NCBI GenBank assembly: GCA_021324365.1
Contig: JAJPJE010000053.1
Coordinates: forward strand, 1-64,000
DNA length: 64,000 nucleotides
Source of the DNA: Terriglobia bacterium
Lineage (GTDB): Bacteria > Acidobacteriota > Terriglobia > Terriglobales > Acidobacteriaceae
Reading direction: 5' to 3'
The translations under genes were made by a program, and so were the position numbers. Shown here one piece after another: positions 1-64,000 of this stretch. The notes beneath the pieces are model-generated. The model saw nothing but the letters and a program-made list of their open reading frames with translations, had not been told where the DNA came from and did no database searches. The first letter of the stretch is position 1. Every line of letters begins with the position of its first letter.

Positions 1-30
1 CTTGTATGCACCTTGAACCAAAGAACTTTC

Positions 31-80
31 CCCACGGCCTTTCCGTGGTGGCTAAGGGCAATTACATACTGTCGCAATCG
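31..80. repeat. Hairpin plus GGCTAAG intergenic element
   Basis: CCACGG (32-37) pairs with CCGTGG (43-48) and is followed directly by GGCTAAGGG and then, about ten bases on, by TGTCGC. The same layout (palindrome, GGCTAA, short spacer, GCCGC-like end) is seen at 30665-30705. It is probably one copy of a dispersed intergenic element. The rest of 1-183 holds no gene that I can support; 137-180 is C-rich. Confidence 0.45.
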
Positions 81-183
81 CATTGATTACGCAAGTATAT
101 TATTGCCGAGCTAAGTCGTTTATTTTGCGGGACACACCCCGGCCCCTCCCCCTCTCCCGCAACGAGGGACCTGATACAGTGCT

Positions 184-597
184 TCACTCGCCCATGACTT
201 TGATCACCAGCCGTTTCGGCCGCTGTCCGTCAAACTCGGCGTAGAACACGCGCTGCCACGGTCCGAGATCGAGTTTGCCCTCCGTGATCGGCAGAATCAC
301 CTGGTGATGCACGAGAAGCGCTTTCAAGTGCGAGTCGCCGTTCGTCTCTCCGGTATTGTGATGGTGGTAATCTTCGCGAAAAGGCGCGAGCTCTTCCAGC
401 CATTTGTCGATGTCCTGGATCAGTCCGGACTCATTGTCGTTTACGTAAACACCTGCCGTGATGTGCATGGCGGACACCAGTACCATGCCTTCCTTGATGC
501 CGCTCTTTTTCACGGCGGCTTCCACCTGCGGCGTGATGTGAACGTATTCGCGGTGTTTCTTCGTGTTGAAGGTAAGGTGCTCAGTCAGGAAGCGCAT
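184..597 (-). CDS. YjbQ family protein (UPF0047)
   Basis: This 137-residue protein matches the whole length of the YjbQ/UPF0047 family (usually 130-140 residues). Family hallmarks are visible: a mid-protein [13 protein letters not shown] segment, the [18 protein letters not shown] stretch with clustered His, and the closing [15 protein letters not shown]. These His/Glu residues form the conserved pocket of the family. Some members have been linked to secondary thiamine-phosphate synthase activity in E. coli, but the physiological role remains unclear. No signal peptide is seen, so it should be cytoplasmic. It stands alone, with an acyltransferase on the other strand. The family call is sure; the substrate is not. 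Confidence 0.9.
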
Positions 598-742
598 CGT
601 GGTCTCTCAGTCTATCAGCGACCCAGTCGAGAATTGAACGCAGAGAGCTGGCCCGCAACGGTAAATGAACCATGACTTGAGTAACCGCAAGTGACGTACC
701 TCACAGTCCGACATATTCCCAGATGACAAAATAACCGGGAAC

Positions 743-1471
743 ATGACTCTCACGACTGATGAGGCACACGTAGACGTGTGCGCAGTAGCAACGCATCACC
801 CAAAAGCTTCCAGCATCGTTAAGAGGTTGTACGCCAGCCTGCACAAGATCAGCGATTTCCTGAGAGATTTAAGCCTGGTGAGAACGGTCGTCTGTAACTG
901 GCGCAGCAATCTCCGTCCATTTTCCATCATGCTTTATCCAAAGACCCATTTCCATGTTGGACCAAATGCCAAAGTGATTCATAAAAGTGGACACCTGCGG
1001 ATCGGCCGCCGCTGGAGTGTTGCGCGGTTTCGACACTCTGAGTTGATAATTGCCGATGGGGGAACTCTTGAGGTGGGTGGCGAGAGCGAGATCTTTACGG
1101 GTTGCTCTATTATTGTCGATCCGGGCGCAACTCTGTCGCTCGGTTCCGGATGCGCAATTAACATGAATGCGCGAATCGCCGTATTCAATCGCGTGAGTAT
1201 CGGGAATCGAGCTTTGATTTCAGAGAATGTGACAATCCGCGACAGCGATAATCATGCTGTGACAGGTGGTTCAGAGGTAGTTTCGGCTCCGATTGCGATC
1301 GGCGACGACGTTTTGATTGGCGTGAATAGCACCATCCTCAAAGGGGTCTCGATCGGCGACGGCTGCGTAGTTGCCGCCGGTTCAGTCGTTACTCGCTCGT
1401 TTGAGCCGCGAATGTTGATCGGCGGGGTGCCAGCCAGAATCATCCGCGCAAACGTTAACTGGAAACCATGA
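743..1471 (+). CDS. Left-handed beta-helix acyltransferase
   Basis: The 242-residue product has a basic N-terminal region and then, from about residue 75, repeated hexapeptides of the left-handed beta-helix type (IGRRW, LEVGGESEIFTGCSI, LSLGSGCAINMNARI, VSIGNRALISENVTI). The end, IAIGDDVLIGVNSTILKGVSIGDGCVVAAGSVV followed by IGGVPARII, is typical of CatB/WbbJ-type O-acetyltransferases. His in the RDSDNHAV segment is at the place of the usual catalytic base. Such enzymes acetylate sugars of surface glycans or similar acceptors using acetyl-CoA. The acceptor cannot be read from the sequence, and the neighbours are not glycan genes. The N-terminal 70 residues are less typical and may hold an acceptor-binding part. 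Confidence 0.8.
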   Translation: MTLTTDEAHVDVCAVATHHPKASSIVKRLYASLHKISDFLRDLSLVRTVVCNWRSNLRPFSIMLYPKTHFHVGPNAKVIHKSGHLRIGRRWSVARFRHSELIIADGGTLEVGGESEIFTGCSIIVDPGATLSLGSGCAINMNARIAVFNRVSIGNRALISENVTIRDSDNHAVTGGSEVVSAPIAIGDDVLIGVNSTILKGVSIGDGCVVAAGSVVTRSFEPRMLIGGVPARIIRANVNWKP

Positions 1472-1576
1472 TTCGTAATGACCCCGACCCAACTAGCGTA
1501 GCCAGTCGTTGTGAGAGTCTCAACTTTCTTGTGAAATGTCTCGGAGAGTGACAAGGCGTTTAGGATGACCGCCCTC

Positions 1577-2557
1577 CTAACTTGCCCTCTCCGACGTTTC
1601 CGCCATTTCCTGTTGCAGCGCGTGCTCGATCTCCTGTACCTCGTTGCTGCTTAATTGCAAATCGCCGGCCTCAATGATGCCGGACACCTGCTGTCTGCTT
1701 CGCACGCCAACAATTGCCGCGGTCACTGCCGGATTCTTCAGCGTCCACGCGATGGCGACCTCGCCGGCCGTTCGCCCGTGACGTTTTCCAATTTCCGCCA
1801 GCACCGAGGCGAGTTGCAGGTTGCGGGAAAGCAGCGGTTCCTGAAAGTTAGGATTGTTTCGACGCCAGTCATCGACAGGGAATTGAGCAATGCGCTCACG
1901 AGTCATGGCGCCACTGAGCAAGCCCGAATACATGGGCGAATAGACGATCACGCCAATATGGTTCTGCGCTGCGAAAGGTAAAACAGACTCTTCGATCTCG
2001 CGCGACAGCAGAGAATAGCGAGGTTGTAACGAAGTAATCGGCGCGATCCGTTGTGCGCGCTTCATTTGCGCCACATTGAAATTGGACACGCCGATGTACC
2101 GAACTTTCCCTTGCTCTTTCAGTCGCGCCATCTCGGTCCAGCCTTCTTCGATTTCCTCATCCGGTTCGGGCCAGTGAATCTGGTACAGATCGATGACGTC
2201 CAGCTGCAAGCGCCGCAGGCTTGCCTCTACTTCGCGCCGGATCGAGTCTGCTTTGAGCGATGCTCCCACCGTGCGGCTCTCATCCCATACGCGCTCGCAT
2301 TTCGTAAAAATGTACGGGCGCTTGCTGCGGCCCTTCAGCGCACGCGCGACTACCTCTTCTGAATGGCCGAGGCCGTACACGGCGGCAGTATCGATCCAGT
2401 TGATCCCGCGGTCGAGTCCTTCGTGAATCGCGGCAATCGAGTCATTGTCATCTTGCGGACCCCAGGCGAACTTCCAGCCGCCTCCACCCATGGCCCATGC
2501 GCCAATTCCGATTCGCGTGATTCGAAGATCGCTGTTACCGAGTGTCCGAGTTTGCAT
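1577..2557 (-). CDS. Aldo/keto reductase
   Basis: The 326-residue protein is a standard single-domain AKR barrel. The catalytic tetrad is visible: Asp in NWIDTAAVYG, Tyr in the same segment, Lys in FTKCE and His in YQIHWPEPD. The C-terminal NADPH-binding region (AIVGVRSRQQV) is also present. It starts with MQTRTLGNSDLRITRIGIGAWAMG, a common start in this family of L-glyceraldehyde-3-phosphate reductase/general stress AKRs. It should reduce aldehydes or ketones with NADPH in the cytoplasm. It is a single gene, divergent from the PQQ dehydrogenase gene at 2746, so a shared control region (2558-2745) is possible. The natural substrate cannot be deduced. Confidence 0.92.
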   Translation of the reverse strand: MQTRTLGNSDLRITRIGIGAWAMGGGGWKFAWGPQDDNDSIAAIHEGLDRGINWIDTAAVYGLGHSEEVVARALKGRSKRPYIFTKCERVWDESRTVGASLKADSIRREVEASLRRLQLDVIDLYQIHWPEPDEEIEEGWTEMARLKEQGKVRYIGVSNFNVAQMKRAQRIAPITSLQPRYSLLSREIEESVLPFAAQNHIGVIVYSPMYSGLLSGAMTRERIAQFPVDDWRRNNPNFQEPLLSRNLQLASVLAEIGKRHGRTAGEVAIAWTLKNPAVTAAIVGVRSRQQVSGIIEAGDLQLSSNEVQEIEHALQQEMAETSERAS

Positions 2558-2745
2558 TTATCAAGGCTCCTTACCAAGAGTGCAACTAATGGATGAACGA
2601 ATGCCGTGATTAGACTGCGCTTAACATAACTTAATACAGGACGGGCACGCTGCAGAATTGGGACCGGGAATCACGAATGCATCTTTTCTGGACCATTCGG
2701 CCATGAAAAGACAGAATATCCCGCACAGAAGGGATCACTTAATTC

Positions 2746-4857
2746 ATGCGGATTAGCTTCGTTAAGTTGGTTATCGGTGTAATCATCGCCTGCACCTTTG
2801 CTCTGGCACAGTCCGATCATAGTCCTTCTGCGGCTTCTTCGAATGCGGACTGGTCCGTCTACGGCGGCAATCTCGAGTCGACGCACTATTCGACGCTCTC
2901 CCAAATCAACCGCAGCAACGTCAGCCAGCTCACTGTTGCTTGGACGTACGACTCAGGCGAAAGCGGTGGATTGCAGACGAGCCCAATCATAGTCGACGGC
3001 ATTCTTTACGCGTACACGCCCACCCAGAAAGTTATTGCGCTCGATGCGGACACGGGCAAGTTGTGCTGGAAATTCGACTCTGGAATCAATGGCACGCAAC
3101 CGGCTCGTGGCCTTGCATACTGGACGGACGGCAAGGACCGCCGAATCATCGCCGGCATAATGAATTACGTTTATGCGCTCGACGCGGCGACAGGGCATCC
3201 GGTTGCAAGCTTCGGCCACAATGGCCGCATCGACCTGCGCGAGGGCTTGGGACGGGCACCGGAGAAGCAATCCATCGCGCTTACCAGTCCGCCGATCGTA
3301 TATAAGGACCTGTTCATTGTGGGCGGACGCGAGCCGGAGACCCTGCCAGCTCCTCCCGGAGACATTCGCGCATACGACGTGCGCACGGGGAAGATGCGTT
3401 GGATCTTTCATACCATTCCGCATCCCGGCGAACTTGGTCACGACACCTGGCCCAAGGACGCATGGAAGACCAGCGGCGCGGCAAACAACTGGGCAGGCAT
3501 GTCGATCGATCCTTACCGCGGCATCGTCTATGTGCCCACCGGATCGGCGGCTTTCGACTTCTACGGCGCCGATCGCGTTGGCGATGACCTATTCGCCAAT
3601 TGCCTGATTGCTCTGAATGCCGAGACTGGTGAACGCGTTTGGCATTTTCAGGGAGTCAAGCACGATATCTGGGATCGTGACTTTCCTTCGCCGCCGGTAC
3701 TCATGACCGTCCACCGCGACGGCAAGACCATTGATGCCGTTGCTCAGCCCACCAAACAGGGTTTCGTGTATCTCTTCGACCGGACCAATGGAAAGCCGCT
3801 CTTCCCGATCGAATATCACGACTATCCCGCCAGCAATGTTCCGGGAGAAGTAGCTGCGAAAACACAGCCGCTGCCACTGAAACCGGTGCCGTTTGCGCGG
3901 CAACGTTTGACAGAAGACTTGCTGACCAACCGTACGCCGGAAGCGCATAAGTGGGCGCTGCAGCAGTTCCGTAACTTTCGCAGTGATGGTCAGTTTGTGC
4001 CGTTGTCAGTGGGGAAAGACACCGTGTTTTTTCCCGGTTTCGACGGCGGAGCCGAGTGGGGTGGATCCGCGGTCGATCCCTCGACTGGCATTCTCTACGT
4101 GAACGCCAACGACATTGCCTGGACGGCCAGCCTCGCCGAAAACACGGAACACGATATAACGGGAAAGACCATTTATCAGAACCAGTGCAGCGTCTGCCAT
4201 CGCGATAGCCGCGCCGGCTCGCCTCCGGATCTTCCGTCCCTGATCGACATCGGCCGCCGGATGAGTGCGGCCGATATCGCGCACGTCATCAACACCGGTA
4301 AGGGTCGCATGCCGGCCTTCAACCAGATCCAGGGAGATCAGTTGTCGGCGCTGATTGCATATCTCACGAGCGGTGAAAACAAAGACCTGGCGGGCAAAGA
4401 CGGAGCCGTCGAGATGAAGTACCGTTTCACTGGATACCACCGCTTCTACGATCCCGACGGTTACCCGGCGGTCGCTCCCCCGTGGGGTACCCTCAACGCG
4501 ATCGATATGAACACTGGCGAGTACGTGTGGAAGATACCTCTTGGCGAATATCCTGACCTTGTTGCGAAGGGCATCAAGAACACTGGAACAGAAAATTACG
4601 GCGGACCCATTGTGACCGCAGGTGGACTGTTGTTTATCGGCGCGACGAACTTCGATCGCAAATTCCGTGCCTTCGACAAATCCACTGGAAAGTTGCTCTG
4701 GGAAACAACGCTGCCGTTCTCAGCAAACGCGACCCCTGCGACCTACGAGATCAACGGGCGGCAGTACATCGTGATCGCCGCCGGCGGAGGCAAAGATCCA
4801 AAATTCGGATCCGGAGGTATTTACGTATCCTTCACGCTTCCTGCAGCGCGAAAATGA
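2746..4857 (+). CDS. PQQ-dependent dehydrogenase with internal cytochrome c domain
   Basis: The 703-residue protein starts with a signal peptide (ends near FALAQS) and then carries PQQ-type beta-propeller repeats, for example VIALDADTGKLCWKFD, VYALDAATGHPVASFG, LIALNAETGERVWHFQ and FRAFDKSTGKLLWETT. Inside the propeller, at about residue 481, lies CSVCH, a haem c site with a downstream GRMPAF Met-containing segment. The layout is that of a periplasmic quinohaemoprotein that oxidises a sugar or alcohol and passes electrons through its own haem to the respiratory chain. The neighbours are tannase and beta-glucosidase genes, so an aromatic, quinate-like or sugar substrate is reasonable but unproven. 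It converges with the tannase gene with a 7-base gap. Confidence 0.9.
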   Translation: MRISFVKLVIGVIIACTFALAQSDHSPSAASSNADWSVYGGNLESTHYSTLSQINRSNVSQLTVAWTYDSGESGGLQTSPIIVDGILYAYTPTQKVIALDADTGKLCWKFDSGINGTQPARGLAYWTDGKDRRIIAGIMNYVYALDAATGHPVASFGHNGRIDLREGLGRAPEKQSIALTSPPIVYKDLFIVGGREPETLPAPPGDIRAYDVRTGKMRWIFHTIPHPGELGHDTWPKDAWKTSGAANNWAGMSIDPYRGIVYVPTGSAAFDFYGADRVGDDLFANCLIALNAETGERVWHFQGVKHDIWDRDFPSPPVLMTVHRDGKTIDAVAQPTKQGFVYLFDRTNGKPLFPIEYHDYPASNVPGEVAAKTQPLPLKPVPFARQRLTEDLLTNRTPEAHKWALQQFRNFRSDGQFVPLSVGKDTVFFPGFDGGAEWGGSAVDPSTGILYVNANDIAWTASLAENTEHDITGKTIYQNQCSVCHRDSRAGSPPDLPSLIDIGRRMSAADIAHVINTGKGRMPAFNQIQGDQLSALIAYLTSGENKDLAGKDGAVEMKYRFTGYHRFYDPDGYPAVAPPWGTLNAIDMNTGEYVWKIPLGEYPDLVAKGIKNTGTENYGGPIVTAGGLLFIGATNFDRKFRAFDKSTGKLLWETTLPFSANATPATYEINGRQYIVIAAGGGKDPKFGSGGIYVSFTLPAARK

Positions 4858-4864
4858 ATTGCGT

Positions 4865-6469
4865 TTATCTCTCGGGCTGACAGCTGAAGTTTGCGGCATC
4901 GTTTGGATCGCCGCTGCCTTTGTATTTCGACACTAGCGGATAGACACAAAGTGGACGCGTCATCGTTATGCGCTCCGGTTTGTCAGGCGAGTGTTTCGAG
5001 GCAATGATTGTGCCCGGTGCGGTTCCCGTCTCAACCCAGTGTTCGAGTGCGGCTGCGACACCGCGTTCCGGATCGTCGAAGTTCAACTCACCTACCGCTC
5101 CGAATGAATCGGCTCCGGGACCGCCGGAACAATGTTGCATTCCCGGTACCATATAGAGCCGCACGAATGATGGCACGTCGCGCTTGCCCATCGTCGCAAT
5201 CACGCTTTCGAAATAGTCGATGGTGTTCAGCGCCGGAATAGCCGGATCGTTCCACCCGTGGTAAAGAATCAGTTTCCCGCCTCTGGCTTTGAATGACTTC
5301 AAATCCGGATTGGTGGCATCCAAGGCGCCAGCAGTCTGTTCGGTGGCCTTGGCCAGCGCCGGATGAAGAGAAAACGTCTTCACGTCCCAGTCCGGTTTAT
5401 CGAACACCATGTCGGAGAAGTACCCTTTGGCGAAAAACGCTATCAGAGCTTTCTGTGGAGACGGACCTGTAATCCAAATTCCCCAACCGCCCGGGCCTTC
5501 CTCCGCGCCGGGTAGATAACCGGGAAAGAGTTGCCGGCCTTTTGCGTCGACGATACCGCGATAGATCGTCCTGAGCGTCGCGATCTGCTTTTCTGTCAGA
5601 CAACGGTCGGCGTTTTCACCCGTCTTGCAGGCAATTCCTGAAGGATCGAAGTGGCATTGCCTGGGATCGTTCAGAATTCCGTCTTTGACGCCATCTTTGG
5701 TATCGCAGGCCGCATTCACTGCGGAGGCGATTACCGCAATCTTTGCAGGAGGGATAAAACTCTCAGGATCTGCCGACAATGCCTGTGTGTCGACGGCGGC
5801 GAGGGTCAGCAGGCGCGTCCAGTAGTTCGCTGGGGCACCGGCAAGAATTCCATCGTAATCCTCTGGATAGCGCTGTGCCTCCATCAGGGCCTCGCGGCCT
5901 CCGTCGGAACATCCCGCGAAGTAAGAGCGCCGTGCCGGTTTTGCGTAATATGCCTGGACGACAGCTTTCGCAACGCGAGTCATCTCGTGAATTCCGCGGT
6001 AGCCGAAATCTGCAATCTTTTCGGGATGTCCGAGCGCCCACTCGGCATCGATGGGACTGCCGGTGTGGCCGGTGTCGGTTGCCGTTGCAGCGTAACCTTT
6101 GCTCATCGCGTAGCCAATCTGCTGATAATCGATCAATCCCGCGAATCCGCCATTTCCAATGCCCTGTAGTTTTCCATTCCAGTCGGTGACGGGGAGCCAG
6201 ACCTCCAGTTTTATATCCGAGTCTGGTGTGGGCTTCGCTTCGGCAACAACGCGACAGAATTGTGGAAGGCTCTTATAAAAAGCTGAGATATTCACTCCGC
6301 TGAACGGCGCAGGAGGGCCGTTGAAGGTCCCCGCAGGTACCACTTTCGCAAGCGTGATGGTGGCGTCTGAGATCTTTAAGTTGGCGAGAAGCTCGCAAGA
6401 ATCCTGCGTAAAGGCAGAGGCGGAAAAGAGCAAAAGAGATCCGAGCAGACAAGCGTGCAACCGCTTCAT
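4865..6469 (-). CDS. Tannase/feruloyl esterase family protein
   Basis: I place the start at 6469 (MKRLHACLLGSLLLF), which gives a clean signal peptide ending near SAFTQDS; a start 18 bases upstream would put six residues before it. The mature protein of about 515 residues fits the tannase family. The nucleophile is the Ser of the GCSDGG motif in YFAGCSDGGREALMEAQRYP, the Asp is in YHGWNDPAIPALNTIDYF and the His in VPGMQHCSGG. Several Cys fit the structural disulfides of the family. It should hydrolyse ester bonds of plant phenolics (gallate or ferulate esters) outside the inner membrane. Together with the PQQ dehydrogenase and GH3 genes it suggests plant-matter breakdown. Confidence 0.9.
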   Translation of the reverse strand: MKRLHACLLGSLLLFSASAFTQDSCELLANLKISDATITLAKVVPAGTFNGPPAPFSGVNISAFYKSLPQFCRVVAEAKPTPDSDIKLEVWLPVTDWNGKLQGIGNGGFAGLIDYQQIGYAMSKGYAATATDTGHTGSPIDAEWALGHPEKIADFGYRGIHEMTRVAKAVVQAYYAKPARRSYFAGCSDGGREALMEAQRYPEDYDGILAGAPANYWTRLLTLAAVDTQALSADPESFIPPAKIAVIASAVNAACDTKDGVKDGILNDPRQCHFDPSGIACKTGENADRCLTEKQIATLRTIYRGIVDAKGRQLFPGYLPGAEEGPGGWGIWITGPSPQKALIAFFAKGYFSDMVFDKPDWDVKTFSLHPALAKATEQTAGALDATNPDLKSFKARGGKLILYHGWNDPAIPALNTIDYFESVIATMGKRDVPSFVRLYMVPGMQHCSGGPGADSFGAVGELNFDDPERGVAAALEHWVETGTAPGTIIASKHSPDKPERITMTRPLCVYPLVSKYKGSGDPNDAANFSCQPER

Positions 6470-6515
6470 TATTGCTCCTATTGACACTGCAAATTCGCAG
6501 GAATTGTATACCTCA

Positions 6516-6557
6516 GAGTGGCAAAAGCTGAGTGCTGAGTGGCAAAAGTTGAGCGCA
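6516..6557. repeat. 21-bp tandem duplication
   Basis: Two adjacent 21-base units (6516-6536 and 6537-6557) share the core GAGTGGCAAAAG followed by (C/T)TGAG(T/C)GC, differing at only a few positions. They lie between the tannase start and the GH3 end. No coding role is seen. Confidence 0.7.
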
Positions 6558-6649
6558 GAGCAGGATTGGGCGCAAAGACTTCTTCAATCTTGGGTGGGGT
6601 TCTGTGCTGTTGCTGCGGACTTTGTTTGACTAAATGGAAGCGGATCGGA

Positions 6650-6681
6650 TCCCACGTCTGCTAAAAATTGCAGACGTGGGA
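6650..6681. repeat. Perfect 12-bp inverted repeat after the GH3 gene
   Basis: TCCCACGTCTGC (6650-6661) and GCAGACGTGGGA (6670-6681) are exact complements around an 8-base AT-rich loop. The hairpin lies 15 bases past the stop of the minus-strand GH3 gene. No U-tract follows in that direction, so it is not a classic intrinsic terminator. It may protect the 3' end or be an intergenic repeat like the hairpin at 24249. Confidence 0.6.
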
Positions 6682-6695
6682 CACCAGATACTTGA

Positions 6696-8912
6696 TTACT
6701 TCAGATCGACGTTCTGCTTCAGCGGAAGATCCTGTGACGATCCGCCAACCATGAACGTGTACGATCCCGGCACCAGCTTCCAGGAATTCGCGCCTTCGTC
6801 GAAGATCGACAGATATTTCGGATCGATCGACACTTCGACATTCTTGCTTTCGCCTGGATTCAGTTGAACTTTGCTCCAGCCCACCAATCGTTTCGGAGGT
6901 TCGTTCGCGCTTGCCGGAAGGGCTACGTAGATCTCGGCGACCTCAGCGCCCGCACGCGCGCCAGTATTCTTCACCTCGAAACTGACGGAGGGCGAATTGC
7001 CGGGCGTGACCTTGAGCCCCGAGTAGCCATAGGTGGTGTACGAGAGTCCGTAGCCGAACGGGAAGAGCACCGGCTGCTTCTCGGCGTCGTACCACTTATA
7101 GCCGACCTTCAGCCCCTCGTCGTAGTTGACGCTGAACGTAGGTTTCGCTTCACCGGTGCGCATCACCGCTGCACGCCCTTGTGCTCCCGGAGGAGGCGTA
7201 ACCAGTTTCGGATGTGGCAAATCTTCGACGCTACGTGGGAATGTCATCGGCAACTTGGCCGAAGGATTCACATCTCCGAAGAGAACGTTCGCAATGGCAT
7301 CCGCACCCTTGCTTCCCGGATACCACGCTTCGAGTATGCCGGATATTTTATCCACCCACGGCATCGTAACTGCCGTGCCGCTCTCGATGACAACGATGGT
7401 ATGCGGATTGGCGGCGGCGACTTGCTCGATCAGCGCATCCTGATTCTCTGGCAGCGAAAGATTCGGCAGGTCCATGCCCTCGCTCTCCCACTGGTGGGCA
7501 AAGACGATGGCGACATCGGAGTTCTTTGCTAGCGCTGCGGCGGATTCCGGATTTTCACCGGAATCGAACTGCACCTTCGCTCCCGGGACTTTCGCAGCGA
7601 CTGCTTTCAACGGAGCATTGGGGAACCACACATGTTCTTGCCAGCGGCGGGGTGGTCCCGGAGGATCAACCTGGGCAGAGCCTCCGCCGGAAAGCACACC
7701 ACTATCGGCATGCGATCCAATTATCGCGATGGACCGCACGCTCTCGCGATTCAGGGGCAGTATGTTGTTGGCATTCTTCAGCAGGACGATGCTCTGCTCT
7801 TCCAGCTTGCGCGCGATTTCGAATCCGCCTTCGACATCCACTACGGATTTCTGAGTTGGATAATCCACGATTCCGCTGGCGAATTCCGATCTCAGAACCC
7901 GTCGCGCGTGATCATCGAGCTGCGCCATCGGAACCTGCCCCGACTGTACCGCCTGCTTCAATTTGTCACCGTAGAACTCATCCATGGGCTCTTCGTTATC
8001 CAAACCAGCAGCAGAAGCTTTCACCGTGCTGTGGGTCCCGCCCCAATCAGAGACGACAAATCCAGGAAACTTCCAGTCGTCCTTTAGGACGTCGGTAAGC
8101 AGATATTTATTCTCGCAGGCGAAATCACCGTTTACGGCGTTATAGGAGCACATCACCGCGCCGGGTTGACCGATCGAGATGCCGATCTCAAACGCCAGCA
8201 GGTCTGTTTCGCGGAGCGCGCGTTTGCTGATGATGACATTCACGGAATTGCGCCCGCTCTCCTGGTCATTGGCGGCGTAGTGCTTGATATCGCCGATCAC
8301 GTGCTGTGCCTGCTCGCACTTGATGCGATTGCCAACCAGTGTGCCGGCAAGAATGGGATCTTCGCCCATGTATTCGAAGGTGCGGCCATTGCGCGGTTCG
8401 CGCGTAATGTTCACGCCGCCGCCAAGGGTCATGTTGTAGCCCTGCGCGCGCAGTTCCCGCCCAATCAGCGCGCCGTATTCGCAGGCTGCCTGCGGGTCCC
8501 AACTGGCTGCCGATCCGACATTCGAGGGCAGAGCAGTCGAGTAGCGGCCATTTTCGGCGCTGCTGCGCACACCGTATGCGGCGTCGCTCATCTGGATGAT
8601 AGGAATACCCAGCCGCGGAATGCCCACTACGAAACCTGCGCCGCCATTGCCAAGGTACGCGTTGGGACGGGGCTTACCCCACCCAGGCATGCCGTTGCCA
8701 TGTACAAGGTCGATCTTCTCGTCCAGCGTGAGCTCTTTCAGCACGAGGTCGGCGCGCTGGTCCGATGACAGGCTCTGGTTCATCCACGGGTAGCTCTTGA
8801 TCTTTTCTTCCTCGGCATTGTGCAACCGGTGCTGGCCAACAGCAGCGGGAATGGAGAACAGCATCAAGACAGACGCAAATACTGCGAGAAGCAGACGATC
8901 GGGCTTATGCAT
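6696..8912 (-). CDS. GH3 beta-glucosidase, secreted
   Basis: The 738-residue protein has a signal peptide (MHKPDRLLLAVFASVLMLFSI, ending near AVGQH), a GH3 N-terminal barrel, the alpha/beta C-terminal domain and a fibronectin III-like end (from about residue 640). The nucleophile is the Asp of FVVSDWGG. Substrate-binding KHYAANDQESGR is present and the GEGS-like segment is VSDWGGTHS to GLDNEEPMD. The length fits BglX-like enzymes that release terminal beta-glucose (or xylose) from oligosaccharides in the periplasm. It is transcribed alone on the minus strand. The exact sugar specificity cannot be read from the sequence. Confidence 0.92.
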   Translation of the reverse strand: MHKPDRLLLAVFASVLMLFSIPAAVGQHRLHNAEEEKIKSYPWMNQSLSSDQRADLVLKELTLDEKIDLVHGNGMPGWGKPRPNAYLGNGGAGFVVGIPRLGIPIIQMSDAAYGVRSSAENGRYSTALPSNVGSAASWDPQAACEYGALIGRELRAQGYNMTLGGGVNITREPRNGRTFEYMGEDPILAGTLVGNRIKCEQAQHVIGDIKHYAANDQESGRNSVNVIISKRALRETDLLAFEIGISIGQPGAVMCSYNAVNGDFACENKYLLTDVLKDDWKFPGFVVSDWGGTHSTVKASAAGLDNEEPMDEFYGDKLKQAVQSGQVPMAQLDDHARRVLRSEFASGIVDYPTQKSVVDVEGGFEIARKLEEQSIVLLKNANNILPLNRESVRSIAIIGSHADSGVLSGGGSAQVDPPGPPRRWQEHVWFPNAPLKAVAAKVPGAKVQFDSGENPESAAALAKNSDVAIVFAHQWESEGMDLPNLSLPENQDALIEQVAAANPHTIVVIESGTAVTMPWVDKISGILEAWYPGSKGADAIANVLFGDVNPSAKLPMTFPRSVEDLPHPKLVTPPPGAQGRAAVMRTGEAKPTFSVNYDEGLKVGYKWYDAEKQPVLFPFGYGLSYTTYGYSGLKVTPGNSPSVSFEVKNTGARAGAEVAEIYVALPASANEPPKRLVGWSKVQLNPGESKNVEVSIDPKYLSIFDEGANSWKLVPGSYTFMVGGSSQDLPLKQNVDLK

Positions 8913-8998
8913 GGTTTAGTTGAGTATCCTCGGCAACTTATAGTTCGCTACATCATACCCGCTGACTTGGGGAGTCAGAGTATGCTTAACATATCTTT

Positions 8999-9030
8999 AG
9001 GTTTGTGACTCGGGAGGTTTGTGACTCGGG
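8999..9030. repeat. Exact 16-bp tandem duplication
   Basis: AGGTTTGTGACTCGGG occurs twice in a row with no mismatch, between the GH3 start and the cys leader. It may be a recent slippage or two adjacent binding sites. Confidence 0.75.
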
Positions 9031-9082
9031 CGAGGTTGTGAACCAAAGAGTCGGCATTTCGAACTATTTATTTCAATCACGC

Positions 9083-9094
9083 GCAGGTACCTGC
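9083..9094. promoter_or_regulatory. Palindrome upstream of the cys leader
   Basis: GCAGGTACCTGC is a perfect 12-base palindrome 20 bases upstream of the leader ATG. It is followed by TAATCT, a possible -10 box with TG ahead of it. It could be an operator at the cysKE promoter. The -35 is unclear. Confidence 0.3.
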
Positions 9095-9113
9095 TAATCT
9101 AATGCGGTAGACA

Positions 9114-9188
9114 ATGATTCTTACGTCCTCAATCATGCCCTGCTGTTGTTGTCTGTGCATCTGTACTTGTGTGCCGCGGGCGGATTGA
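9114..9188 (+). CDS. Cys-rich leader peptide of cysKE
   Basis: This ORF of 24 codons (ATG 9114, TGA 9186-9188) contains seven Cys codons, four of them in a row (9141-9152), giving the core PCCCCLCICTC. It ends just before a strong terminator and about 115 bases before cysK. A ribosome starved of Cys-tRNA would stall inside 9141-9170 and leave the antiterminator arm starting at 9178 free. A ribosome reaching the stop would cover that arm. The ribosome binding site is weak (GGTAG three bases before ATG). I expect the peptide itself to have no function. Cys-rich leader ORFs are known before cysteine genes in actinobacteria; here it is seen in a different phylum. Confidence 0.82.
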   Translation: MILTSSIMPCCCCLCICTCVPRAD

Positions 9189-9235
9189 GGAGCTCAGCAA
9201 TCGATAAAGCGTAAAACAGGATTCCTCAACGGCCC
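9178..9235 (+). promoter_or_regulatory. Antiterminator of the cysKE attenuator
   Basis: TTGAGGA (9185-9191), which includes the leader stop codon, pairs exactly with TCCTCAA (9223-9229). Beyond a small internal loop, GGGC (9178-9181) pairs with GCCC (9232-9235). This uses bases of the 5' arm of the terminator (9228-9239), so the two structures exclude each other. Confidence 0.72.
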
Positions 9236-9264
9236 ACGACCAGATATCGTGGGCCGTTTTGTTT
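9228..9264 (+). terminator. Intrinsic terminator in the cysKE leader
   Basis: AACGGCCCACGA (9228-9239) and TCGTGGGCCGTT (9247-9258) form a perfect 12-bp stem with a 7-base loop, followed by TTGTTT. It lies upstream of cysK, not behind a longer gene, and so fits an attenuator. Confidence 0.88.
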
Positions 9265-9302
9265 GCATGCAAGTGGAACGCGCGCTGTGAAAAGGAGATG
9301 AG

Positions 9303-10268
9303 ATGAAAGTCGCGAAAGATGTGACACAGTTGATCGGCAACACTCCGCTGGTACAACTGAATAAAGTGACCAAGGGCAGCAAGGCGACTGTACTGGCGAA
9401 ACTCGAGAGCTTTAATCCGATGGCGAGCGTTAAAGACCGCATCGGCGTCAGCATGATCGAAGATGCGGAAAGAGCAGGGAAAATTCAACCGGGGAAGACG
9501 GTCCTGATCGAACCGACGAGCGGAAATACTGGCATAGCGTTGGCCTTCGTCGCCGCCGTCAAGGGCTACAGACTCGTCCTTACGATGCCTGACACCATGA
9601 GCCTGGAACGCCGCGTTCTGCTCCGAGCCTTTGGTGCTGAACTCGTCCTGACGCCGGGTCCAAAAGGAATGAAGGCAGCCATCGCCAAGGCCGAGGAGAT
9701 ACTCGCCAAGACTCCGAATGGCTACATACTTGGACAGTTCGACAATCCCGCCAATCCGAAGATTCACTTTGAAACCACCGGGCCGGAAATCTGGAACGAC
9801 ACAGACGGCAAGGTGGATTTTCTGATTTCAGGCGTCGGCACGGGAGGGACTCTGACTGGCGTGTCTGAGTACATCAAGCCCAAGAAGCCTTCGTTCAAAG
9901 CGATTGCCGTGGAGCCGACTGAGAGCGCGGTTTTGTCCGGCGGCCAGCCTTCGCCACACAAGATCCAGGGGCTTGGGGCGGGTTTCATTCCGAAGATTCT
10001 GCGGACCGACTACATCGACGAAGTGATCCAGGTTTCGAGCCAGGAAGCGATCGAAATGGCGCGGCGCCTGGCGGTCGAAGAGGGCTTGCTAATGGGTATT
10101 TCGTCGGGCGCGGCGGTGGTGGCGGCGGTAAAGGTTGCGAACCGCCCGGAGAACGCGGGCAAAGTGATCGTTGTGGTGTTGCCATCGTTCGGCGAGCGTT
10201 ACCTGACGAGCGTACTATTTGAGAATCTAAGAAATGAGGCGCAGCAGCTGACCGCAGTTGCGGTTTGA
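9303..10268 (+). CDS. cysK: Cysteine synthase A
   Basis: The 321-residue protein is a fold-type II PLP enzyme that makes cysteine from O-acetylserine and sulfide. The PLP lysine is in NPMASVKDR, the substrate loop is TSGNTG, and the phosphate loop is [11 protein letters not shown] ribosome binding site AAGGAGATGAG ends just before ATG 9303. The next gene, cysE, starts 3 bases after the stop, so the two enzymes that form the cysteine synthase complex are made from one transcript. The Cys-rich leader and terminator upstream imply control by Cys-tRNA charging. Confidence 0.97.
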
Positions 10269-10271
10269 CCT

Positions 10272-10979
10272 ATGGGAACGGCTCTAGATTGGGTGCGGGA
10301 AGACATTGCGTCGGTCCTGGAGAACGACCCGGCGGCAACGTCGACATTTCAGGTGGTGGTTTGCTATTCCGGATTGCATGCGCTTTGGGCTTACCGGCTG
10401 AACCACTGGTTCTGGAACCATGATTTCCGGCTACTGGCGCGCTGGCTGTCACAAGTGGCGCGCTGGTTTACTGGAATTGAAATTCACCCGGCAGCGCAGG
10501 TTGGACGGCGACTGTTTATCGATCACGGAATGGGGGTCGTGATTGGCGAGACGACGGTCATTGGCGACGACGTAACACTTTACCAGGGAGTAACGCTTGG
10601 CGGGACGGGAAAGGAGCATGGCAAACGTCACCCGACGATTGGCAATGGCGTAGTCATTGGCGCTGGCGCCAAAGTATTGGGAAACATTCTGGTGGGAGAC
10701 AATTCGCGTGTGGGCGCAGGTTCGGTCGTCCTTCGTAACGTGCCGGATAACTCAACGGTGGTTGGTGTTCCCGCACACATTGTCTTCCGCGACGGTAAGC
10801 GAGTAGTAATCACCGATCCCAAGCAGATCAACGACCCGCTCTCGGAAGCGCTGGCCGTGGTGGCTACGCAAGTCCGCGAACTGAAAGAGAAAGTGCGCAA
10901 GCTGGAGGGCGGCGTCGCGGATGATCATCACGGTGCAAGTTCGCTGCAGTCAGTGATCGAAATCGACTACCAAATATAG
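10272..10979 (+). CDS. cysE: Serine O-acetyltransferase
   Basis: The 235-residue protein makes O-acetylserine from serine and acetyl-CoA and feeds cysK just upstream (3-base gap). Residues 1-70 form the helical part; from about 70 the beta-helix begins with [32 protein letters not shown], with the catalytic Asp/His pair of this family, then [12 protein letters not shown] and [13 protein letters not shown]. It is a short-form CysE. The C-terminal tail (residues 200-235) is charged and ends in Ile, as in CysE tails that dock into CysK. Feedback inhibition by cysteine is usual for the family but cannot be judged here. Confidence 0.95.
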
Positions 10980-11144
10980 GCGACTATCCGCTCCCAGGCA
11001 GAACGAACTGCGATTTTATTGAAAAAATCACAGGGAAAGCAGAGTTCCGCCGTGCTACCCTGATGCACATTGGCAGAGGAGCGTTCTAACGCATGAAGGC
11101 GCTAAACATCTGCAACGGCAATAGCAACAGCTCTTGCTTCTTCG

Positions 11145-11273
11145 CTACTTAGGGTTTCCACATCCGGATGGTGGGCACGGATAGGGATCTTGATTTTGAC
11201 TAAGAGCTACATTCGAAAAGTACAGTAGCCCTCCGAGAACCAAGGCAATCAGCGCAGCAGAGATCTTACGCAT
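11145..11273 (-). CDS. Small secreted peptide, 42 residues
   Basis: ATG 11273 is preceded by GGAGG nine bases upstream. The product begins MRKISAALIALVLGGLLYF, a clear signal peptide, and cleavage near ALSQ would leave about 17 residues rich in Pro with two Cys (PYPCPPSGCGNPK). I do not know the family. The start lies only 14 bases from the divergent ORF at 11288, so neither gene has room for its own promoter between them, and each promoter would have to lie inside the other gene. One of the two may not be expressed. Confidence 0.5.
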   Translation of the reverse strand: MRKISAALIALVLGGLLYFSNVALSQNQDPYPCPPSGCGNPK

Positions 11274-11287
11274 ATTTGGGAGCCTCC

Positions 11288-11884
11288 ATGGAATTGTTTG
11301 ATGCTGGATTAGGCCTATATCAGCTCAATTTTGTCCTGAATATCTGGTTGCTGGGGTTACTTTGGAGAGCAGACCGAAAGCACTACTTCCTGGCATATAC
11401 GGCCTTTCGACTCATTGCCACCATGGTACGGTTTCCTGCCCTGCTGGCCGGCGGGATGGACACCTACACAAAGGTATACTGGCTCACCAGCGGCATCCTG
11501 ATCTTCGCCTGTGTCTGGATATTATGCGACTTTTTCCCGAAGTTGACCGTACCAATTAGTATCGCGGCCGTAGCTTTGTCCTTTATGCAACTGCTCCATC
11601 CGAGCGTTGCCCTCGAACGGAACGTCCAAATAGCCATGTTCGTGGCGTCTTGCTACGTCTTGATCCTGGACCGCAGGAACTTCGTGGCGGCTGGCTTGGC
11701 GATTGCGACGCTATTGCCGGCGGTTGGGGAATGGCAGGCCGTGTTACTCGGTGGAACGGCAATGCGTTTTGTCCCAAGCCTCGCTTTTCTGCTCGCGCAA
11801 GCCGTCTGGATTTTCGGCATTTTTAAGCAGCGACAGGAGCGGGTCATGCCGCATGGGTACATCGAACGGCATGTAGTGTCGTAA
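11288..11884 (+). CDS. Multi-pass membrane protein of unknown function
   Basis: The protein of 198 residues (start chosen at ATG 11288 with GGGAG five bases upstream; a TTG 12 bases earlier is less likely) has about six hydrophobic segments: residues 10-28, 38-55, 68-84, 88-105, 115-150 and 160-180. It has a basic short tail. Arg/Lys after the first helix suggest an even number of membrane passes. I recognise no family; similar uncharacterised six-helix proteins are common in Acidobacteriota. The gap 10980-11144 upstream holds no gene that I can support. Confidence 0.65.
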   Translation: MELFDAGLGLYQLNFVLNIWLLGLLWRADRKHYFLAYTAFRLIATMVRFPALLAGGMDTYTKVYWLTSGILIFACVWILCDFFPKLTVPISIAAVALSFMQLLHPSVALERNVQIAMFVASCYVLILDRRNFVAAGLAIATLLPAVGEWQAVLLGGTAMRFVPSLAFLLAQAVWIFGIFKQRQERVMPHGYIERHVVS

Positions 11885-11952
11885 TGGCCAACCATCCAAT
11901 CTGGATAAAATTTTTGCGTTCGCGAATAGCTTCCTTTGCGCTTATTTATTGA

Positions 11953-12912
11953 ATGCGTATCTGGCAGGGACTGCGATGTGCATCGGCGATCGTGCTGGTG
12001 CTCTTTGGCTTGACCGCGCCGTCGGTAACACAGGAATCGGTGCGCGTCGACGTCAATCTGGTTAACGTCGCTTTTTCGGTTCGCGATGAGCATGGCGGTT
12101 TAGTCGACGATCTCACCAAGGAGAAGATCGAGGTCTTCGAAGATGCTGTTCCACAGAAGATCGCGTTTTTTGCGCGAAGCTCCGACGTCCCCCTCACGTT
12201 AGATTTAATCGTCGACGTCAGCGGCAGTCAGGATCATTTCACCAAACAGCATCAGCACGATCTGCAGGTCTTTCTCAAGGAAGTTTTGGGACCGCACGAT
12301 CGAGCTTTTGTCGTTTGTTTTGGAAATCACCTGCGGCTGGTCAGCGATTTTTCTTCGTCGAGTAAACAACTCATCGAGAGACTGAGCTCGTTCAAGAAGG
12401 GCGGCCGCGATTTTCCTGAAATCGGACCTAAAGAGAGCCGCGATCTGGGGACAGCTTTTTACGATTCCATCTACTACTCCGTTATTGAAAAATTGGCGGA
12501 AGAGAGCGGTCGCAAAGCGCTGCTTATCTTCAGTGATGGCGAGGACAACTCCAGTTCTCACGACATGATGACTGCGATCGAAACTGCCCAGGCGGAAAAT
12601 GTGACGCTGTTCAGTATCCGCTATACGGAACGAGAACATGGGAAGCTGACTGCTCGAAACAAAAATGGAATCAGTGTGATGGAGCGGGTTGCCAAAGAAA
12701 CAGGCGGCGATCAGTTCGACGCGGAGCAAACCGATCCGCGCACTTACTTCCGGCAGATCAGCGAGGAACTGCGGCACTCTTACGAACTGGCCTATTACCC
12801 GACAAACCGGGTGAAGGACGGCACCTTTCGAAAGATTTCGATACGCCCGGTGAACTCCGGACTTCTCGTCCGCTGCAAGACGGGATACTTCTCGAGAACG
12901 GCAGAACACTAG
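11953..12912 (+). CDS. VWFA-related acidobacterial domain protein
   Basis: The 319-residue protein has a signal peptide (to about residue 27), then the segment VRVDVNLVNVAFSVRDEHGGLVDDLTKEKIEVFEDAVPQKI typical of the VWFA-related acidobacterial family. A von Willebrand A domain follows, with a MIDAS metal site DVSGS in LDLIVDVSGSQDHF and LLIFSDGEDNSS. The end (SYELAYYPTNRVKDGTFRKISIRP) is also typical. Such proteins are secreted or periplasmic and probably bind partners through the metal site, but the role is unknown. The family is strongly expanded in Acidobacteriota and so supports the taxonomic call. Confidence 0.9.
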   Translation: MRIWQGLRCASAIVLVLFGLTAPSVTQESVRVDVNLVNVAFSVRDEHGGLVDDLTKEKIEVFEDAVPQKIAFFARSSDVPLTLDLIVDVSGSQDHFTKQHQHDLQVFLKEVLGPHDRAFVVCFGNHLRLVSDFSSSSKQLIERLSSFKKGGRDFPEIGPKESRDLGTAFYDSIYYSVIEKLAEESGRKALLIFSDGEDNSSSHDMMTAIETAQAENVTLFSIRYTEREHGKLTARNKNGISVMERVAKETGGDQFDAEQTDPRTYFRQISEELRHSYELAYYPTNRVKDGTFRKISIRPVNSGLLVRCKTGYFSRTAEH

Positions 12913-13080
12913 GTGCTTACCCAGGATCGCGCCGTTCGTAAGCATGTCATGAATTCTACTTCACCCAATCGAACCAAGCAGGCTCGAATCGGAGCCAGGG
13001 GTTGGGCACCAAAATCCCGACCTGTAGGGTTATAAACCTAGATATTTTCGTGAAATGCTGGTTTAGAATCGTCCCACTCT

Positions 13081-13160
13081 GAAGGGGAGGATCGGGAGAG
13101 TTCGAACTCCAACACCCCTTCCTGTCAGTGGCTCGAGAGAGCCAATCCCAAGCGCCACTG
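13081..13160 (+). other. Candidate structured RNA upstream of a small coiled-coil gene
   Basis: GAAGGGG (13081-13087) pairs with CCCCTTC (13115-13121), enclosing a GGAG/CTCC stem. Then CAGTGGC (13126-13132) can pair with GCCACTG (13154-13160), or the overlapping TGGCTC-GAGA-GAGCCA (13129-13144) can form instead. The two mutually exclusive hairpins just upstream of the CDS at 13215 look like a leader RNA. No known riboswitch class is matched. The rest of 12913-13214 holds nothing else that I see. Confidence 0.3.
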
Positions 13161-13214
13161 TAGTCGAGAGAATCAGTATCGCGTGTTCGCAACCATCTCT
13201 GGCCGAGGCGGAGC

Positions 13215-13373
13215 ATGACTGTTTACGAAATCATTCAGCAGAAGGAGCAACAAGTGGAGCGGCTGACACGTGAGATCGCTGCTCTGCGCGAGGCGGCCCG
13301 CATGCTGGAGAACAGTCGCTCTGACGGCGAGGACACGGGCAGGCCGGAACAAGCACCGACCCAGTTTCCCTGA
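13215..13373 (+). CDS. Small coiled-coil protein, 52 residues
   Basis: The product begins MTVYEIIQQKEQQVERLTRE and continues as a heptad-like helix (IAALREAARMLE), with a polar, Pro-containing tail. The first 34 residues form one amphipathic coiled coil. The start has GGCGGAG a few bases upstream. It lies 38 bases before the PilZ-GAF-TonB gene, probably in the same transcript. I do not know its function; a helix-based partner or oligomerisation role is inference. Confidence 0.7.
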   Translation: MTVYEIIQQKEQQVERLTREIAALREAARMLENSRSDGEDTGRPEQAPTQFP

Positions 13374-13411
13374 AGCTGCGAAGCTGCGCGTTCGACATCC
13401 AGGAATTTCCT

Positions 13412-15511
13412 ATGGCTGAAGTTCGTCTGAACCTACCGTTTGAAGGGGTGAGCTATCCGGTAAAACGGAGTTATCTGCGGAGAGGACTTGCCAACGCGCG
13501 GCAAGTGAAAGCTCGTCTTGGTGCCGCCGGTGAAGCAGTTGTTCTCGATGTGAGCGAGAACGGAATCGGAGTGCAGTTGCAGATGCCGCTTCAACCCGGC
13601 AGTTCCGTGCCGGTTGATCTGGATTTGCCGGAGAGCGGGGGACACGTTCGTGTAGATGGCCGGGTGATCTGGTCCAACCCGGGCCGCAGGGCTGGAATTC
13701 GTTTCGAGAAGGTTCCTGAGTCCGCGACCCAGCGCCTAAAGCAATGGGTCAGCCGTGGACCACAGACGAGTGGCCCGAAGTCGGCGGAATCGCGCCTCGG
13801 AAGCTTGGATGAGAGTGCGGTCGATGTTGGCGGCGAGGAACCGGTAACGCTGGAGCATGCGCTGTCGCAAGTCCTCGCACGTGCCATCACCATCACCAAG
13901 GCGACTGGCGCTGCTGTCGCAATCGGTACATCAGAGAAGATGGTCTGCCGTGCGAGCCAGGGCAACGCGCCGGACGTTGGCGTTCCCATTCAGCCCGACT
14001 CGGGATTGACCGGGCATTGCATTCGGAACCGCGCTGTCGTGCATTGCGAAGACACCGATGCCGACGAGCGGGTGAATGCCGAAGCATGCCGCGAAATGGA
14101 ACTGCGATCGGCCTTGGTGATTCCGGTATTTTCGGGGAAGAACGCGGACGAACTGAGTGGAATTCTTGAAGTATTCTCTTCGCGACCACGAGCGTTCACC
14201 GGCGATCACATTGCGAAGTTGGAGAAGCTTGCAAAAATCCTGGGAGTGGTTGCCTCCGACCTCGTGACGAAATTCGACGTCCAGGATACCGAGAAGACCG
14301 CTCCACAGAGCATTGTTTCTGAGCCAAAGCCGGGGAAGGCACACTCGCCGAGACGAATTGGGGAAAGATCGGAAACGAACTTCATATCGCAAGCAGCGGC
14401 TACAGCCACCGCGCGAGCACCTGAGGTTGCAAAGGTGATCTTGCCGGACGTGGTTCAGCCCGCAAACGTGGAGTTGCATTCTGGTGTCGCTGAAGTAAAA
14501 CCTGCCGCGTTAGTGGCGCCGGTCGTGACTACACAGATCGCCGCGAAACAAGCTGCGGTTAAGTTGGCTGAACTCACAAACCAGGGCGCGGAGGCGAGTG
14601 CGCATTCCGCTCAGGACTTCAATGAATGGCTGGACCGTAGTTCGAAAGCTGCGGAAGCGAGTGTTGCCGGCGAAGCCGAGGCGCTGCCAGCGCCGTCGTT
14701 CCTGATTGAGCCGCCATCAAGCGCAAAACGGATTCAGGATTGGATTGCAGCTGCGAATCTCGAAGGAAGTTCGCTTCGGCGCGTATTGCGAGCGATCGGC
14801 GTAGTTGTTATTGCAATGGAAATTGCAGCGGCGCTGTTTCTATATAGCCGGTGGGACCGCAAGCGCAACGCAGCAGAGAAACATGCACAGGCAGCGATCG
14901 TGATCCCGCCGCCCAAGCCCGTGTTCTTTGAACCATCCGTCGCAGTGCCTACGGTCACGGTGACCGAGACGATCAATCCGCAACCGAAGCGTAAGACAAG
15001 AGCCGACGATGCGGCTGCCGCTGACGATGGCTCCGATGACGTGATCGTGAACCGGTTGGACGGAAGCGGTGCGACAAGTTCTGCCACATCAAACAGCGAC
15101 TCGCAGAAAACCCAGCAGGCATCGGCGACAGCCGACACGGATTTGCCGGCACCGGCGCCAGCACCCGAGCAGGAGAACCTGGCGTCACTACGGCTGCCGG
15201 ACGAAGCGGCGAAGCCATCGCTTGCTGTGAGGCTCTCAAGCGGAACGACGGGCGGCGCCTTGATCAAGCGAGTGAACCCAATTTATCCGGAGACAGCCAA
15301 GCTGTTGCGCCTGCAAGGGCAAGTGGTGGTTAAAGCGCACGTCGCGAAAGATGGATCGGTGAGCAGCGTGCGCGCATTAAAAGGCAATGAATTTCTGGCT
15401 GGGGCCGCTGAAGACGCGGTGCGGCAGTGGCGCTATTCGCCCATGAAACTGAACGGTGTCCCGGTAGAGATGGACACGACCGTTACGGTGCAGTTCAAGA
15501 TGCCGAACTAG
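13412..15511 (+). CDS. PilZ-GAF-TonB C-terminal fusion protein
   Basis: The 699-residue protein has four parts. Residues 15-115 form a PilZ-like domain with the DVSENG (DxSxxG) motif, though the Arg-rich c-di-GMP motif in front is poor. Residues 148-290 look like a GAF domain (VGVPIQPDSGLTGHCIRNRAVVHCEDTDADERV). After an Ala-rich linker, one membrane helix lies near 456-478 (IGVVVIAMEIAAALFLYSRW). A Pro/Thr-rich stretch then leads to a TonB C-terminal domain (615-697; INPIYPETAKLLRLQGQVVVKAHV-type fold). The order puts PilZ and GAF in the cytoplasm and TonB in the periplasm. This suggests that signal or ligand state may tune a TonB-like contact with outer-membrane receptors. The 3' end overlaps lnt by 17 bases. 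Confidence 0.85.
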   Translation: MAEVRLNLPFEGVSYPVKRSYLRRGLANARQVKARLGAAGEAVVLDVSENGIGVQLQMPLQPGSSVPVDLDLPESGGHVRVDGRVIWSNPGRRAGIRFEKVPESATQRLKQWVSRGPQTSGPKSAESRLGSLDESAVDVGGEEPVTLEHALSQVLARAITITKATGAAVAIGTSEKMVCRASQGNAPDVGVPIQPDSGLTGHCIRNRAVVHCEDTDADERVNAEACREMELRSALVIPVFSGKNADELSGILEVFSSRPRAFTGDHIAKLEKLAKILGVVASDLVTKFDVQDTEKTAPQSIVSEPKPGKAHSPRRIGERSETNFISQAAATATARAPEVAKVILPDVVQPANVELHSGVAEVKPAALVAPVVTTQIAAKQAAVKLAELTNQGAEASAHSAQDFNEWLDRSSKAAEASVAGEAEALPAPSFLIEPPSSAKRIQDWIAAANLEGSSLRRVLRAIGVVVIAMEIAAALFLYSRWDRKRNAAEKHAQAAIVIPPPKPVFFEPSVAVPTVTVTETINPQPKRKTRADDAAAADDGSDDVIVNRLDGSGATSSATSNSDSQKTQQASATADTDLPAPAPAPEQENLASLRLPDEAAKPSLAVRLSSGTTGGALIKRVNPIYPETAKLLRLQGQVVVKAHVAKDGSVSSVRALKGNEFLAGAAEDAVRQWRYSPMKLNGVPVEMDTTVTVQFKMPN

Positions 15512-16970
15512 CCCGTGCAAACTCCTGCTTCCGGCGGAACGCCACGAAGAGCATACATGTAAGCGCGGCGATATTGATCCACGCGAACCAGTCTCCGGCA
15601 ATGGAATAGAACGTCGTCACATGCGTTATCGGAATAGTCGCAACCAGCGATGCGAAAGGCGCGGCGTCGCTATGCTGTTGGGCAATTACACGAGCGCGCG
15701 GGTCACTGATGGTAAGCAGTCCTTCTTTCGCCGAACGAGCTACGGTGAATCCATTTTCCACTCCCCGCATCACTGCCATACGATCGTGATACCAACCATC
15801 CGTACCGAAATCCCATGCGGGAACTAACAGCAGAGCGATGCCGGCTTTCCCATAATGGCGGCTGAGAGCGGGAAAATCCATGTCCTTGCAGATCGCAATG
15901 CCGTGAAGAGTGGCACCATCGCTGAAAACTGAGTAGCTGGTTCCGGGGCGATCACGGCGCTCAAAGGCGGGGATCAAGTGGTGCTTTACATACGTTGTGA
16001 CGGGCTGACCGTCGGCGCGATAGAACCGCGCCTCATTCAGGTAGCCGTTTGCAACGTGATGATCGATGCCCACGAGGATATCAACATGATTTTGCACAGC
16101 GGCGGACTGGAACATCTGGTCCATGCGCGGGATCTCGGCGTCGGCGACGTCAGCGACTTTCTCAGGGATGATGATTGTCTTCGCGCCCTGCGCAGCGAGT
16201 GACGGCACCTGATCGAGATAGCGCGCGAGAATGGCCATCCCTGCTTCTCCTGGCCTGGTCCCCGCGTTTTCGCGAACGTCAGAAGCAATGAGTCCGACCG
16301 TCACCTTCTCGGCGGGATTCGGCGGCGAAAGCAGGCGCAGTGTTCCGACGGAAAGAACGGCGATATACAAGATCCCGACGATTCCGGCAAAACGCCTCTT
16401 GTGACTGGCGGATGATTGGCTTACGAGTATGGCGGCAATGGTTGCGGGAAAAAAGAACAGTAGAAAGTCGATGCCCCAAACACCGGCGACTGAGGCTACT
16501 TGCAAAAGCGGCAAAAAATCCATTTGTGTGTAAGCGAGATTGGAGAAGGTGCTGTGTGGGGAAGTGACGGCATTCAAATATTCAAAGGTTACCCAGACTG
16601 ACGGCAGCGCGAGGGCTGCTCGCCACAATGAGCCGCGAAGAAGAAATGCGCGGCTGAGGAGAACGCCGAGCCCGAATACCACTGCCGCGGAGACGACGGC
16701 AAGAACAAAGACCGAAAGAGGCAGACGTATAACCACGTGCAGGTAATTCCACCATGAGAATCCACCGAGCACCCATCCTGCGAAAGAAACGAGAAACGCG
16801 GCAAGCTTGCCGATGCGGGGAGCTAACACAAGCGCGGGTAGTGGCGCGATCCAACCCAACCACCACACAGGATGGAGTCCGCCGGCAAAGTACGACATGG
16901 CTGCGGTTACAACGACGGTGGCAAGCCCAAATTGCCAGGCTGAGCGGCTATCGAGAGGCTGATCGGTCAT
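15495..16970 (-). CDS. lnt: Apolipoprotein N-acyltransferase
   Basis: The 491-residue protein has a multi-helix membrane part (about residues 10-210) and then a nitrilase-type periplasmic domain (about 215-455), plus one last helix. The catalytic triad of the carbon-nitrogen hydrolase fold is visible: Glu in IIIPEKVADV, Lys in YVKHHLIPAFE and Cys in GIAICKDMDFP. It should add the third acyl chain to lipoproteins such as the OmpA lipoprotein at 60195. The N-terminal AGGLHPVWWLGWIAPLPAL is typical of Lnt. It converges with the PilZ-GAF-TonB gene. Sequence length and motifs are near standard, so I am fairly confident. Confidence 0.88.
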   Translation of the reverse strand: MTDQPLDSRSAWQFGLATVVVTAAMSYFAGGLHPVWWLGWIAPLPALVLAPRIGKLAAFLVSFAGWVLGGFSWWNYLHVVIRLPLSVFVLAVVSAAVVFGLGVLLSRAFLLRGSLWRAALALPSVWVTFEYLNAVTSPHSTFSNLAYTQMDFLPLLQVASVAGVWGIDFLLFFFPATIAAILVSQSSASHKRRFAGIVGILYIAVLSVGTLRLLSPPNPAEKVTVGLIASDVRENAGTRPGEAGMAILARYLDQVPSLAAQGAKTIIIPEKVADVADAEIPRMDQMFQSAAVQNHVDILVGIDHHVANGYLNEARFYRADGQPVTTYVKHHLIPAFERRDRPGTSYSVFSDGATLHGIAICKDMDFPALSRHYGKAGIALLLVPAWDFGTDGWYHDRMAVMRGVENGFTVARSAKEGLLTISDPRARVIAQQHSDAAPFASLVATIPITHVTTFYSIAGDWFAWINIAALTCMLFVAFRRKQEFARASSAS

Positions 16971-17107
16971 TGAGTCGGTCTCCGAGGGGTGTACGTCTTC
17001 AGCGAAAAAATTGTTTCATATGTTGTAACGAAGATTGTGACCAGGAGACGTTTTGTTTCGAGAATATGCGGCAGCGATTTACCATGTTTCACCACCTGCG
17101 GGGACGA

Positions 17108-19777
17108 ATGAAAAAACTACTATGGTTGTGGCTGACGCTTCTGCTCGCAACGGCGGTTGCGGCACAGGACTACGACGTCGTAATCAAGAACGGACACATC
17201 ATCGACGGCACGGGATCGCCCTGGTACGCGGCAGATGTGGGAATCCGCAATGGGCGAATCGCGGCTATTGGCGATCTACAGCAGGCGTCGGCGAAGGAGA
17301 CGATCGATGCACATGGGATGGTGGTCGCGCCGGGGTTCATCGATATGCTCGGGCAGTCGGAATTGACGATATTGGTAGATCCGCACGTGCCATCAAAAAT
17401 CTTCCAGGGGATTACGACGGAAATAACGGGTGAAGGATCGTCGATCGCGCCTCAGAATGATGCGATTCTGCAGGCGGACCGGGTGACCTATCAGCATTAC
17501 GGCATCACACCGGACTGGAGAACATTCGATCAGTACTTTGCGCGGCTGGAAAAGCAGGGAATGGGGATCAACCTGGCGAGCTACGTGGGAGCAACGCAGG
17601 TTCGCAGAATGGTGCTGGGGGATGTAGACCGAGCGCCGAACCCCGCGGAACTCGAGCAAATGAAGAAGCTTGTGCGCGGGGCGATGGAGCAGGGAGCGAT
17701 GGGCGTATCGACATCGCTGCAGTATGCGCCGGCGCCATACGCTTCGACAGAAGAGTTGATTGCCCTGGCGAGCGAGGCTGCTAGATATGGAGGTATCTAC
17801 GCTACTCACATGCGCAGCGAGGGCGATGGCGTTCTGACAGCGCTGGACGAGGCGATCCGTATCGGACGCGAAGCAAAGATTCCGGTAGAGATCTGGCACA
17901 TCAAGGCAGCCGGCAAGAAGAACTGGGGACGGATGCCGGATGTCGTCGCGAAGATCAATGCGGCACGTGATTCGGGAGTGGATATTTCCGCAAACACTTA
18001 CGCGTACACCGCGTGGTTCAACACGTTCTCGGCGTTTGTGCCGCCATGGGCGCACAATGGCGGCGACACTAAGCTTGTGGAGCGTCTGAAGGATCCGGCT
18101 ACCAGAGCAAAGATTCGCAAAGATATGGAGGATCCGAACGGCAAGTGGGATAACGAATGGCAGGAGATTCCCGGTCCCGAGGCGATCCTCATCTGCGTAG
18201 TACAGAATCCGAAGCTGCTGCCCATCCAAGGCGAAACCCTTGCTGAAGTTGCACAGGAATGGCACAAAGAGCCGATCGAGGCGTTATTCGACATCCTGGT
18301 CGAGGACCAGGCGTTTACATCGGTTGCTGTATTCGGTATGTCGCAATCCGATGTTGACCTGGCGCTGGAGCAACCGTGGGTGTCGGTTGATAACGATTCG
18401 CAGGGAACTTCGCCGGACGGGTTGCTGGGAAAGGAGCACCCACATCCGCGAGCGTATGGAACGTTCCCGCGAATCCTGCGGAAGTATGTGCGAGAGGAAC
18501 ACAAGCTGACTTTGCCCGACGCCATCCGGAAGTTCTCGGCATTGCCTGCGCAGAAGATGAAGCTTGCGGATCGCGGCGTACTGAAGCAGGGGTTGTGGGC
18601 AGACGTGGTAGTGTTTGATCCGAACACCATTCGCGATGTTGCGACATTTGAAAATCCAAACCAGTTGTCGCAGGGCATGGAGTACGTGCTGGTGAATGGC
18701 GTTCCTGTCATTGAGGAAGGCAAGATGACGAATGCATTGCCGGGCAAAGTGCTGCGAGGGCCGGGGTACAAGCAACCGGCAGCTCCGAGGAGCGACCTGC
18801 GGTCCAAACAGGATGACTCTCGGAGGGCGGCGAAGTTTCCGCAGCAAAATCCGAAGGTGCCGCAGAACAGCGACCTTGAACTTCAAATGCAGCAACTTGC
18901 TCAAGCTGCAAGAGGGAAGGTGGGCGCGGCGGCAATGGTGCTGGAAACAGGCGAGGCGGTGAGCCTACAGGGCGGGAAGCACTTTCCGATGCAAAGCGTT
19001 TACAAGCTGCCAATCGTAATGGCCGTTTTGCAGCAGGTGGATGCTGGGCGGCTGAAACCCGATCAGAAAGTTCAGGTAAGAGAAGCAGATCTGGTCCCGC
19101 CCAATCTTCATAGTCCGATTCGCGACCGCAATCCGAATGGAAATTTCGAGATGACGCTCGAAGAGTTGGCGCGAGCGGCGATCGTTGAAAGCGACGGGAC
19201 GGCCAGCGATGTCCTGCTGCGACTGGTGAAACCACGTCAGGTGCGGCGTTTTTTGCACAGCCTGGGCGTGAACGGAATCCGGGTCGAAAATACAGAGCAG
19301 GAAATGGCGGTCGTCGACAGGCTGCAATACGAGAACTGGAGTACTCCCCTAGGTGCCGTTGCATTGCTGCAGAAATTGCAGGATGGGCAAGGACTCTCGG
19401 TAGCAAGCCGCAAGCTGGTACTGAAGTGGATGAAGGAAAGCCGAACCGGTACGCGAAGAATCCGGGCATTGTTGCCTGCTGGTGCCGTGGTCGCCGACAA
19501 GACCGGGGCATCGGGCACGTATAACGGAATTACTCCGGCGACGAACGATATCGGGTTGATCGATCTGCCGGATGGTAAGCATCTCGCCGTTGCGGTGTTC
19601 GTTTCCGATTCGGCCGCGGAGCAGGATGTGCGCGAGAAGGTGATTGCGCAGATTGCACGCGCGGCATGGGATTGGGCAAATGGTCCCCCAGCAATGAATG
19701 TGGCTCGCTATAGGGATTATTCCTCGCAGGCCAAGGCAAAATCGCGTTCCTCGAGGACTGAAGTCCCATCGGAATAA
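17108..19777 (+). CDS. D-aminoacylase-like amidohydrolase fused to class A beta-lactamase domain
   Basis: The start at ATG 17108 (MKKLLWLWLTLLLATAVAAQ) gives a clear signal peptide; upstream in-frame codons only extend into the lnt gene. Residues 20-555 are an N-acyl-D-amino-acid deacylase-type amidohydrolase: the usual HxH after PGFID is replaced by MLGQ, but THMRSEG, EIWHIKAAG and SVDNDSQG (His, His, Asp ligands) remain. Residues 590-880 are a class A beta-lactamase-type domain with S630-VYK633, an SDG triad (in ESDGTASD) and K798-TG. Both domains act on D-amino acid or peptidoglycan-like bonds, so a periplasmic cell-wall or D-peptide salvage role is likely. Metal binding in the first domain may differ from classic enzymes. 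Confidence 0.87.
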   Translation: MKKLLWLWLTLLLATAVAAQDYDVVIKNGHIIDGTGSPWYAADVGIRNGRIAAIGDLQQASAKETIDAHGMVVAPGFIDMLGQSELTILVDPHVPSKIFQGITTEITGEGSSIAPQNDAILQADRVTYQHYGITPDWRTFDQYFARLEKQGMGINLASYVGATQVRRMVLGDVDRAPNPAELEQMKKLVRGAMEQGAMGVSTSLQYAPAPYASTEELIALASEAARYGGIYATHMRSEGDGVLTALDEAIRIGREAKIPVEIWHIKAAGKKNWGRMPDVVAKINAARDSGVDISANTYAYTAWFNTFSAFVPPWAHNGGDTKLVERLKDPATRAKIRKDMEDPNGKWDNEWQEIPGPEAILICVVQNPKLLPIQGETLAEVAQEWHKEPIEALFDILVEDQAFTSVAVFGMSQSDVDLALEQPWVSVDNDSQGTSPDGLLGKEHPHPRAYGTFPRILRKYVREEHKLTLPDAIRKFSALPAQKMKLADRGVLKQGLWADVVVFDPNTIRDVATFENPNQLSQGMEYVLVNGVPVIEEGKMTNALPGKVLRGPGYKQPAAPRSDLRSKQDDSRRAAKFPQQNPKVPQNSDLELQMQQLAQAARGKVGAAAMVLETGEAVSLQGGKHFPMQSVYKLPIVMAVLQQVDAGRLKPDQKVQVREADLVPPNLHSPIRDRNPNGNFEMTLEELARAAIVESDGTASDVLLRLVKPRQVRRFLHSLGVNGIRVENTEQEMAVVDRLQYENWSTPLGAVALLQKLQDGQGLSVASRKLVLKWMKESRTGTRRIRALLPAGAVVADKTGASGTYNGITPATNDIGLIDLPDGKHLAVAVFVSDSAAEQDVREKVIAQIARAAWDWANGPPAMNVARYRDYSSQAKAKSRSSRTEVPSE

Positions 19778-19794
19778 CAAAAACCCGGCTGCAG

Positions 19795-20580
19795 CTACAT
19801 CATGCGATTCAGATGAATGGTTCCGTCTCCGGTGCGCAATTCGAGGGTATTACCGCCGCCGTTCAGCTTGCCCCGCAATTCATTTTCGCGAATCTGGCCA
19901 GTGGTGGTGACCGGCAGATCGGAGACGACTTTTCCATCCCCGGTGTGTGCGTCAATATCAGCGGCAAAGCCGTCGGGCAGATAGAGGTCGAGATTGCCGT
20001 CTCCCGTGCGGAAGATCCAGGACCCTGTCGCCTTCGAGCCGGCGCTCACGTAAACGCTCATGTTGCCGTCGCCGGTGTGCAAGTTCACGTCATCGAAGCG
20101 GCCTCGGACCTTCAGATTCCCATCTCCGGTGCTCGCATTCAGGGCACCATCAAGAGCCGTCAGATTGACGTTGCCGTCGCCGGTTGAAACATGTGCCGAG
20201 CCCTGTACTGAATCGACGGTGACACTGCCGTCGCCTGTCTTGAGGTCAAGATCGGTTTGGCGCGGCACGCTAACGGAAACGCGGATGGAACGGTTGCCGA
20301 ACGAGAAGTGCCCTCGGTGGGTCATACGCACTTCCACGCTGACCTGATTGCCGTCCTGGCGTTCGGTTACGCGTACGTCATCTGGAATCTTCCAGCCGTT
20401 GGCCGCCACGTTCACGCGTATTTCCTTGGCGTCCGAGCTATTGATGTTGACGTTGGCATCGTCGGTTAGAACGTGGAAGCTGGGCTTGCCCGTGACCTGG
20501 AAGGTCTTGTTCCAGTCATCGGCAGCGGCGATCGTGACGAGACCCAAGAGCAGCAGAGAAATGGCGAGTACTTTGCGCAT
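19795..20580 (-). CDS. DUF4097 family secreted beta-repeat protein
   Basis: I take ATG 20580 (MRKVLAISLLLLGLVTIAAA) since it yields a signal peptide; the longer frame upstream runs into an intergenic palindrome. The mature protein of about 240 residues has at least seven repeats with the motif TGDG(N/S/K/T), spaced about 18-25 residues apart (LDLKTGDGS, HVSTGDGN, NASTGDGN, NLHTGDGN, IFRTGDGN, DAHTGDGK, ELRTGDGT). This is the parallel beta-solenoid pattern of DUF4097 putative adhesin-like proteins. It is exported, but its role is unknown. It converges with the D-aminoacylase fusion gene, with 17 bases between stops. Confidence 0.88.
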   Translation of the reverse strand: MRKVLAISLLLLGLVTIAAADDWNKTFQVTGKPSFHVLTDDANVNINSSDAKEIRVNVAANGWKIPDDVRVTERQDGNQVSVEVRMTHRGHFSFGNRSIRVSVSVPRQTDLDLKTGDGSVTVDSVQGSAHVSTGDGNVNLTALDGALNASTGDGNLKVRGRFDDVNLHTGDGNMSVYVSAGSKATGSWIFRTGDGNLDLYLPDGFAADIDAHTGDGKVVSDLPVTTTGQIRENELRGKLNGGGNTLELRTGDGTIHLNRMM

Positions 20581-20624
20581 ACGCCCCCTGTGAGATATAC
20601 GAAATGTAACAGGACGGAGTTCCA

Positions 20625-20641
20625 CGTCCAAGGCTTGGACG
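20625..20641. repeat. 17-bp palindrome upstream of the DUF4097 gene
   Basis: CGTCCAAGGCTTGGACG is a perfect inverted repeat of 8 bases around one G. It lies 45 bases upstream of the start at 20580. It could be an operator or a piece of the intergenic repeat family. Confidence 0.4.
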
Positions 20642-20696
20642 GGTGAAATCTGTCGGTGTTAGCAGCAATCTGTGAACTAGGTTGCGAAGCTGCGAG

Positions 20697-20830
20697 TTCC
20701 CGCAGGGGCTAAAGCCCGCGGTCTATGTAGCTCCCCTCGCCGTAGATTGCTGACAAAGCCGTGCTTTGAAGGGGCGCACCTTTCAGGTGCGCCGAAGAGC
20801 CGATGGTTTCAGCGCTGCTTTAGCGGCTGA
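20697..20830. repeat. Composite intergenic repeat element
   Basis: The stretch has GGGGCTAAAGCCC, then GCTTTGAAGGGGCGC (20763-20777), a perfect hairpin GGCGCACCT-TTC-AGGTGCGCC (20773-20793) and GCGCTGCTTTAGC (20812-20824). The 15-base and 13-base blocks recur exactly, on the other strand and joined directly, at 30748-30771. It does not code for a protein. Confidence 0.7.
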
Positions 20831-20888
20831 GGGAGGTCATTCAAGCCAACCTTTCCCTCACTGGAAGGTTCGCGGTAATCCTAAATCG

Positions 20889-23204
20889 CTACGCGATATG
20901 GGCATCTCCGGCGGCGGTCTTTACGCGGACATGAGTGGAAATCCTGGGGACTTCGATCTGCACGTTGCTGAGTTCGTTGATCAGCATGCCAGCCCATCGA
21001 TAGATGTTCTGGTCTTTGACGAGTTCGCGCATGCGATGCATGCGGCGGCGGCGCTCTTCCGAGCGCATGTCGAGGGTCATGCGGATTGCCTCCGCCATTT
21101 CGTCCGCATCATAAGGGTTGATGAGAATAGCATCGCGCAACTCGTTGGAGGCTCCCGTAAAGCGGCTGAGGATCAACATGCCTTCCTCGTCTTCGCGCGA
21201 GGCCAGGAATTCCTTGGCGACCAGATTCATTCCATCGTGCAGTGAGGTAACCAGGCAAAAATCAGCCAGCTTGTAAAAACGATCGATCTCCTCATGGGTA
21301 TGGTGCCGGTTGAGGAACACGATCGGTTTCCAGTTGCCCGATTTGAATTTCCAATTGATGCGCTCAGCCTCGGCTTCCACCTCTGTCATGAGGTCGTGGT
21401 AGCGCTTGATATGCGTGCGGCTGGGCGCGCCGATCTGGACGAAGGTAAACTTGCCGATGAACGACGGATACTTTTCGAGAAAACGTTCTATGCCGGCAAA
21501 GCGCTCGGGAATTCCCTTGGTGTAATCGACACGATCGACGCCAACTCCGAGATAGAAGGCCTCGATGCCCAATTCCTTCAATAACTGCGGCTGACCGACC
21601 AAGTAGTTCTTCTCTGACCGCGATGCGGGTCCTGGAGCCTTGAATTCCACGCTGATAGGGAACGGCTTTACTTCCGTCCGATGACCGGCTCGCATGGCCG
21701 TAGAAGATGGCCAGTCGATGCGACATTCCAGAGCACGATCCACGGTCTCGAGGAAATTATGACAATGCGATTGAATGTGAAAGCCGATGAGGTCCGCGCC
21801 GAGAAGGCCTTCCAGCACTTCCGTTTGCCACGGACAAATTCCGAACGCTTCCGGATTGGGCCACGGAATGTGCCAGAAGATTGCAACGCGCGCGTCGGGG
21901 CGCTGCTGCTTAATGAGGCGAGGCAGCAGCGCGAAATGGTAATCCTGGACGAGAACCATGGGTTCAACGAGGCCGTCAATCTCCTCCAGTACGGCATCGG
22001 CGAACTTCTGATTGGCACTTTGATACTGATCCCAGTCGCTCACGCGGAATGTCGGACGAGTGTGGGCGATGTGGCAGAGCGGCCAGAGTCCTTCGTTGGC
22101 AAATCCGTAGTAGTAGCCTTCCTCTTCCTGCTTCGAAAGCCAGACGCGACGCAGCGTGTAACTCGGCTCAGAGGGGGGAACGCGCAGGCGGTCATTCTTG
22201 TCGACCATCTTGCGATCGGCTTCGCCGCTGCCGTGTGCCACCCAGGTTCCATCGCAAGCATTGAGAATGGGCTCGAGCGCGGTGACCAGACCGCTGGCAG
22301 GAACGATTGTCTCGATATCTTTGCCGTGTTGCCGGTGCATGTAGGGTTCGCGGTTGGAGACCACTACCAACTGGCTGCCCTTGAGCTTACTGCGAATGTG
22401 AACTGCCAGGCGTTCCTTCGTCCAGAGCGCATCGGCGGAGTCGCGAAGGCGGGCTTCCTGCTGGGCGGAGGCGCGCGCATCGGAAAGACTTTGAGCCAGG
22501 GTGGTAACTTCCTGGGTAAAGGACTTGAGTAGATCGTCCGCTGGCGCTGCGGCCGCCACGGCAGGTGGCGAGAGTCGACCGGCACGCACCGCACGGATCC
22601 ATTGCAGTGTGTGCGTCATGGGATGCAGGAGGTTCCGCCGCAAAATTACGATGGTGATGACGGCGACTACGATGAGCTGCAGCAACATGCGCAGTGCCGC
22701 TTCGCGGTACAAGCGGAAGATGCGAATGTCGATGTAGTTGGTGTCGTGCAAAATAACGAGGCCGCCGATCTTGTTTTGCGTTTCATGGTCACGGAGAGGG
22801 ACCACGAGCATATTCATCGATTGGCCATTCTTCTCGATGAATTGGCTTTGCGCTTTGTCGGTGGCGATCGCGTGGATGAGTTCGCCGGGCTCGCTCGCAA
22901 TCCGACTCTCCGTGCCGGGCGATTCAGCGATCAGCGTACCTTCCATGGAATAGACTGCCAGGCCAGCAAGGTTCAAGCTGGTACCGTAGCGTTCGAAGAC
23001 TTTCTGGAACTGGGAAGGCCTGGCAGAACGTTCGATCAGGGGTTCGAGACGGACGGAGAGGCTTTCGCTCAACAGTTGGGCGCGGCGCTCGACATCACGT
23101 TGCATGTTGCGGCGTTCGCGTCGCACCTGTTGCCACGTGAAGATAACGGAAATGAGCGCCAAACCAGCTGCGAGAATCCAAACCAGCCGAACAGCTAAAC
23201 GCAT
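20889..23204 (-). CDS. otsA: Trehalose-6-phosphate synthase with membrane sensor-like N-terminus
   Basis: Residues 285-760 form a full GT20 domain: [45 protein letters not shown] and [13 protein letters not shown] are all typical. It joins UDP-glucose (or ADP-glucose) and glucose-6-phosphate. The first 285 residues are unusual: a membrane helix (5-23), a region of about 140 residues outside the membrane, a second helix (170-190) and a HAMP-like linker ([23 protein letters not shown]). So the synthase looks tethered to a one-component membrane sensor. The HAD-type phosphatase gene lies divergently upstream (23517) and may complete trehalose formation. GT20 relatives such as glucosylglycerol-phosphate synthase cannot be fully excluded. 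Confidence 0.87.
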
Positions 23205-23516
23205 TCTTCCTCAAATCTCTGCTGATCGAACGGAACGCAGACGCATACGTCTGCGCAAAGTATTGCACTATTTTAGGATGCAAGAACAAAGCCAAAGAGT
23301 ACTAGTTGAATAAGCCTTCCACTTACAATGATTGTTGGGACGTTCCTCATTGGATATCGAGGACAGCTGGTAATTAATGCACACTGATGTGGATAGCAGG
23401 AAATTAATTCATCACGAGCAACTTGGGTTCCGAGCTGGGGTACAAGACTTCAGAGAAGAAAATCGCGACGAATACCACTGAACGGAATCCAAATTGCTCT
23501 ACATTGAACTGTTTTC

Positions 23517-24233
23517 ATGATGATGACCCGGTACTCTGTTCTGGTTTGTGATTACGACGGCACTTTGGCACTCGGAGACTTTGCTGCAGCCGAAGTAGTA
23601 GACGCATTGAGGTGTGTAGCGGAATCAGGAACGAAGCTGATTCTGGCCACTGGCCGCGAACTGCCCGAGATTCAACAGGTATTCCCGGATTTGGGGATCT
23701 TCCAATGGGTGGTAGCCGAGAATGGCGCGATTCTCTACCAGCCTTCCCGCGCGCTAAAAGAAGTCCTGGGGAGTGCTCCTCCAGAGACGTTCTTCGACGA
23801 GTTGCGCAAGGAGAACATCGGGCCAGTAGCACGCGGAGAGGTGGTCGCCGCGATTGACTCCAAGCATGCTGCGGCATTGAAAAGGACGGTCCAGTCTTTG
23901 TATTTACCGTATCAGGTGATCCTGAACAAAAACTCGGCCATGGTCCTGCCAGCCGGGATTGACAAAGGTACGGGTGTGAAGGCAGTTCTGCAGAAGTTCG
24001 GTATCAGTTGCAGAGAAGTTGTTGCGGTTGGCGATGGCGAAAACGATGTCGATCTGTTTCGTATCGCAGGGTACCGCGTTGCAGTTGCCAATGCCGTGCC
24101 TGAATTGCAGGAGGCTGCCGATATGGTCACCACGGCCGCGAATGGCAGAGGCGTGATGGAGATGATCGAGCTCCTGTTCGCATCCACACCTATGATGAGC
24201 GAGAACAAAGGTGCCGTAAACGCAGACCTCTAG
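23517..24233 (+). CDS. HAD-IIB family sugar phosphatase
   Basis: The 238-residue protein has HAD motifs: motif I DYDGT (residues 12-16) with nucleophile Asp12, motif II in LILATGR, motif III Lys in GIDKGTG and motif IV GDGENDVDLF. The cap between about 80 and 155 is short and of C2 type. It belongs to the Cof/SPP-like branch that removes phosphate from sugars. Its divergent neighbour codes for the trehalose-6-phosphate synthase, so trehalose-6-phosphate is a plausible substrate, although the enzyme is not a classic OtsB. Three ATGs lie in tandem at 23517, 23520 and 23523, and the start may be any of these. The upstream gap 23205-23516 must hold both promoters; I see no other gene there. Confidence 0.82.
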   Translation: MMMTRYSVLVCDYDGTLALGDFAAAEVVDALRCVAESGTKLILATGRELPEIQQVFPDLGIFQWVVAENGAILYQPSRALKEVLGSAPPETFFDELRKENIGPVARGEVVAAIDSKHAAALKRTVQSLYLPYQVILNKNSAMVLPAGIDKGTGVKAVLQKFGISCREVVAVGDGENDVDLFRIAGYRVAVANAVPELQEAADMVTTAANGRGVMEMIELLFASTPMMSENKGAVNADL

Positions 24234-24248
24234 CTTTGGAAGGCAGAA

Positions 24249-24274
24249 CCAGGTTGGCAGGGATGCCAACCTGG
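24249..24274. repeat. Perfect 11-bp hairpin between convergent genes
   Basis: CCAGGTTGGCA (24249-24259) and TGCCAACCTGG (24264-24274) form a perfect stem with a 4-base loop 16 bases after the HAD stop. No U-tract follows, so it is not a classic terminator. It resembles the hairpin at 6650 in place and form. Confidence 0.6.
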
Positions 24275-24297
24275 GATGAAAGCTTCCTCGAAATCGC

Positions 24298-26166
24298 CTA
24301 CTTCACCAATTGCTTAACTTTGGCCACGATCGATTTCGAAGAGATTCCGAACTTCTCAACTAACTCTTGTGGCTTGCCGCTGTGCGGAATTTCGGTGACA
24401 GCGATCTTGTAGACCGGAATTCGCTCAGGGCCGAGAACCGATAAAACTGCATCCCCAAGTCCACCGTGAGAGTAGTGATCTTCTACGGTGATGACCAGGT
24501 TTCCTGCGGCCTTCGCGGAAGAAATCAGAGTTTCGCGGTCGATTGGTTGAATGCTGAAAAGATCGACGACGCGGATCTCGATCCCGTTGCTCTTCAGTTC
24601 ATCGTAAGCCTTAAGTGCCTCGAACAGGGTGATGCCGGCAGCGACAACGAGCACGCGATCATTCTTGCCCTGTCTAACAATTTTCGATTTGCCGATTTCA
24701 AATTTCTCATCGGGACCATAGATGATGGCGTTGTTCGGGCGGCCTAAGCGAATGTAGGTTGGCCCGACATGATCGGCGGCGAGCATGGTCGCTGCCCAGG
24801 CGCTGGTTGCGTCCGTGGGATACAGAACAGTGTAGTTCGGTTCCGCCACGAACATTGCGATGTCTTCCAATCCCATCTGCGACGGGCCGTCTTCGCCGAT
24901 GGAGACACCAACGTGCGTTCCTCCGAACTTCACATTCAACTGGCTGATCGCCGCCATGCGAACGAAATCGTAAGCGCGGGAGAGGAAACAGGCAAAGGTG
25001 CTGGCAAATGGAATCTTGCCACGGGCGGCGAGACCCATAGCCATGCCGACCATGTTCTGCTCGGCGATGTAGCCTTCGAAGAAGCGCTGCGGAGCGGCTT
25101 GCATGAATTCGTCGGAGTGAGTGGAATTTTTGACGTCGCCATCGAGCGCTACGACGCGAGGATTCACTTTCGCGAGTGCCTGCAGCGCATCGCCAAAAGC
25201 CTTGCGGGTTGCGACTTCCTTTCCACCCACTGAATACGGGGATTTCGGTGCGGGACCCGCCGGCCCAGGCGCCGGGGTGGAACGCTTCTCCGGAAGCTTT
25301 GGTGTCCAGCCGTCGTTTTCGCCGGTCAGCGACTTTTCGAGAATTCCGACAACACGATCGGCTTCGTCCTTGGGAAGAGGCTTGCCGTGCCAGCCATCTT
25401 TATCGGCGTAGCCATCCATACCAGCGCCCTTGAGGGTCCATGCCAAAATCATCGTGGGACGACCCTTCACACTCTCCGCTTCGTCGAATGCCTTGAGCAG
25501 GGCTTCGACGTTCTGGCCGTCGACAACGATGGTGTGCCAGCCGAATGCTTCCCAACGAGCTTTGTAGATTTCCATGTGGTGCTGCAGCATGGTGGGGCCA
25601 CTCTGGCCGAGCCGGTTTACATCGATGATGCCGCAGAGGTTGTCCAGTTTGTCGTTGAAACCGATTTCGGCGGCTTCCCAGACGGAGCCTTCCGCCGATT
25701 CGCCGTCGCCCATGAGCACGTAAACGCGCTGCCCGGTGTTATCGAGCCTGGCATTCAGCGCGATGCCAACGCCAACCGGCAGGCCCTGGCCGAGGGATCC
25801 GGTGGCAACATCTACAAAGGGGAGGCGCGGGGTCGGGTGACCTTCCATGTCCGAATTGGTCTGGCGCAGGGTCAACAGATGCTCGCGCGGAAAGAGCCCT
25901 GCTTCGGCCCATGCCGAATAAAGCACAGGGGCAGCATGTCCCTTAGAGAGGACAAAAACGTCGTTAGTCGGATTGTGGGGCTGCCTGGGGTCGTACCGCA
26001 TGACGGAAAAGAAGAGGACGGCGACAATTTCGGCTGCCGAAGCACAGCTTGTAGGATGTCCGCTGCCTGCGGCTGTAGTAGCGCGGATTGAGTCGATTCG
26101 TAAACGGGTGGCTTTGTCTTGCAGGAGCTTAACCAGATTTACGCTTGCTGCTGTTGTGACCATCAT
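24298..26166 (-). CDS. tkt: Transketolase
   Basis: The start is put at ATG 26166 (or 26163), since GAGG lies a few bases upstream and the further upstream codons look non-family. The protein of 622 residues has the thiamine diphosphate domain (SGHPTSCASAAEIVAVLFF; GDGESAEGSVWEA, the GDG-N-type motif), the Pyr domain with ATRKAFGDAL and FEGYIAEQNMVGMAMGLA (catalytic Glu), and the C-terminal domain. It is shorter than the E. coli form (about 660) and is like the transketolase forms of Bacteroidetes and animals. It moves two-carbon units in the pentose phosphate pathway. Confidence 0.93.
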   Translation of the reverse strand: MMVTTAASVNLVKLLQDKATRLRIDSIRATTAAGSGHPTSCASAAEIVAVLFFSVMRYDPRQPHNPTNDVFVLSKGHAAPVLYSAWAEAGLFPREHLLTLRQTNSDMEGHPTPRLPFVDVATGSLGQGLPVGVGIALNARLDNTGQRVYVLMGDGESAEGSVWEAAEIGFNDKLDNLCGIIDVNRLGQSGPTMLQHHMEIYKARWEAFGWHTIVVDGQNVEALLKAFDEAESVKGRPTMILAWTLKGAGMDGYADKDGWHGKPLPKDEADRVVGILEKSLTGENDGWTPKLPEKRSTPAPGPAGPAPKSPYSVGGKEVATRKAFGDALQALAKVNPRVVALDGDVKNSTHSDEFMQAAPQRFFEGYIAEQNMVGMAMGLAARGKIPFASTFACFLSRAYDFVRMAAISQLNVKFGGTHVGVSIGEDGPSQMGLEDIAMFVAEPNYTVLYPTDATSAWAATMLAADHVGPTYIRLGRPNNAIIYGPDEKFEIGKSKIVRQGKNDRVLVVAAGITLFEALKAYDELKSNGIEIRVVDLFSIQPIDRETLISSAKAAGNLVITVEDHYSHGGLGDAVLSVLGPERIPVYKIAVTEIPHSGKPQELVEKFGISSKSIVAKVKQLVK

Positions 26167-26602
26167 TGACCTCGTCGGATGTATGGGGACTTCAGTGTGC
26201 AGACCGCGACAGGTTGTCGCAACCACTTCAAATCAAGATTCCCATTTTCTCATTTCGATTCCGAAAGAGTCTTCTGAAAATTGCGCGAACGGTTGTTGCA
26301 AAAATGATGTGAAACTCAATCGCGTTCCGTTAGTACCTGTCCGGAGTTGCAGCGAGATATGCCGGTGCTCAGAAAATTCGTGAATGACACAGCCCAAGAC
26401 TCAACCGCAGGCCCGGAGTTAATGGCGAGAGATGCAAGGCACACTGTGGCGGGAATTGAAAATGCAGGGCAGGGCGAGGCGCATGGGAAGTCGTCGCCGC
26501 ATGTTATCAGGAATGAACATTTTGTATTCCCAAAACAGGAAATACGCATTTCAGCTATACAAATCGGAATTGAAACCAGTGAATATCTACCGAATTCCAT
26601 AT

Positions 26603-26618
26603 TGTGACTTCCGTCACA
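26603..26618. promoter_or_regulatory. CRP/FNR-type palindrome
   Basis: TGTGACTTCCGTCACA matches the TGTGA-N6-TCACA consensus perfectly. It lies 45 bases upstream of the sigma-54 promoter and about 240 bases before the TonB receptor start. In Acidobacteriota the binding protein could be any CRP/FNR family regulator. Confidence 0.6.
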
Positions 26619-26662
26619 TTTTATAAGCATTTAGAATCGAAATACTTGCGTATAGTCCCTGC

Positions 26663-26678
26663 TGGCACTCGGATTGCA
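26663..26678 (+). promoter_or_regulatory. Sigma-54 promoter upstream of the TonB receptor
   Basis: TGGCACTCGGATTGCA matches TGGCAC-N5-TTGCW at every fixed position. GG at 26664-26665 and GC at 26676-26677 are 10 bases apart, as the -24/-12 class demands. The start of transcription would be near 26689, leaving a 170-base leader before ATG 26860. The rest of 26227-26860 has no gene that I trust. Confidence 0.75.
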
Positions 26679-26859
26679 CCTTGCGCATGGGGCTTCTCTC
26701 AGGCTGTCGCATGTCACGTGCGTTGTTTTCGAGTGCAGGACCCGCTTTATAGAGGTGGCAAAAGAAAAAGAGAAGTGAAGAGCCAGACCTCTCGCTAGCA
26801 AGTTCCATTGAAAAAACTGAGTTAAAGCGAACTTGGATGAAAGTTTCAGGAGAGTCAGC

Positions 26860-29800
26860 ATGAAATTGCTATTTAGAAGCGCAGTGCTACTCGCTGTGGT
26901 CGGAGTCCTCTCCGCGTTGGCATTTGGCCAGGCTGGAGCAGGATCGATCAATGGCGAGGTGAAAGATCAAACTGGGGCGGTTGTTACGGGCGCAACGGTC
27001 ACGCTCGTGGACAAGGACACGCAATTATCACGATCCGCCACTACTTCTACTAACGGTACTTATGAATTCGGTGGTCTTCGTCCTGCCAGTTACGTTTTGA
27101 CGGTCTCCGCATCTGGCTTTGCGAAGAGTGAGCAGCAGATCGTTGTCACGGTTGGCTCGAAGAACGAGCTGAATATTGTGCTGGGAGTGTCTGGAACCGG
27201 CTCGGTCGTCGAGGTGATCGGCGCAGGAGCCGCGCAGGTCAATACGGTTGACCAGGAAGTGTCCTCAGTCGTCAACTCGAAAGAAGTGGTAGACCTGCCC
27301 ACGTTGACGCGCAATCCCTATGACCTGGTTGCAACGTCCGCTAACGTGCAGCAGGATTCGCAAGCGGGACAGGGAGACGGTCGCGGTGCAGGATTTTCCA
27401 TCAATGGCCAACGTTCGGCGAGCACCTCCATTCTTTTGGACGGCGCCGAGAATGTCGACCAGTATTCCGCGACAGTTGGACAGCAGATTCCCCTGGATTC
27501 GGTACAGGAGTTCCGTGTCATCACGAATGGTATGACTGCCGAATACGGTCGTGCCGCAGGCGGAGTCGTCAACGTGGCGACGAAATCGGGTACAAACGAC
27601 TTCCACGGAACCGCATACGAGTTCAACCGCATTTCGGCACTTGCTTCGAACACGTACGAAAATGCCGTAAACAATGTTACGAAGCCGGTTTTTACCCGTA
27701 ATCAATTTGGTTTTTCCATTGGCGGACCAATTAAGAAAAACAAGTTGTTCTTCTTCAACAATACTGAGTGGATCCGGGTGCGCAGCGCGGGAGCACAAAT
27801 CACGTCAGTTGTGGATCCAGCATTTATCGCAGCCAGCAATACGAATACGCAGAACTTCTACTCGGCGCTCGGAAAATTGCGTCCGGATCTGAAACCGCTT
27901 GGTGTGGTGACGCTAGCGGACTCGGGTTTGACTGCCGGTACTTCGCAGCCTCTCCTTGCAAATTTGATGGCAACGAACCCGAACATGCCATTGCTCGACA
28001 AAGTCAGCTACAACGTCCCCAGCGATTCGGGCGGCGGTGCGCCGCAAAACACGCTGATGACCGTCGCACGCGTGGACTTCAACCTGAGTGACAAGACACA
28101 AATGTTCGGTCGCTATTCCCTATACGATGAAAAGGACTTCGCCGGCTACAACGCCACGAGTCCGTATGCTGGATACGACACCGGCATCACGAACTACAAC
28201 CAGAATGTGATGTACTCGTTAACGCACACTTTCAGCAATACCGTCGTGAGCAACACGCGGCTGGTGTGGAGTCGATTGAACCAGAAACAACCGCTGGGAG
28301 CAGCCCCCGTAGGACCGACCCTGTACCTGAGAAGTACTGCTACTCGTATCGCAGGCACCCCGGTGGCCGCCCCTGGCTATCTTCCGTACAATCCTGGGAG
28401 TGCAATTCCTTTCGGAGGCCCGCAGAACCTTGCGCAGTTCTACGAAGACGTCAGCGTAGCTCGTGGAAGTCACACCTTCCGTTTTGGTGGCCAGTACATT
28501 TACACGCAGGACAATCGTGTTTTCGGCGCCTACGAGGAAGCAGTTGAGACGTTAAGCACAACCAGCAACGCCGGAGCTTTTGAGAACCTTCTGGCCGGCA
28601 ATATTGCGCAGTTCTCGGCTGCGGTCTATCCGCAAGGGAAATATCCTTGCGCTTACGACTACAGCGCGGGTGCTGCGATTCACGCTCCGAACTGCCAGTT
28701 GAGCCTACCGGTTGGTCCGCCGTCGTTCGCACGAAGCAATCTGTACAACGATTTCGCGTTCTATGGCCAGGATACCTGGAAGGTAACATCGCGGCTAACC
28801 TTGGATCTCGGGTTGCGCTGGGAGTACTACGGCGTGCAGCACAATCGGAATCCCCAGCTTGATTCCAACTTCTACTACGGAACCGGCAACAATATTTTTG
28901 ATCAGCTGCGTAGTGGTTACGTGGCGGTCGCTCCAAACTCTCACGTGGGAGGACTATGGAAGAAGCGGTACGGTAACCTCGGTCCTCGCTTCGGCTTCGC
29001 CTATGATGTGTTTGGCGACGGAAAGATGGCGCTGCGTGGCGGATACGGCATTAGCTACGAGCGCGACTTCAACAATGTGACGTATAACGTGATACAGAAC
29101 CCGCCGAATTATGGCGTGCTGTCACTGACACCCGCGAACCTCGGCGGCGCCACGATTCCAATTACTGCCGATAATGCAGGTCCACTGGGCGGATCGTCGG
29201 GAAGCAAGTATCTTGGCCCGGTCAGCTTGCGTAACGTTAGCGATGACATCAAGACCGCGTATGTAGAGCAGTGGAATCTCGGTTTGGAGCGGCAGTTTCT
29301 TGGAAATGCGGTCGCAACACTCGGCTACACTGGCGCACGCGGCATTCACCAGTACGGTATTTCTAACTATAACGATCCCGGATATGCACCGCTGTATCTG
29401 GGTGACACGACCAACCTTTACTTGAATCAGCAATACGGAGCCATCAACAACCGTGGCTCGATTGGTGACTCCTGGTACAACGGAATGATTGCCGGGTTGC
29501 GCGGCCGTGTTAAAGGTGTGCAGATGAACGCAACCTACACATGGTCCCATTCCATCGATACGCTGAGCTCCACCTTCGGCGATGAAGTCCAGAACAATGG
29601 TTTGGGTTATCTTGACCCCTACAATGTGGCTCTGGACAAGGGTAGTTCTGATTATGATGCGCGCCATCGGATCTCGATCAGCATGGTATATGACCTACCG
29701 TTCGGCAAGAACTCGTCTAATGCAATTCTCAAGCAGGCGATTGGTGGCTGGCAGGTTGCTCCCATTTATACCTGGCACACCGGCTATCCCTATACCGTCT

Positions 29801-30366
29801 TTGATTGCACAAATAGCAACGCTTTCTACAACTGCCCACGTGCGGACGTGACCGGTTCCTATAACCCGAAAGGCGGGTCGACGGCTGGCGGCGACGTTGG
29901 TGGCAATCTTTTCAACTATCAGACTTTTCCAATTGCCCAAGGTGAGTACACCGGTCCCACCGTAATACCAGGCACGAATACACCCTTCCCCATCGACCCC
30001 TCGACGGGTGAACCGTTCATGTCCTCGACGCTGCCGACGTGCACGGGTTTGTACGGCCAGGGTTGCAAGTTCCCAGCTAACATGTTGCACCGGAACTCGA
30101 TGGTCGGGCCTGGGAACTGGAATTGGGATCTCGGCATTTACAAGAACTTCAAGGTCACGGAGCGTGTAGGACTGCAATTCCGTGCCGAGTTCTACGACGT
30201 CACCAACAGCAAGAACTTCTACCTGCTCGGATTTTACTTGGGTGGTGCTGACGCTAGCCTCTCACCGAGCGCTTCCTCGTATACCGTCCAGGCTAAGAAA
30301 GGCGGTTACGGAAATCCCTATGACGATCACCGCAACACGCAGTTAGCTTTGAAGGTAATCTTCTAA
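26860..30366 (+). CDS. Oar-like TonB-dependent receptor
   Basis: The start ATG 26860 follows CAGGAGAG and gives a signal peptide (MKLLFRSAVLLAVVGVLSAL, cleaved near AFGQA). Residues 25-105 are a carboxypeptidase-regulatory-like beta-sandwich (SINGEVKDQTGAVVTGATVTL); about 115-235 is a plug (LDGAENVDQYSATVGQQIPLDSVQEFRVITN). The remainder (to 1168) forms the outer-membrane barrel and ends in Phe, as outer-membrane proteins do. Large receptors of this type are greatly expanded in Acidobacteriota and import oligosaccharides or other large nutrients. The substrate is not visible, and no transporter or hydrolase gene is adjacent. A sigma-54 promoter and a CRP-type site precede it and a terminator follows, so it is a single-gene unit. 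Confidence 0.93.
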   Translation: MKLLFRSAVLLAVVGVLSALAFGQAGAGSINGEVKDQTGAVVTGATVTLVDKDTQLSRSATTSTNGTYEFGGLRPASYVLTVSASGFAKSEQQIVVTVGSKNELNIVLGVSGTGSVVEVIGAGAAQVNTVDQEVSSVVNSKEVVDLPTLTRNPYDLVATSANVQQDSQAGQGDGRGAGFSINGQRSASTSILLDGAENVDQYSATVGQQIPLDSVQEFRVITNGMTAEYGRAAGGVVNVATKSGTNDFHGTAYEFNRISALASNTYENAVNNVTKPVFTRNQFGFSIGGPIKKNKLFFFNNTEWIRVRSAGAQITSVVDPAFIAASNTNTQNFYSALGKLRPDLKPLGVVTLADSGLTAGTSQPLLANLMATNPNMPLLDKVSYNVPSDSGGGAPQNTLMTVARVDFNLSDKTQMFGRYSLYDEKDFAGYNATSPYAGYDTGITNYNQNVMYSLTHTFSNTVVSNTRLVWSRLNQKQPLGAAPVGPTLYLRSTATRIAGTPVAAPGYLPYNPGSAIPFGGPQNLAQFYEDVSVARGSHTFRFGGQYIYTQDNRVFGAYEEAVETLSTTSNAGAFENLLAGNIAQFSAAVYPQGKYPCAYDYSAGAAIHAPNCQLSLPVGPPSFARSNLYNDFAFYGQDTWKVTSRLTLDLGLRWEYYGVQHNRNPQLDSNFYYGTGNNIFDQLRSGYVAVAPNSHVGGLWKKRYGNLGPRFGFAYDVFGDGKMALRGGYGISYERDFNNVTYNVIQNPPNYGVLSLTPANLGGATIPITADNAGPLGGSSGSKYLGPVSLRNVSDDIKTAYVEQWNLGLERQFLGNAVATLGYTGARGIHQYGISNYNDPGYAPLYLGDTTNLYLNQQYGAINNRGSIGDSWYNGMIAGLRGRVKGVQMNATYTWSHSIDTLSSTFGDEVQNNGLGYLDPYNVALDKGSSDYDARHRISISMVYDLPFGKNSSNAILKQAIGGWQVAPIYTWHTGYPYTVFDCTNSNAFYNCPRADVTGSYNPKGGSTAGGDVGGNLFNYQTFPIAQGEYTGPTVIPGTNTPFPIDPSTGEPFMSSTLPTCTGLYGQGCKFPANMLHRNSMVGPGNWNWDLGIYKNFKVTERVGLQFRAEFYDVTNSKNFYLLGFYLGGADASLSPSASSYTVQAKKGGYGNPYDDHRNTQLALKVIF

Positions 30367-30404
30367 TTCTTGAGATGGGGATTATTCCCCCTGCTTCACT
30401 TCGG

Positions 30405-30434
30405 ACCCCGCCCTAAAAAGGCGGGGTTCTTTTT
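30405..30434 (+). terminator. Intrinsic terminator after the TonB receptor
   Basis: ACCCCGCC (30405-30412) pairs with GGCGGGGT (30420-30427) around a 7-base loop, followed by TCTTTTTT. It lies 39 bases after the stop codon. Confidence 0.9.
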
Positions 30435-30664
30435 TATGACGTCACTTTGTGGCGGGAGCGTACGAGAGTACGGATGACTAGCTGGAAAGCCGCAGAGCAG
30501 TGTGCGTCGGAGAAGCTATCAGAAATTGAGAGAAACGGTGTTGAACCCTTACTGCTGGGCGGTTCGAGCGCAGGCGAGGACGCGGTAGCGGCGGAATAGC
30601 GTGTTTCGGCTCACCGTGCGTTACGTGCCGCCTTAATGGGGCTCGGTGACTTGTCCCTTTTTTA

Positions 30665-30771
30665 CCCAGCGCTTACGCGCTGGGCTAAGATCTTTTGCCG
30701 CTCCCGCGGCTCGGAGTGACAAAAACCAAAGAGCTTCGTTCGGCGCAGCTAAAGCAGCGCCCCTTCAAAGC
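30665..30771. repeat. Intergenic hairpin and GCTAAAGC repeat cluster
   Basis: CCCAGCGC (30665-30672) and GCGCTGGG (30677-30684) form a perfect tetraloop hairpin, followed by CTAAG and then TTTTGCCGC. Further on, GCTAAAGCAGCGC (30748-30760) runs into GCGCCCCTTCAAAGC (30757-30771). Both blocks occur inverted at 20763-20824. A GGCTAAAGCGGCGC copy follows near 30799. No gene that I can support lies in 30435-30837. Confidence 0.7.
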
Positions 30772-30837
30772 AACGTCGCATAGACGTCTTGCGGGTGGCT
30801 AAAGCGGCGCTCTCCGCAGCAACTTCCTCTGCGTTTG

Positions 30838-32346
30838 TTACGCGTTTACGACCTCGGCTTCGCGGTCCTTGCTGCCGTTGGCGCCCTTGCCGGACTGCGA
30901 CTGACCATGCTCGCTGCGTTTTTCTTTGACGTAGCGATTGCGAGCCGCGCGGAGCTTCAGGAAGGCTTTAGCCTCCTTGTAGAGGCGCTTGCGATCGTCG
31001 GAGTTGAACGCCGCTTTGCGAAGGATGCGGAAGACGGCCTTCGGACGGAAGTAATACTCGTCGTAGAAGCGGTGCACCATGTCGACCACTTCTTCCGCCG
31101 GCAGGCCGGGGTATTCGATGTGCGCCAGTTGGTGCCCGCCCTCATCCACCATTTTGTTATTGGTGATGAAGTTGTTTTGCTTGGCGAAATCGTATAACTC
31201 GGTGCCAGGATAGGCGTGCGCAATCGAGACCTGGATGGTTTCCACGTCCAGTTCTTTGGCGAAGTCAATGGTACGGCGGATGCTTTCACGGCTCTCGCCC
31301 GGAAGTCCGAGGATGAAATCGCCGTGAATGGTAAGGCCAAGCTTGTGGCAGTCCTTGGTGAACTGGCGCGCCCGCTCGACGGTGGCGCCCTTCTTGATGT
31401 TCTTCAGGATCTGCGGATCGCCAGATTCGTAGCCGACAATCAGAAGTCGGCATCCGGCGTCGCGCATCGCCTTTAGTGTGTCGTAGTCGGTGGTCACGCG
31501 CGAGGTACAAGACCAAGTGAGTTTCAGCGGCTTCAGCTTCTCACAAAGCTCGATGGTCCGCGCTTTCTGAATATTGAAGGTATCGTCGTCGAAAAAGTAT
31601 TCCTTCACCCACGGCCAGTATTCCTTGGCCTTTGCCATTTCGCGGGCGACTGCGTCGGTGGAGCGCTTCCGCCACGGATGTCCGCTGAGCGTCTGCGGCC
31701 ACAGGCAGAATGTGCACTGGGCAGGGCAGCCACGCGTGGTATATAGCGCGACAAAGGGGTTCAACAGAAATGGCACGTTGTAGCGGCGGATGTCGAGATC
31801 GCGCTTGTAAACGTCGGTGACATCGGGCAGCGCGTCTAGATCAGTGATCTGCGGACCTTCTGGATTGTGAACAACGCGGCCATTCTTCCGATAACTGATT
31901 CCGGCGATTTCTTCCAGCGGCTTACCTTTGGCGAAGTCCGTGACGGAGTAGTCGAATTCTTTGCGGGCCACGAAATCGATGGCCGAGCACATCTTCAGAG
32001 ACTCTTCCGGCAGCGTCGTAACGTGGGGTCCGACGAAGGCGATCTTGATGTTGGGGTTCTTCCGCTTGATGGCCTCGGCAAGTCGGATGTCGCCGGGGAA
32101 GCCGGGCGTGCTGGTGAATAGCACCAGGAACTCGTAGTCTTTGCAGATTTCAATGGTCTCCTCACCCGAGACGTGGTGGGGAGCAGCATCCAGCAGGCGA
32201 GAACCTTCCAGCATGCCCGCTGGGTAGGCTAACCACACTGGATACCAGTAAGACTCGATTTCGCGCGTGGCAGGCCAGCGTGAGCTTGCGCCCCCGTCAA
32301 AGTTCTCGAATGAAGGGGGATTCAGAAACAACGTTTTCAAAGGCAT
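30838..32346 (-). CDS. hpnJ: Hopanoid-associated radical SAM protein HpnJ
   Basis: The 502-residue protein starts with a B12-binding-like domain (about residues 1-150; LFTSTPGFPGDIRLAEAI) and continues with a radical SAM domain having C207-PAQ-C211-TF-C214. The first Cys comes in LYTTRGCPAQCTFC; the 30 residues before and after match HpnJ closely. HpnJ has been linked to formation of the cyclitol ether headgroup of bacteriohopanetetrol in Burkholderia. The Lys/Arg-rich tail (from about 460) seems soluble and unique. No other hopanoid gene (shc, hpnH, hpnG) lies next to it, so it is cut off from the usual cluster, though a GT2 gene occurs 7 kb away. The TolC gene lies upstream on the same strand. 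Confidence 0.85.
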   Translation of the reverse strand: MPLKTLFLNPPSFENFDGGASSRWPATREIESYWYPVWLAYPAGMLEGSRLLDAAPHHVSGEETIEICKDYEFLVLFTSTPGFPGDIRLAEAIKRKNPNIKIAFVGPHVTTLPEESLKMCSAIDFVARKEFDYSVTDFAKGKPLEEIAGISYRKNGRVVHNPEGPQITDLDALPDVTDVYKRDLDIRRYNVPFLLNPFVALYTTRGCPAQCTFCLWPQTLSGHPWRKRSTDAVAREMAKAKEYWPWVKEYFFDDDTFNIQKARTIELCEKLKPLKLTWSCTSRVTTDYDTLKAMRDAGCRLLIVGYESGDPQILKNIKKGATVERARQFTKDCHKLGLTIHGDFILGLPGESRESIRRTIDFAKELDVETIQVSIAHAYPGTELYDFAKQNNFITNNKMVDEGGHQLAHIEYPGLPAEEVVDMVHRFYDEYYFRPKAVFRILRKAAFNSDDRKRLYKEAKAFLKLRAARNRYVKEKRSEHGQSQSGKGANGSKDREAEVVNA

Positions 32347-32531
32347 TTTGTTGATTTCAATATCCTAACATTTCAGAGTACCTCTTGGCCGACGAGCCGG
32401 GTGCTCAAAAAGGAAACTGCAGTACAGGCTCTTACGAATCAGGATACCAGCCTAGAGATTCAAATTAGAAGGCTGCACAATGCAATGGTGTTGTAGTGGC
32501 ACTGAACTGGGATTCCAGTCGTGCAGTGGAG

Positions 32532-33875
32532 CTATTTACCTGGCAAAGCCCAGGATTCCAACCGCCCAGTTTGCTTCAACAACTGGAGACGGGCTTTGTC
32601 GTACTCGAACGAGGTGTCCAGGTACGTGCTGTATTTGTCCTGGGCCTGCAATTCAGCATTGACATAGTCACCGGGCGAGGCGGTAAGCGACACGCCTTGG
32701 GGCCCTGCCGCTGTTCCCGGTGTGGTACCTCCTGCAGTTTCCGTTCTCACTTCGATGGCATGCGCCTGTCCTTCGGCAAGTTCATACTCCAGTTCCGCCA
32801 CCTGCTGCGCTGCAGCCAATTGTGCCACCTGGTTCTGCAGTTTCTGAGTTGCTGAAGAGACCTGATTTCGTACGATTTCAACCTGCTTCTTTGCTTTCAG
32901 GGCATCCGCATCCAACTCTGCGGCCTGCGCTTTGGCAACATAGTTCAAGAAGGGAAACTTAATGTTGACGCCGACGGCGGCATTATTGCGCTGGAAGTGA
33001 TTAAAGTATTGATCGTAGTTGTTGTATCTGGAAAACAGGCCATAGGTGCCGACCACGTCCACCTCTGGGAGAAAAGCGCGATGTGCGCCGCGGGCGCGAA
33101 ATGCGGCTGCGGTAGCGCGATCCTGTGCTACGGACAGTGCGAGGCTATTGTTGACAGATTCCTTCGAAAGGTCATCTTCGGGTGCAGGCTCGGGGAGCTT
33201 CGGCATCGAATCCGCGACAACCTCGATCGACCTTGCCGGAAGACCAGTTGCTTGCGAGAGCTTGTCCCGCAGAGAGTCTGCGGTGCCATTCAGTTCGGCC
33301 ATTTTCATTGACAATCGCGCTGCAACAAGGCGTGCGCGGGTAAATTCGAGTTGCGTTGCCAAGCCGGCCTGGAGGCGCTGGTTCGTGATAGTCACCAGTT
33401 TGGCCGCTTCGGTTCGTTGCGTTGTCATAGAGGCGAGCTGGTTCGTGACTTTTTGCAGTTCCAGGTAGGTCGAAGCTACGTCGAGGATGACATCTCTACG
33501 CAGGTCTTCCCGATTCTTGCTCGTAGCCTTCCATTCGGTTTTTGCTGAACGCATGTAATCGCGTGCCGCGAAGTTGAGTAGATAAGACTGGTAATTCACA
33601 TTGAAGATGCTGGGAGCGGAACCTTCAAGACTAAGAGGAAATCCCCAGGTTTGGGCCAGGCCCGAGCCGAGGTAAAGCGTCGGCAAATATCCGTTGCGCA
33701 TTTCAAGATATGCCGAATGCGCTTTGACCTGATCGTCAGTCGCAATCGCCAAAGTGGGGCTGTGGGTCAGAGCCAATTCGACAGCGCGTTGAAACGTGAG
33801 CGGTTCGGCAATGCTCAGAACTGGGATTGCAAAAAAGACGAACAGCAAGAAGGAAAGTCGGACGCGAGAAAACAT
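32532..33875 (-). CDS. TolC family outer-membrane efflux protein
   Basis: I chose ATG 33875 (MFSRVRLSFLLFVFFAIPV), which gives a signal peptide cleaved near SIAEP; the longer frame overlaps the gap to the adaptor gene. The 447-residue protein shows two internal repeats of the OEP fold: LTFQRAVELALTHSPTLAIATDDQVKA near the start and SLALSVAQDRATAAAFRARGAHRAFLPEV in the second half, with long helices. It would form the trimeric channel of a tripartite pump or type I exporter with the adaptor just upstream (33993-35249; 117-base gap). No inner-membrane transporter is found next to it. Confidence 0.88.
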   Translation of the reverse strand: MFSRVRLSFLLFVFFAIPVLSIAEPLTFQRAVELALTHSPTLAIATDDQVKAHSAYLEMRNGYLPTLYLGSGLAQTWGFPLSLEGSAPSIFNVNYQSYLLNFAARDYMRSAKTEWKATSKNREDLRRDVILDVASTYLELQKVTNQLASMTTQRTEAAKLVTITNQRLQAGLATQLEFTRARLVAARLSMKMAELNGTADSLRDKLSQATGLPARSIEVVADSMPKLPEPAPEDDLSKESVNNSLALSVAQDRATAAAFRARGAHRAFLPEVDVVGTYGLFSRYNNYDQYFNHFQRNNAAVGVNIKFPFLNYVAKAQAAELDADALKAKKQVEIVRNQVSSATQKLQNQVAQLAAAQQVAELEYELAEGQAHAIEVRTETAGGTTPGTAAGPQGVSLTASPGDYVNAELQAQDKYSTYLDTSFEYDKARLQLLKQTGRLESWALPGK

Positions 33876-33992
33876 GAAATCACCCGAACGATGGTTATCG
33901 GCCCGCGTGCTCAGAACGAGCAGACGCGGGAATCGCGAGTATAACAAGCTTGCTGGCGCTGATCTGTGGCGCTCGCAGCGAGGCGGAGATAT

Positions 33993-35249
33993 TTATTGCA
34001 CAATGCGGATGGGCAGCCCGTCGCGAAGTGGGCGCCCGTTGGTAGACCCGAGCGCTATCTGCGCGTTCGGCGCCAATCCGCGCGTGATTTCGATTCCTGT
34101 CAGATTGGAGATGCCGGTGTCAACGTAGCGAATGCGCAGCTTGTCGTCGAGCACTTCGTAGACATAACGCTTTCCATCTTCCTGATGGACGGCTTCGCGA
34201 GGAACCACGATTGCGTTATCGGCCTTGGCGGTCGTGATATTTACGTTAACGTTGATATTCGGAAGCAGTCTTTGATCTGGATTCTGTACATCACAAGTGA
34301 CATCGCCGACTGTCCGCGAGCCGCGAACTGTGACGGTGGTTGGGATCTGAGCGACCGTGCCTTGCCATGTTCGTCCGGGTAGCGCGTCCCACGTAACGGC
34401 TACATGTTCGCCAAGCGCAAGGCGCCCGAGATCAGGCTCGTCTACGAAAGCGTGGAGAACCACTTTTTTCAGGTCCGCAACCTGAAGTAGAAGGTCGCCA
34501 GTGTTTACGAAATTTCCTTGTTTCACAGGAAGGGAATAGATCGTACCGTCAATAGGAGAAACCACGTTTGACTTGCGAAGCGTGTCCTGGGCGGCCGAGT
34601 AGGCAGCGGTGGCCTGCTGGAGCTCCGCTTCTGCGCGTTGCATATCGGCACTGGAATAGCGATCCGTAGTCTTCTGACGCAGAAGATTGACCTGGCTCTG
34701 CGCGGTCTGCAGGCGCTGCTCGGCATCTCGAACCTCCGCCGGAGAGGCAGCGCCGGTCTGCTCCAAATTTCGCAAGGCGTCTAGATTCCGTTGGGCTGCC
34801 TGAACGTCGGAGCGGGCGCGAGCCAATTCCGAACGATTGGTTAAGACTTCTTCTTTGGTTCCGCCGGTTTCAATCGCGTGCAGATCTGCCTCTGCCGATC
34901 TGACTTGCGCGAGGGCGCGGGCGGCTTGCGCGCGAGCATCGGAATCATCGAGTTGCAGTAGAAGCTGTCCCCTCTTAACCTGGTCTCCTTCCTTTACGAG
35001 GAGACGCTTCACCGTAGTGGGGGCAGGAGCATGCGCTTCGAAATTATTTGCAGGTTCGATTTTTCCGTTGGTGGATATCGCACTGGTGATGGTGGCGCGC
35101 TCTGTCTGAAAGGTACGAACCGGTACGACGGTGCGTCTACTGGACAGAAAGGCAGAGAGCGCAATCACCGCGATGGCGATTAAAAGGAGAATGACCCAGG
35201 TTCGCCGCCGCGAGCTAAATGCTTCGTGTTCTTGATGTTCCGGCTGCAT
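33993..35249 (-). CDS. HlyD/RND-type periplasmic adaptor subunit
   Basis: The start ATG 35249 (MQPEHQEHEAFSSRRRTWV) puts a single membrane helix at about residues 17-35. The 418-residue protein then has the lipoyl half (ATITSAISTNGKIEPANNFEAHAPAPTTVKRLLVKEGDQVKRGQLLLQLDD), a long coiled-coil hairpin (about 105-225; ALAQVRSAEADLHAIETGGTKEE), the second lipoyl half (VVSPIDGTIYSLPVKQGNFV) and beta-barrel domains. It is a membrane fusion protein of MacA/HlyD/RND type. TolC follows in the same direction; the pump itself is not adjacent. A divergent BrkB-like gene begins 198 bases away. Confidence 0.9.
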   Translation of the reverse strand: MQPEHQEHEAFSSRRRTWVILLLIAIAVIALSAFLSSRRTVVPVRTFQTERATITSAISTNGKIEPANNFEAHAPAPTTVKRLLVKEGDQVKRGQLLLQLDDSDARAQAARALAQVRSAEADLHAIETGGTKEEVLTNRSELARARSDVQAAQRNLDALRNLEQTGAASPAEVRDAEQRLQTAQSQVNLLRQKTTDRYSSADMQRAEAELQQATAAYSAAQDTLRKSNVVSPIDGTIYSLPVKQGNFVNTGDLLLQVADLKKVVLHAFVDEPDLGRLALGEHVAVTWDALPGRTWQGTVAQIPTTVTVRGSRTVGDVTCDVQNPDQRLLPNINVNVNITTAKADNAIVVPREAVHQEDGKRYVYEVLDDKLRIRYVDTGISNLTGIEITRGLAPNAQIALGSTNGRPLRDGLPIRIVQ

Positions 35250-35446
35250 TCTTCGAACAACAAAGTATAAATGATCGGTGCTTGTCCGTATGTGACGGAT
35301 GCTCTGCAATCCAGATGCGGGCTGCGGTTGCTCCGTAAAGACCCTTGTTTGATGCTGTGAACTGCTGGTGAGTTCTGATTGTTCAGGTTTGTGAAAGCGC
35401 GAATGTCGAAACTGTCATCGAACTAAAGAGATAGTTCAGCGCGAAC

Positions 35447-36346
35447 ATGCGGGTACTCCGGGCACTCCTCGTAAAAGTCTATTCCGACGTGATGACGAAT
35501 CACACGATGGCCCTGGCTGCGGGGCTCTCGTACTACTTTGTGATGTCTTTGTTCCCGATCCTTATTTTGGCTGCATCCATCGTCGCCTTTTTACCGATTC
35601 CACATCTGTTCAACCAGATTATCCGGGCGATGTCGGCTGTGGTACCCGCCGACAGCATGGGGCTGGTGCGAAGTGTGTTGCACGACGTTGTCAGTCCACA
35701 TAAAGGTAGCTTCCTGACTTTCGGAATCCTTGGAACCTTGTGGACAGCATCCAGCGGGTTTGCTGGGCTGATCGAAGCATTGAACGTAGCTCACGGAGTT
35801 CCGGAAACTCGCCCCATCTGGAAGACAAGACTGGTGGCTTTGCAATTGATGGCGATCACCGGATTCCTACTTCTGGTCGGGACCTCATTAATGCTGGTGG
35901 GGCCGCAGTTTGGCGGCTGGCTAGCCGGAAAAGCTGGCTTGAGTCATGAGTTTGCGATCGCATGGCCGCCTATACGTTGGGCGGTATCGGTGTCATTCAT
36001 CGTGCTGGCAGTGGAACTGATCTTCTACTGGGCGCCAAACGTAAAGCAGAAATTCCTGGCGACGCTGCCCGGCGCAGTAATCGGCGTCGGATTTTGGCTA
36101 GGTGCTTCGTTTCTGCTGGGCTTCTACTTCCGACGGTTCGGCAGTTTCAATCACACGTACGGCACGCTGGCTGCTGCAATCGCGCTCATGGTGTGGCTCT
36201 ACTGGAGTTGGTTCGTGATCCTGATCGGAGCAGAGATCAATGCGGAACTGCTGAAGGCAAAAGGAGACGGGAAACTTGAACTCAAGCAGCCTCCACCAAA
36301 GGTGGTGAAGTCTGCCCCAGCGTGGGATGAAGGAATTGCCGCGTAA
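35447..36346 (+). CDS. YihY/BrkB family membrane protein
   Basis: The 299-residue protein has six membrane segments and the usual family pattern: ALAAGLSYYFVMSLFPILILAAS at the start, GILGTLWTASSGFAGLIEALNVAHG, and YGTLAAAIALMVWLYWSWFVILIGAEINAEL at the end. It is of standard length. The family was wrongly linked to RNase BN in the past; its true role is unclear (some members may have transport roles). It is followed, 112 bases on, by queF in the same direction, but no functional link is known. Confidence 0.92.
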   Translation: MRVLRALLVKVYSDVMTNHTMALAAGLSYYFVMSLFPILILAASIVAFLPIPHLFNQIIRAMSAVVPADSMGLVRSVLHDVVSPHKGSFLTFGILGTLWTASSGFAGLIEALNVAHGVPETRPIWKTRLVALQLMAITGFLLLVGTSLMLVGPQFGGWLAGKAGLSHEFAIAWPPIRWAVSVSFIVLAVELIFYWAPNVKQKFLATLPGAVIGVGFWLGASFLLGFYFRRFGSFNHTYGTLAAAIALMVWLYWSWFVILIGAEINAELLKAKGDGKLELKQPPPKVVKSAPAWDEGIAA

Positions 36347-36458
36347 GGCAGAACAACTGGGCAGGGAGTGTGTCAGATTCGGTGCCAAGTTTGTCTGCAG
36401 GAAAAGACGCGGGCGAGAGCACCCCGCGGGACAACCCGTCGACGTTTACAATGTTTCT

Positions 36459-36878
36459 ATGCCAGCTAAAGCACAGCGCTACACGCCTGAACATGCGAAG
36501 TCTGGGCTCGACACTCCACTGCCGGAGATCGAATGCTTTCCGAACCAGTTCCCGGCATACGAAGTTGTGATCGACAATCCCGAGTTCACCTCGGTGTGTC
36601 CGAAGACGGGATTGCCGGACTTTGGAACGATTGTGATCCGCTACATGCCCGACAAGCTCTGCCTGGAGCTGAAATCGCTCAAGGAATATATGATCGAGTA
36701 CCGCAGCGTCGGGATTTTCCAGGAGAATGCCGTGAATCGGATTCTGGAGGATGTGGTGCGCGCCGCGAAGCCGAAGTGGGCGGTGGTAAGAGGCGATTTT
36801 CGCCCGCGCGGAGGGATGGGCACCGTGGTGGAAGCACGTTGGCCGCGTCAGAGTGGGAACGCGAACGGCAATCAGTAA
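36459..36878 (+). CDS. queF: NADPH-dependent 7-cyano-7-deazaguanine reductase
   Basis: Start ATG 36459 (MPAKAQRYTPEH) gives a 139-residue short-form (type I) QueF. The catalytic Cys lies in TSVCPKTGLPDFG, the Asp follows in the same segment, and the QueF motif ELKSLKEYMIEYRSVGIFQENAVNRILEDV is complete. It reduces preQ0 to preQ1 for queuosine in tRNA. No preQ1 riboswitch pattern is seen in the 112 bases before it. No other queuosine gene is in the window. The following DUF5996 gene starts 46 bases on and may be cotranscribed. Confidence 0.95.
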   Translation: MPAKAQRYTPEHAKSGLDTPLPEIECFPNQFPAYEVVIDNPEFTSVCPKTGLPDFGTIVIRYMPDKLCLELKSLKEYMIEYRSVGIFQENAVNRILEDVVRAAKPKWAVVRGDFRPRGGMGTVVEARWPRQSGNANGNQ

Positions 36879-36924
36879 GAGGTAGGCGGACGTGGGCCCA
36901 AAATTCTCCGGCGAGGAGATCGTC

Positions 36925-37857
36925 ATGAACTCTGCTGCTTCGCTTGTTTGGCCTGAACTGCCTCTTGCTGCCTGGCAGGATACCTACGATACGCTGCACA
37001 TGTGGACGCAGATCATTGGAAAGCTCCGACTGGAATTCTGTACGCACTTCAATCACTGGTGGGAAGTGCCGCTGTACGTCAATGCCGTTGGCCTCACTAC
37101 GTCCGCGGTCCCGTACGGCGACGGCATCTTCGACGCAGAGTTTGATTTCATTGCGCACCGGTTGGTGTTTCGGGCGAGTGACGGACAGCGGAAGGAAATC
37201 GCGCTCGCGCCAAAATCAGTCGCGCAGTTTTATTCCGAGGTGATGGAGACACTGCATGCGATGGGAATCGAGGCGAAGATATGGCACATGCCGGTGGAAG
37301 TGCCGGATCCGATCCCGTTTGATGTAGATACGAAGCATACTTCGTACAATCCTGAATTTGCGCAGCGGTTCTGGCGAATCTTGACGAATTGCGACACCCT
37401 ATTCAAGCGATTCCGATCAAGTTTCCTGGGCAAAGTGAGCCCGGTGCACTTTTTCTGGGGAAGTTTCGATCTGGCGGTGACGCGATTTTCAGGCCGCCGC
37501 GCTCCGAAAAGGCCCGGAGCGGATAGCATTACGCGCGACGCCTATTCGCATGAGGTCAGCAGCGTCGGCTTCTGGCCCGGTGGAGGAGCGGTCAAGGGCG
37601 CGGCGTTTTATTCATATACGGCGCCATCGCCGGAGGGATTTTCGAGCGCTCGCGTGCAGCCCAAGGAAGCATTCTGGAGCAAAGAGTTAGGTGAATTCCT
37701 GCTGATGTACGACGACGTACGCAACGCACCGTCACCGGAGCAGGCCGTGCTCGATTTCTGCCAGTCGACATACGAAGCTGGTGCGAATCTTGCCAAGTGG
37801 GACCGCAAAGCGCTGGAGGTACCTTCTTCGTTCCACCCTGCGAAACAAGCCAGCTAG
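36925..37857 (+). CDS. DUF5996 family protein
   Basis: Start ATG 36925 follows GAGGAGAT. The 310-residue protein matches the DUF5996 family over its full length, with the conserved starts WPELPLAAWQDTYDTLHMWTQIIGKLRL and NHWWEVPLYVNAVGLTTSAVPYG, and with SPVHFFWGSFDLAVTRFSGR in the middle. A Trp/His-rich core is obvious. No signal peptide or membrane helix is present. Function is unknown. It is the last gene of a short same-strand group with queF; the MFS gene starts 82 bases later. Confidence 0.88.
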   Translation: MNSAASLVWPELPLAAWQDTYDTLHMWTQIIGKLRLEFCTHFNHWWEVPLYVNAVGLTTSAVPYGDGIFDAEFDFIAHRLVFRASDGQRKEIALAPKSVAQFYSEVMETLHAMGIEAKIWHMPVEVPDPIPFDVDTKHTSYNPEFAQRFWRILTNCDTLFKRFRSSFLGKVSPVHFFWGSFDLAVTRFSGRRAPKRPGADSITRDAYSHEVSSVGFWPGGGAVKGAAFYSYTAPSPEGFSSARVQPKEAFWSKELGEFLLMYDDVRNAPSPEQAVLDFCQSTYEAGANLAKWDRKALEVPSSFHPAKQAS

Positions 37858-37939
37858 AAATCAAACGTATCTTTCGAGGTTAGCGCCGAGCTGAGCACCC
37901 CGAACATCGCGGACGTGCTGGTACACTGACCCACATCGG

Positions 37940-39172
37940 ATGGCACGCTCTTACTATCCACGAACTGCGCTAGCGATTCTGACCGGCCTGAATTTCTTCA
38001 ACTATATGGACCGCTCCGTATTGTTTGCGGTTCAGCCCCTGGTGCAGAAGGAGTTTCCGCGATCAGATGCTGAGTACGGATTTCTCACTACCGCATTCTT
38101 TATTTGCTACATGGTTGCAGCGCCGATCGTCGGCTATTTCGCCGATCGCTATTCGCGCAAGTGGATTATGGTCGGCGGCGCGTTGTTATGGTGTGCTGCG
38201 ACTTTGCTGACGGCTGTCACCCACAACTTCGAGACATTGCTATTCCGTCACGCGCTGGTTGGAATCGGAGAAGCGACTTTTGTCGCCGTATCGCCGTCGT
38301 TTCTGTCTGATCTGTTTTCGGAAGAGCATCGTGGACGGATTTTCGGAGTTTTCTATCTCAACATCGGCCTGGGCACGGCGGTCGGCTACATCGTGGGAGG
38401 AAAGCTGGGCGAACTCTACGGATGGCGGGCGCCGTTCCTGGTCGCCGCGATTCCCGGATTCCTGCTGGCCGTGGCTCTGGCATTCTTGCCGGAGCCCGTG
38501 CGCGGCAGTCACGATCTGCTGAAGCCCACGGGAGAGCGCACAACCGTGTTAGGTCTGTTTCGAAATGGAGCCTTCTGGATGGCGACACTGGGCATGGCGA
38601 TGACCAGCTTCGCATTGGGAGGGCTGCAAGTCTGGATACCGACATTCCTGTCGCGCTCGCGCGGTGTGCCGCTCGGTTACGCGAATGAGGTATTCGGGGG
38701 GATCACCGCATTCAACGCGATTGCGGCAACGCTGCTGGGCGGGTGGGTTGGAGATCGTTTGCTGGCAAGAACGAAGTCGGCTTACTACCTGGTATCGGCA
38801 GCCACGCTGGCGATTTCAGTTCCTGCCATGCTGCTCGCGATTTATAAGACCGGACCGATGATGTTTCCGGCGATCTTCGTTGCCGAGTTCTTTCTCTTCC
38901 TGAATACCGCTCCGCTGAATGCGGCCGTGGTGAACTCGGTTGGCGCCGCGATACGTGCGACAGCAATTGCGGTGAACCTGCTCGCCATCCATCTGCTGGG
39001 GGATACTTTTTCAGCTCCATTGATCGGACGTATTTCTGACAGGACGAATCTTGAAACCGGATTTCTGGCCGCTATCGTCGCGATTGCGATTGGTGCGCTC
39101 ATCCTCTTCTACGGCATGCGTTTTGCACCGGAGATTCCAAATAAGATACCGGCTGAGGTGGCTGCGGGATGA
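37940..39172 (+). CDS. MFS transporter
   Basis: The 410-residue protein has 12 predicted membrane segments. MFS motif A is visible after helix 2 (GYFADRYSRKWIM) and a second copy in the middle (GGWVGDRLLARTK). The start FFNYMDRSVLFAVQPLV places it with the spinster-like/ACS-type group that often carries lipids, sugar acids or phosphorylated compounds. It overlaps the GT2 gene by four bases (ATGA), so the two are translated as a pair. The joint job could be export or flipping of a lipid or sugar product, but that is inference. Confidence 0.9.
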   Translation: MARSYYPRTALAILTGLNFFNYMDRSVLFAVQPLVQKEFPRSDAEYGFLTTAFFICYMVAAPIVGYFADRYSRKWIMVGGALLWCAATLLTAVTHNFETLLFRHALVGIGEATFVAVSPSFLSDLFSEEHRGRIFGVFYLNIGLGTAVGYIVGGKLGELYGWRAPFLVAAIPGFLLAVALAFLPEPVRGSHDLLKPTGERTTVLGLFRNGAFWMATLGMAMTSFALGGLQVWIPTFLSRSRGVPLGYANEVFGGITAFNAIAATLLGGWVGDRLLARTKSAYYLVSAATLAISVPAMLLAIYKTGPMMFPAIFVAEFFLFLNTAPLNAAVVNSVGAAIRATAIAVNLLAIHLLGDTFSAPLIGRISDRTNLETGFLAAIVAIAIGALILFYGMRFAPEIPNKIPAEVAAG

Positions 39173-40341
39173 GCTGGCTCTGGTGGTTGTTCGGAGTGCC
39201 GTTGGCGCTCTTCTGGCTGCGCAGCGTGATTGATGCGGCGCTCGGCATGCGGACGCTGACCGACATCACTGACCCGGAGTGGGAGGTTACGCCGGTGGTG
39301 GCGAAGCGAATCAGCATAGTGGTTCCTGCGCGAAATGAGCAGGAACATCTGGAGCGCGCGTTGACCGCGCTGCTCGAACTCGATTATCCGAATTATGAAG
39401 TGATCGCCGTCGACGACCGGTCGTCGGATGCGACCGGTGCGATCATGGATCGGCTCGCCACAGAGCACAAGAACCGCGATCGGCTACGGATAATTCACAT
39501 CTCTGAATTGCCCAATGGCTGGCTGGGTAAGCCTCACGCAATGTGGAGTGCTGCGGCAAAAGCTTCTGGGGAGTGGCTTCTCTTCACAGATGCCGACATT
39601 CACTTCCGTGCTGACGTTCTACGGCGCGCGTGCAATTACGCCGAGAGCCGCGCAGTGGATCATCTGGTGCTTTTTCCCACACATACGGATTGGACATTCA
39701 GTAAGAAGGTGATGCTGTCGGGCTTTAATATCCTTTTCATGTTCGGCCACCGCCCGTGGAAGACCGCCGATCCGAATTCGCGCGATCACATTGGAGTTGG
39801 GGCCTTCAATATGATCCGGCGCGAGGTCTACGAAAAGATCGGCACATTTCAGGCGCTACGGATGGAAATCATCGAGGACATGCGTCTCGGCAAACTGGTG
39901 AAAGATGCGGGCTATAAACAGCACAACGTGCTGGGGCCCGATTTACTGCTGCTCGACTGGGGCGATCATGCACTCGATATCATTCACAACCTGACCAAGA
40001 ATTTCTTCTCGTTATTGCACTTCTCTGTTCCGAGAACGATCGGGGCCCTGCTGTTGCTACTTGGTATCAATCTGTTGCCATTTGTTGGCGCGGTCCTTGC
40101 ACACGGATGGGCAAAAGTTCCGTATATGCTCGCTCTGCTGAGCGTGTTGTGCATGTATGTGGGGATGTCGTGGTATTCGCCGATCTCGCCACTTTTCGTG
40201 CTACTGCATCCAGTAGCGACCCTGCTGCTGGCATATACGCTGCTGAAATCGATGTCGCATGCTCTGCTTAATGACGGCATCGTATGGCGTGGGACTCATT
40301 ATTCTCTACGCGACTTGAGGAGCGGCCTGGTTAAAGGCTGA
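39169..40341 (+). CDS. GT2 family glycosyltransferase
   Basis: The 390-residue protein has an N-terminal membrane helix (1-22), then a GT-A domain: ISIVVPARNEQEHLERALTALLELDYPNYEVIAVDDRSSDATG, the DxD-like FTDADIHF and the ED acceptor motif in EIIEDMRLGK. Three to four membrane helices close the protein (about 285-365). This order resembles membrane GT2 enzymes including the hopene-associated HpnB group. With hpnJ 7 kb away a lipid glycosylation is plausible but not shown. Translational coupling with the MFS gene (4-base overlap) suggests a common pathway. Confidence 0.87.
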   Translation: MSWLWWLFGVPLALFWLRSVIDAALGMRTLTDITDPEWEVTPVVAKRISIVVPARNEQEHLERALTALLELDYPNYEVIAVDDRSSDATGAIMDRLATEHKNRDRLRIIHISELPNGWLGKPHAMWSAAAKASGEWLLFTDADIHFRADVLRRACNYAESRAVDHLVLFPTHTDWTFSKKVMLSGFNILFMFGHRPWKTADPNSRDHIGVGAFNMIRREVYEKIGTFQALRMEIIEDMRLGKLVKDAGYKQHNVLGPDLLLLDWGDHALDIIHNLTKNFFSLLHFSVPRTIGALLLLLGINLLPFVGAVLAHGWAKVPYMLALLSVLCMYVGMSWYSPISPLFVLLHPVATLLLAYTLLKSMSHALLNDGIVWRGTHYSLRDLRSGLVKG

Positions 40342-40359
40342 CGACAGCGGTTGTGAGTG

Positions 40360-40860
40360 CTACTCGGGCATCGCAGGGTCTATTTCAGTAATTGGATCGG
40401 TTTGCTTCCTGGACTTTGCTCGCTTCGTTATCTTTGCTTGCTTAGTGCCATAGAACGAGCCAGCGGTGTAGTTGCCGTGGCGGCTCACATCGTAGGTTTT
40501 GGGAATTGGTGGGATGTGGGCTGATTCGCCGCGCAATTGGCGGACATCCTTCAGGATAATTTCGGCGTGCCCGCGATATTCCTTGATTTGTCCGTGAATT
40601 TCGATGTTCTTGCCTTCGAGTTGACGCACATCGCCGACATCGCGCAGGTCGTTCCGAAAAGTGACTACGCTGAAGGGGCAGTTTGTCGCATCTTCGCAGA
40701 AGTTGAGCAGGAAATGACCGCCGTTTAGTGGCTGAACTGTGAGTACCTTTCCCTCAACGCAGCCTTCTCTACCAATTTTGGCAGCTGCTTCGGTAATCGG
40801 CAGACACTTGGCGGAGAGCAGCGAGCAAGAAAGTACCAGAAGCGCAATCAGACGAAGCAT
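40360..40860 (-). CDS. Exported OB-fold-like protein, unknown role
   Basis: The 166-residue product has a signal peptide (MLRLIALLVLSCSLLSAKC) and an OB-fold-like middle (about 32-110): GREGCVEGKVLTVQPLNGGHFLLNFCEDATNCPFSVVTF followed by LEGKNIEIHGQIKEYRGHAEIILKDVRQL. This resembles the nucleic-acid-binding OB folds found in some secreted nuclease-linked proteins. Two Cys pairs could form disulfides. The last 50 residues are basic and probably disordered. It converges with the GT2 gene, with 18 bases between stops. Function is unknown. Confidence 0.7.
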   Translation of the reverse strand: MLRLIALLVLSCSLLSAKCLPITEAAAKIGREGCVEGKVLTVQPLNGGHFLLNFCEDATNCPFSVVTFRNDLRDVGDVRQLEGKNIEIHGQIKEYRGHAEIILKDVRQLRGESAHIPPIPKTYDVSRHGNYTAGSFYGTKQAKITKRAKSRKQTDPITEIDPAMPE

Positions 40861-40908
40861 CGGAGCACGATTCTAGTGATCTGCAGTAATTATCCGCTGC
40901 GACGCGGG

Positions 40909-41385
40909 TCACATGCTGATGGTTGAATCGTGCAGATCTAACTTAGACTGTTCCGATTGCTTGAGAATCCATAATGCGAGTCCGGTCAACAAGGCGTCTT
41001 CTCCCAAGGCGAGCAGGTAATCGGGAATATCGCATCTACGGCTCAGCTCTTTCCGGAGCTGGTAGAACAAGAACGTAGCCCCTAGTGCACCCGCTGCTCC
41101 GAGCAAAGCAGCGCGGAACTTGTCGTCGGGATCGCGGTCCAGCTTCGCCGCCGAAGTCGCACCGGAGATCAAGCGGGCCAATAGCGAAATGGGCTTAGTG
41201 CGCGCCGGAAGGAAGGGCAACTTGTCAGCGATCAATTCTCCCAAGAACGCTGCCGTCAAAGCGTCCTTGGGCGTGGAGTGGTTTCCCGATTCGCGAGCGC
41301 GGATCCGGCTCACGATCATTGGGGCGGAGCTGCTGCGCATGCCGGCGATGACACCAACCAATACGGAACAGGCATCAGTGTTCAT
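40909..41385 (-). CDS. DUF4126 family membrane protein
   Basis: The 158-residue protein shows the DUF4126 pattern: VGVIAGMRSSSAPMIVSR at the start, GELIADKLPFLPARTKP, and a Gly/Ala-rich helix (AALLGAAGALGATFLFYQLRKEL), then ALGEDALLTGLALWIL. Three to four membrane helices are expected. Function is unknown. A ribosome binding site AAGGAAAG lies before ATG 41385. It follows the putative selenoprotein gene by 9 bases on the same strand and so is probably in the same transcript. Confidence 0.83.
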   Translation of the reverse strand: MNTDACSVLVGVIAGMRSSSAPMIVSRIRARESGNHSTPKDALTAAFLGELIADKLPFLPARTKPISLLARLISGATSAAKLDRDPDDKFRAALLGAAGALGATFLFYQLRKELSRRCDIPDYLLALGEDALLTGLALWILKQSEQSKLDLHDSTISM

Positions 41386-41394
41386 TTGCTTTCC

Positions 41395-41921
41395 TTACCT
41401 AGTAGGCTCCATCTTCAATGCGTCGTTGAAGCGGTTGAAGTAGTTGAAGAGCCCAATGGCGGCTGCGAGTTCGACGATCTCGCCTTCATCAAAGTGATTC
41501 CTCAGATGCTGCCAAAGTGCGTCATCGACATTGTGAGGTTCAAGCGTCATCCGTTCGGCAAAACGCAGCGCAGTCTTTTCTCGATCCGTGAAGTCGGTTC
41601 GTTTCTCGAATTGGGACAGGTTGTTGATCTGGTCTCCGAATAGCCGTGCCGTCTTAACAAGACGGTATGAGAGGCCAGTCAATACTCGCAACGGTTGATC
41701 TGGGATGTGCGCACGATGACAAGTTCCTTGAACTTAGCCGGAACCGTTCCTGTGTTCATGATGGCGCGGAAGTGGGCGATCATGGTTCGAAAGATTTCCG
41801 GCCGATGTGCGACCGTACGGAACATGTTGGGAACATTGCCTCTTTCATGCAAATAGACGTCGTAAATCTTGCCGGTTTCGGCATCGACTTCGTTTCGGTC
41901 CAGACGCGAAATTCGTTGCAT
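41395..41921 (-). CDS. AhpD/CMD family protein, candidate selenoprotein (CEYU), with a downstream frame break
   Basis: Start ATG 41921 follows GGAG. Codons 1-80 read as a carboxymuconolactone decarboxylase/AhpD protein up to SQINRC78EY. Codon 81 (complement of 41679-41681) is UGA, where relatives have the second Cys of CxxC. Reading on in the same frame gives LASHTVLLRRHGYSE, exactly the family continuation, so UGA as selenocysteine is the simplest reading. A hairpin with SECIS features lies at 41649-41665. After GYSE (near 41635) the family sequence (DQINNLSQFEKRTDF to KMEPTR) continues only in the -1 frame, as if one G were missing from GAGGACC. Total length with one base restored is 175 residues, normal for the family. 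Such enzymes use the Cys/Sec pair for peroxidase or thiol chemistry. If the frame break is real, it may be a pseudogene. Confidence 0.7.
41649..41665 (-). promoter_or_regulatory. Candidate bacterial SECIS element 1
   Basis: On the minus strand CCGUCUU-GUU-AAGACGG forms a perfect 7-bp stem with a 3-base loop whose first base is G. The loop is 20 nt after the UGA. GGCC just after the UGA can also pair with GGCU beyond the stem. The codons used here (TTG TTA AGA for Leu-Leu-Arg) are unusual in a genome that favours CTG and CGC, as if the structure were kept. Confidence 0.65.
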
Positions 41922-42102
41922 AGGGTCTCCGTGGTTGATTATGGGCGTGCGCATCTGGCCGGTGCAAGCTACGTAGCAACTTTCGCGGCAACCAGGGTTT
42001 TAGCAGGCAGACGGGGGAGGGCGAAGTCTGCCCGTTTGAGCAGCTTTAACTACCCCAGCCCGCTTCTAAAGTGGTAGGCTTTGCGGAAAGGGAGTGCCAC
42101 CC

Positions 42103-43494
42103 ATGACCAGGCTACGAGTAGTATTCGCGCTGGCATCTGCAACGATCCTCTCCTTCGCTTTTCCGACATCAAGCATGGCCGATTCTCAGGTCCGCATGGT
42201 CCGGTTGAGCCAGGTACAAGGGACAGTTCAAATCGATCGCAATATGGGAAACGGATTCGAGAAGGCATTGCCGAACATGCCGATTACCCAGGGTGTTCGC
42301 ATTCAGACGGGAGCGGACGGGCGCGCCGAGGTTGAACTCGAAAGCGGCACGACTGTGCGTCTGGCATCGGATACGAGGATGGCTTTCCCGGTTTTGGTGC
42401 TTCGCGATTCCGGTGCCCGCGCAAGCACGGCACAGCTGACGTTGGGGACCGCGTATTTCAACGTGCGCCACAAAGGCAAGGAAGAGTTCCGAGTGGCGTT
42501 TGCGAAAGAGGCCTTCCAGGTCGACCGCAATGTTCGCTTTCGTGTTGTCGCGGATCTTGCGAAGGCGACGGTGTCAGTCTTCAACGGTGAGTTGAAGGTG
42601 GCGACGACAACTCAGACTGCGGTGCTGAAAAAAGACGAGACGATGACGTTTGATCTGCTCGATCAGACCCAGGTGGCACAGGCGAAGGGGATTGCAACTT
42701 TGCCAAGCGATAACTGGGATGCGGAGCGGGCGCAATTCGATAAGCTATATGGCGGCTCACCCTATGCGAGCACCCCGTATTGGAATGCACCCGATCTCGC
42801 CTACTACGGGTCCTACAGCTTTGTGCCGGGATATGGAATGCTTTGGCAGCCGTTTGGGATGTTTGCCGGCTGGAATCCCTACATGAATGGTGCATGGGTT
42901 TGGGATGCCAACCTCGGTTACACCTATGCTTCGATGGACCCATGGGGATGGATCCCATATCACTATGGCGCTTGGACATATGTCAATGGCTACGGATGGG
43001 GATGGGCGCCTACGGGGCCACACACGTGGGCTCCGACACCAAGAATTATTCATCAGCCCGCTGGCTTCCAGGTGCCCACGCCGCCTGTCGTGGCGAGGGC
43101 CGCATTTACGGGACAGTCGCAAGGCCCAGCTGCCGTTATCCAGCCGGTGAGAACCGGCGCAGGGGTTGGGCAGCAACCGCAAACCAGACTTTCAGTTGCA
43201 GCCCGGCCCACGGTCATCGTCGGCCACACTGCCACCGCCGTAGGCTTGCCTGCAGCGGCATTTGGTTCCCGAAGCATGATGTACATGCAGAGCAGAGGTG
43301 TTGGGTACGCCGGACCAGCATACGGCCGTAGCTATGGCGCGATGGGGGCGGGCATGGGCCGCGCTGGCATGGCCGCGGCTGGTGGCGGCGGCTATGGCGG
43401 CAGGGCCATGGGCGGCGGAGGCGGTTTCAGCCATGGAGCAGCGGCCGGAATGGGCGGGGGTGGCGGTGGTGCCCGGGGCGGCAACCCGCGGTAA
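42103..43494 (+). CDS. FecR-domain secreted protein with YxWxP-type repeats and Gly-rich tail
   Basis: I chose ATG 42103 with GGGAG upstream (a GTG lies 9 bases before). The 463-residue protein has a signal peptide (to about SSMADS), a FecR-like beta domain (about 30-190: VRLSQVQGTVQIDRNMGNGFEKALPNMPITQGVRIQTGADGRAEVEL), then a Trp/Tyr/Gly-rich region (FAGWNPYMNGAWVWD, WGWIPYHYGAWTYVNGYGWGWAP) typical of DUF6600-type proteins. The last 75 residues are Gly/Met/Ala-rich and low-complexity. It is exported and may be part of the cell surface. FecR-sigma signalling is unlikely, as there is no membrane helix or sigma gene here. A terminator follows. Confidence 0.85.
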   Translation: MTRLRVVFALASATILSFAFPTSSMADSQVRMVRLSQVQGTVQIDRNMGNGFEKALPNMPITQGVRIQTGADGRAEVELESGTTVRLASDTRMAFPVLVLRDSGARASTAQLTLGTAYFNVRHKGKEEFRVAFAKEAFQVDRNVRFRVVADLAKATVSVFNGELKVATTTQTAVLKKDETMTFDLLDQTQVAQAKGIATLPSDNWDAERAQFDKLYGGSPYASTPYWNAPDLAYYGSYSFVPGYGMLWQPFGMFAGWNPYMNGAWVWDANLGYTYASMDPWGWIPYHYGAWTYVNGYGWGWAPTGPHTWAPTPRIIHQPAGFQVPTPPVVARAAFTGQSQGPAAVIQPVRTGAGVGQQPQTRLSVAARPTVIVGHTATAVGLPAAAFGSRSMMYMQSRGVGYAGPAYGRSYGAMGAGMGRAGMAAAGGGGYGGRAMGGGGGFSHGAAAGMGGGGGGARGGNPR

Positions 43495-43515
43495 GCTCTC
43501 GATTCGAACTCTAGA

Positions 43516-43548
43516 AGGGCAGCCTAAGAGGCTAAGGCTGCCCTTTTT
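43516..43548 (+). terminator. Intrinsic terminator between convergent genes
   Basis: AGGGCAGCCT (43516-43525) and AGGCTGCCCT (43535-43544) form a perfect 10-bp stem followed by TTTT. It ends the FecR-like gene and touches the stop of the Memo gene on the other strand. Confidence 0.9.
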
Positions 43549-44359
43549 ATTTGACCAGGATTCCGGCATAACCGACGACTGAGGCGAGATCTCCGGAAAT
43601 ATCACCCGACGTCGCATATTTCACCAGCTCGGCGGAAGAAGCTCCGAGCATCTTCACCGCAACCAGCATGGCGATTGTGGGGCCGTATCCGCACATGGTG
43701 CTGTGTTCGTGTGCCAGGACTTCGTGCAAACCCGCAGGATCGAGCGCAAGAATTCTGTCAATTGCTTTGCGATCTTTCTCGCGCGTGATCGAGTCGGGCT
43801 CGTAATGGTTCATGTCGCTGGAAGCAATCACCACGATGCGATCTGAAGTGTCGAGGAGGGCCCTTCCGATGGCATCTCCCAGCATATACAGATATTCGTA
43901 GCGCCCGACCCCGACGGTAATTGGAACAAATTTGAATTCCGGTGCCAGAACCTGGAGAAACGGTAACTGGACTTCCAAAGCATGTTCGTACTTCTGTGAG
44001 CGATGGTCTTCCGCAAGCGCAGGGAAACGCCGGGTGAGGTCCAGCGCGAGATCGCGGTCGATAGCGACATCGCCTAAAGGCGTTTGCCAACGGCCCTCCG
44101 TCATGATCGCCAGAGGCTCGCCTTCTCCGGTGTGATTTGGGCAAAGGATGACGAAGCGAGAAGGCATCTGCAGTCTTCCGTAAACAGCTCCTGCAACATG
44201 GCCGGAATACATGTATCCCGCATGAGGTGCGATGCAGCCACTCGCGGCGACTTTTTCACCAGAATACGAAGTGTATTGCTGGATTTCGTGGCGGAGCCGG
44301 TTGGGATTGGCGGTATAGAAATGACCGGCAACGGCCGGAGGACGAACGAAAGTTGCCAT
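43547..44359 (-). CDS. amrB: Memo-like protein (AmmeMemoRadiSam system protein B)
   Basis: The 270-residue protein matches MEMO1/AmmeMemoRadiSam B across its full length: RPPAVAGHFYTANPNRLRHEI at the start, GCIAPHAGYMYSGHVAGAVYGRL (metal-binding His), SSDMNHYEP (His) and HEHSTMCGYGPTIAML (His, Cys). These belong to the LigB-like fold. Such genes usually occur next to an AMMECR1 gene and a radical SAM gene; neither is here, so the gene stands alone. Function remains unclear, but modification of nucleobases or proteins and copper handling have been proposed. Confidence 0.9.
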   Translation of the reverse strand: MATFVRPPAVAGHFYTANPNRLRHEIQQYTSYSGEKVAASGCIAPHAGYMYSGHVAGAVYGRLQMPSRFVILCPNHTGEGEPLAIMTEGRWQTPLGDVAIDRDLALDLTRRFPALAEDHRSQKYEHALEVQLPFLQVLAPEFKFVPITVGVGRYEYLYMLGDAIGRALLDTSDRIVVIASSDMNHYEPDSITREKDRKAIDRILALDPAGLHEVLAHEHSTMCGYGPTIAMLVAVKMLGASSAELVKYATSGDISGDLASVVGYAGILVK

Positions 44360-44421
44360 AAGTGTTCATCCTTTCCGTTTCCACTCCACGCAAAGACTGC
44401 GGATGTGGAGAACTACGCACG

Positions 44422-45369
44422 TTAAGACGCCAGCGAATTTGCAGCGGGTTCCAGTCCGCGGAACAGCGCTGCAGCTTTGTCCAACGAAACAGCCTCGGCG
44501 CGGATATCGCCAGGAAGACCCAAGCTTTTCAGAGCCGACCGGAGTGCTTCGCCCGAATAACTTCCCTTTAGATTGTTAACCAATGTCTTGCGCTTTTGAG
44601 CAAACGAAAGCTTGAGGAAATTGATGAATTCCCGTTCAGGCACATCGAGTTCGGCGAGTTTCGGTTTCATCGTGAGCCGGAGCACTTCGGAATAGACTTT
44701 TGGCGGTGGGGCGAATGCCGCAGGGGGAACGACGAACAGTTTTTCAATGTTGGAATAAAGTTGTGCCGTGGCCGAGAGCAGCCCGTACTCGCTGTTTCCC
44801 GGTTCCGCAAGCAAACGGTCGGCAACTTCTTTTTGCAGCATCAGGATCACTTCATCGAAGGAGTTCGCGAAGCTAAACAGGCGTAGCAGGATGTCGGATG
44901 TGATGTAGTACGGGATGTTACCGATCAACCGTGCGGTTGTGGGCAGCGCGTGTGGAGAACGGTCGACGAGCATGCCAGGCCGGGGGCCCAGCATACTGGA
45001 AAAGTCCATGGTGAGGATATCGCCCTCGATAATCTCGACACTCGGCATACGGTTGTAGCGCATGCGCAACTGGGCTGCAAGAACGCGATCGAGTTCGATG
45101 GCGATCAAGTGTCCGGCACGAACCGCGAGCTTATCGGTGAGAACACCTTTTCCAGGTCCAATCTCGATGACAATTTTCTGCGAAATATCGCCCAGTGCAT
45201 CCACGATGCGCTGAACAGCTGTAGGGTCGACCAGAAAGTTTTGACCGAGCTTTGGCCGCTTGCCACCGCGCGACCGCGTGCGCGGAGTTGGCTTCTTCAT
45301 ACTCTGTGGTTCGACCGAAGCTGCAGCGGACGGTTCAGCCGCAGCGTTGACCCGTTTTCCATTCGCCAT
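44422..45369 (-). CDS. rsmA: 16S rRNA dimethyladenosine transferase
   Basis: Start ATG 45369 has AAGGTGAG six bases upstream. The 315-residue protein carries a basic N-terminal extension of about 40 residues (PTPRTRSRGGKRPKLGQNFLVD) and then the KsgA fold: SAM motif VIEIGPGKGVLTDKL, acidic ELDRVL, the NIPYY catalytic motif (NxPY type) and the C-terminal helical domain (LKLSFAQKRKTLVNNLKG). It dimethylates two adjacent adenosines near the 3' end of 16S rRNA. It is divergent from glgA, with 106 bases between starts. Confidence 0.95.
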   Translation of the reverse strand: MANGKRVNAAAEPSAAASVEPQSMKKPTPRTRSRGGKRPKLGQNFLVDPTAVQRIVDALGDISQKIVIEIGPGKGVLTDKLAVRAGHLIAIELDRVLAAQLRMRYNRMPSVEIIEGDILTMDFSSMLGPRPGMLVDRSPHALPTTARLIGNIPYYITSDILLRLFSFANSFDEVILMLQKEVADRLLAEPGNSEYGLLSATAQLYSNIEKLFVVPPAAFAPPPKVYSEVLRLTMKPKLAELDVPEREFINFLKLSFAQKRKTLVNNLKGSYSGEALRSALKSLGLPGDIRAEAVSLDKAAALFRGLEPAANSLAS

Positions 45370-45475
45370 TAGACTCACCTTTCGCGCCGATCAGGCTTGC
45401 AACGCCGATTGCGAGTCGTGCGTGGCAGTCTGTTCCGGGCTCCCAGATTCGCAGTACGAAAGGGACCCCGTTTTC

Positions 45476-46936
45476 ATGCATATTGTTTTTGCGGCATCCG
45501 AGGCTGTTCCGTTCGCCAAGACGGGAGGTCTCGCCGATGTAGTCGGCTCACTACCTCCGGCCCTGGCGCAACTGGGACACAAACTTACAGTCTATTTGCC
45601 GCGATACAAGCAGGTAAAACTTCCGCCCACCGCGAAGACAGTCATTTCCAGCCTGACTGTTCCATTCGACGACAAGTACCGATTCTGCTCGGTCGTCGAT
45701 GGCGGCACCCACAACGGCGTTCAATACTATTTTATCGATTATCCGCCTTACTTTGAGCGCGATGCCTTGTACGGCACGTCATTGGGCGATTACCGCGATA
45801 ATGCCGAGCGTTTTGCATTGTATTGCCGCGCCGTGATCGAAGCGTCGAAGATCCTCGGCGTACCCGACCTTTTTCATTGCCACGATTGGCAATCGGCTCT
45901 TGTGCCGATACTGCTGCACGAGGTCTATGAAGACGATCCCGTTTTCCGGCGCGTTCCGTGTGTGTTCACTATCCACAACATGGGATACCAGGGACTGTTT
46001 CCTCCGGATATCTTGCCGCTGATCATGTTGCCATGGGATCTGTTCACTATCGGTAAGCTGGAGTTTTACGGAAAGGTAAACCTGCTGAAGGGCGCGCTGG
46101 TGATCTCCGATTTCGTCACCACTGTCAGCAAGAAGTACGCCCAGGAGATCCAAACAGCAGAGTTCGGTTTTGGCTTGGAGGGCGTGCTGAAAGCGCGCTC
46201 GTCAACTGTCGCGGGAATCTTGAACGGCGTGGATTACGGCGAGTGGAGCCCGGAACAAGACGCATTTATAAGGCAAAAATATTCGCGGGATGACCTGAGT
46301 TGCAAAGCCGAATGCAAAAAGGATTTGCTGGCTCTCTATGGAATACGCGATGCGAATCCGAGTATTCCGGTGATCGGAATTGTCGGAAGGTTTGCAGCAC
46401 AAAAGGGGTTTGACTTGATCGCGCAGGCTGCCGACCGGCTGGCGCGCGAGGAACTGGCTATTACGGTGCTTGGCACCGGCGATCGCGATTACGAAGACCT
46501 TTTCCGACGACTGGCGCGACAGTATCCGCAGAAAATCTCCGTCAAGATCGCCTACGACAATGCCATCGCTCACAAGATCGAAGCCGGCGCAGATATGTTC
46601 CTGATGCCCTCGCGCTACGAACCGTGCGGCATGAATCAGATCTACAGCCTGAGATATGGAACGGTGCCGATCGTGCGCGCCACGGGTGGTCTCGACGACA
46701 CGATCGAGCAATGGGACCCGGCTACGAAGCGAGGCACCGGATTCAAGTTCCAGGAATACACGGGGGAAGCATTGTTGGCGAGCGTCAGGCTGGCGCTGCA
46801 GGCATTCAAAGATGAGGCGAATTGGAAAACTCTGATGCGAAACGGCATGAGCAAAGATTTTTCTTGGATGGCGTCGGCGAAAGAATACGTGCGGGTATAT
46901 GAGCGCGTGCGCCAGATCAGGGCCGCAGCAGCTTAG
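45476..46936 (+). CDS. glgA: Glycogen synthase
   Basis: Start ATG 45476 (MHIVFAASEAVPFAKTGGLADVVGSLP) contains the KTGGL ADP-glucose motif; the frame is open upstream but that part is not family sequence. The 486-residue protein has a GT5 starch synthase domain (to about 240) and a GT1 domain with VLGTGDRDYEDLF and the C-terminal SRYEPCGMNQIYSLRYGTVPIVRATGGLDDTI. It elongates alpha-1,4-glucan from ADP-glucose. Its 3' end overlaps the stop of a transposase gene on the other strand by 4 bases. With otsA and transketolase it forms part of carbon storage and stress metabolism, but not a cluster. Confidence 0.95.
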   Translation: MHIVFAASEAVPFAKTGGLADVVGSLPPALAQLGHKLTVYLPRYKQVKLPPTAKTVISSLTVPFDDKYRFCSVVDGGTHNGVQYYFIDYPPYFERDALYGTSLGDYRDNAERFALYCRAVIEASKILGVPDLFHCHDWQSALVPILLHEVYEDDPVFRRVPCVFTIHNMGYQGLFPPDILPLIMLPWDLFTIGKLEFYGKVNLLKGALVISDFVTTVSKKYAQEIQTAEFGFGLEGVLKARSSTVAGILNGVDYGEWSPEQDAFIRQKYSRDDLSCKAECKKDLLALYGIRDANPSIPVIGIVGRFAAQKGFDLIAQAADRLAREELAITVLGTGDRDYEDLFRRLARQYPQKISVKIAYDNAIAHKIEAGADMFLMPSRYEPCGMNQIYSLRYGTVPIVRATGGLDDTIEQWDPATKRGTGFKFQEYTGEALLASVRLALQAFKDEANWKTLMRNGMSKDFSWMASAKEYVRVYERVRQIRAAAA

Positions 46937-47376
46937 TCTGTTACGGTCGCCGAACTCGCCCGAATTCCGTGCTTGATCAAAAAGCTCCGAAACTCCTCAT
47001 CAAACGTTCGACTGCGGTGACATTCCAATTGCTCGCGAAGGTACGCCGTCAACGCATCCAGATTCGAAGCACTGACGCTGAACGCCGCGTAGCCTTGTTG
47101 CCAAGCAAAGAAGTGGCCGGCTTCATTGACCTGTTTGGCTGAATCCGCTTTGAACGCGCGTACTGCGACCGCAACGCCAATCTTGGGCGGCATACACACG
47201 AGCAGATGAACGTGATCTTCGGCCGCGCCCACTTCAATCAATTCAATCCCATATTGCACGGCAACCGTCTTCAGGGCTTTGCGCAGCTCTGGCTCGATCG
47301 GAGGTTTGATCAGCTTGCGTGATTCTCGCGTGCCAAAAATCAGATGGACATAATTTCGCACGTATGGGTGTGACAT
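46933..47376 (-). CDS. IS200/RAYT-type Y1 transposase
   Basis: The 147-residue protein has the HUH single-strand transposase pattern: NYVHLIFGTRESR at the start, the metal-binding HVH in AAEDHVHLLVCMP, and Tyr with partners in LTAYLREQLECHRSRTFDEEF. It has the length and motifs of stand-alone Y1 (REP-associated) transposases rather than a complete IS605 with tnpB. I see no clear element ends. Its stop codon overlaps that of glgA. It could be the enzyme that handles intergenic palindromes such as those at 31, 20697 and 30665, but nothing links it directly. Confidence 0.85.
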   Translation of the reverse strand: MSHPYVRNYVHLIFGTRESRKLIKPPIEPELRKALKTVAVQYGIELIEVGAAEDHVHLLVCMPPKIGVAVAVRAFKADSAKQVNEAGHFFAWQQGYAAFSVSASNLDALTAYLREQLECHRSRTFDEEFRSFLIKHGIRASSATVTD

Positions 47377-47469
47377 GGTTCCGTGAGTTTCGAGGGTCGG
47401 CAGAGGTTTTGGCGGTAATGGAGATCACAAGCGCCGGTGCGAAGGCGCACAATCGGCGTGCTGGAGGTG

Positions 47470-47820
47470 CTAGGTCGTGTACTTGCTGTTCTCGTGATCC
47501 AGGTGCTCGAAACTTTCAATGACCGCGGCCACGCCAAAGCGATTGTGGTCGTCGGTATCTTCGCAGCGCATGACGCGCGCACGACAACGAACCCAGGTAT
47601 CTTCGGCGGGAGTCACGCCGATGGGGATTGGAAATACAAGCTCGACTTCGGATCCGACTGCGACGCGATTGCTAAGGTAGACGAACACGCTGCGCATGGT
47701 TGAGCCGACATCCCGGGTGTGGCCGGTCATCTCCCCTGCTGAGTGCGATCTGGCGCGAACCGGAACGGTCGCGATTACGCGTCGCTCGCGCCGCTGCTCC
47801 TGCTTTGTCTTCATCGTCAT
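47470..47820 (-). CDS. PilZ domain protein
   Basis: The 116-residue protein is a single PilZ-like domain: EQRRERRVIATVPVRARSH provides the RR-x-x-R type start, then a weak second motif (TRDVGSTMRSVFVYL instead of DxSxxG-V), VELVFPIPIGVTPAEDTWVRCRARVMRCED and FGVAAVIESFE. c-di-GMP binding is possible but the second motif is degenerate, with G and S at changed places. It is on the same strand as the Y1 transposase gene, with a 93-base gap. AGGGGA lies just before ATG 47820. Confidence 0.8.
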   Translation of the reverse strand: MTMKTKQEQRRERRVIATVPVRARSHSAGEMTGHTRDVGSTMRSVFVYLSNRVAVGSEVELVFPIPIGVTPAEDTWVRCRARVMRCEDTDDHNRFGVAAVIESFEHLDHENSKYTT

Positions 47821-47901
47821 GGGTCCCCTGCTCGCCTAAGTTGTTGTCCTGCCAATGTATGCGAGACTCCGCAATTCTGCAATCCTGAGATGCCAGTTTT
47901 A

Positions 47902-49278
47902 TTAACCCTTGGGCGCATTGGAGCGTGCCCGGAAATGGTAGAACACCGGGATGCCGGCCAATATTACAGCTAAGCCGATGGCCGAATTACGCCAGTTCGC
48001 CATGAACGAGAAATAAACAAGGACAGCAGAGGCCAGAATGAAACAAACTGGCACGACCGGATATCCCCAGGTTTTATAAGGCCGCGGAGTGTCCGGTTCG
48101 CGATAGCGAAAGATGAAAACAGAAGCTGTACCCAACATGTAGAAGAGCCATTCCGCAAACAGGGTGAGCGAGAAAAGCTGCTGAAAAGTTCCCGCGAACA
48201 GAACCAGCACAATGGCGAGCACGCCTTGTACGACCAGTGCTGCGGACGGCGTGTGAAAGCGCGGGTGCACCCTGGCGAGAGCCTCAAAAAAATACCCATC
48301 ACGTGCCAAGGCAAACGGAATGCGCGCCCCGGTCATGGTGCTGCCGTTGAGAGTCACGAGCATGGAAAGCGCCATGCCCGCGGAGACAATGGCCGCACCG
48401 AGAGATCCCATTGCGATCAGCATGGCCTCGCTTGCAGGCCGTGGGGACGCGGCAATCGCAGCAGGAGGCATCACGTATTGCACTGCAGCGTTCATCAGGA
48501 TGTAAAGCGCGGCAACGATTGCCACCCCTGCGATGAGCGCAATCGGCAAGCTGCGTTGCGGGTTGCGAATTTCGGCCGACACGGTGGTGACGAGGTTCCA
48601 TCCGTCATAGGCCCACAGCGCTGCGATCAGGGCAGCCATGAATCCACCGAACCCACCAGTTGCTCCGGCGTGCGATTCAGTGAAGTGATGGCAGCTTCCA
48701 CCGGCATAGCTGAACCCGATCACAACAATGCCAAGAATGGTTGCCACTTTCAGCAGCGTGAAAAAAAGCTGGAACTCGCCAGCACGCTTCACGCCGATGT
48801 AGTTCAGCAGGGTGATGAGCATGATTGCCGCAACAGCGACAATCTGGCCGCAGGTAAGCGGTACCGGCTTCGCCATCCATGTCTGCTGGAGAACGGCAAG
48901 CGGAGCAAACGTGCCGAGGATCCGCACAAATCCGGTGACGATCGTGGCGATCGATCCGGGCTTGGCAATCAGGAAGTAAGTCCAGCCGTAAAGAAATCCG
49001 CCGAGCGGGCCGTAGGCATCGCGGATGTAGACGTACTCACCGCCGGCCTGGGGTTTCATGGCACCAAGTTCCGCATAACTGATGGCGCCGAACCAGGAGA
49101 GCAGCCCACCAACAACCCACGCCAGATACACCAAGCGTGCGGACCCGACGGCCTGCATCATCTCCGAGGGAACCAGGAAGATGCCGCTGCCGATCACGGT
49201 TCCGACAACCACCGCAGCCGCATGGCTGACCCTCAGGTCCCGCGCAAGCTCCGGCTGAGTCGACCGCGGAATCATCAT
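47902..49278 (-). CDS. APC family amino acid permease
   Basis: The start at ATG 49278 overlaps the TGA of the upstream symporter gene (ATGATGA), a clear sign of coupled translation; longer in-frame starts would lie inside that gene. The 458-residue protein has 12 membrane segments and the APC motif VVVGTVIGSGIFLVPSEM in the first helix, followed by GAISYAELGAMKPQAGGEYVYIRDAYGPLGGFLYGWTYF. It is like LAT/serine-threonine or cationic amino acid exchangers. The substrate is unknown. Confidence 0.92.
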   Translation of the reverse strand: MMIPRSTQPELARDLRVSHAAAVVVGTVIGSGIFLVPSEMMQAVGSARLVYLAWVVGGLLSWFGAISYAELGAMKPQAGGEYVYIRDAYGPLGGFLYGWTYFLIAKPGSIATIVTGFVRILGTFAPLAVLQQTWMAKPVPLTCGQIVAVAAIMLITLLNYIGVKRAGEFQLFFTLLKVATILGIVVIGFSYAGGSCHHFTESHAGATGGFGGFMAALIAALWAYDGWNLVTTVSAEIRNPQRSLPIALIAGVAIVAALYILMNAAVQYVMPPAAIAASPRPASEAMLIAMGSLGAAIVSAGMALSMLVTLNGSTMTGARIPFALARDGYFFEALARVHPRFHTPSAALVVQGVLAIVLVLFAGTFQQLFSLTLFAEWLFYMLGTASVFIFRYREPDTPRPYKTWGYPVVPVCFILASAVLVYFSFMANWRNSAIGLAVILAGIPVFYHFRARSNAPKG

Positions 49279-50840
49279 GTATGAGCCTGTTCGGACACTG
49301 CTGCATTGCTTCGCTCGCCTGCGGCGACACCGATGAGGATGCTGGCTAGATAACCGACTGCAAAAGTTATGCAGCTGCCGATCATGAACCACCAAGTGAA
49401 GGGAATGGCACGCGGAAGCGCCAACACCGTCCAGTGCAGAGAGGTTGCGGACTGCAGCCACTGCAGCACGCCGCGCCCTTCCCAGATGTAAAGCGAGGTG
49501 AGGAAACCCACGAGCATTCCCACCATCGTGCCGCGCTCATTGGCTCGCTTCGTAAGCACGCCCAAAAGGAAGACGCCAAGCAGCGCACCGAAAGCCACGC
49601 CGGCAATAGACAAGCCGACTTCAACGACGCGTCCGCCGTGCCGAGAGATGATCGCAAACGCGAAGAGAATGAGTCCCCAAAACACCGTCGCAATGCGCGA
49701 CAGCCGCACACGGCTGTACTCGCTGGTCTGCGGGCGGAAGCGGGTGTAAAAGTCGACGATGGAACTCGAGGAGAGCGAATTCAGAGCGGCGCTCAGGTTC
49801 GACATGGCGGCCGCAAGAATAGCAGCGATCAGAACTCCAGAGATTCCGTGTGGCATCTGGGTGACGATGAAGGTTGGGAAGATGCGGTCAGTTTTCCCGA
49901 ACGATATTGTCGGTGGGAAGACGTGATAGAAGGCGAACAGCATCGCACCGACCATCAGAAACAGAGTGAACAGAACCGCCACAAAGACTCCGCTGGCAAT
50001 GAGTGCAGCCTGTGATTGTCGCAGACCCCGCGCTGCCAGGAGTCGTTGCACGATCAACTGGTCGGTGCCATGCGTGGCCAGCGTAAGAAAAGATCCGCCA
50101 ACCACGCCGGACCAGAATGTATATGTGGTGAAGAATGACCAGGAAAAATCGAAGACACGGAACTTGCCGGAGTTTTCCGCCAGCGACGAGACCGTACTCC
50201 ATCCCCCCGGAACTGAGTGGAGAATGGTGAAGAAGCCAACGAGCGTACCGCCAACGTAAGTTGCCGTCTGGACGACATCGGTCCAGATGACCGCTGACAA
50301 GCCGCCCTCGAAGGTGTAGATCAGGGTGAGGGCAGTCACGATCGTAATAGCGGCAAGATCGCGGCCGAAATCGTTAAACCCACCGAGGACAGCGGACAAT
50401 GCAATGCCCACCACGATTGCAACGGCAAAAACACGTACGCCTTCGGCCGCCGCGCGAGTGATCAGAAAAAGTCCGGCAGTCATGGAGTGCAACTTTGGTC
50501 CGAAGCGGCGCTGGATCAGTTCGTAGGCGGTGAACAGATCGCCCCGGAAGTAGTGAGGAAGGAGGACAATGGCAATCAGGACACGGCCAACGATGTAACC
50601 GAATACAAGTTGAAGAAACGTGAAATTGGTTGCGTATGCGAGGCCCGGAACGCTGATGATGGTCAACGTGCTGGTTTCGGCCGCCACGATGGAGAGCGAA
50701 ATTGCCCACCAGGGGATGTTGCGGTCGGCGAGGAAGTAGTCGCGCAAGGAACGCTGGCGCTTGCGAAACCGCAGTCCGAACAGGGTGATTCCCGCGAGAT
50801 AAACAGCAATGATCAGCAGGTCGAGCGTATTCAGGCCCAT
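49275..50840 (-). CDS. Sodium:solute symporter (SSS family)
   Basis: The 521-residue protein has about 13 membrane helices with typical SSS features: YFLADRNIPWWAISLSIVAAETSTLTIISVPG near the start, IVTALTLIYTFEGGLSAVIWTDVVQ in the middle, and VLIAAILAAAMSNLSAALNSLSSSSIVDFY. These hold the sodium-binding helix and the SSS signature region. It should bring in a sugar, amino acid or nucleoside with Na+. The divergent gene at 50974 codes for a BadF-type amino sugar kinase-like protein, so an amino sugar is a fair guess. Its stop overlaps the start of the APC permease. Confidence 0.92.
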   Translation of the reverse strand: MGLNTLDLLIIAVYLAGITLFGLRFRKRQRSLRDYFLADRNIPWWAISLSIVAAETSTLTIISVPGLAYATNFTFLQLVFGYIVGRVLIAIVLLPHYFRGDLFTAYELIQRRFGPKLHSMTAGLFLITRAAAEGVRVFAVAIVVGIALSAVLGGFNDFGRDLAAITIVTALTLIYTFEGGLSAVIWTDVVQTATYVGGTLVGFFTILHSVPGGWSTVSSLAENSGKFRVFDFSWSFFTTYTFWSGVVGGSFLTLATHGTDQLIVQRLLAARGLRQSQAALIASGVFVAVLFTLFLMVGAMLFAFYHVFPPTISFGKTDRIFPTFIVTQMPHGISGVLIAAILAAAMSNLSAALNSLSSSSIVDFYTRFRPQTSEYSRVRLSRIATVFWGLILFAFAIISRHGGRVVEVGLSIAGVAFGALLGVFLLGVLTKRANERGTMVGMLVGFLTSLYIWEGRGVLQWLQSATSLHWTVLALPRAIPFTWWFMIGSCITFAVGYLASILIGVAAGERSNAAVSEQAHT

Positions 50841-50973
50841 TCGGCTCCGCTACTATTTCGCTTTCAGCGGCAGAGTATCGGATGGGCTCCTAAGGTGTCT
50901 ACGTCCGGTGACGAAAGAAGTAACACCGCAAGCCGGCGAACGGCGGTTCTGCCTGTGGTAGAACAGAGTCCAC

Positions 50974-51864
50974 ATGCCACTCTACATCGGGATCGACGGC
51001 GGCGGCTCGAAGACTGCCTGTGTGCTCGGCGACGAGAACTCGGTCCTGGCTAGCAGTCGTAGTGCGGGCAGCAACGTCATTCGCCTGGGTGAAAAATATG
51101 CCGCTGCATCGCTGCAGAGCGCGATTTCGCAAGCCTGCTGCACGGCGCAGGTGAGCCCGCTGAAGGTCCAAGCAGCGTGCGTGGGAGCATCTGGCGCGGG
51201 GAGGCCTGAAGTACAGGAGCAGATCCGAGCGCTGCTGGGCTCCATATTGCCGCGATCATCGGTGCGCGTAATTGGCGATAACGAGATCGCGCATGAAGCG
51301 GCATTGCTGGGACGCCCGGGTGTGGTCGTGATTGCTGGCACTGGCTCTGTTGCGTACGGCCGAAACCAGCGTGGCGAGACAGCACGCGCGGGTGGCTACG
51401 GATTAGCGGTTTCCGACGAAGGCTCGGGCCAGTGGATTGGCCGGGAGGCGATTGCGAAAGCACTACGAGCGGGCAATACGAGCCTTCTCACAGCGGCGAT
51501 GCGCCATTGGCAACTTTCGTCACAGGAAGCGTTGATTCAGTTTGTAAACCGATCGCCTGCGCCGGATTTCTCGTCCCTGTTTCCGCTGCTTCTGAGCGCA
51601 GCGAGAACTGGCGAAGCCATGGCCAAATCGGTGCTTCAGGCGGCAGGTTGCGAATTGGCCACTCTGACCGACAACGTTCTGAGACAACTTTGGCGCGAGG
51701 GCGATCCGGTACGAGTGGGACTGGTTGGAGGAGTGTTTGCGAACTCGCCGGAAGTCAGGTTGGCATTCTTGCTGACCTTGCGCGAGTGCTGGCCGACAAC
51801 AGCGGTCTCTTTTCAGATTGCCGATCCCGTGCTGGGCGCGCTGTCCATTGCGAGGCAAATGTGA
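50974..51864 (+). CDS. BadF/BadG-type ATPase, N-acetylglucosamine kinase-like
   Basis: The 296-residue protein is an ASKHA-fold sugar kinase-like ATPase: IGIDGGGSKTACVLGDE (phosphate 1), GDNEIAHEAALLGRPGVVVIAGTGSVAYG (phosphate 2) and GLVGGVFANSP (adenosine). Asp in the second motif is in place. The branch includes GlcNAc/MurNAc kinases. With the divergent Na+ symporter it may phosphorylate an imported or recycled amino sugar. Its stop codon overlaps the next gene's GTG start (ATGTGA), so the two are coupled. Confidence 0.85.
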   Translation: MPLYIGIDGGGSKTACVLGDENSVLASSRSAGSNVIRLGEKYAAASLQSAISQACCTAQVSPLKVQAACVGASGAGRPEVQEQIRALLGSILPRSSVRVIGDNEIAHEAALLGRPGVVVIAGTGSVAYGRNQRGETARAGGYGLAVSDEGSGQWIGREAIAKALRAGNTSLLTAAMRHWQLSSQEALIQFVNRSPAPDFSSLFPLLLSAARTGEAMAKSVLQAAGCELATLTDNVLRQLWREGDPVRVGLVGGVFANSPEVRLAFLLTLRECWPTTAVSFQIADPVLGALSIARQM

Positions 51865-52628
51865 GCGGGCAAAGCGAGAATCAAGCACCGGCAGTATTGC
51901 GCTCAGACGATTTGGCGAATCGCATACACAGCGTTTCCGAGGAAGAACTGCTTGAGGTTGCGTCGAGTACTGGTCTCACCGAAGAGCTTGCACGCGCGTT
52001 ATTCCAGCGACGTGACTTGAGTGCGGCCGTTCTAACGAAGATCGCCGAGAATCACACTGCACTCAAACTTCGCGCGGTCATCATCGGATTGGTATCGCAT
52101 CCGAAGACGCCTCACCATATCTCGATTCCACTCACGAGACATTTATTCACGTTTGAGCTGATGCAGGTTGCGATGCAGCCCGGCGTTCCTGCAGATCTAA
52201 AAATGAAAATCGAGGATTCGCTCATCAACCGCATCAGTACGATTTCCGCGGGTGAGCGCATCGCTATTGCGAAGCGGGGTTCGACTCGAATTGCGGCAGC
52301 GCTGCTGACAGCTACGGATCCGAGAATTCTGGAATCCGCACTGAATAATCCCTACATGACGGAAGCATGTATTGGGAAAGCGCTGGTTTCGCATGATTCC
52401 ATACCGCTGTTGTTCGAATTTACCTGGCGGCATCCGAAGTGGTCGTCGCGGGTTGAAGTGCGGCAGGCAATGTTGCGTGCGGCCAAGGTTCCTCCACACA
52501 TCGCGGCGGAGATCGTCAAGACAATGTCGCCGGTGCAAGCAAAAAATGCGCTTGCTGGTTCGCAGATGAGTGCGGCGCTCAAAGCGAAGTTGCTGGAAGA
52601 AATTATCGAGCGGACAAAGGGCCGCTAA
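51861..52628 (+). CDS. All-helical repeat protein, unknown function
   Basis: The start is GTG 51861, which overlaps the stop of the kinase gene; the longer frame upstream has no own signal. The 255-residue product is built of short helix pairs of about 30-40 residues (VSEEELLEVASSTGLTEELARALFQRRDLSAAVLTKIAEN, AMQPGVPADLKMKIEDSLINRI, AAALLTATDPRILESALNNPYMTEACIGKALV), which look like HEAT or leucine-rich variant repeats. No membrane helix or signal is found. It resembles uncharacterised acidobacterial proteins. Translational coupling suggests a link with the kinase, but the role is unknown. Confidence 0.75.
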   Translation: MSGQSENQAPAVLRSDDLANRIHSVSEEELLEVASSTGLTEELARALFQRRDLSAAVLTKIAENHTALKLRAVIIGLVSHPKTPHHISIPLTRHLFTFELMQVAMQPGVPADLKMKIEDSLINRISTISAGERIAIAKRGSTRIAAALLTATDPRILESALNNPYMTEACIGKALVSHDSIPLLFEFTWRHPKWSSRVEVRQAMLRAAKVPPHIAAEIVKTMSPVQAKNALAGSQMSAALKAKLLEEIIERTKGR

Positions 52629-52668
52629 GCGCGGCCCTACCGTTCGCCGCCCCCCACCTTGGTACGAC

Positions 52669-53095
52669 TTATCCGCGTGATGCAGGTGGAACAATATTGT
52701 TCATTCGCGCATACACGGCCAGTTGTCCGTAGTGCTCACAATTGTGCTCAATGAAGCTCAGCACCATTTCAGCGACCTCCGCGCTTGCTTCTGATGACTT
52801 CAGCGCGCTGCTGGCCTCGTGGGCACTGCGCTTCAGCGCGCCGACAATCTGTGCCTTTGCAGAGAATTTGTCTTTCGGAATTTCGTTTGCGCTATCATCG
52901 GCTTTCTTGCCCAGCGCGCGGTTTGTCACGTATTGATTCCAAAAAACAACATGTCGCAGAACCTCCGCAACGCCGCACCAGTATGTGCTTCGCATGCGGC
53001 TTCGCCATGCCGCCCGACGATTATTGCTGGGTAGTGCGAGGATCATCGATATTGCCCTTGAATCTGGTTTTCAGGACATCTCGAACTTCAATCAT
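52669..53095 (-). pseudogene. DinB-like gene with broken reading frame
   Basis: The expected start ATG 53095 has a strong AGGAG upstream and reads MIEVRDVLKTRFKGNIDDP, a typical start for DinB/DUF664-like proteins, but hits TAA after 24 codons. A second frame, open from 53046, gives the rest of the family (YWCGVAEVLRHVVFWNQYV and FIEHNCEHYGQLAVYARMN, with the usual His ligands). The frames differ by one, and the sequence between them (about 53000-53025) fits neither well. The gene has probably lost or gained bases, or the assembly has an error there. The product, if it were intact, would be a metal-dependent thiol-transferase-like four-helix protein. Confidence 0.65.
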
Positions 53096-53172
53096 TGTTT
53101 CTCCTAGAGTTCGGTATTCCGCCGAAATCCTATCGCTCGAGCGCACGACCTATGTTGTCCCATTCGTTCTAA

Positions 53173-54993
53173 TCAGTCCTGGATTTTACGAAAGTGCGCG
53201 TGGATGGCCTCCGCCTGGGATTTGTTGACGACGGCAGAGAGCGCGGCTTGGTCGGCGTCTCTTACAGCCTTCACGCTGCCGAAATGTTCCAGCAGACGGC
53301 GGCGCGTAATGAGGCCGATTCCGGGGATATCGTCTAGCTCATTCGTGCGATCGCGGATCTCGCGGCGTTTGCGATGGAAAGTGATCGCGAAGCGGTGCGC
53401 TTCGTCCCGGATGATCTGCACAAGATGCAACACCGGGTTATGGTGATCGAGAACGACAGGATCATTCTCTTGTCCGTATACATAAATGATCTCTTCGCGT
53501 TTCGCGATCGAAGCCAAGGGTTGGCTGGTGATCTGTAACGATTCGAGCGCGCGGGCCGCTGCATGTAACTGGCCGACGCCGCCGTCGATCAAAATAAGGC
53601 TGGGCATCTTACCTTTCTCTTCGGCGATGCGCCTGTAACGGCGGGTGACAACCTCTCGCATGGAGGCGAAGTCGTCGACGCCGTCTACGCTCCTGATGAT
53701 GAACTTGCGGTAATCGCTCTTCTTCATCTGGCCGTCTTCCCAAACGACCATAGAAGCGACCGTTTCAGAGCCCTGGATGTGGGAGATGTCGAAGCATTCG
53801 ATGCGCTTGGGCAACTCTGGCAATGTAAGGGCGTCTTGCAGAGTCTCGGCGATGACGTGTGCATTGGGCTTTAGGACTCGGAAGCGCTGATCGTAAGACT
53901 GCTTGGCATTATTTCCAGCCAGATCAATGAGAGAACGCTTTTCTCCCCGCTGCGGAATGAGGATTTCGACTTTATGGCCGCGAACCTCGCTCAGCAATTC
54001 TTCGAGGACGTCGCGATCCTCAAAGTCGACGGGCAAGTAAATGTTTCGCGGAACGTACTTCTGGCCTACATAGACTTGCGTGAGCAGCGTAGAGAAGAAT
54101 TCGCCGGTATCGAAGCGGCCGTCCACGAGCGAAGGAAGTTTTTCCCAGAAGAACTCGCGTCGGTCGACGATTTTTCCGCCGCGCATGTGAAAGAGATTGA
54201 CGGCCAGCATGCCATTCTCGAAGTGATAGCCGAACAGATCGGCGTCATCTCCTTCAGCAGCAGCAATGCGCTGCTTCTCCTGCAACTGTTCCACGGTGCT
54301 GATCAAGTCGCGATACTTAGCTGCCAGCTCGTACTGCTGGGCTTCCGCAGCGCCGGCCATGCGCTCACGCAACGAGCGCGCCAATTCCGTTTGCTTGCCT
54401 TCCAGGAACATGCGAACGTCGCTTACCGCTTCCTGGTAGCGCTCGGGCGTGGTGAGTTCTTTCACACAAGGCCCGAGGCAACGTCCGATGTAGTACTGCA
54501 GACAAGGCCTCGGATAGTAGCGGTTCAGGTCGATGGTGCAGGAAGGAACCAGAAAATGCCGGTGAATCAGGTCGGTGATCCGGTAGGCGAGATTCGCTGG
54601 GAAGTACGGGCCATAGTACTCGCTGCCATCTTTCTTCAGACGGCGTGTTACGTACACGCGCGGGTATCGCTCGGCTAGCGTGAACTTGATATATGGGTAA
54701 GTCTTGTCGTCGCGCAGAAGGATGTTGTAACGCGGCTTCTTCTGTTTGATCAGGTTGTTCTCGAGCGCCAGCGCTTCCTTGTTGTTGTCGACGACGATGT
54801 AATCGACGTCGACGGCCTCGCGCATCAGAGTGCCGGTCTTCGCGTCTGCCTGGGCCTCGTCAGTGAAGTAATTGCGCACTCGAGCACGCAGATTCTTCGC
54901 CTTGCCCACGTAGATGATCTCGCCCTCGGCGTTTTTGTACAGATACACGCCGGGCGCAGTGGGCAGAGTCCGAATTTTCTCGAAGAGGTCCAT
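53173..54993 (-). CDS. uvrC: Excinuclease ABC subunit C
   Basis: Start ATG 54993 (MDLFEKIRTLPTAPGVYLYKN) fits the family; a longer frame exists but is not conserved. The 606-residue protein has the GIY-YIG nuclease (GVYLYKNAEGEIIYVGKAKNLRARV), a Cys-rich segment (CLQYYIGRCLGPC), the UVR motif, the RNase H-like 5' nuclease domain (IECFDISHIQGSETVASMVVWEDG; LILIDGGVGQLHAA) and C-terminal helix-hairpin-helix (LDDIPGIGLITRRRLLEHFGSVKAV). It makes both cuts in nucleotide excision repair. It is close to standard length. Confidence 0.96.
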   Translation of the reverse strand: MDLFEKIRTLPTAPGVYLYKNAEGEIIYVGKAKNLRARVRNYFTDEAQADAKTGTLMREAVDVDYIVVDNNKEALALENNLIKQKKPRYNILLRDDKTYPYIKFTLAERYPRVYVTRRLKKDGSEYYGPYFPANLAYRITDLIHRHFLVPSCTIDLNRYYPRPCLQYYIGRCLGPCVKELTTPERYQEAVSDVRMFLEGKQTELARSLRERMAGAAEAQQYELAAKYRDLISTVEQLQEKQRIAAAEGDDADLFGYHFENGMLAVNLFHMRGGKIVDRREFFWEKLPSLVDGRFDTGEFFSTLLTQVYVGQKYVPRNIYLPVDFEDRDVLEELLSEVRGHKVEILIPQRGEKRSLIDLAGNNAKQSYDQRFRVLKPNAHVIAETLQDALTLPELPKRIECFDISHIQGSETVASMVVWEDGQMKKSDYRKFIIRSVDGVDDFASMREVVTRRYRRIAEEKGKMPSLILIDGGVGQLHAAARALESLQITSQPLASIAKREEIIYVYGQENDPVVLDHHNPVLHLVQIIRDEAHRFAITFHRKRREIRDRTNELDDIPGIGLITRRRLLEHFGSVKAVRDADQAALSAVVNKSQAEAIHAHFRKIQD

Positions 54994-55202
54994 GGTTCGT
55001 GACGTTCGTTCATCCCCCAGGCTTATGTCAGAAAATGACCAGAGGGCGGGCACCCAGAGTTGGCGGTCCAGGGTCCATCAGTATTGTCGATGATCGAAGA
55101 ACTGAGAGGAAGAGGGGGACCGCAACTACTCTATTTTAGCGTGGAAGGGAGCGGACAGCGAGAATCTCGCCACAACCAAACGGGGCACGCGGATGGGCCA
55201 AT

Positions 55203-55940
55203 CTATTGCGTCTTAGCTTCGCCTTCTGCGCGTGATCGTTTCACTTCGCTGGTAAGCAGAATTGCTTGCGCCACTTCTTTCATTGGAATGCGACGGCTGC
55301 GTGCCTCTTTCTGCAGGATTCCGTAAGCTTCTTCCTCGCTGATGCCCATGTCGCGCTGAAGAATGCCTTTCGCGCGTTCTACGATCTTGCGAACTGCCAG
55401 CTTGTCTGAAAGTTCCGAGACTTCATTTTCGAGACGCGCCATTTCGATGGCGGCGCCCACCAGGTGGCCGATGGCGGAAATCGCTTTAATCTCACGGCCG
55501 GAGAAATTGTGCACATCTTTGTGCTGCACGTTGATGACGGCAATGAGACGGCCGCGGAGGACCACCGGAATCGAGAGAAATGACTCGTATGTGTCTTCCG
55601 GCAATTCGGCATACGGGCAGAAGCGCGGATCCTTTGGCGCACTCTGATCGAGAATGACGGGCTCACGATTTTCAGCTACCCAGCCAGTGATCCCCAATCC
55701 GAGTGGGATGGTAAGTCTGTCCAACACTTCCGGGTGAGAATTCTTCGAAGCCCGAAGCACCAACTTGTCCTGCTCGAGGACATAAATGAAGCAGGAATCA
55801 CAGCTCACGAAGTCTGTCACGAACTCCACGATTTCATTGAGGACTTCATGAAGCGGGTCGGTCGCTGAGATACGCGTGCCAACCTCAGTTAAAAGATCAA
55901 GCGCGGGCGTAATAGGTTCCATGGAACAATTAGATGACAT
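55203..55940 (-). CDS. GAF-ANTAR domain regulator
   Basis: I chose ATG 55940 (MSSNCSMEPI), the first start after the palindrome at 55960; MEPI at 55922 is also possible. The 245-residue protein has a GAF domain (about 10-165: IPLGLGITGWVAENREPVILDQSAPKDPRF is typical) and a C-terminal ANTAR RNA-binding domain (about 175-230: KLAVRKIVERAKGILQRDMGISEEEAYGILQKEARSRRI). ANTAR proteins prevent termination by binding paired hexaloop hairpins in target mRNA leaders. I see no such twin hairpin in the immediate neighbourhood. The GAF part may sense a small ligand or redox state. Confidence 0.92.
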   Translation of the reverse strand: MSSNCSMEPITPALDLLTEVGTRISATDPLHEVLNEIVEFVTDFVSCDSCFIYVLEQDKLVLRASKNSHPEVLDRLTIPLGLGITGWVAENREPVILDQSAPKDPRFCPYAELPEDTYESFLSIPVVLRGRLIAVINVQHKDVHNFSGREIKAISAIGHLVGAAIEMARLENEVSELSDKLAVRKIVERAKGILQRDMGISEEEAYGILQKEARSRRIPMKEVAQAILLTSEVKRSRAEGEAKTQ

Positions 55941-55959
55941 TTTCTGAAATTGTTTATAT

Positions 55960-55974
55960 CGATAGTTGCTATCG
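55960..55974. promoter_or_regulatory. Inverted repeat upstream of the GAF-ANTAR gene
   Basis: CGATAG (55960-55965) and CTATCG (55969-55974) flank a 3-base centre, 20 bases before the start codon. It may be an operator or leader hairpin. It does not match the six-base-loop ANTAR target. Confidence 0.35.
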
Positions 55975-56063
55975 TGAGCATTGCGATTTCTTATAGAGTT
56001 TTCATTTGTCGTTAAAGCAGGGCGCAGCACCGGGATTGCCGCGCCCCACGCGCAGGACAGCGA

Positions 56064-56480
56064 TTAATGGGAACCGGAGATGGTGCCCGCCTGCGATGAA
56101 AGTCTTGCCATGTCCGTCTTGCTGATCGTTGGATTGAAATACAGCGCAAGGCCGGAATTGTTAAAACAAACGGATTCAACTGCCCATGCTTCGCCGTCGC
56201 GGACCAGGTTCACCGAGTTACTCTTGCAAGTGCTCGAGTAATCAGCGACTGTCGGTACGGCGATGACAGACAGTCCTTTCCCGTCCTCAGATCGCAGAAT
56301 CGCCTGCGTGGCTCCGCGTGAATACACGGAAAGAAGGTAAGTTCCAGCTGGAAGCGTCGTTCTCTGAAAACTAACCTCATGAGTGAGCGTAAACTTTGCC
56401 GCGGCATCCTGAGCGGCTGCGGTAAAGCAGGTTGCAATCAAGGTGGCAAGCGCAAAACCCAGTTTCTTGGTAAACGTCAT
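56064..56480 (-). CDS. Small secreted protein, unknown function
   Basis: The 138-residue product has a clear signal peptide (MTFTKKLGFALATLIATCFT, cleaved near AAAQD) and GGAGATG before the start. The mature part of about 115 residues is mostly beta-like (FTLTHEVSFQRTTLPAGTYLLSVYSRGATQAILRSEDGKGLSVIAVP) with two Cys (STCKSNS and ESVCFNN) that could bridge. The pattern of a promise-like TLPAGTYLLSV strand is common in small exported proteins of Acidobacteriota. I do not recognise a named family. The gap 56481-57007 upstream holds no gene that I trust. Confidence 0.7.
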   Translation of the reverse strand: MTFTKKLGFALATLIATCFTAAAQDAAAKFTLTHEVSFQRTTLPAGTYLLSVYSRGATQAILRSEDGKGLSVIAVPTVADYSSTCKSNSVNLVRDGEAWAVESVCFNNSGLALYFNPTISKTDMARLSSQAGTISGSH

Positions 56481-56904
56481 TTTTCATCTCCAATCGAAAG
56501 GTGAATACCGGTTGCACATGGACGTACGCGAAGGTTGCTCGAGCACGTTTTGCGATTTCCGATATGGTTGCGTCCGCGTTTTGTGGCTCGAGTTCGCCAA
56601 CCGGGAGAAACGTCAGCTATTCACAAAACGTCGGCACCGTAGGACGCCAGTGTTTGGTTCACACTCGCGCGGCGGTCACAGATCAGCTTGGATTGGAAGT
56701 GAAGGCTCAACCAGGAGCATTCACTGACAGAAGCGTACCGAAGCGGGCGAATATTTGGCAAATCAGAAATTGTTATTGGTCCGATAGCGAAGGCAAGAAT
56801 TAATGCGCGAGGGTACATGGCCTTGCGACGTTGCATTGCTTAGCAAGACTGTTCACAAGCGCGAACACATTCAATGAGGTCGATCAGCGGAACTGCATTC
56901 CCTG

Positions 56905-56952
56905 AAAAAAAAGAAAGCAAGCGGAAGCCGCTCATCGGCAACGCTTCCCGCT
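56905..56952 (-). terminator. Possible minus-strand terminator with no gene upstream
   Basis: Read on the minus strand, AGC-G-GGAAGC (56952-56943) pairs with GCTTCC-GCT (56928-56920), followed by CTTTCTTTTTTTT. No minus-strand gene lies upstream, so the transcript that it would end is unknown. Confidence 0.3.
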
Positions 56953-57007
56953 CTAACTGATTTGTACTAGTGAATCGCCTTGCCGATTTCCGTTATCCTG
57001 CCGCGCA

Positions 57008-57594
57008 ATGACCTGGATTAAAACCATCCCTCTTTCTGAAGCCAACCATAAACTCATTGACGCCATGCAGTCGCAGCGTGCGCTGTATCCGAAGGAATAT
57101 GTCACGCCGGTCTTCCCGCAGGACGACGGCACGGCAGGGATTGTCGCCTCGCACACGTTGATCCCGGAAGCGCTGTTTCATGCCTTCTCGACCTTTGGAG
57201 CGCTGATGTCTCCCGATCTGCCCCTGAGCCGCCGTCAGCACGAAATGATTGCGACCATGGTGTCGGTCACGAACCGATGCTTCTATTGAATCGAATCGCA
57301 CGCAGAGTTTCTGCGTAGGGTCACTCTTGATGAAGAAATGGTTTCAGCGTTACGAGCCGACTACGCCAGCGCCCCGATCACCCCCCAGGAGCGCGTGATG
57401 CTTGACTACGTGGTGAAGCTCACTAAGGATGCGACGAAGTGCTCGGTCGACGATCACGAGTCGCTGCGCGCCGCTGGCTTCGATGATCGCGGCATTCTGC
57501 AATCACGCTGATTGCTTCCTGGTTCAACTACATCAATCGGGTCGCGGACGCCTTGGGAGTGGGACGCGACTGGGCAACGTCGGCAACCCGCTAA
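57008..57594 (+). CDS. AhpD/CMD peroxidase-related protein, candidate selenoprotein (CFYU), with a late frame break
   Basis: ATG 57008 opens a CMD/peroxidase-related protein: [21 protein letters not shown] and [18 protein letters not shown]91FY. Codon 94 (57287-57289) is UGA at the place of the second Cys of CxxC. The same frame then continues for 70 more codons as family sequence: [37 protein letters not shown] and [10 protein letters not shown] hairpin with SECIS features lies at 57300-57316. Near 57500 the frame shifts by -1: the next part, [19 protein letters not shown] to the stop at 57592-57594, reads only if one A is restored in CAAATC. With that, the protein has 195 residues, normal for the family. 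It probably acts in peroxide or thiol defence. If UGA were a plain stop, half of the protein would be lost. The cytochrome c gene follows 66 bases on. Confidence 0.75.
57300..57316 (+). promoter_or_regulatory. Candidate bacterial SECIS element 2
   Basis: ACGCAGA-GUU-UCUGCGU forms a perfect 7-bp stem with a 3-base loop starting with G. The loop begins 17 nt after the UGA at 57287. The stem length and loop are identical to those of element 1 (41649-41665), though the stem sequence is different. Confidence 0.7.
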
Positions 57595-57660
57595 TTCGAT
57601 TACGGGTGCAAATGTGATTGCTCTGTCCTGTACAATGTCAGGTTTCCTGTGAGGGTGATC

Positions 57661-58143
57661 ATGACAAACGGACGGAGCATTTTTAAGTCTTTGATGATCG
57701 TGGTGTGTGCTGCATTTCTGGTGGTTGTGACAGCGAACATTAATCGTACAGCAGCGCAAACCAAGCCGGGGAAAGATGCGAGTGCGACCTCTGGCAGCAA
57801 CCCGCAAATCGCGCGGGGTAAGTACATCGTGGAAAATGTCGCGTTTTGCATTAACTGTCATACGCCTCGGGATGCGAATGGAAACATCGATCGGAGCAGG
57901 CTTTTGCAGGGAACACCGCTCTTCTTCCGCCCGGCGCAAACCGTCGCGGACTGGCCAATTGTGGCGCCGAGGATCGGCGGCACGCCTCCCGGCACCGACG
58001 CCGACATGGTCACGCTTCTCACTACCGGGATCTGGTATCAGACTGGGAAGCCGTTACGCGATCCTATGCCCCGTTTCCATATGACGAAAGACGACGCAGA
58101 AGCCGTAGTCGCTTTCCTGAAGACCGTGAAGACGGGACAGTAA
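57661..58143 (+). CDS. Exported c-type cytochrome
   Basis: The start ATG 57661 has GAGGGTG upstream. The 160-residue protein has an N-terminal membrane/signal segment (IFKSLMIVVCAAFLVVVTA), then one haem site C63-IN-C66-H67 in YIVENVAFCINCHTPRD and a likely Met ligand in the PMPRFHMTKDDAEAVVAFLKTV end. It is a mono-haem cytochrome c of the type that accompanies alcohol or sugar dehydrogenases. It would carry electrons in the periplasm. It follows the candidate selenoprotein gene on the same strand and might share its transcript. Confidence 0.88.
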   Translation: MTNGRSIFKSLMIVVCAAFLVVVTANINRTAAQTKPGKDASATSGSNPQIARGKYIVENVAFCINCHTPRDANGNIDRSRLLQGTPLFFRPAQTVADWPIVAPRIGGTPPGTDADMVTLLTTGIWYQTGKPLRDPMPRFHMTKDDAEAVVAFLKTVKTGQ

Positions 58144-58222
58144 AGTCTTTCGCAAACGACCGCACCGAAGCCTAAAAGAAAGCTGAACTGGCCACCAGGA
58201 CTCGTGCTTGGCACCAGGCGGG

Positions 58223-58246
58223 ACGTTTCAATTTCGGCTGAAACGT
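58223..58246. promoter_or_regulatory. Operator-like palindrome before the HTH gene
   Basis: ACGTTTCA (58223-58230) and TGAAACGT (58239-58246) are perfect inverted repeats around 8 bases, ending 8 bases before ATG 58255. The place, next to a gene for a winged-helix repressor, suggests autoregulation. Confidence 0.6.
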
Positions 58247-58254
58247 GAACGGTG

Positions 58255-58962
58255 ATGGCGCGCTATGCTATCGGCGTGAATGTGAAGTTCTCATTATCGT
58301 CCACCGCTGCTCTCATTGCTGATCCTTCTCGCGCGGCCATGCTGACGCACATGCTTGATGGGCGAGCCTTTGCCGCCGGAGAACTGGCGCGAGCGGCCAA
58401 TACCTCGCCGCAATCCGCCAGTATGCATTTGTCGCAGTTGCTAGCCGGAGGATTGGTGCAGGTGGCGCGGGAAGGCCGCCACCGGTATTACCGAATTGCT
58501 TCGTCTGATGTTGCGCACGCGGTGGAAGCACTGGGCATCATCGCGATCCCTCATCGAGTCCAACCGGTTGCCCCACGGGAAGCGATTCGCTACGCCCGCA
58601 CGTGCTACGACCATCTTGCGGGTGAATTGGCGGTCAAACTAACCGAAGCATTCGAGAGCCGGGGACTGCTGGTTTCATGGGCAGAGCGAGATTACCGGAT
58701 CACTCCTGCCGGAGAAGAGTTCTTGTCATCTCAGTGGCAAGTCGATGTTGACGCGCTACGCCATTCGCGCCGTAACTTTGCCCGACGTTGCCTGGATTGG
58801 ACAGAGCGGCGTGATCATCTCGCGGGTGTGCTCGGGGCCGCAATCTGCAGGAAGTTTTTTGAGCTTCGCTGGATTACGCGCGACGCGCGAAGTCGCGCAG
58901 TGCATGTAACTGGTCCCGGGCGTCAGAATCTTGCGCGCCTGCTGGACTCGCACGCGGCGTAA
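58255..58962 (+). CDS. ArsR-type winged helix transcriptional regulator
   Basis: The 235-residue protein has an N-terminal winged helix (about 15-105): STAALIADPSRAAMLTHMLDGRAFAAGELARAANTSPQSASMHLSQLLAGGLVQVAREGRHRYYRI is the ArsR pattern. The C-terminal part (110-235) is longer than in classic ArsR proteins and matches a subgroup with an extra domain (ARTCYDHLAGELAVKLTEAFESRG; FARRCLDWTERRDHLAGVLGAAICRKFFELRWI). No clear metal-site Cys pair is found. A perfect palindrome lies at 58223. The target genes are unknown. The start may also be GTG 58252. Confidence 0.9.
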   Translation: MARYAIGVNVKFSLSSTAALIADPSRAAMLTHMLDGRAFAAGELARAANTSPQSASMHLSQLLAGGLVQVAREGRHRYYRIASSDVAHAVEALGIIAIPHRVQPVAPREAIRYARTCYDHLAGELAVKLTEAFESRGLLVSWAERDYRITPAGEEFLSSQWQVDVDALRHSRRNFARRCLDWTERRDHLAGVLGAAICRKFFELRWITRDARSRAVHVTGPGRQNLARLLDSHAA

Positions 58963-59074
58963 GCTGAAGCGGTTGTAGTTGCGAACCCGGCACTTTATTC
59001 TTTGTTGCTCCTTCCGACACTGTCCTTTCGTGATAGGCAAGAGTTTGTCCGGCCGGAGTATTTTCGACAGCAGT

Positions 59075-59824
59075 ATGCGTCGAATCATCGTCACCGTTGT
59101 TGCTGTTTCCGCTCTGTCCCTATGTTGCCAGGCACAGCTGCAACTCGATCAGTTGTGGAAGAAGGTTTCCAAGACTACATCGTCGTCCGGGACAGCCTCG
59201 AGCTTGACGGAGGACAGGATCAGCGCGGGTCTGAAGGAGGCACTCAATATCAGCACGCGCAATGCGGTTGCCTTCACTGGCCGGCCGGATGGCTTCCTCA
59301 AGAATGCTGCCATCAAAATACTGATTCCTCCCAAGCTGAAGACCTTTGACCGCGGGATGCGCATGATTGGCAAAGGCGCCGAGATGGATGAACTCGAAGT
59401 TGGAATGAACCGTGCGGCAGAACAAGCAACTCCTGATGCGGAGAAGATCTTTCTTCGCGCACTGGCGAATATGAGCTTCGATGATGCGCGAAGGATTCTC
59501 TCGGGTGGTGATACAGCAGCGACAGAATATTTTAAACAGCAGACCTCGGCACAACTGGCACAAGCATTTCAGCCGATCATCCACTCGAAACTCGAGACTG
59601 TTGGGGTGGTGAAGAAGTACAACGAGTTGATGCGCAATCCACTGGCTGATTCACTGCTTGCACAGAGTGCTTTCGACCTCGACGACTATGTGGTCTCGAA
59701 GACACTCGACGGACTGTTCTATACGCTCGGAGAAGAAGAACGGAAGATCCGGCGCGATCCGGCAGAGCAGACAACGGCGCTGCTTAGAGATGTGTTTGGA
59801 AGGAAAGCGGCGGCGAACCAATAG
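59075..59824 (+). CDS. DUF4197 domain protein, exported
   Basis: The start ATG 59075 gives a signal peptide (MRRIIVTVVAVSALSLCCQA). The 249-residue protein matches DUF4197: LTEDRISAGLKEALNISTRNAVAFTGRPDGFLKNAAIKILIPPKLKTFDRGMRMIGKG, then MNRAAEQATPDAEKIFLRALANMSFDDARRILSGGDTAATEYFKQQTSAQL and FDLDDYVVSKTLDGLFYTLGEEERKIRRDP. It is a soluble, mostly helical exported protein. Function unknown; the family is widely spread in Gram-negative bacteria. A probable terminator lies 127 bases after the stop. Confidence 0.9.
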   Translation: MRRIIVTVVAVSALSLCCQAQLQLDQLWKKVSKTTSSSGTASSLTEDRISAGLKEALNISTRNAVAFTGRPDGFLKNAAIKILIPPKLKTFDRGMRMIGKGAEMDELEVGMNRAAEQATPDAEKIFLRALANMSFDDARRILSGGDTAATEYFKQQTSAQLAQAFQPIIHSKLETVGVVKKYNELMRNPLADSLLAQSAFDLDDYVVSKTLDGLFYTLGEEERKIRRDPAEQTTALLRDVFGRKAAANQ

Positions 59825-59950
59825 GTCCAACACGACAGTTAAGAAGAGCGGGTAACGACAACTGAGGCTAAGTTCTGGCACTCAACCATTGACGGCGCCT
59901 ATAAGCATAGAGACTATGTGCCGTTTCGGGCACTACCTCACAATTAGCCT

Positions 59951-59978
59951 CGGGCGTGAACGCCCTGTAATTTTTTTA
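59951..59978 (+). terminator. Probable intrinsic terminator
   Basis: GGGCG (59952-59956) and CGCCC (59961-59965) form a short GC stem with a 4-base loop, followed by TGTAATTTTTTT. It fits the end of the DUF4197 transcript. Confidence 0.6.
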
Positions 59979-60082
59979 CGCCAGTGGTGAGATGTGCCGC
60001 CCTTGTAAATAGCCGAATTTTGTCATCCGAACCTACGCTACTGAAAACAAATAGCTTATCGATTTGGGCTCGGCAGACTCAT

Positions 60083-60098
60083 TGGCAGAGCGCGTGCT
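60083..60098 (+). promoter_or_regulatory. Possible sigma-54 promoter before the OmpA lipoprotein gene
   Basis: TGGCAGAGCGCGTGCT keeps the GG-N10-GC spacing (60084-60085 and 60096-60097) but has G for C in the -24 box and G for T in the -12 box. It is weaker than the site at 26663. The gap 59979-60194 holds nothing else that I can name. Confidence 0.3.
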
Positions 60099-60194
60099 AT
60101 TTCACAACCCGAAGCGCTCTGGTGAGCATCGCGAGTAGATGCCAGGCGCCGGATTACCGGCAGCCGGCACAAGGAGCGCTAAGGAGCTTTCTCC

Positions 60195-60926
60195 ATGAAC
60201 AGGGTTCTCGTACTCTCAGTTGCCGCCACTTTGAGCATTGGCCTATCGATAGGATGCTCAAGCAAAAAGTATGTACGCAGTCAGACTGGACCTACCATTA
60301 ACAAAGTAAATGAACTGGACGACCTCACGGCGAAGACTTCGAAAGATATCAAAGACGTCGACGCCCGCGCACAGCAGGGGATTCAGGGTGTAAACGCGAA
60401 GGCTGACGCTGCGGATCAGAAGGCGCAGGCCGCCGGTCAGCGGGCGGACCAGGCGCAAACGTTGGCATCGAACGCCGCCAACCAAGTGCAGTCACTTGCA
60501 AACACAGTTGCCAATCTGGACAACTATCGTCCAGTGGTGGAAACCACAGTTCACTTTGGCTTCGACAAGTCGAACCTGACTGCGAAGGCAAAGGAAGCAC
60601 TCGATCAACTCGGAACTGAAATCCCGAACACGAAAAACTACATCCTCGTGATCGATGGAAACACGGATTCGACTGGCCCTGCAAGTTACAACTATGACTT
60701 AAGCCGCCGTCGCGCAGATGCGGTCGTGCAGTACGTGGCTTCGAAGTACAACGTACCGGCACACAAGATTTACCTGATTGGCCTTGGCAAAGATAAGCCC
60801 GCTACCGACAACAAGACCTCAAAGGGTCGTGCGGAAAACCGCCGAGTCGATGTACGGCTGATGACCAACACTGATCAGAACCAGAATACGACTGCAGCCT
60901 CGGCCAAGCCGCCGGCGCAGCAATAG
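60195..60926 (+). CDS. OmpA-family lipoprotein
   Basis: The 243-residue protein starts MNRVLVLSVAATLSIGLSIGC21, with a lipobox ending SIGC. Residues 30-110 form an Ala/Gln-rich helix with heptads (VDARAQQGIQGVNAKADAADQKAQAAGQ), like the Lpp coiled coil. Residues 115-230 are an OmpA C-terminal domain (VHFGFDKSNLTAKAKEALDQLG; DGNTDSTGPASYNYDLSRRRADAVVQYVA; GKGRAENRRVDVRL) that binds peptidoglycan. So it links the outer membrane to the wall. A strong site (AAGGAGC) precedes the start and a terminator follows. Confidence 0.93.
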   Translation: MNRVLVLSVAATLSIGLSIGCSSKKYVRSQTGPTINKVNELDDLTAKTSKDIKDVDARAQQGIQGVNAKADAADQKAQAAGQRADQAQTLASNAANQVQSLANTVANLDNYRPVVETTVHFGFDKSNLTAKAKEALDQLGTEIPNTKNYILVIDGNTDSTGPASYNYDLSRRRADAVVQYVASKYNVPAHKIYLIGLGKDKPATDNKTSKGRAENRRVDVRLMTNTDQNQNTTAASAKPPAQQ

Positions 60927-60956
60927 GTTTGTCCTCCCCTGTAACAAGCCTCTGCA

Positions 60957-60986
60957 GGCCGCTCGAAAGGGCGGCCAATTTTTTTT
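60957..60986 (+). terminator. Intrinsic terminator after the OmpA lipoprotein gene
   Basis: GGCCGCTC (60957-60964) pairs with GGGCGGCC (60969-60976) (one G-U pair) around a GAAA tetraloop, followed by AATTTTTTTT. Confidence 0.92.
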
Positions 60987-61166
60987 GGTAGCAGAAAGTG
61001 TACGTTAGTGGCGCGGGCGAAAAGAGCCTAAGGAAAGACTCGACGGCCGTACATCGGCATGGTTGAAGGCAGGCTCGTTCAAAGCATCTTCGGATGGAAT
61101 CTTCCGCAACCCCTAAAAGCCGCATCGTTCAAGGCGGATTTGCGAGCGGTGCAAAAGGTCTAGAAT

Positions 61167-62078
61167 ATGCGTATGCGACCGTTGCTGCTCGGGATCGTGC
61201 TCTGTGCTCCATTGATTGTCTTTGCCCAGGATCCGAATCTCAGTCCCGATACCACTTTCCCCGGCGATAAGCCAGCGGCGAAAACGGATAAGCTCCCCGA
61301 GGCTCCTGCTCCGGCAAAAACGTCAAGTTCGAATATGCCCGACGCGCCGACGCCCTCGAGCACGCCAGCGCCGCCAAAGAAGCCTGTGCCACCTCCGGCC
61401 GCCGAAAGTTCGGCGCCTCCGGCCAGCGCTCCGCTGCCGAGAAGCACAGGGGAGAGTTCGAGCAAAGACAATCCGGTGGACATCAGTCCGCCGCCCGGGG
61501 ATGACAAACATCCCGGAGCTGATCTGCCGAGCGAGATCGATGAGCTGCGGCCGTGGAACCCCCACCAGGCAGACAAAGAAGTGGAAGTCGGAGAGTTCTA
61601 CTACAAGCGCGGAAACTACATTGCAGCGGAGAGCAGGTTTCAAGGGGCTCTACATTGGCAATGGAATCATGCCGAGGCGACGTTTCATCTCGCACAAACT
61701 GAAGAAAAGTTGAACAAGCCGGAAGAGGCGCGGAAGTACTACTCGATGTACCTTAGCATCCTCCCAGAAGGGCCGGAGGCGCAGAAAACAAAAAAGGCAC
61801 TCGATAAACTCGGAGGGCCGGTACCCGTGACTGCGCAAAACAGAGAGGCCTCGGGGGGCGGACCGGCCGATGCTCCGGAATCGCTGGATGCCCAGAAGAA
61901 AGCGTATCGTGGAATCAAAGAAAAGCTGAAGGACCTATCCCCGCAATGTGTTGAATTAGGCGGCAGTCCTTGCTACAACGTTCCTAGGAAAGATCCTGCG
62001 TCAGATTCCAGCAGCGCGTCTAAGAAAGCGCCGCCGGATTCCGGGACTACTTCTCAACCTTCAGAAACTCCCCAGTAG
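61167..62078 (+). CDS. Pro-rich exported protein with TPR repeats
   Basis: The 303-residue product has a signal peptide (MRMRPLLLGIVLCAPLIVFAQ), a Pro/Ala/Ser-rich region (about 25-130) and a tetratricopeptide pair (about 140-210: VEVGEFYYKRGNYIAAESRFQGALHWQWNHAEATFHLAQTEEKLNKPEEARKYYSMYLSI). The tail is polar and low-complexity, with two Cys. The repeat part resembles BamD/YbgF-like exported TPR proteins, so a scaffold role near the outer membrane is possible. ATG 61173 is an equal alternative start. The 3' end overlaps the next gene on the other strand by 32 bases. Confidence 0.75.
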   Translation: MRMRPLLLGIVLCAPLIVFAQDPNLSPDTTFPGDKPAAKTDKLPEAPAPAKTSSSNMPDAPTPSSTPAPPKKPVPPPAAESSAPPASAPLPRSTGESSSKDNPVDISPPPGDDKHPGADLPSEIDELRPWNPHQADKEVEVGEFYYKRGNYIAAESRFQGALHWQWNHAEATFHLAQTEEKLNKPEEARKYYSMYLSILPEGPEAQKTKKALDKLGGPVPVTAQNREASGGGPADAPESLDAQKKAYRGIKEKLKDLSPQCVELGGSPCYNVPRKDPASDSSSASKKAPPDSGTTSQPSETPQ

Positions 62079-62685
62079 TGGCGTCAACGAGGACGCGCAG
62101 TTTGGCCTCATTTCCGGTTCCACCGTATTCAACGTGCCACATCAGCTTGTTCTCTTGCGCACTCCACTCAACCACGCAGATGAGCGGCAAAGAAGCGTTC
62201 TGCTTCAGCAGTTTTTCACCACCGTGCTGACTGGCGACTTCAACGGCCTTGTCAGAGTCGACTTTGAAGAAGGCGAGATCGAAGGTCCTGGTAGAGGTAT
62301 TGGAGGGATTGTAGCTGTCTTCCGCGCCGAACGAAATGCCAGGATCTGGGGCGTCGTCTTCCTTAATCCCCGACCACGAATACGTTTTAGCGACGCGGTG
62401 TCCAGGTGATCCGAAAGAAGCGCGCCACACTGCGTACCTGCCGTCCTTGCCGGTAACATCCTTGGTCGGCTGGGATTCCAACCGGAACGGCAGAGCATCC
62501 GCCTGCCACGATCGCGCCGCAACATACATCTTGTAAATGGCTTCCCGACCGGTGTAAAGCGTCGGCTCGGCTGGCTTCGAGGCCGCTTCTTCGGCAGGTT
62601 TTTTCGGCTCAGAGGTGCAATCGAACAACACCAACAAAGAAACGATCACGAGAACAAAAGCGGCGGGCCGCGCATTCTTCTTCAT
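62047..62685 (-). CDS. Exported protein of unknown function with PepSY-like end
   Basis: Start ATG 62685 (MKKNARPAAFVLVIVSLLVLFDC) gives a basic and hydrophobic leader; LFDC has Asp at -1, which is unusual for a lipobox, so lipid attachment is uncertain. The 212-residue protein goes on with TLYTGREAIYKMYVAARSWQADALPFRLESQP and ends with NEAKLRVLVDATTGEFLKVEK, like the last strand pair of PepSY-type domains. The middle has beta-like segments (YAVWRASFGSPGHRVAKTYSWSG). Not a named family that I can identify. It overlaps the TPR gene end to end by 32 bases. Confidence 0.68.
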   Translation of the reverse strand: MKKNARPAAFVLVIVSLLVLFDCTSEPKKPAEEAASKPAEPTLYTGREAIYKMYVAARSWQADALPFRLESQPTKDVTGKDGRYAVWRASFGSPGHRVAKTYSWSGIKEDDAPDPGISFGAEDSYNPSNTSTRTFDLAFFKVDSDKAVEVASQHGGEKLLKQNASLPLICVVEWSAQENKLMWHVEYGGTGNEAKLRVLVDATTGEFLKVEK

Positions 62686-62969
62686 CTTTAGTTTTATTTC
62701 CTCCTGGATCAAGCATGAGAAGGATCGATCTCAGCGGGAGACCAAGAGCAACATTCTACTTCATTGTATTTTTGGGACGTGCAACCGTGAGTGGAGCACG
62801 GTTCGACACGGTCACATAGCGGAAAAAAATATGGCAGCTGGATTTGCCGATTCCGATAACGATTACACTAGAACCGGATTAGAATTGCGACGAGGCGGGG
62901 ATGGGACAATCTCCATAAGTTTTCGTGACTACTCGGTCGCCAAGTTCCGCATCTTAGAACTTGATCCAG

Positions 62970-63443
62970 ATGCCAAAGATTTCCGCACTACTCCACACGA
63001 TGAACGATGTGCAACGGGTCGGTCGAGTCATCGACTCTTTGCGTCCATGTGACGAGGTTCTTGTCATTGACCATGGTTCTACCGATGGAACTCAGAAAGC
63101 AGCCGAGGAACTCGGCGCGACTGTGAAGGCAGCTATTCCGGGTGTCGATCGTGGCGCGTACGCACTTGATGCCAGGAACGATTGGGTTTTCTGCATTTGC
63201 TCGAACGAGGCGCTTACGGAAGAGCTGGAAGCATCATTGCAGGAATGGAAGCAGCATGATCCGGGCGATAAGCCCGGGTATGCGGTTGCGGTGAGAGAAG
63301 AGTCGAACGGCACTTGGAAACATTGTGCGACTGAGATGCGGTTGGTCGACCGAACGCGCCTGAATTGGACTGGGGATCTTCCTCCGAACACGGATGGGCC
63401 GGCCGCCTTTCCTGGAGACTTAATGCGTTTTTCAAATCCGTAG
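62970..63443 (+). CDS. GT2-like protein, short
   Basis: The likely start is ATG 62970 (MPKISALLHTMNDVQRVGRV). The 157-residue protein has the start of a GT-A fold: ISALLHTMNDVQRVGRVIDSLRPCDEVLVIDHGSTDGTQKAAEELGATV, then a short rest (WVFCICSNEALTEELEASLQEW and NTDGPAAFPGDLMRF). It lacks an obvious DxD (ICSNEAL instead), and is about half as long as normal GT2 enzymes. Such short forms occur in Acidobacteriota. It may be inactive or serve a different job. The stretch 62713-62969 before it has one open frame (62832 on) with no family match. Confidence 0.65.
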   Translation: MPKISALLHTMNDVQRVGRVIDSLRPCDEVLVIDHGSTDGTQKAAEELGATVKAAIPGVDRGAYALDARNDWVFCICSNEALTEELEASLQEWKQHDPGDKPGYAVAVREESNGTWKHCATEMRLVDRTRLNWTGDLPPNTDGPAAFPGDLMRFSNP

Positions 63444-63596
63444 GGATGCAGCGAGGCCATTTTCGCGGATTCTCATTCCCGGCGCATCCCGCAGTGCATG
63501 TACCGCTGAGATTACCATTGGTCCATTGGTGTACTTCGCCGCGCTCATAAGCGACATATAATCTGGACGAATCTAACCAGATTACACCGGGCGTGA

Positions 63597-64000
63597 ATGT
63601 TTCTATTCTCCGCGATCGCGATTTTCTGTTTTGGGCTGGTGTTCGGAAGTTTTCTGAACGTCTGCATCCATAGAATTCCGCGGGAGCAATCCGTCGTGTG
63701 GCCCGGTTCGGCTTGCCCTACCTGCAGAGAAGAAATTCGCTTCTACGACAACGTCCCAATGTTTAGCTGGCTGGTTTTGCGAGGCCGTTGCCGTAATTGC
63801 AAAGCGCCGATCAGCCCGCGGTATTTGCTCGTAGAACTGCTTACGGGAGTTCTATTCCTGTTCTGTTTCCTGGAGTTTGGGCTGTCGCTGAGTACTTTGA
63901 AGTATTGCGTGTTCTGCTTTCTGATTGTCGGTCTCGTCTTCATCGACGCGGAATGGAAGTTGTTGCCTGATCAGTTAACCCTCACGGGCCTGGTGGTTGG
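63597..64000 (+). CDS. pilD: Prepilin peptidase (partial, runs off the window)
   Basis: From ATG 63597 an open frame of 134 codons runs to the window end. It starts MFLFSAIAIFCFGLVFGSFL with NVCIHRIPR, the classic start of type IV prepilin peptidases, followed by the Zn-type Cys pairs CPTC and CRNC and the Pro-rich ISPRYLLVELLTG segment. The first active-site Asp is probably in VFIDAEWKLLPDQLT. The second aspartate (GxGD) would lie beyond 64000. It cuts and methylates type IV pilins or type II secretion pseudopilins at the inner membrane. Confidence 0.93.
   Translation, partial: MFLFSAIAIFCFGLVFGSFLNVCIHRIPREQSVVWPGSACPTCREEIRFYDNVPMFSWLVLRGRCRNCKAPISPRYLLVELLTGVLFLFCFLEFGLSLSTLKYCVFCFLIVGLVFIDAEWKLLPDQLTLTGLVV

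Follow-up and report, generated by a model that had tools for sequence, protein, structure and literature searches.

The gene at 57008-57594 of the window (the whole 64,000-nucleotide stretch of DNA analyzed here) carries an in-frame UGA within the motif CFYU, and the family to which it belongs, the AhpD-like proteins of TIGR01926, almost certainly codes for selenoproteins, to judge from the sequences compared below. The first-pass annotation, made from the letters alone, had also arrived at a selenoprotein. That interpretation is supported by the conservation in orthologues of both the UGA and a SECIS-like hairpin shortly beyond it and by the presence in the genome of the machinery for selenocysteine, and neither of the findings that the annotation had named as fatal to it (orthologues that all end at the UGA, or a lack of selB or selC) was made. 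What the annotation overlooked is that this particular copy of the gene is short of one base.

By a reading of the sequence, the UGA is codon 94 of an open reading frame that begins at 57008 (V-T-N-R-C-F-Y-UGA-I-E-S-H). The annotation had family sequence continuing in frame beyond this codon, and so it does: another 73 codons follow without a stop, until read-through is ended by a second in-frame TGA, codon 168. The annotation had also carried the gene to 57594, and here it missed a change of frame. The remaining, C-terminal family sequence sits in another frame, so 57008-57594 is not a single reading frame. The features are collected in Table 1.

Table 1. Features of the AhpD-like UGA gene, with positions counted from the first nucleotide of the window.
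Feature	Position	Strand	Evidence
AhpD-like selenoprotein gene, N-terminal portion (codons 1-93)	57008..57286	+	Translation; identity to orthologues
UGA at codon 94, predicted selenocysteine in CFYU (second active-site Cys position)	57287..57289	+	UGA in orthologues; Cys in distant homologues
SECIS-like hairpin: stem 57300-57306 with 57310-57316, loop GUU 57307-57309	57300..57316	+	Near-invariance at synonymous positions; pairing in distant homologues; published bSECIS constraints
In-frame continuation, codons 95-167	57290..57508	+	Aligns to orthologues up to codon 165; synonymous variation with amino acids conserved
Site of 1-nt deletion, specific to this genome (CTGCAATCACG)	57500..57503	+	Distance from UGA to ITL
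Second in-frame TGA, reached only through the deletion	57509..57511	+	Translation; orthologues in frame here
C-terminal family part in shifted frame, ending at TAA 57592-57594	57502..57594	+	23 residues identical or nearly so in orthologues

A sample of 399 genomes from the class contains close relatives of the gene in its own genome and in 57 others, mostly at 64-76% identity. The orthologues have a common start, M(T/A)W(I/V), and their 64-76% identity extends over 165 aa. Full alignments were made for 53 of the class orthologues, and every one of these has UGA at the position of codon 94, as do two frameshifted orthologues. A second collection was searched with patterns that left out the UGA codon itself, and among the best 80 of 274 matches the UGA was present in 80/80 loci and the frame continued to the C-terminus in 80/80; these loci come from Acidobacteriota, Gemmatimonadota, Latescibacterota, Zixiibacteriota, and KSB1. 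The class set and the second collection overlap in part, and the orthologues are not statistically independent. Removal of duplicates identical over the first 160 residues left 124 proteins, about 114 of them of this group.

Past the UGA, the sequence of the 53 orthologues evolves as coding sequence, with synonymous changes and conserved amino acids. The frames of the orthologues do not end at this codon, that is, but run on under protein-level selection, and the open reading frame that ends at 57289 is only part of a gene, as the annotation had it. No Cys was found at the codon 94 position among the 53 class orthologues and the best 80 of 274 matches from the second collection, which is mildly notable and adds modestly to what is known. 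The exchange of UGA with Cys that the annotation suggested looking for is present further afield: of the more distant homologues (29-43% identity), 19 have Cys at this position and one has Trp. The gene tree is poorly resolved, with strong support on 20 of its 121 inner branches, and for that reason we make no claim of horizontal transfer.

The hairpin described in the annotation (ACGCAGA-GUU-UCUGCGU) lies where it was said to be, its 7-bp stem closing a loop that starts 17 nt past the UGA, with a minimum free energy (MFE) of -11.8 kcal/mol. These values fall within the published model of the bSECIS element, which has a loop of 3-9 nt, a stem of 4-16 bp, a G in the first two loop positions, a distance of 16-37 nt from the UGA, and an MFE of -7.5 or lower (PMC13188914). 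On its own, however, the hairpin is evidence of moderate weight and is not exceptional in the window. An equally strong hairpin lies downstream of 35 of the window's 1860 TGA triplets (1.9%), six of which (0.3% of the triplets) add the loop G and the right spacing, and the z-score of the fold is -1.17. In view of that 1.9% and that z-score, the hairpin was rejected as stand-alone proof. It is conservation across orthologues that lifts the observation beyond chance. The annotation had argued that a chance stop mutation would not be accompanied by a matched hairpin at the right distance; chance is indeed excluded by the orthologues, but the hairpin alone is weaker evidence than the argument took it to be.

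Among the 53 orthologues, the identity of synonymous codons is near expectation almost everywhere (mean excess 0.06, SD 0.09) but rises to an excess of 0.53 in codons +4 to +9, those of the hairpin. The codons GCA, GAG, and TTT are used there in 53/53 orthologues, CAC and CTG in 52/53, and CGT in 49/53; the TAT codon directly 5' of the UGA is likewise found in 53/53. A SECIS sequence so nearly invariant across phyla is mildly notable, again a modest addition to what is known. Since the hairpin hardly varies, covariation within the orthologues is nearly uninformative. Homologues at 35-40% identity retain the hairpin, in some cases with G-U pairs or with a C-G pair turned into G-C, and when distant homologues are added, one pair has a true double change, a score that 7 of 500 shuffles reach. 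One homologue (L096, at G025:C29) has UGG (Trp) at the codon and has lost the hairpin, while a UGA-bearing relative of the same genus (L089) retains it. The UGG homologue is possibly a natural escape from dependence on selenocysteine.

When translated through the UGA, the protein matches TIGR01926, 'peroxidase-related enzyme', at 91.2 bits (curated cut-off 81.8) and also the Pfam family CMD (PF02627); an intact orthologue (L027) reaches 106.9 bits against TIGR01926. Membership in the equivalog NF041238, AhpD-related (seleno)protein, was considered and rejected: the domain and a CFYU-type motif (CFYUT) are common to both, but the window protein, at 41.8 bits, falls short of the 175-bit cut-off. 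By sequence profile and by the predicted fold of the intact orthologue (mean pLDDT 81), the best matches are the uncharacterized peroxidase-related proteins 2PFX, 3C1L, 2PRR, 2OYO, and 6K40, at about 25-36% identity, which have CxxC where the window gene has CxxU.

The placement of the UGA can be judged from the proton relay of AhpD, which comprises E118, C130, H132, C133, and H137 in the protein from M. tuberculosis and E36, C48, Y50, C51, and H55 in PA0269 of P. aeruginosa (PMC3141380). E79, C91, Y93, U94, and H98 of the window protein have the same spacing, are invariant in an alignment of 17 sequences, and include the pattern E-x11-C-x-x-C/U-x3-H (E79, C91, U94, H98). This correspondence puts the UGA at the second active-site Cys of CxxC. 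The likeness to M. tuberculosis AhpD (1KNC, 1GU9) lies in the spacing of the relay; its His132 stands where the window protein has Tyr, its topology differs, and its whole-chain match to the orthologue model is marginal (Foldseek E about 0.04). PA0269 (2O4D) has Tyr at the third relay place, as in the window protein, and reduces H2O2 only weakly (PMC3141380).

The genome (4.44 Mb in 125 contigs) has what is needed to decode UGA as selenocysteine: selA (551 bits), selB (379.5 bits), one tRNA-Sec with a UCA anticodon, and selD (368 bits; L216, contig C7:14120-15067). The selD gene has one in-frame UGA of its own (AAG-UGA-ASKLSP) and is otherwise open. Across the 399 genomes of the class, selA is present in 57 of the 58 with the UGA gene as against 233 of the 341 others (p = 4e-8), and the lone genome with the UGA gene and without selA is 85% complete.

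Other genes of the superfamily in this genome also have in-frame UGA codons. The first, at 41397-41921 on the minus strand of the window, reads CEYU and has the hairpin CCGUCUU-GUU-AAGACGG, with its loop 20 nt past the UGA. At that codon its relatives carry either UGA or Cys, and compared with them it is short of one base soon after the hairpin. A third AhpD-like UGA gene (L022, contig C48:1-2007) is intact and sits beside selB on a small contig; it reads CHYU, and its hairpin is UCGCUUC-GUC-GAAGCGA (loop at +20). Elsewhere in the window are an Acido-Lenti-1 RNA (RF01687; 30665-30711, plus strand, 46.6 bits) and a gene with an IS200-like Y1 transposase domain (46933-47376, minus strand).

The missing base can be located by the distance from the UGA to an ITL motif: each of the 53 orthologues measured has 216 nt between the two and the window gene 215 nt, so that one base is lacking near 57501. 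The most parsimonious change is from AAA to AA in a short homopolymer. It is through this deletion that the second stop is reached, and a full-length open frame is absent from the copy in this genome. Since the orthologues are intact, that absence concerns the copy and not the family; with intact orthologues in 53 genomes, the gene is evidently functional elsewhere. The rest of the gene is undecayed. About 22-23 residues past the shift match those of orthologues exactly or almost exactly, and with the hairpin also intact, any lesion would be very recent. Programmed frameshifting as a means to rescue the C-terminus was considered and rejected, as there is no shift at this place in any orthologue and no slippery motif was seen.

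Perhaps, then, this is an ordinary selenoprotein gene in which a base was dropped by an assembly or sequencing error. The lack of other decay, the match of the residues past the shift to those of orthologues, and the parsimony of a change within a homopolymer all speak for such an error, to which we give an even chance. Other parts of the assembly speak against it. Across the genome, 54 domains of ABC transporters and kinases, which lie in about 70 kb of open frame, show no frameshift, and a domain scan found the domains of the window's genes mostly complete, whereas both of the window's UGA genes are shifted. The comparison (two of three UGA genes frameshifted versus none of 54 domains, p = 0.002) is post hoc and sets accessory genes beside conserved domains. 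Two orthologues from the same bacterial family (L094 of G386 and L095 of G382) are also frameshifted, in their case upstream of the UGA, which brings the frameshifted orthologues to 3 of 13 in that family versus 0 of 44 elsewhere (p = 0.01, post hoc); selA is missing from many of the genomes examined in the same family. It is possible that recent decay of accessory selenoprotein genes, or else assembly error, lies behind the deletions, and the chances that the organism itself has an intact copy are about even. An assembly error would mean that the gene is normal. If the deletion is real, the product would be without its last helix, and the copy would probably be non-functional or a very young pseudogene.

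The deletion unique to this copy, the one in the window's other UGA gene, the 70 kb or so of other open frames without a shift, and the two frameshifted orthologues of the same family might also be read more radically, as signs of a dying gene whose UGA is a nonsense mutation and whose frameshift is additional damage. This is very improbable. The part concerning the UGA is excluded, because all orthologues examined have the same codon and the sequence beyond it is under coding selection; furthermore, the sequence past the deletion is still fully conserved, the hairpin is intact, and 53 genomes have intact orthologues. That the UGA is decoded as another amino acid (e.g., Trp), through suppression or an altered genetic code, can for practical purposes be set aside: the homologue with UGG at the codon might suggest it, but that homologue is without the hairpin, 19 distant homologues have Cys as against that one with Trp, the genome has tRNA-Sec(UCA), selA, selB, and selD, the hairpin is conserved, and UGA is the terminator of 6 of the 30 long open reading frames in the window, hence also an ordinary stop, which argues against any general change of code.

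If the UGA is read as selenocysteine, then by the precedent of known families SelB, with GTP and Sec-tRNA-Sec(UCA), would bind the hairpin 17 nt past the UGA, and selenocysteine would be delivered to codon 94. The selenol would occupy the place of the second Cys of the AhpD CxxC, within the E79/C91/Y93/U94/H98 relay. A peroxide or disulfide substrate would probably be reduced there, and C91 may resolve the intermediate as a selenenylsulfide. The product is probably a CxxU AhpD-like redox enzyme, either a peroxidase or a disulfide reductase; the genome neighbors examined gave no pointer to its substrate or reductant.

The gene belongs to a bacterial selenoprotein family, of antioxidant type, that is already catalogued. 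AhpD-like CxxU selenoproteins were first reported from the Sargasso Sea (PMC1088965), were abundant in an ocean survey (PMC2398784), and appear as 'AhpD-like protein, TIGR01926, CxxU' among the prokaryotic selenoproteins of a 2026 review (PMC13188914). As here, the catalogued family scores above the TIGR01926 cut-off and has selenocysteine at the second CxxC position with a bSECIS downstream. The present group, drawn from Acidobacteriota and several other phyla, differs in that none of its copies examined has Cys and that its SECIS is nearly invariant, and the copy in this genome differs further in being frameshifted. No description of the acidobacterial group was found in the literature searched.

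Tentatively, this AhpD-like subfamily may be one that cannot give up selenocysteine: it occurs in several phyla, none of the copies examined is a Cys orthologue, and its SECIS is frozen in both sequence and shape. In one family of Terriglobia, many of whose genomes are without selA, the gene would then be decaying through frameshifts and not through replacement of selenocysteine by Cys. We lean somewhat against this idea. If true, it would suggest a chemistry in which Cys cannot replace selenocysteine, or else a sequence-specific recognition by SelB. The group in any case lends itself to a clean comparison of what has to be conserved in a SECIS, with a frozen hairpin set against free synonymous variation and a UGG homologue that has no hairpin. 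Gene callers that treat UGA as a stop would cut such genes short (at 93 residues here). With the UGA form present in 58 of the 399 genomes sampled from the class, counts of redox selenoproteins in soil Acidobacteriota may be too low.
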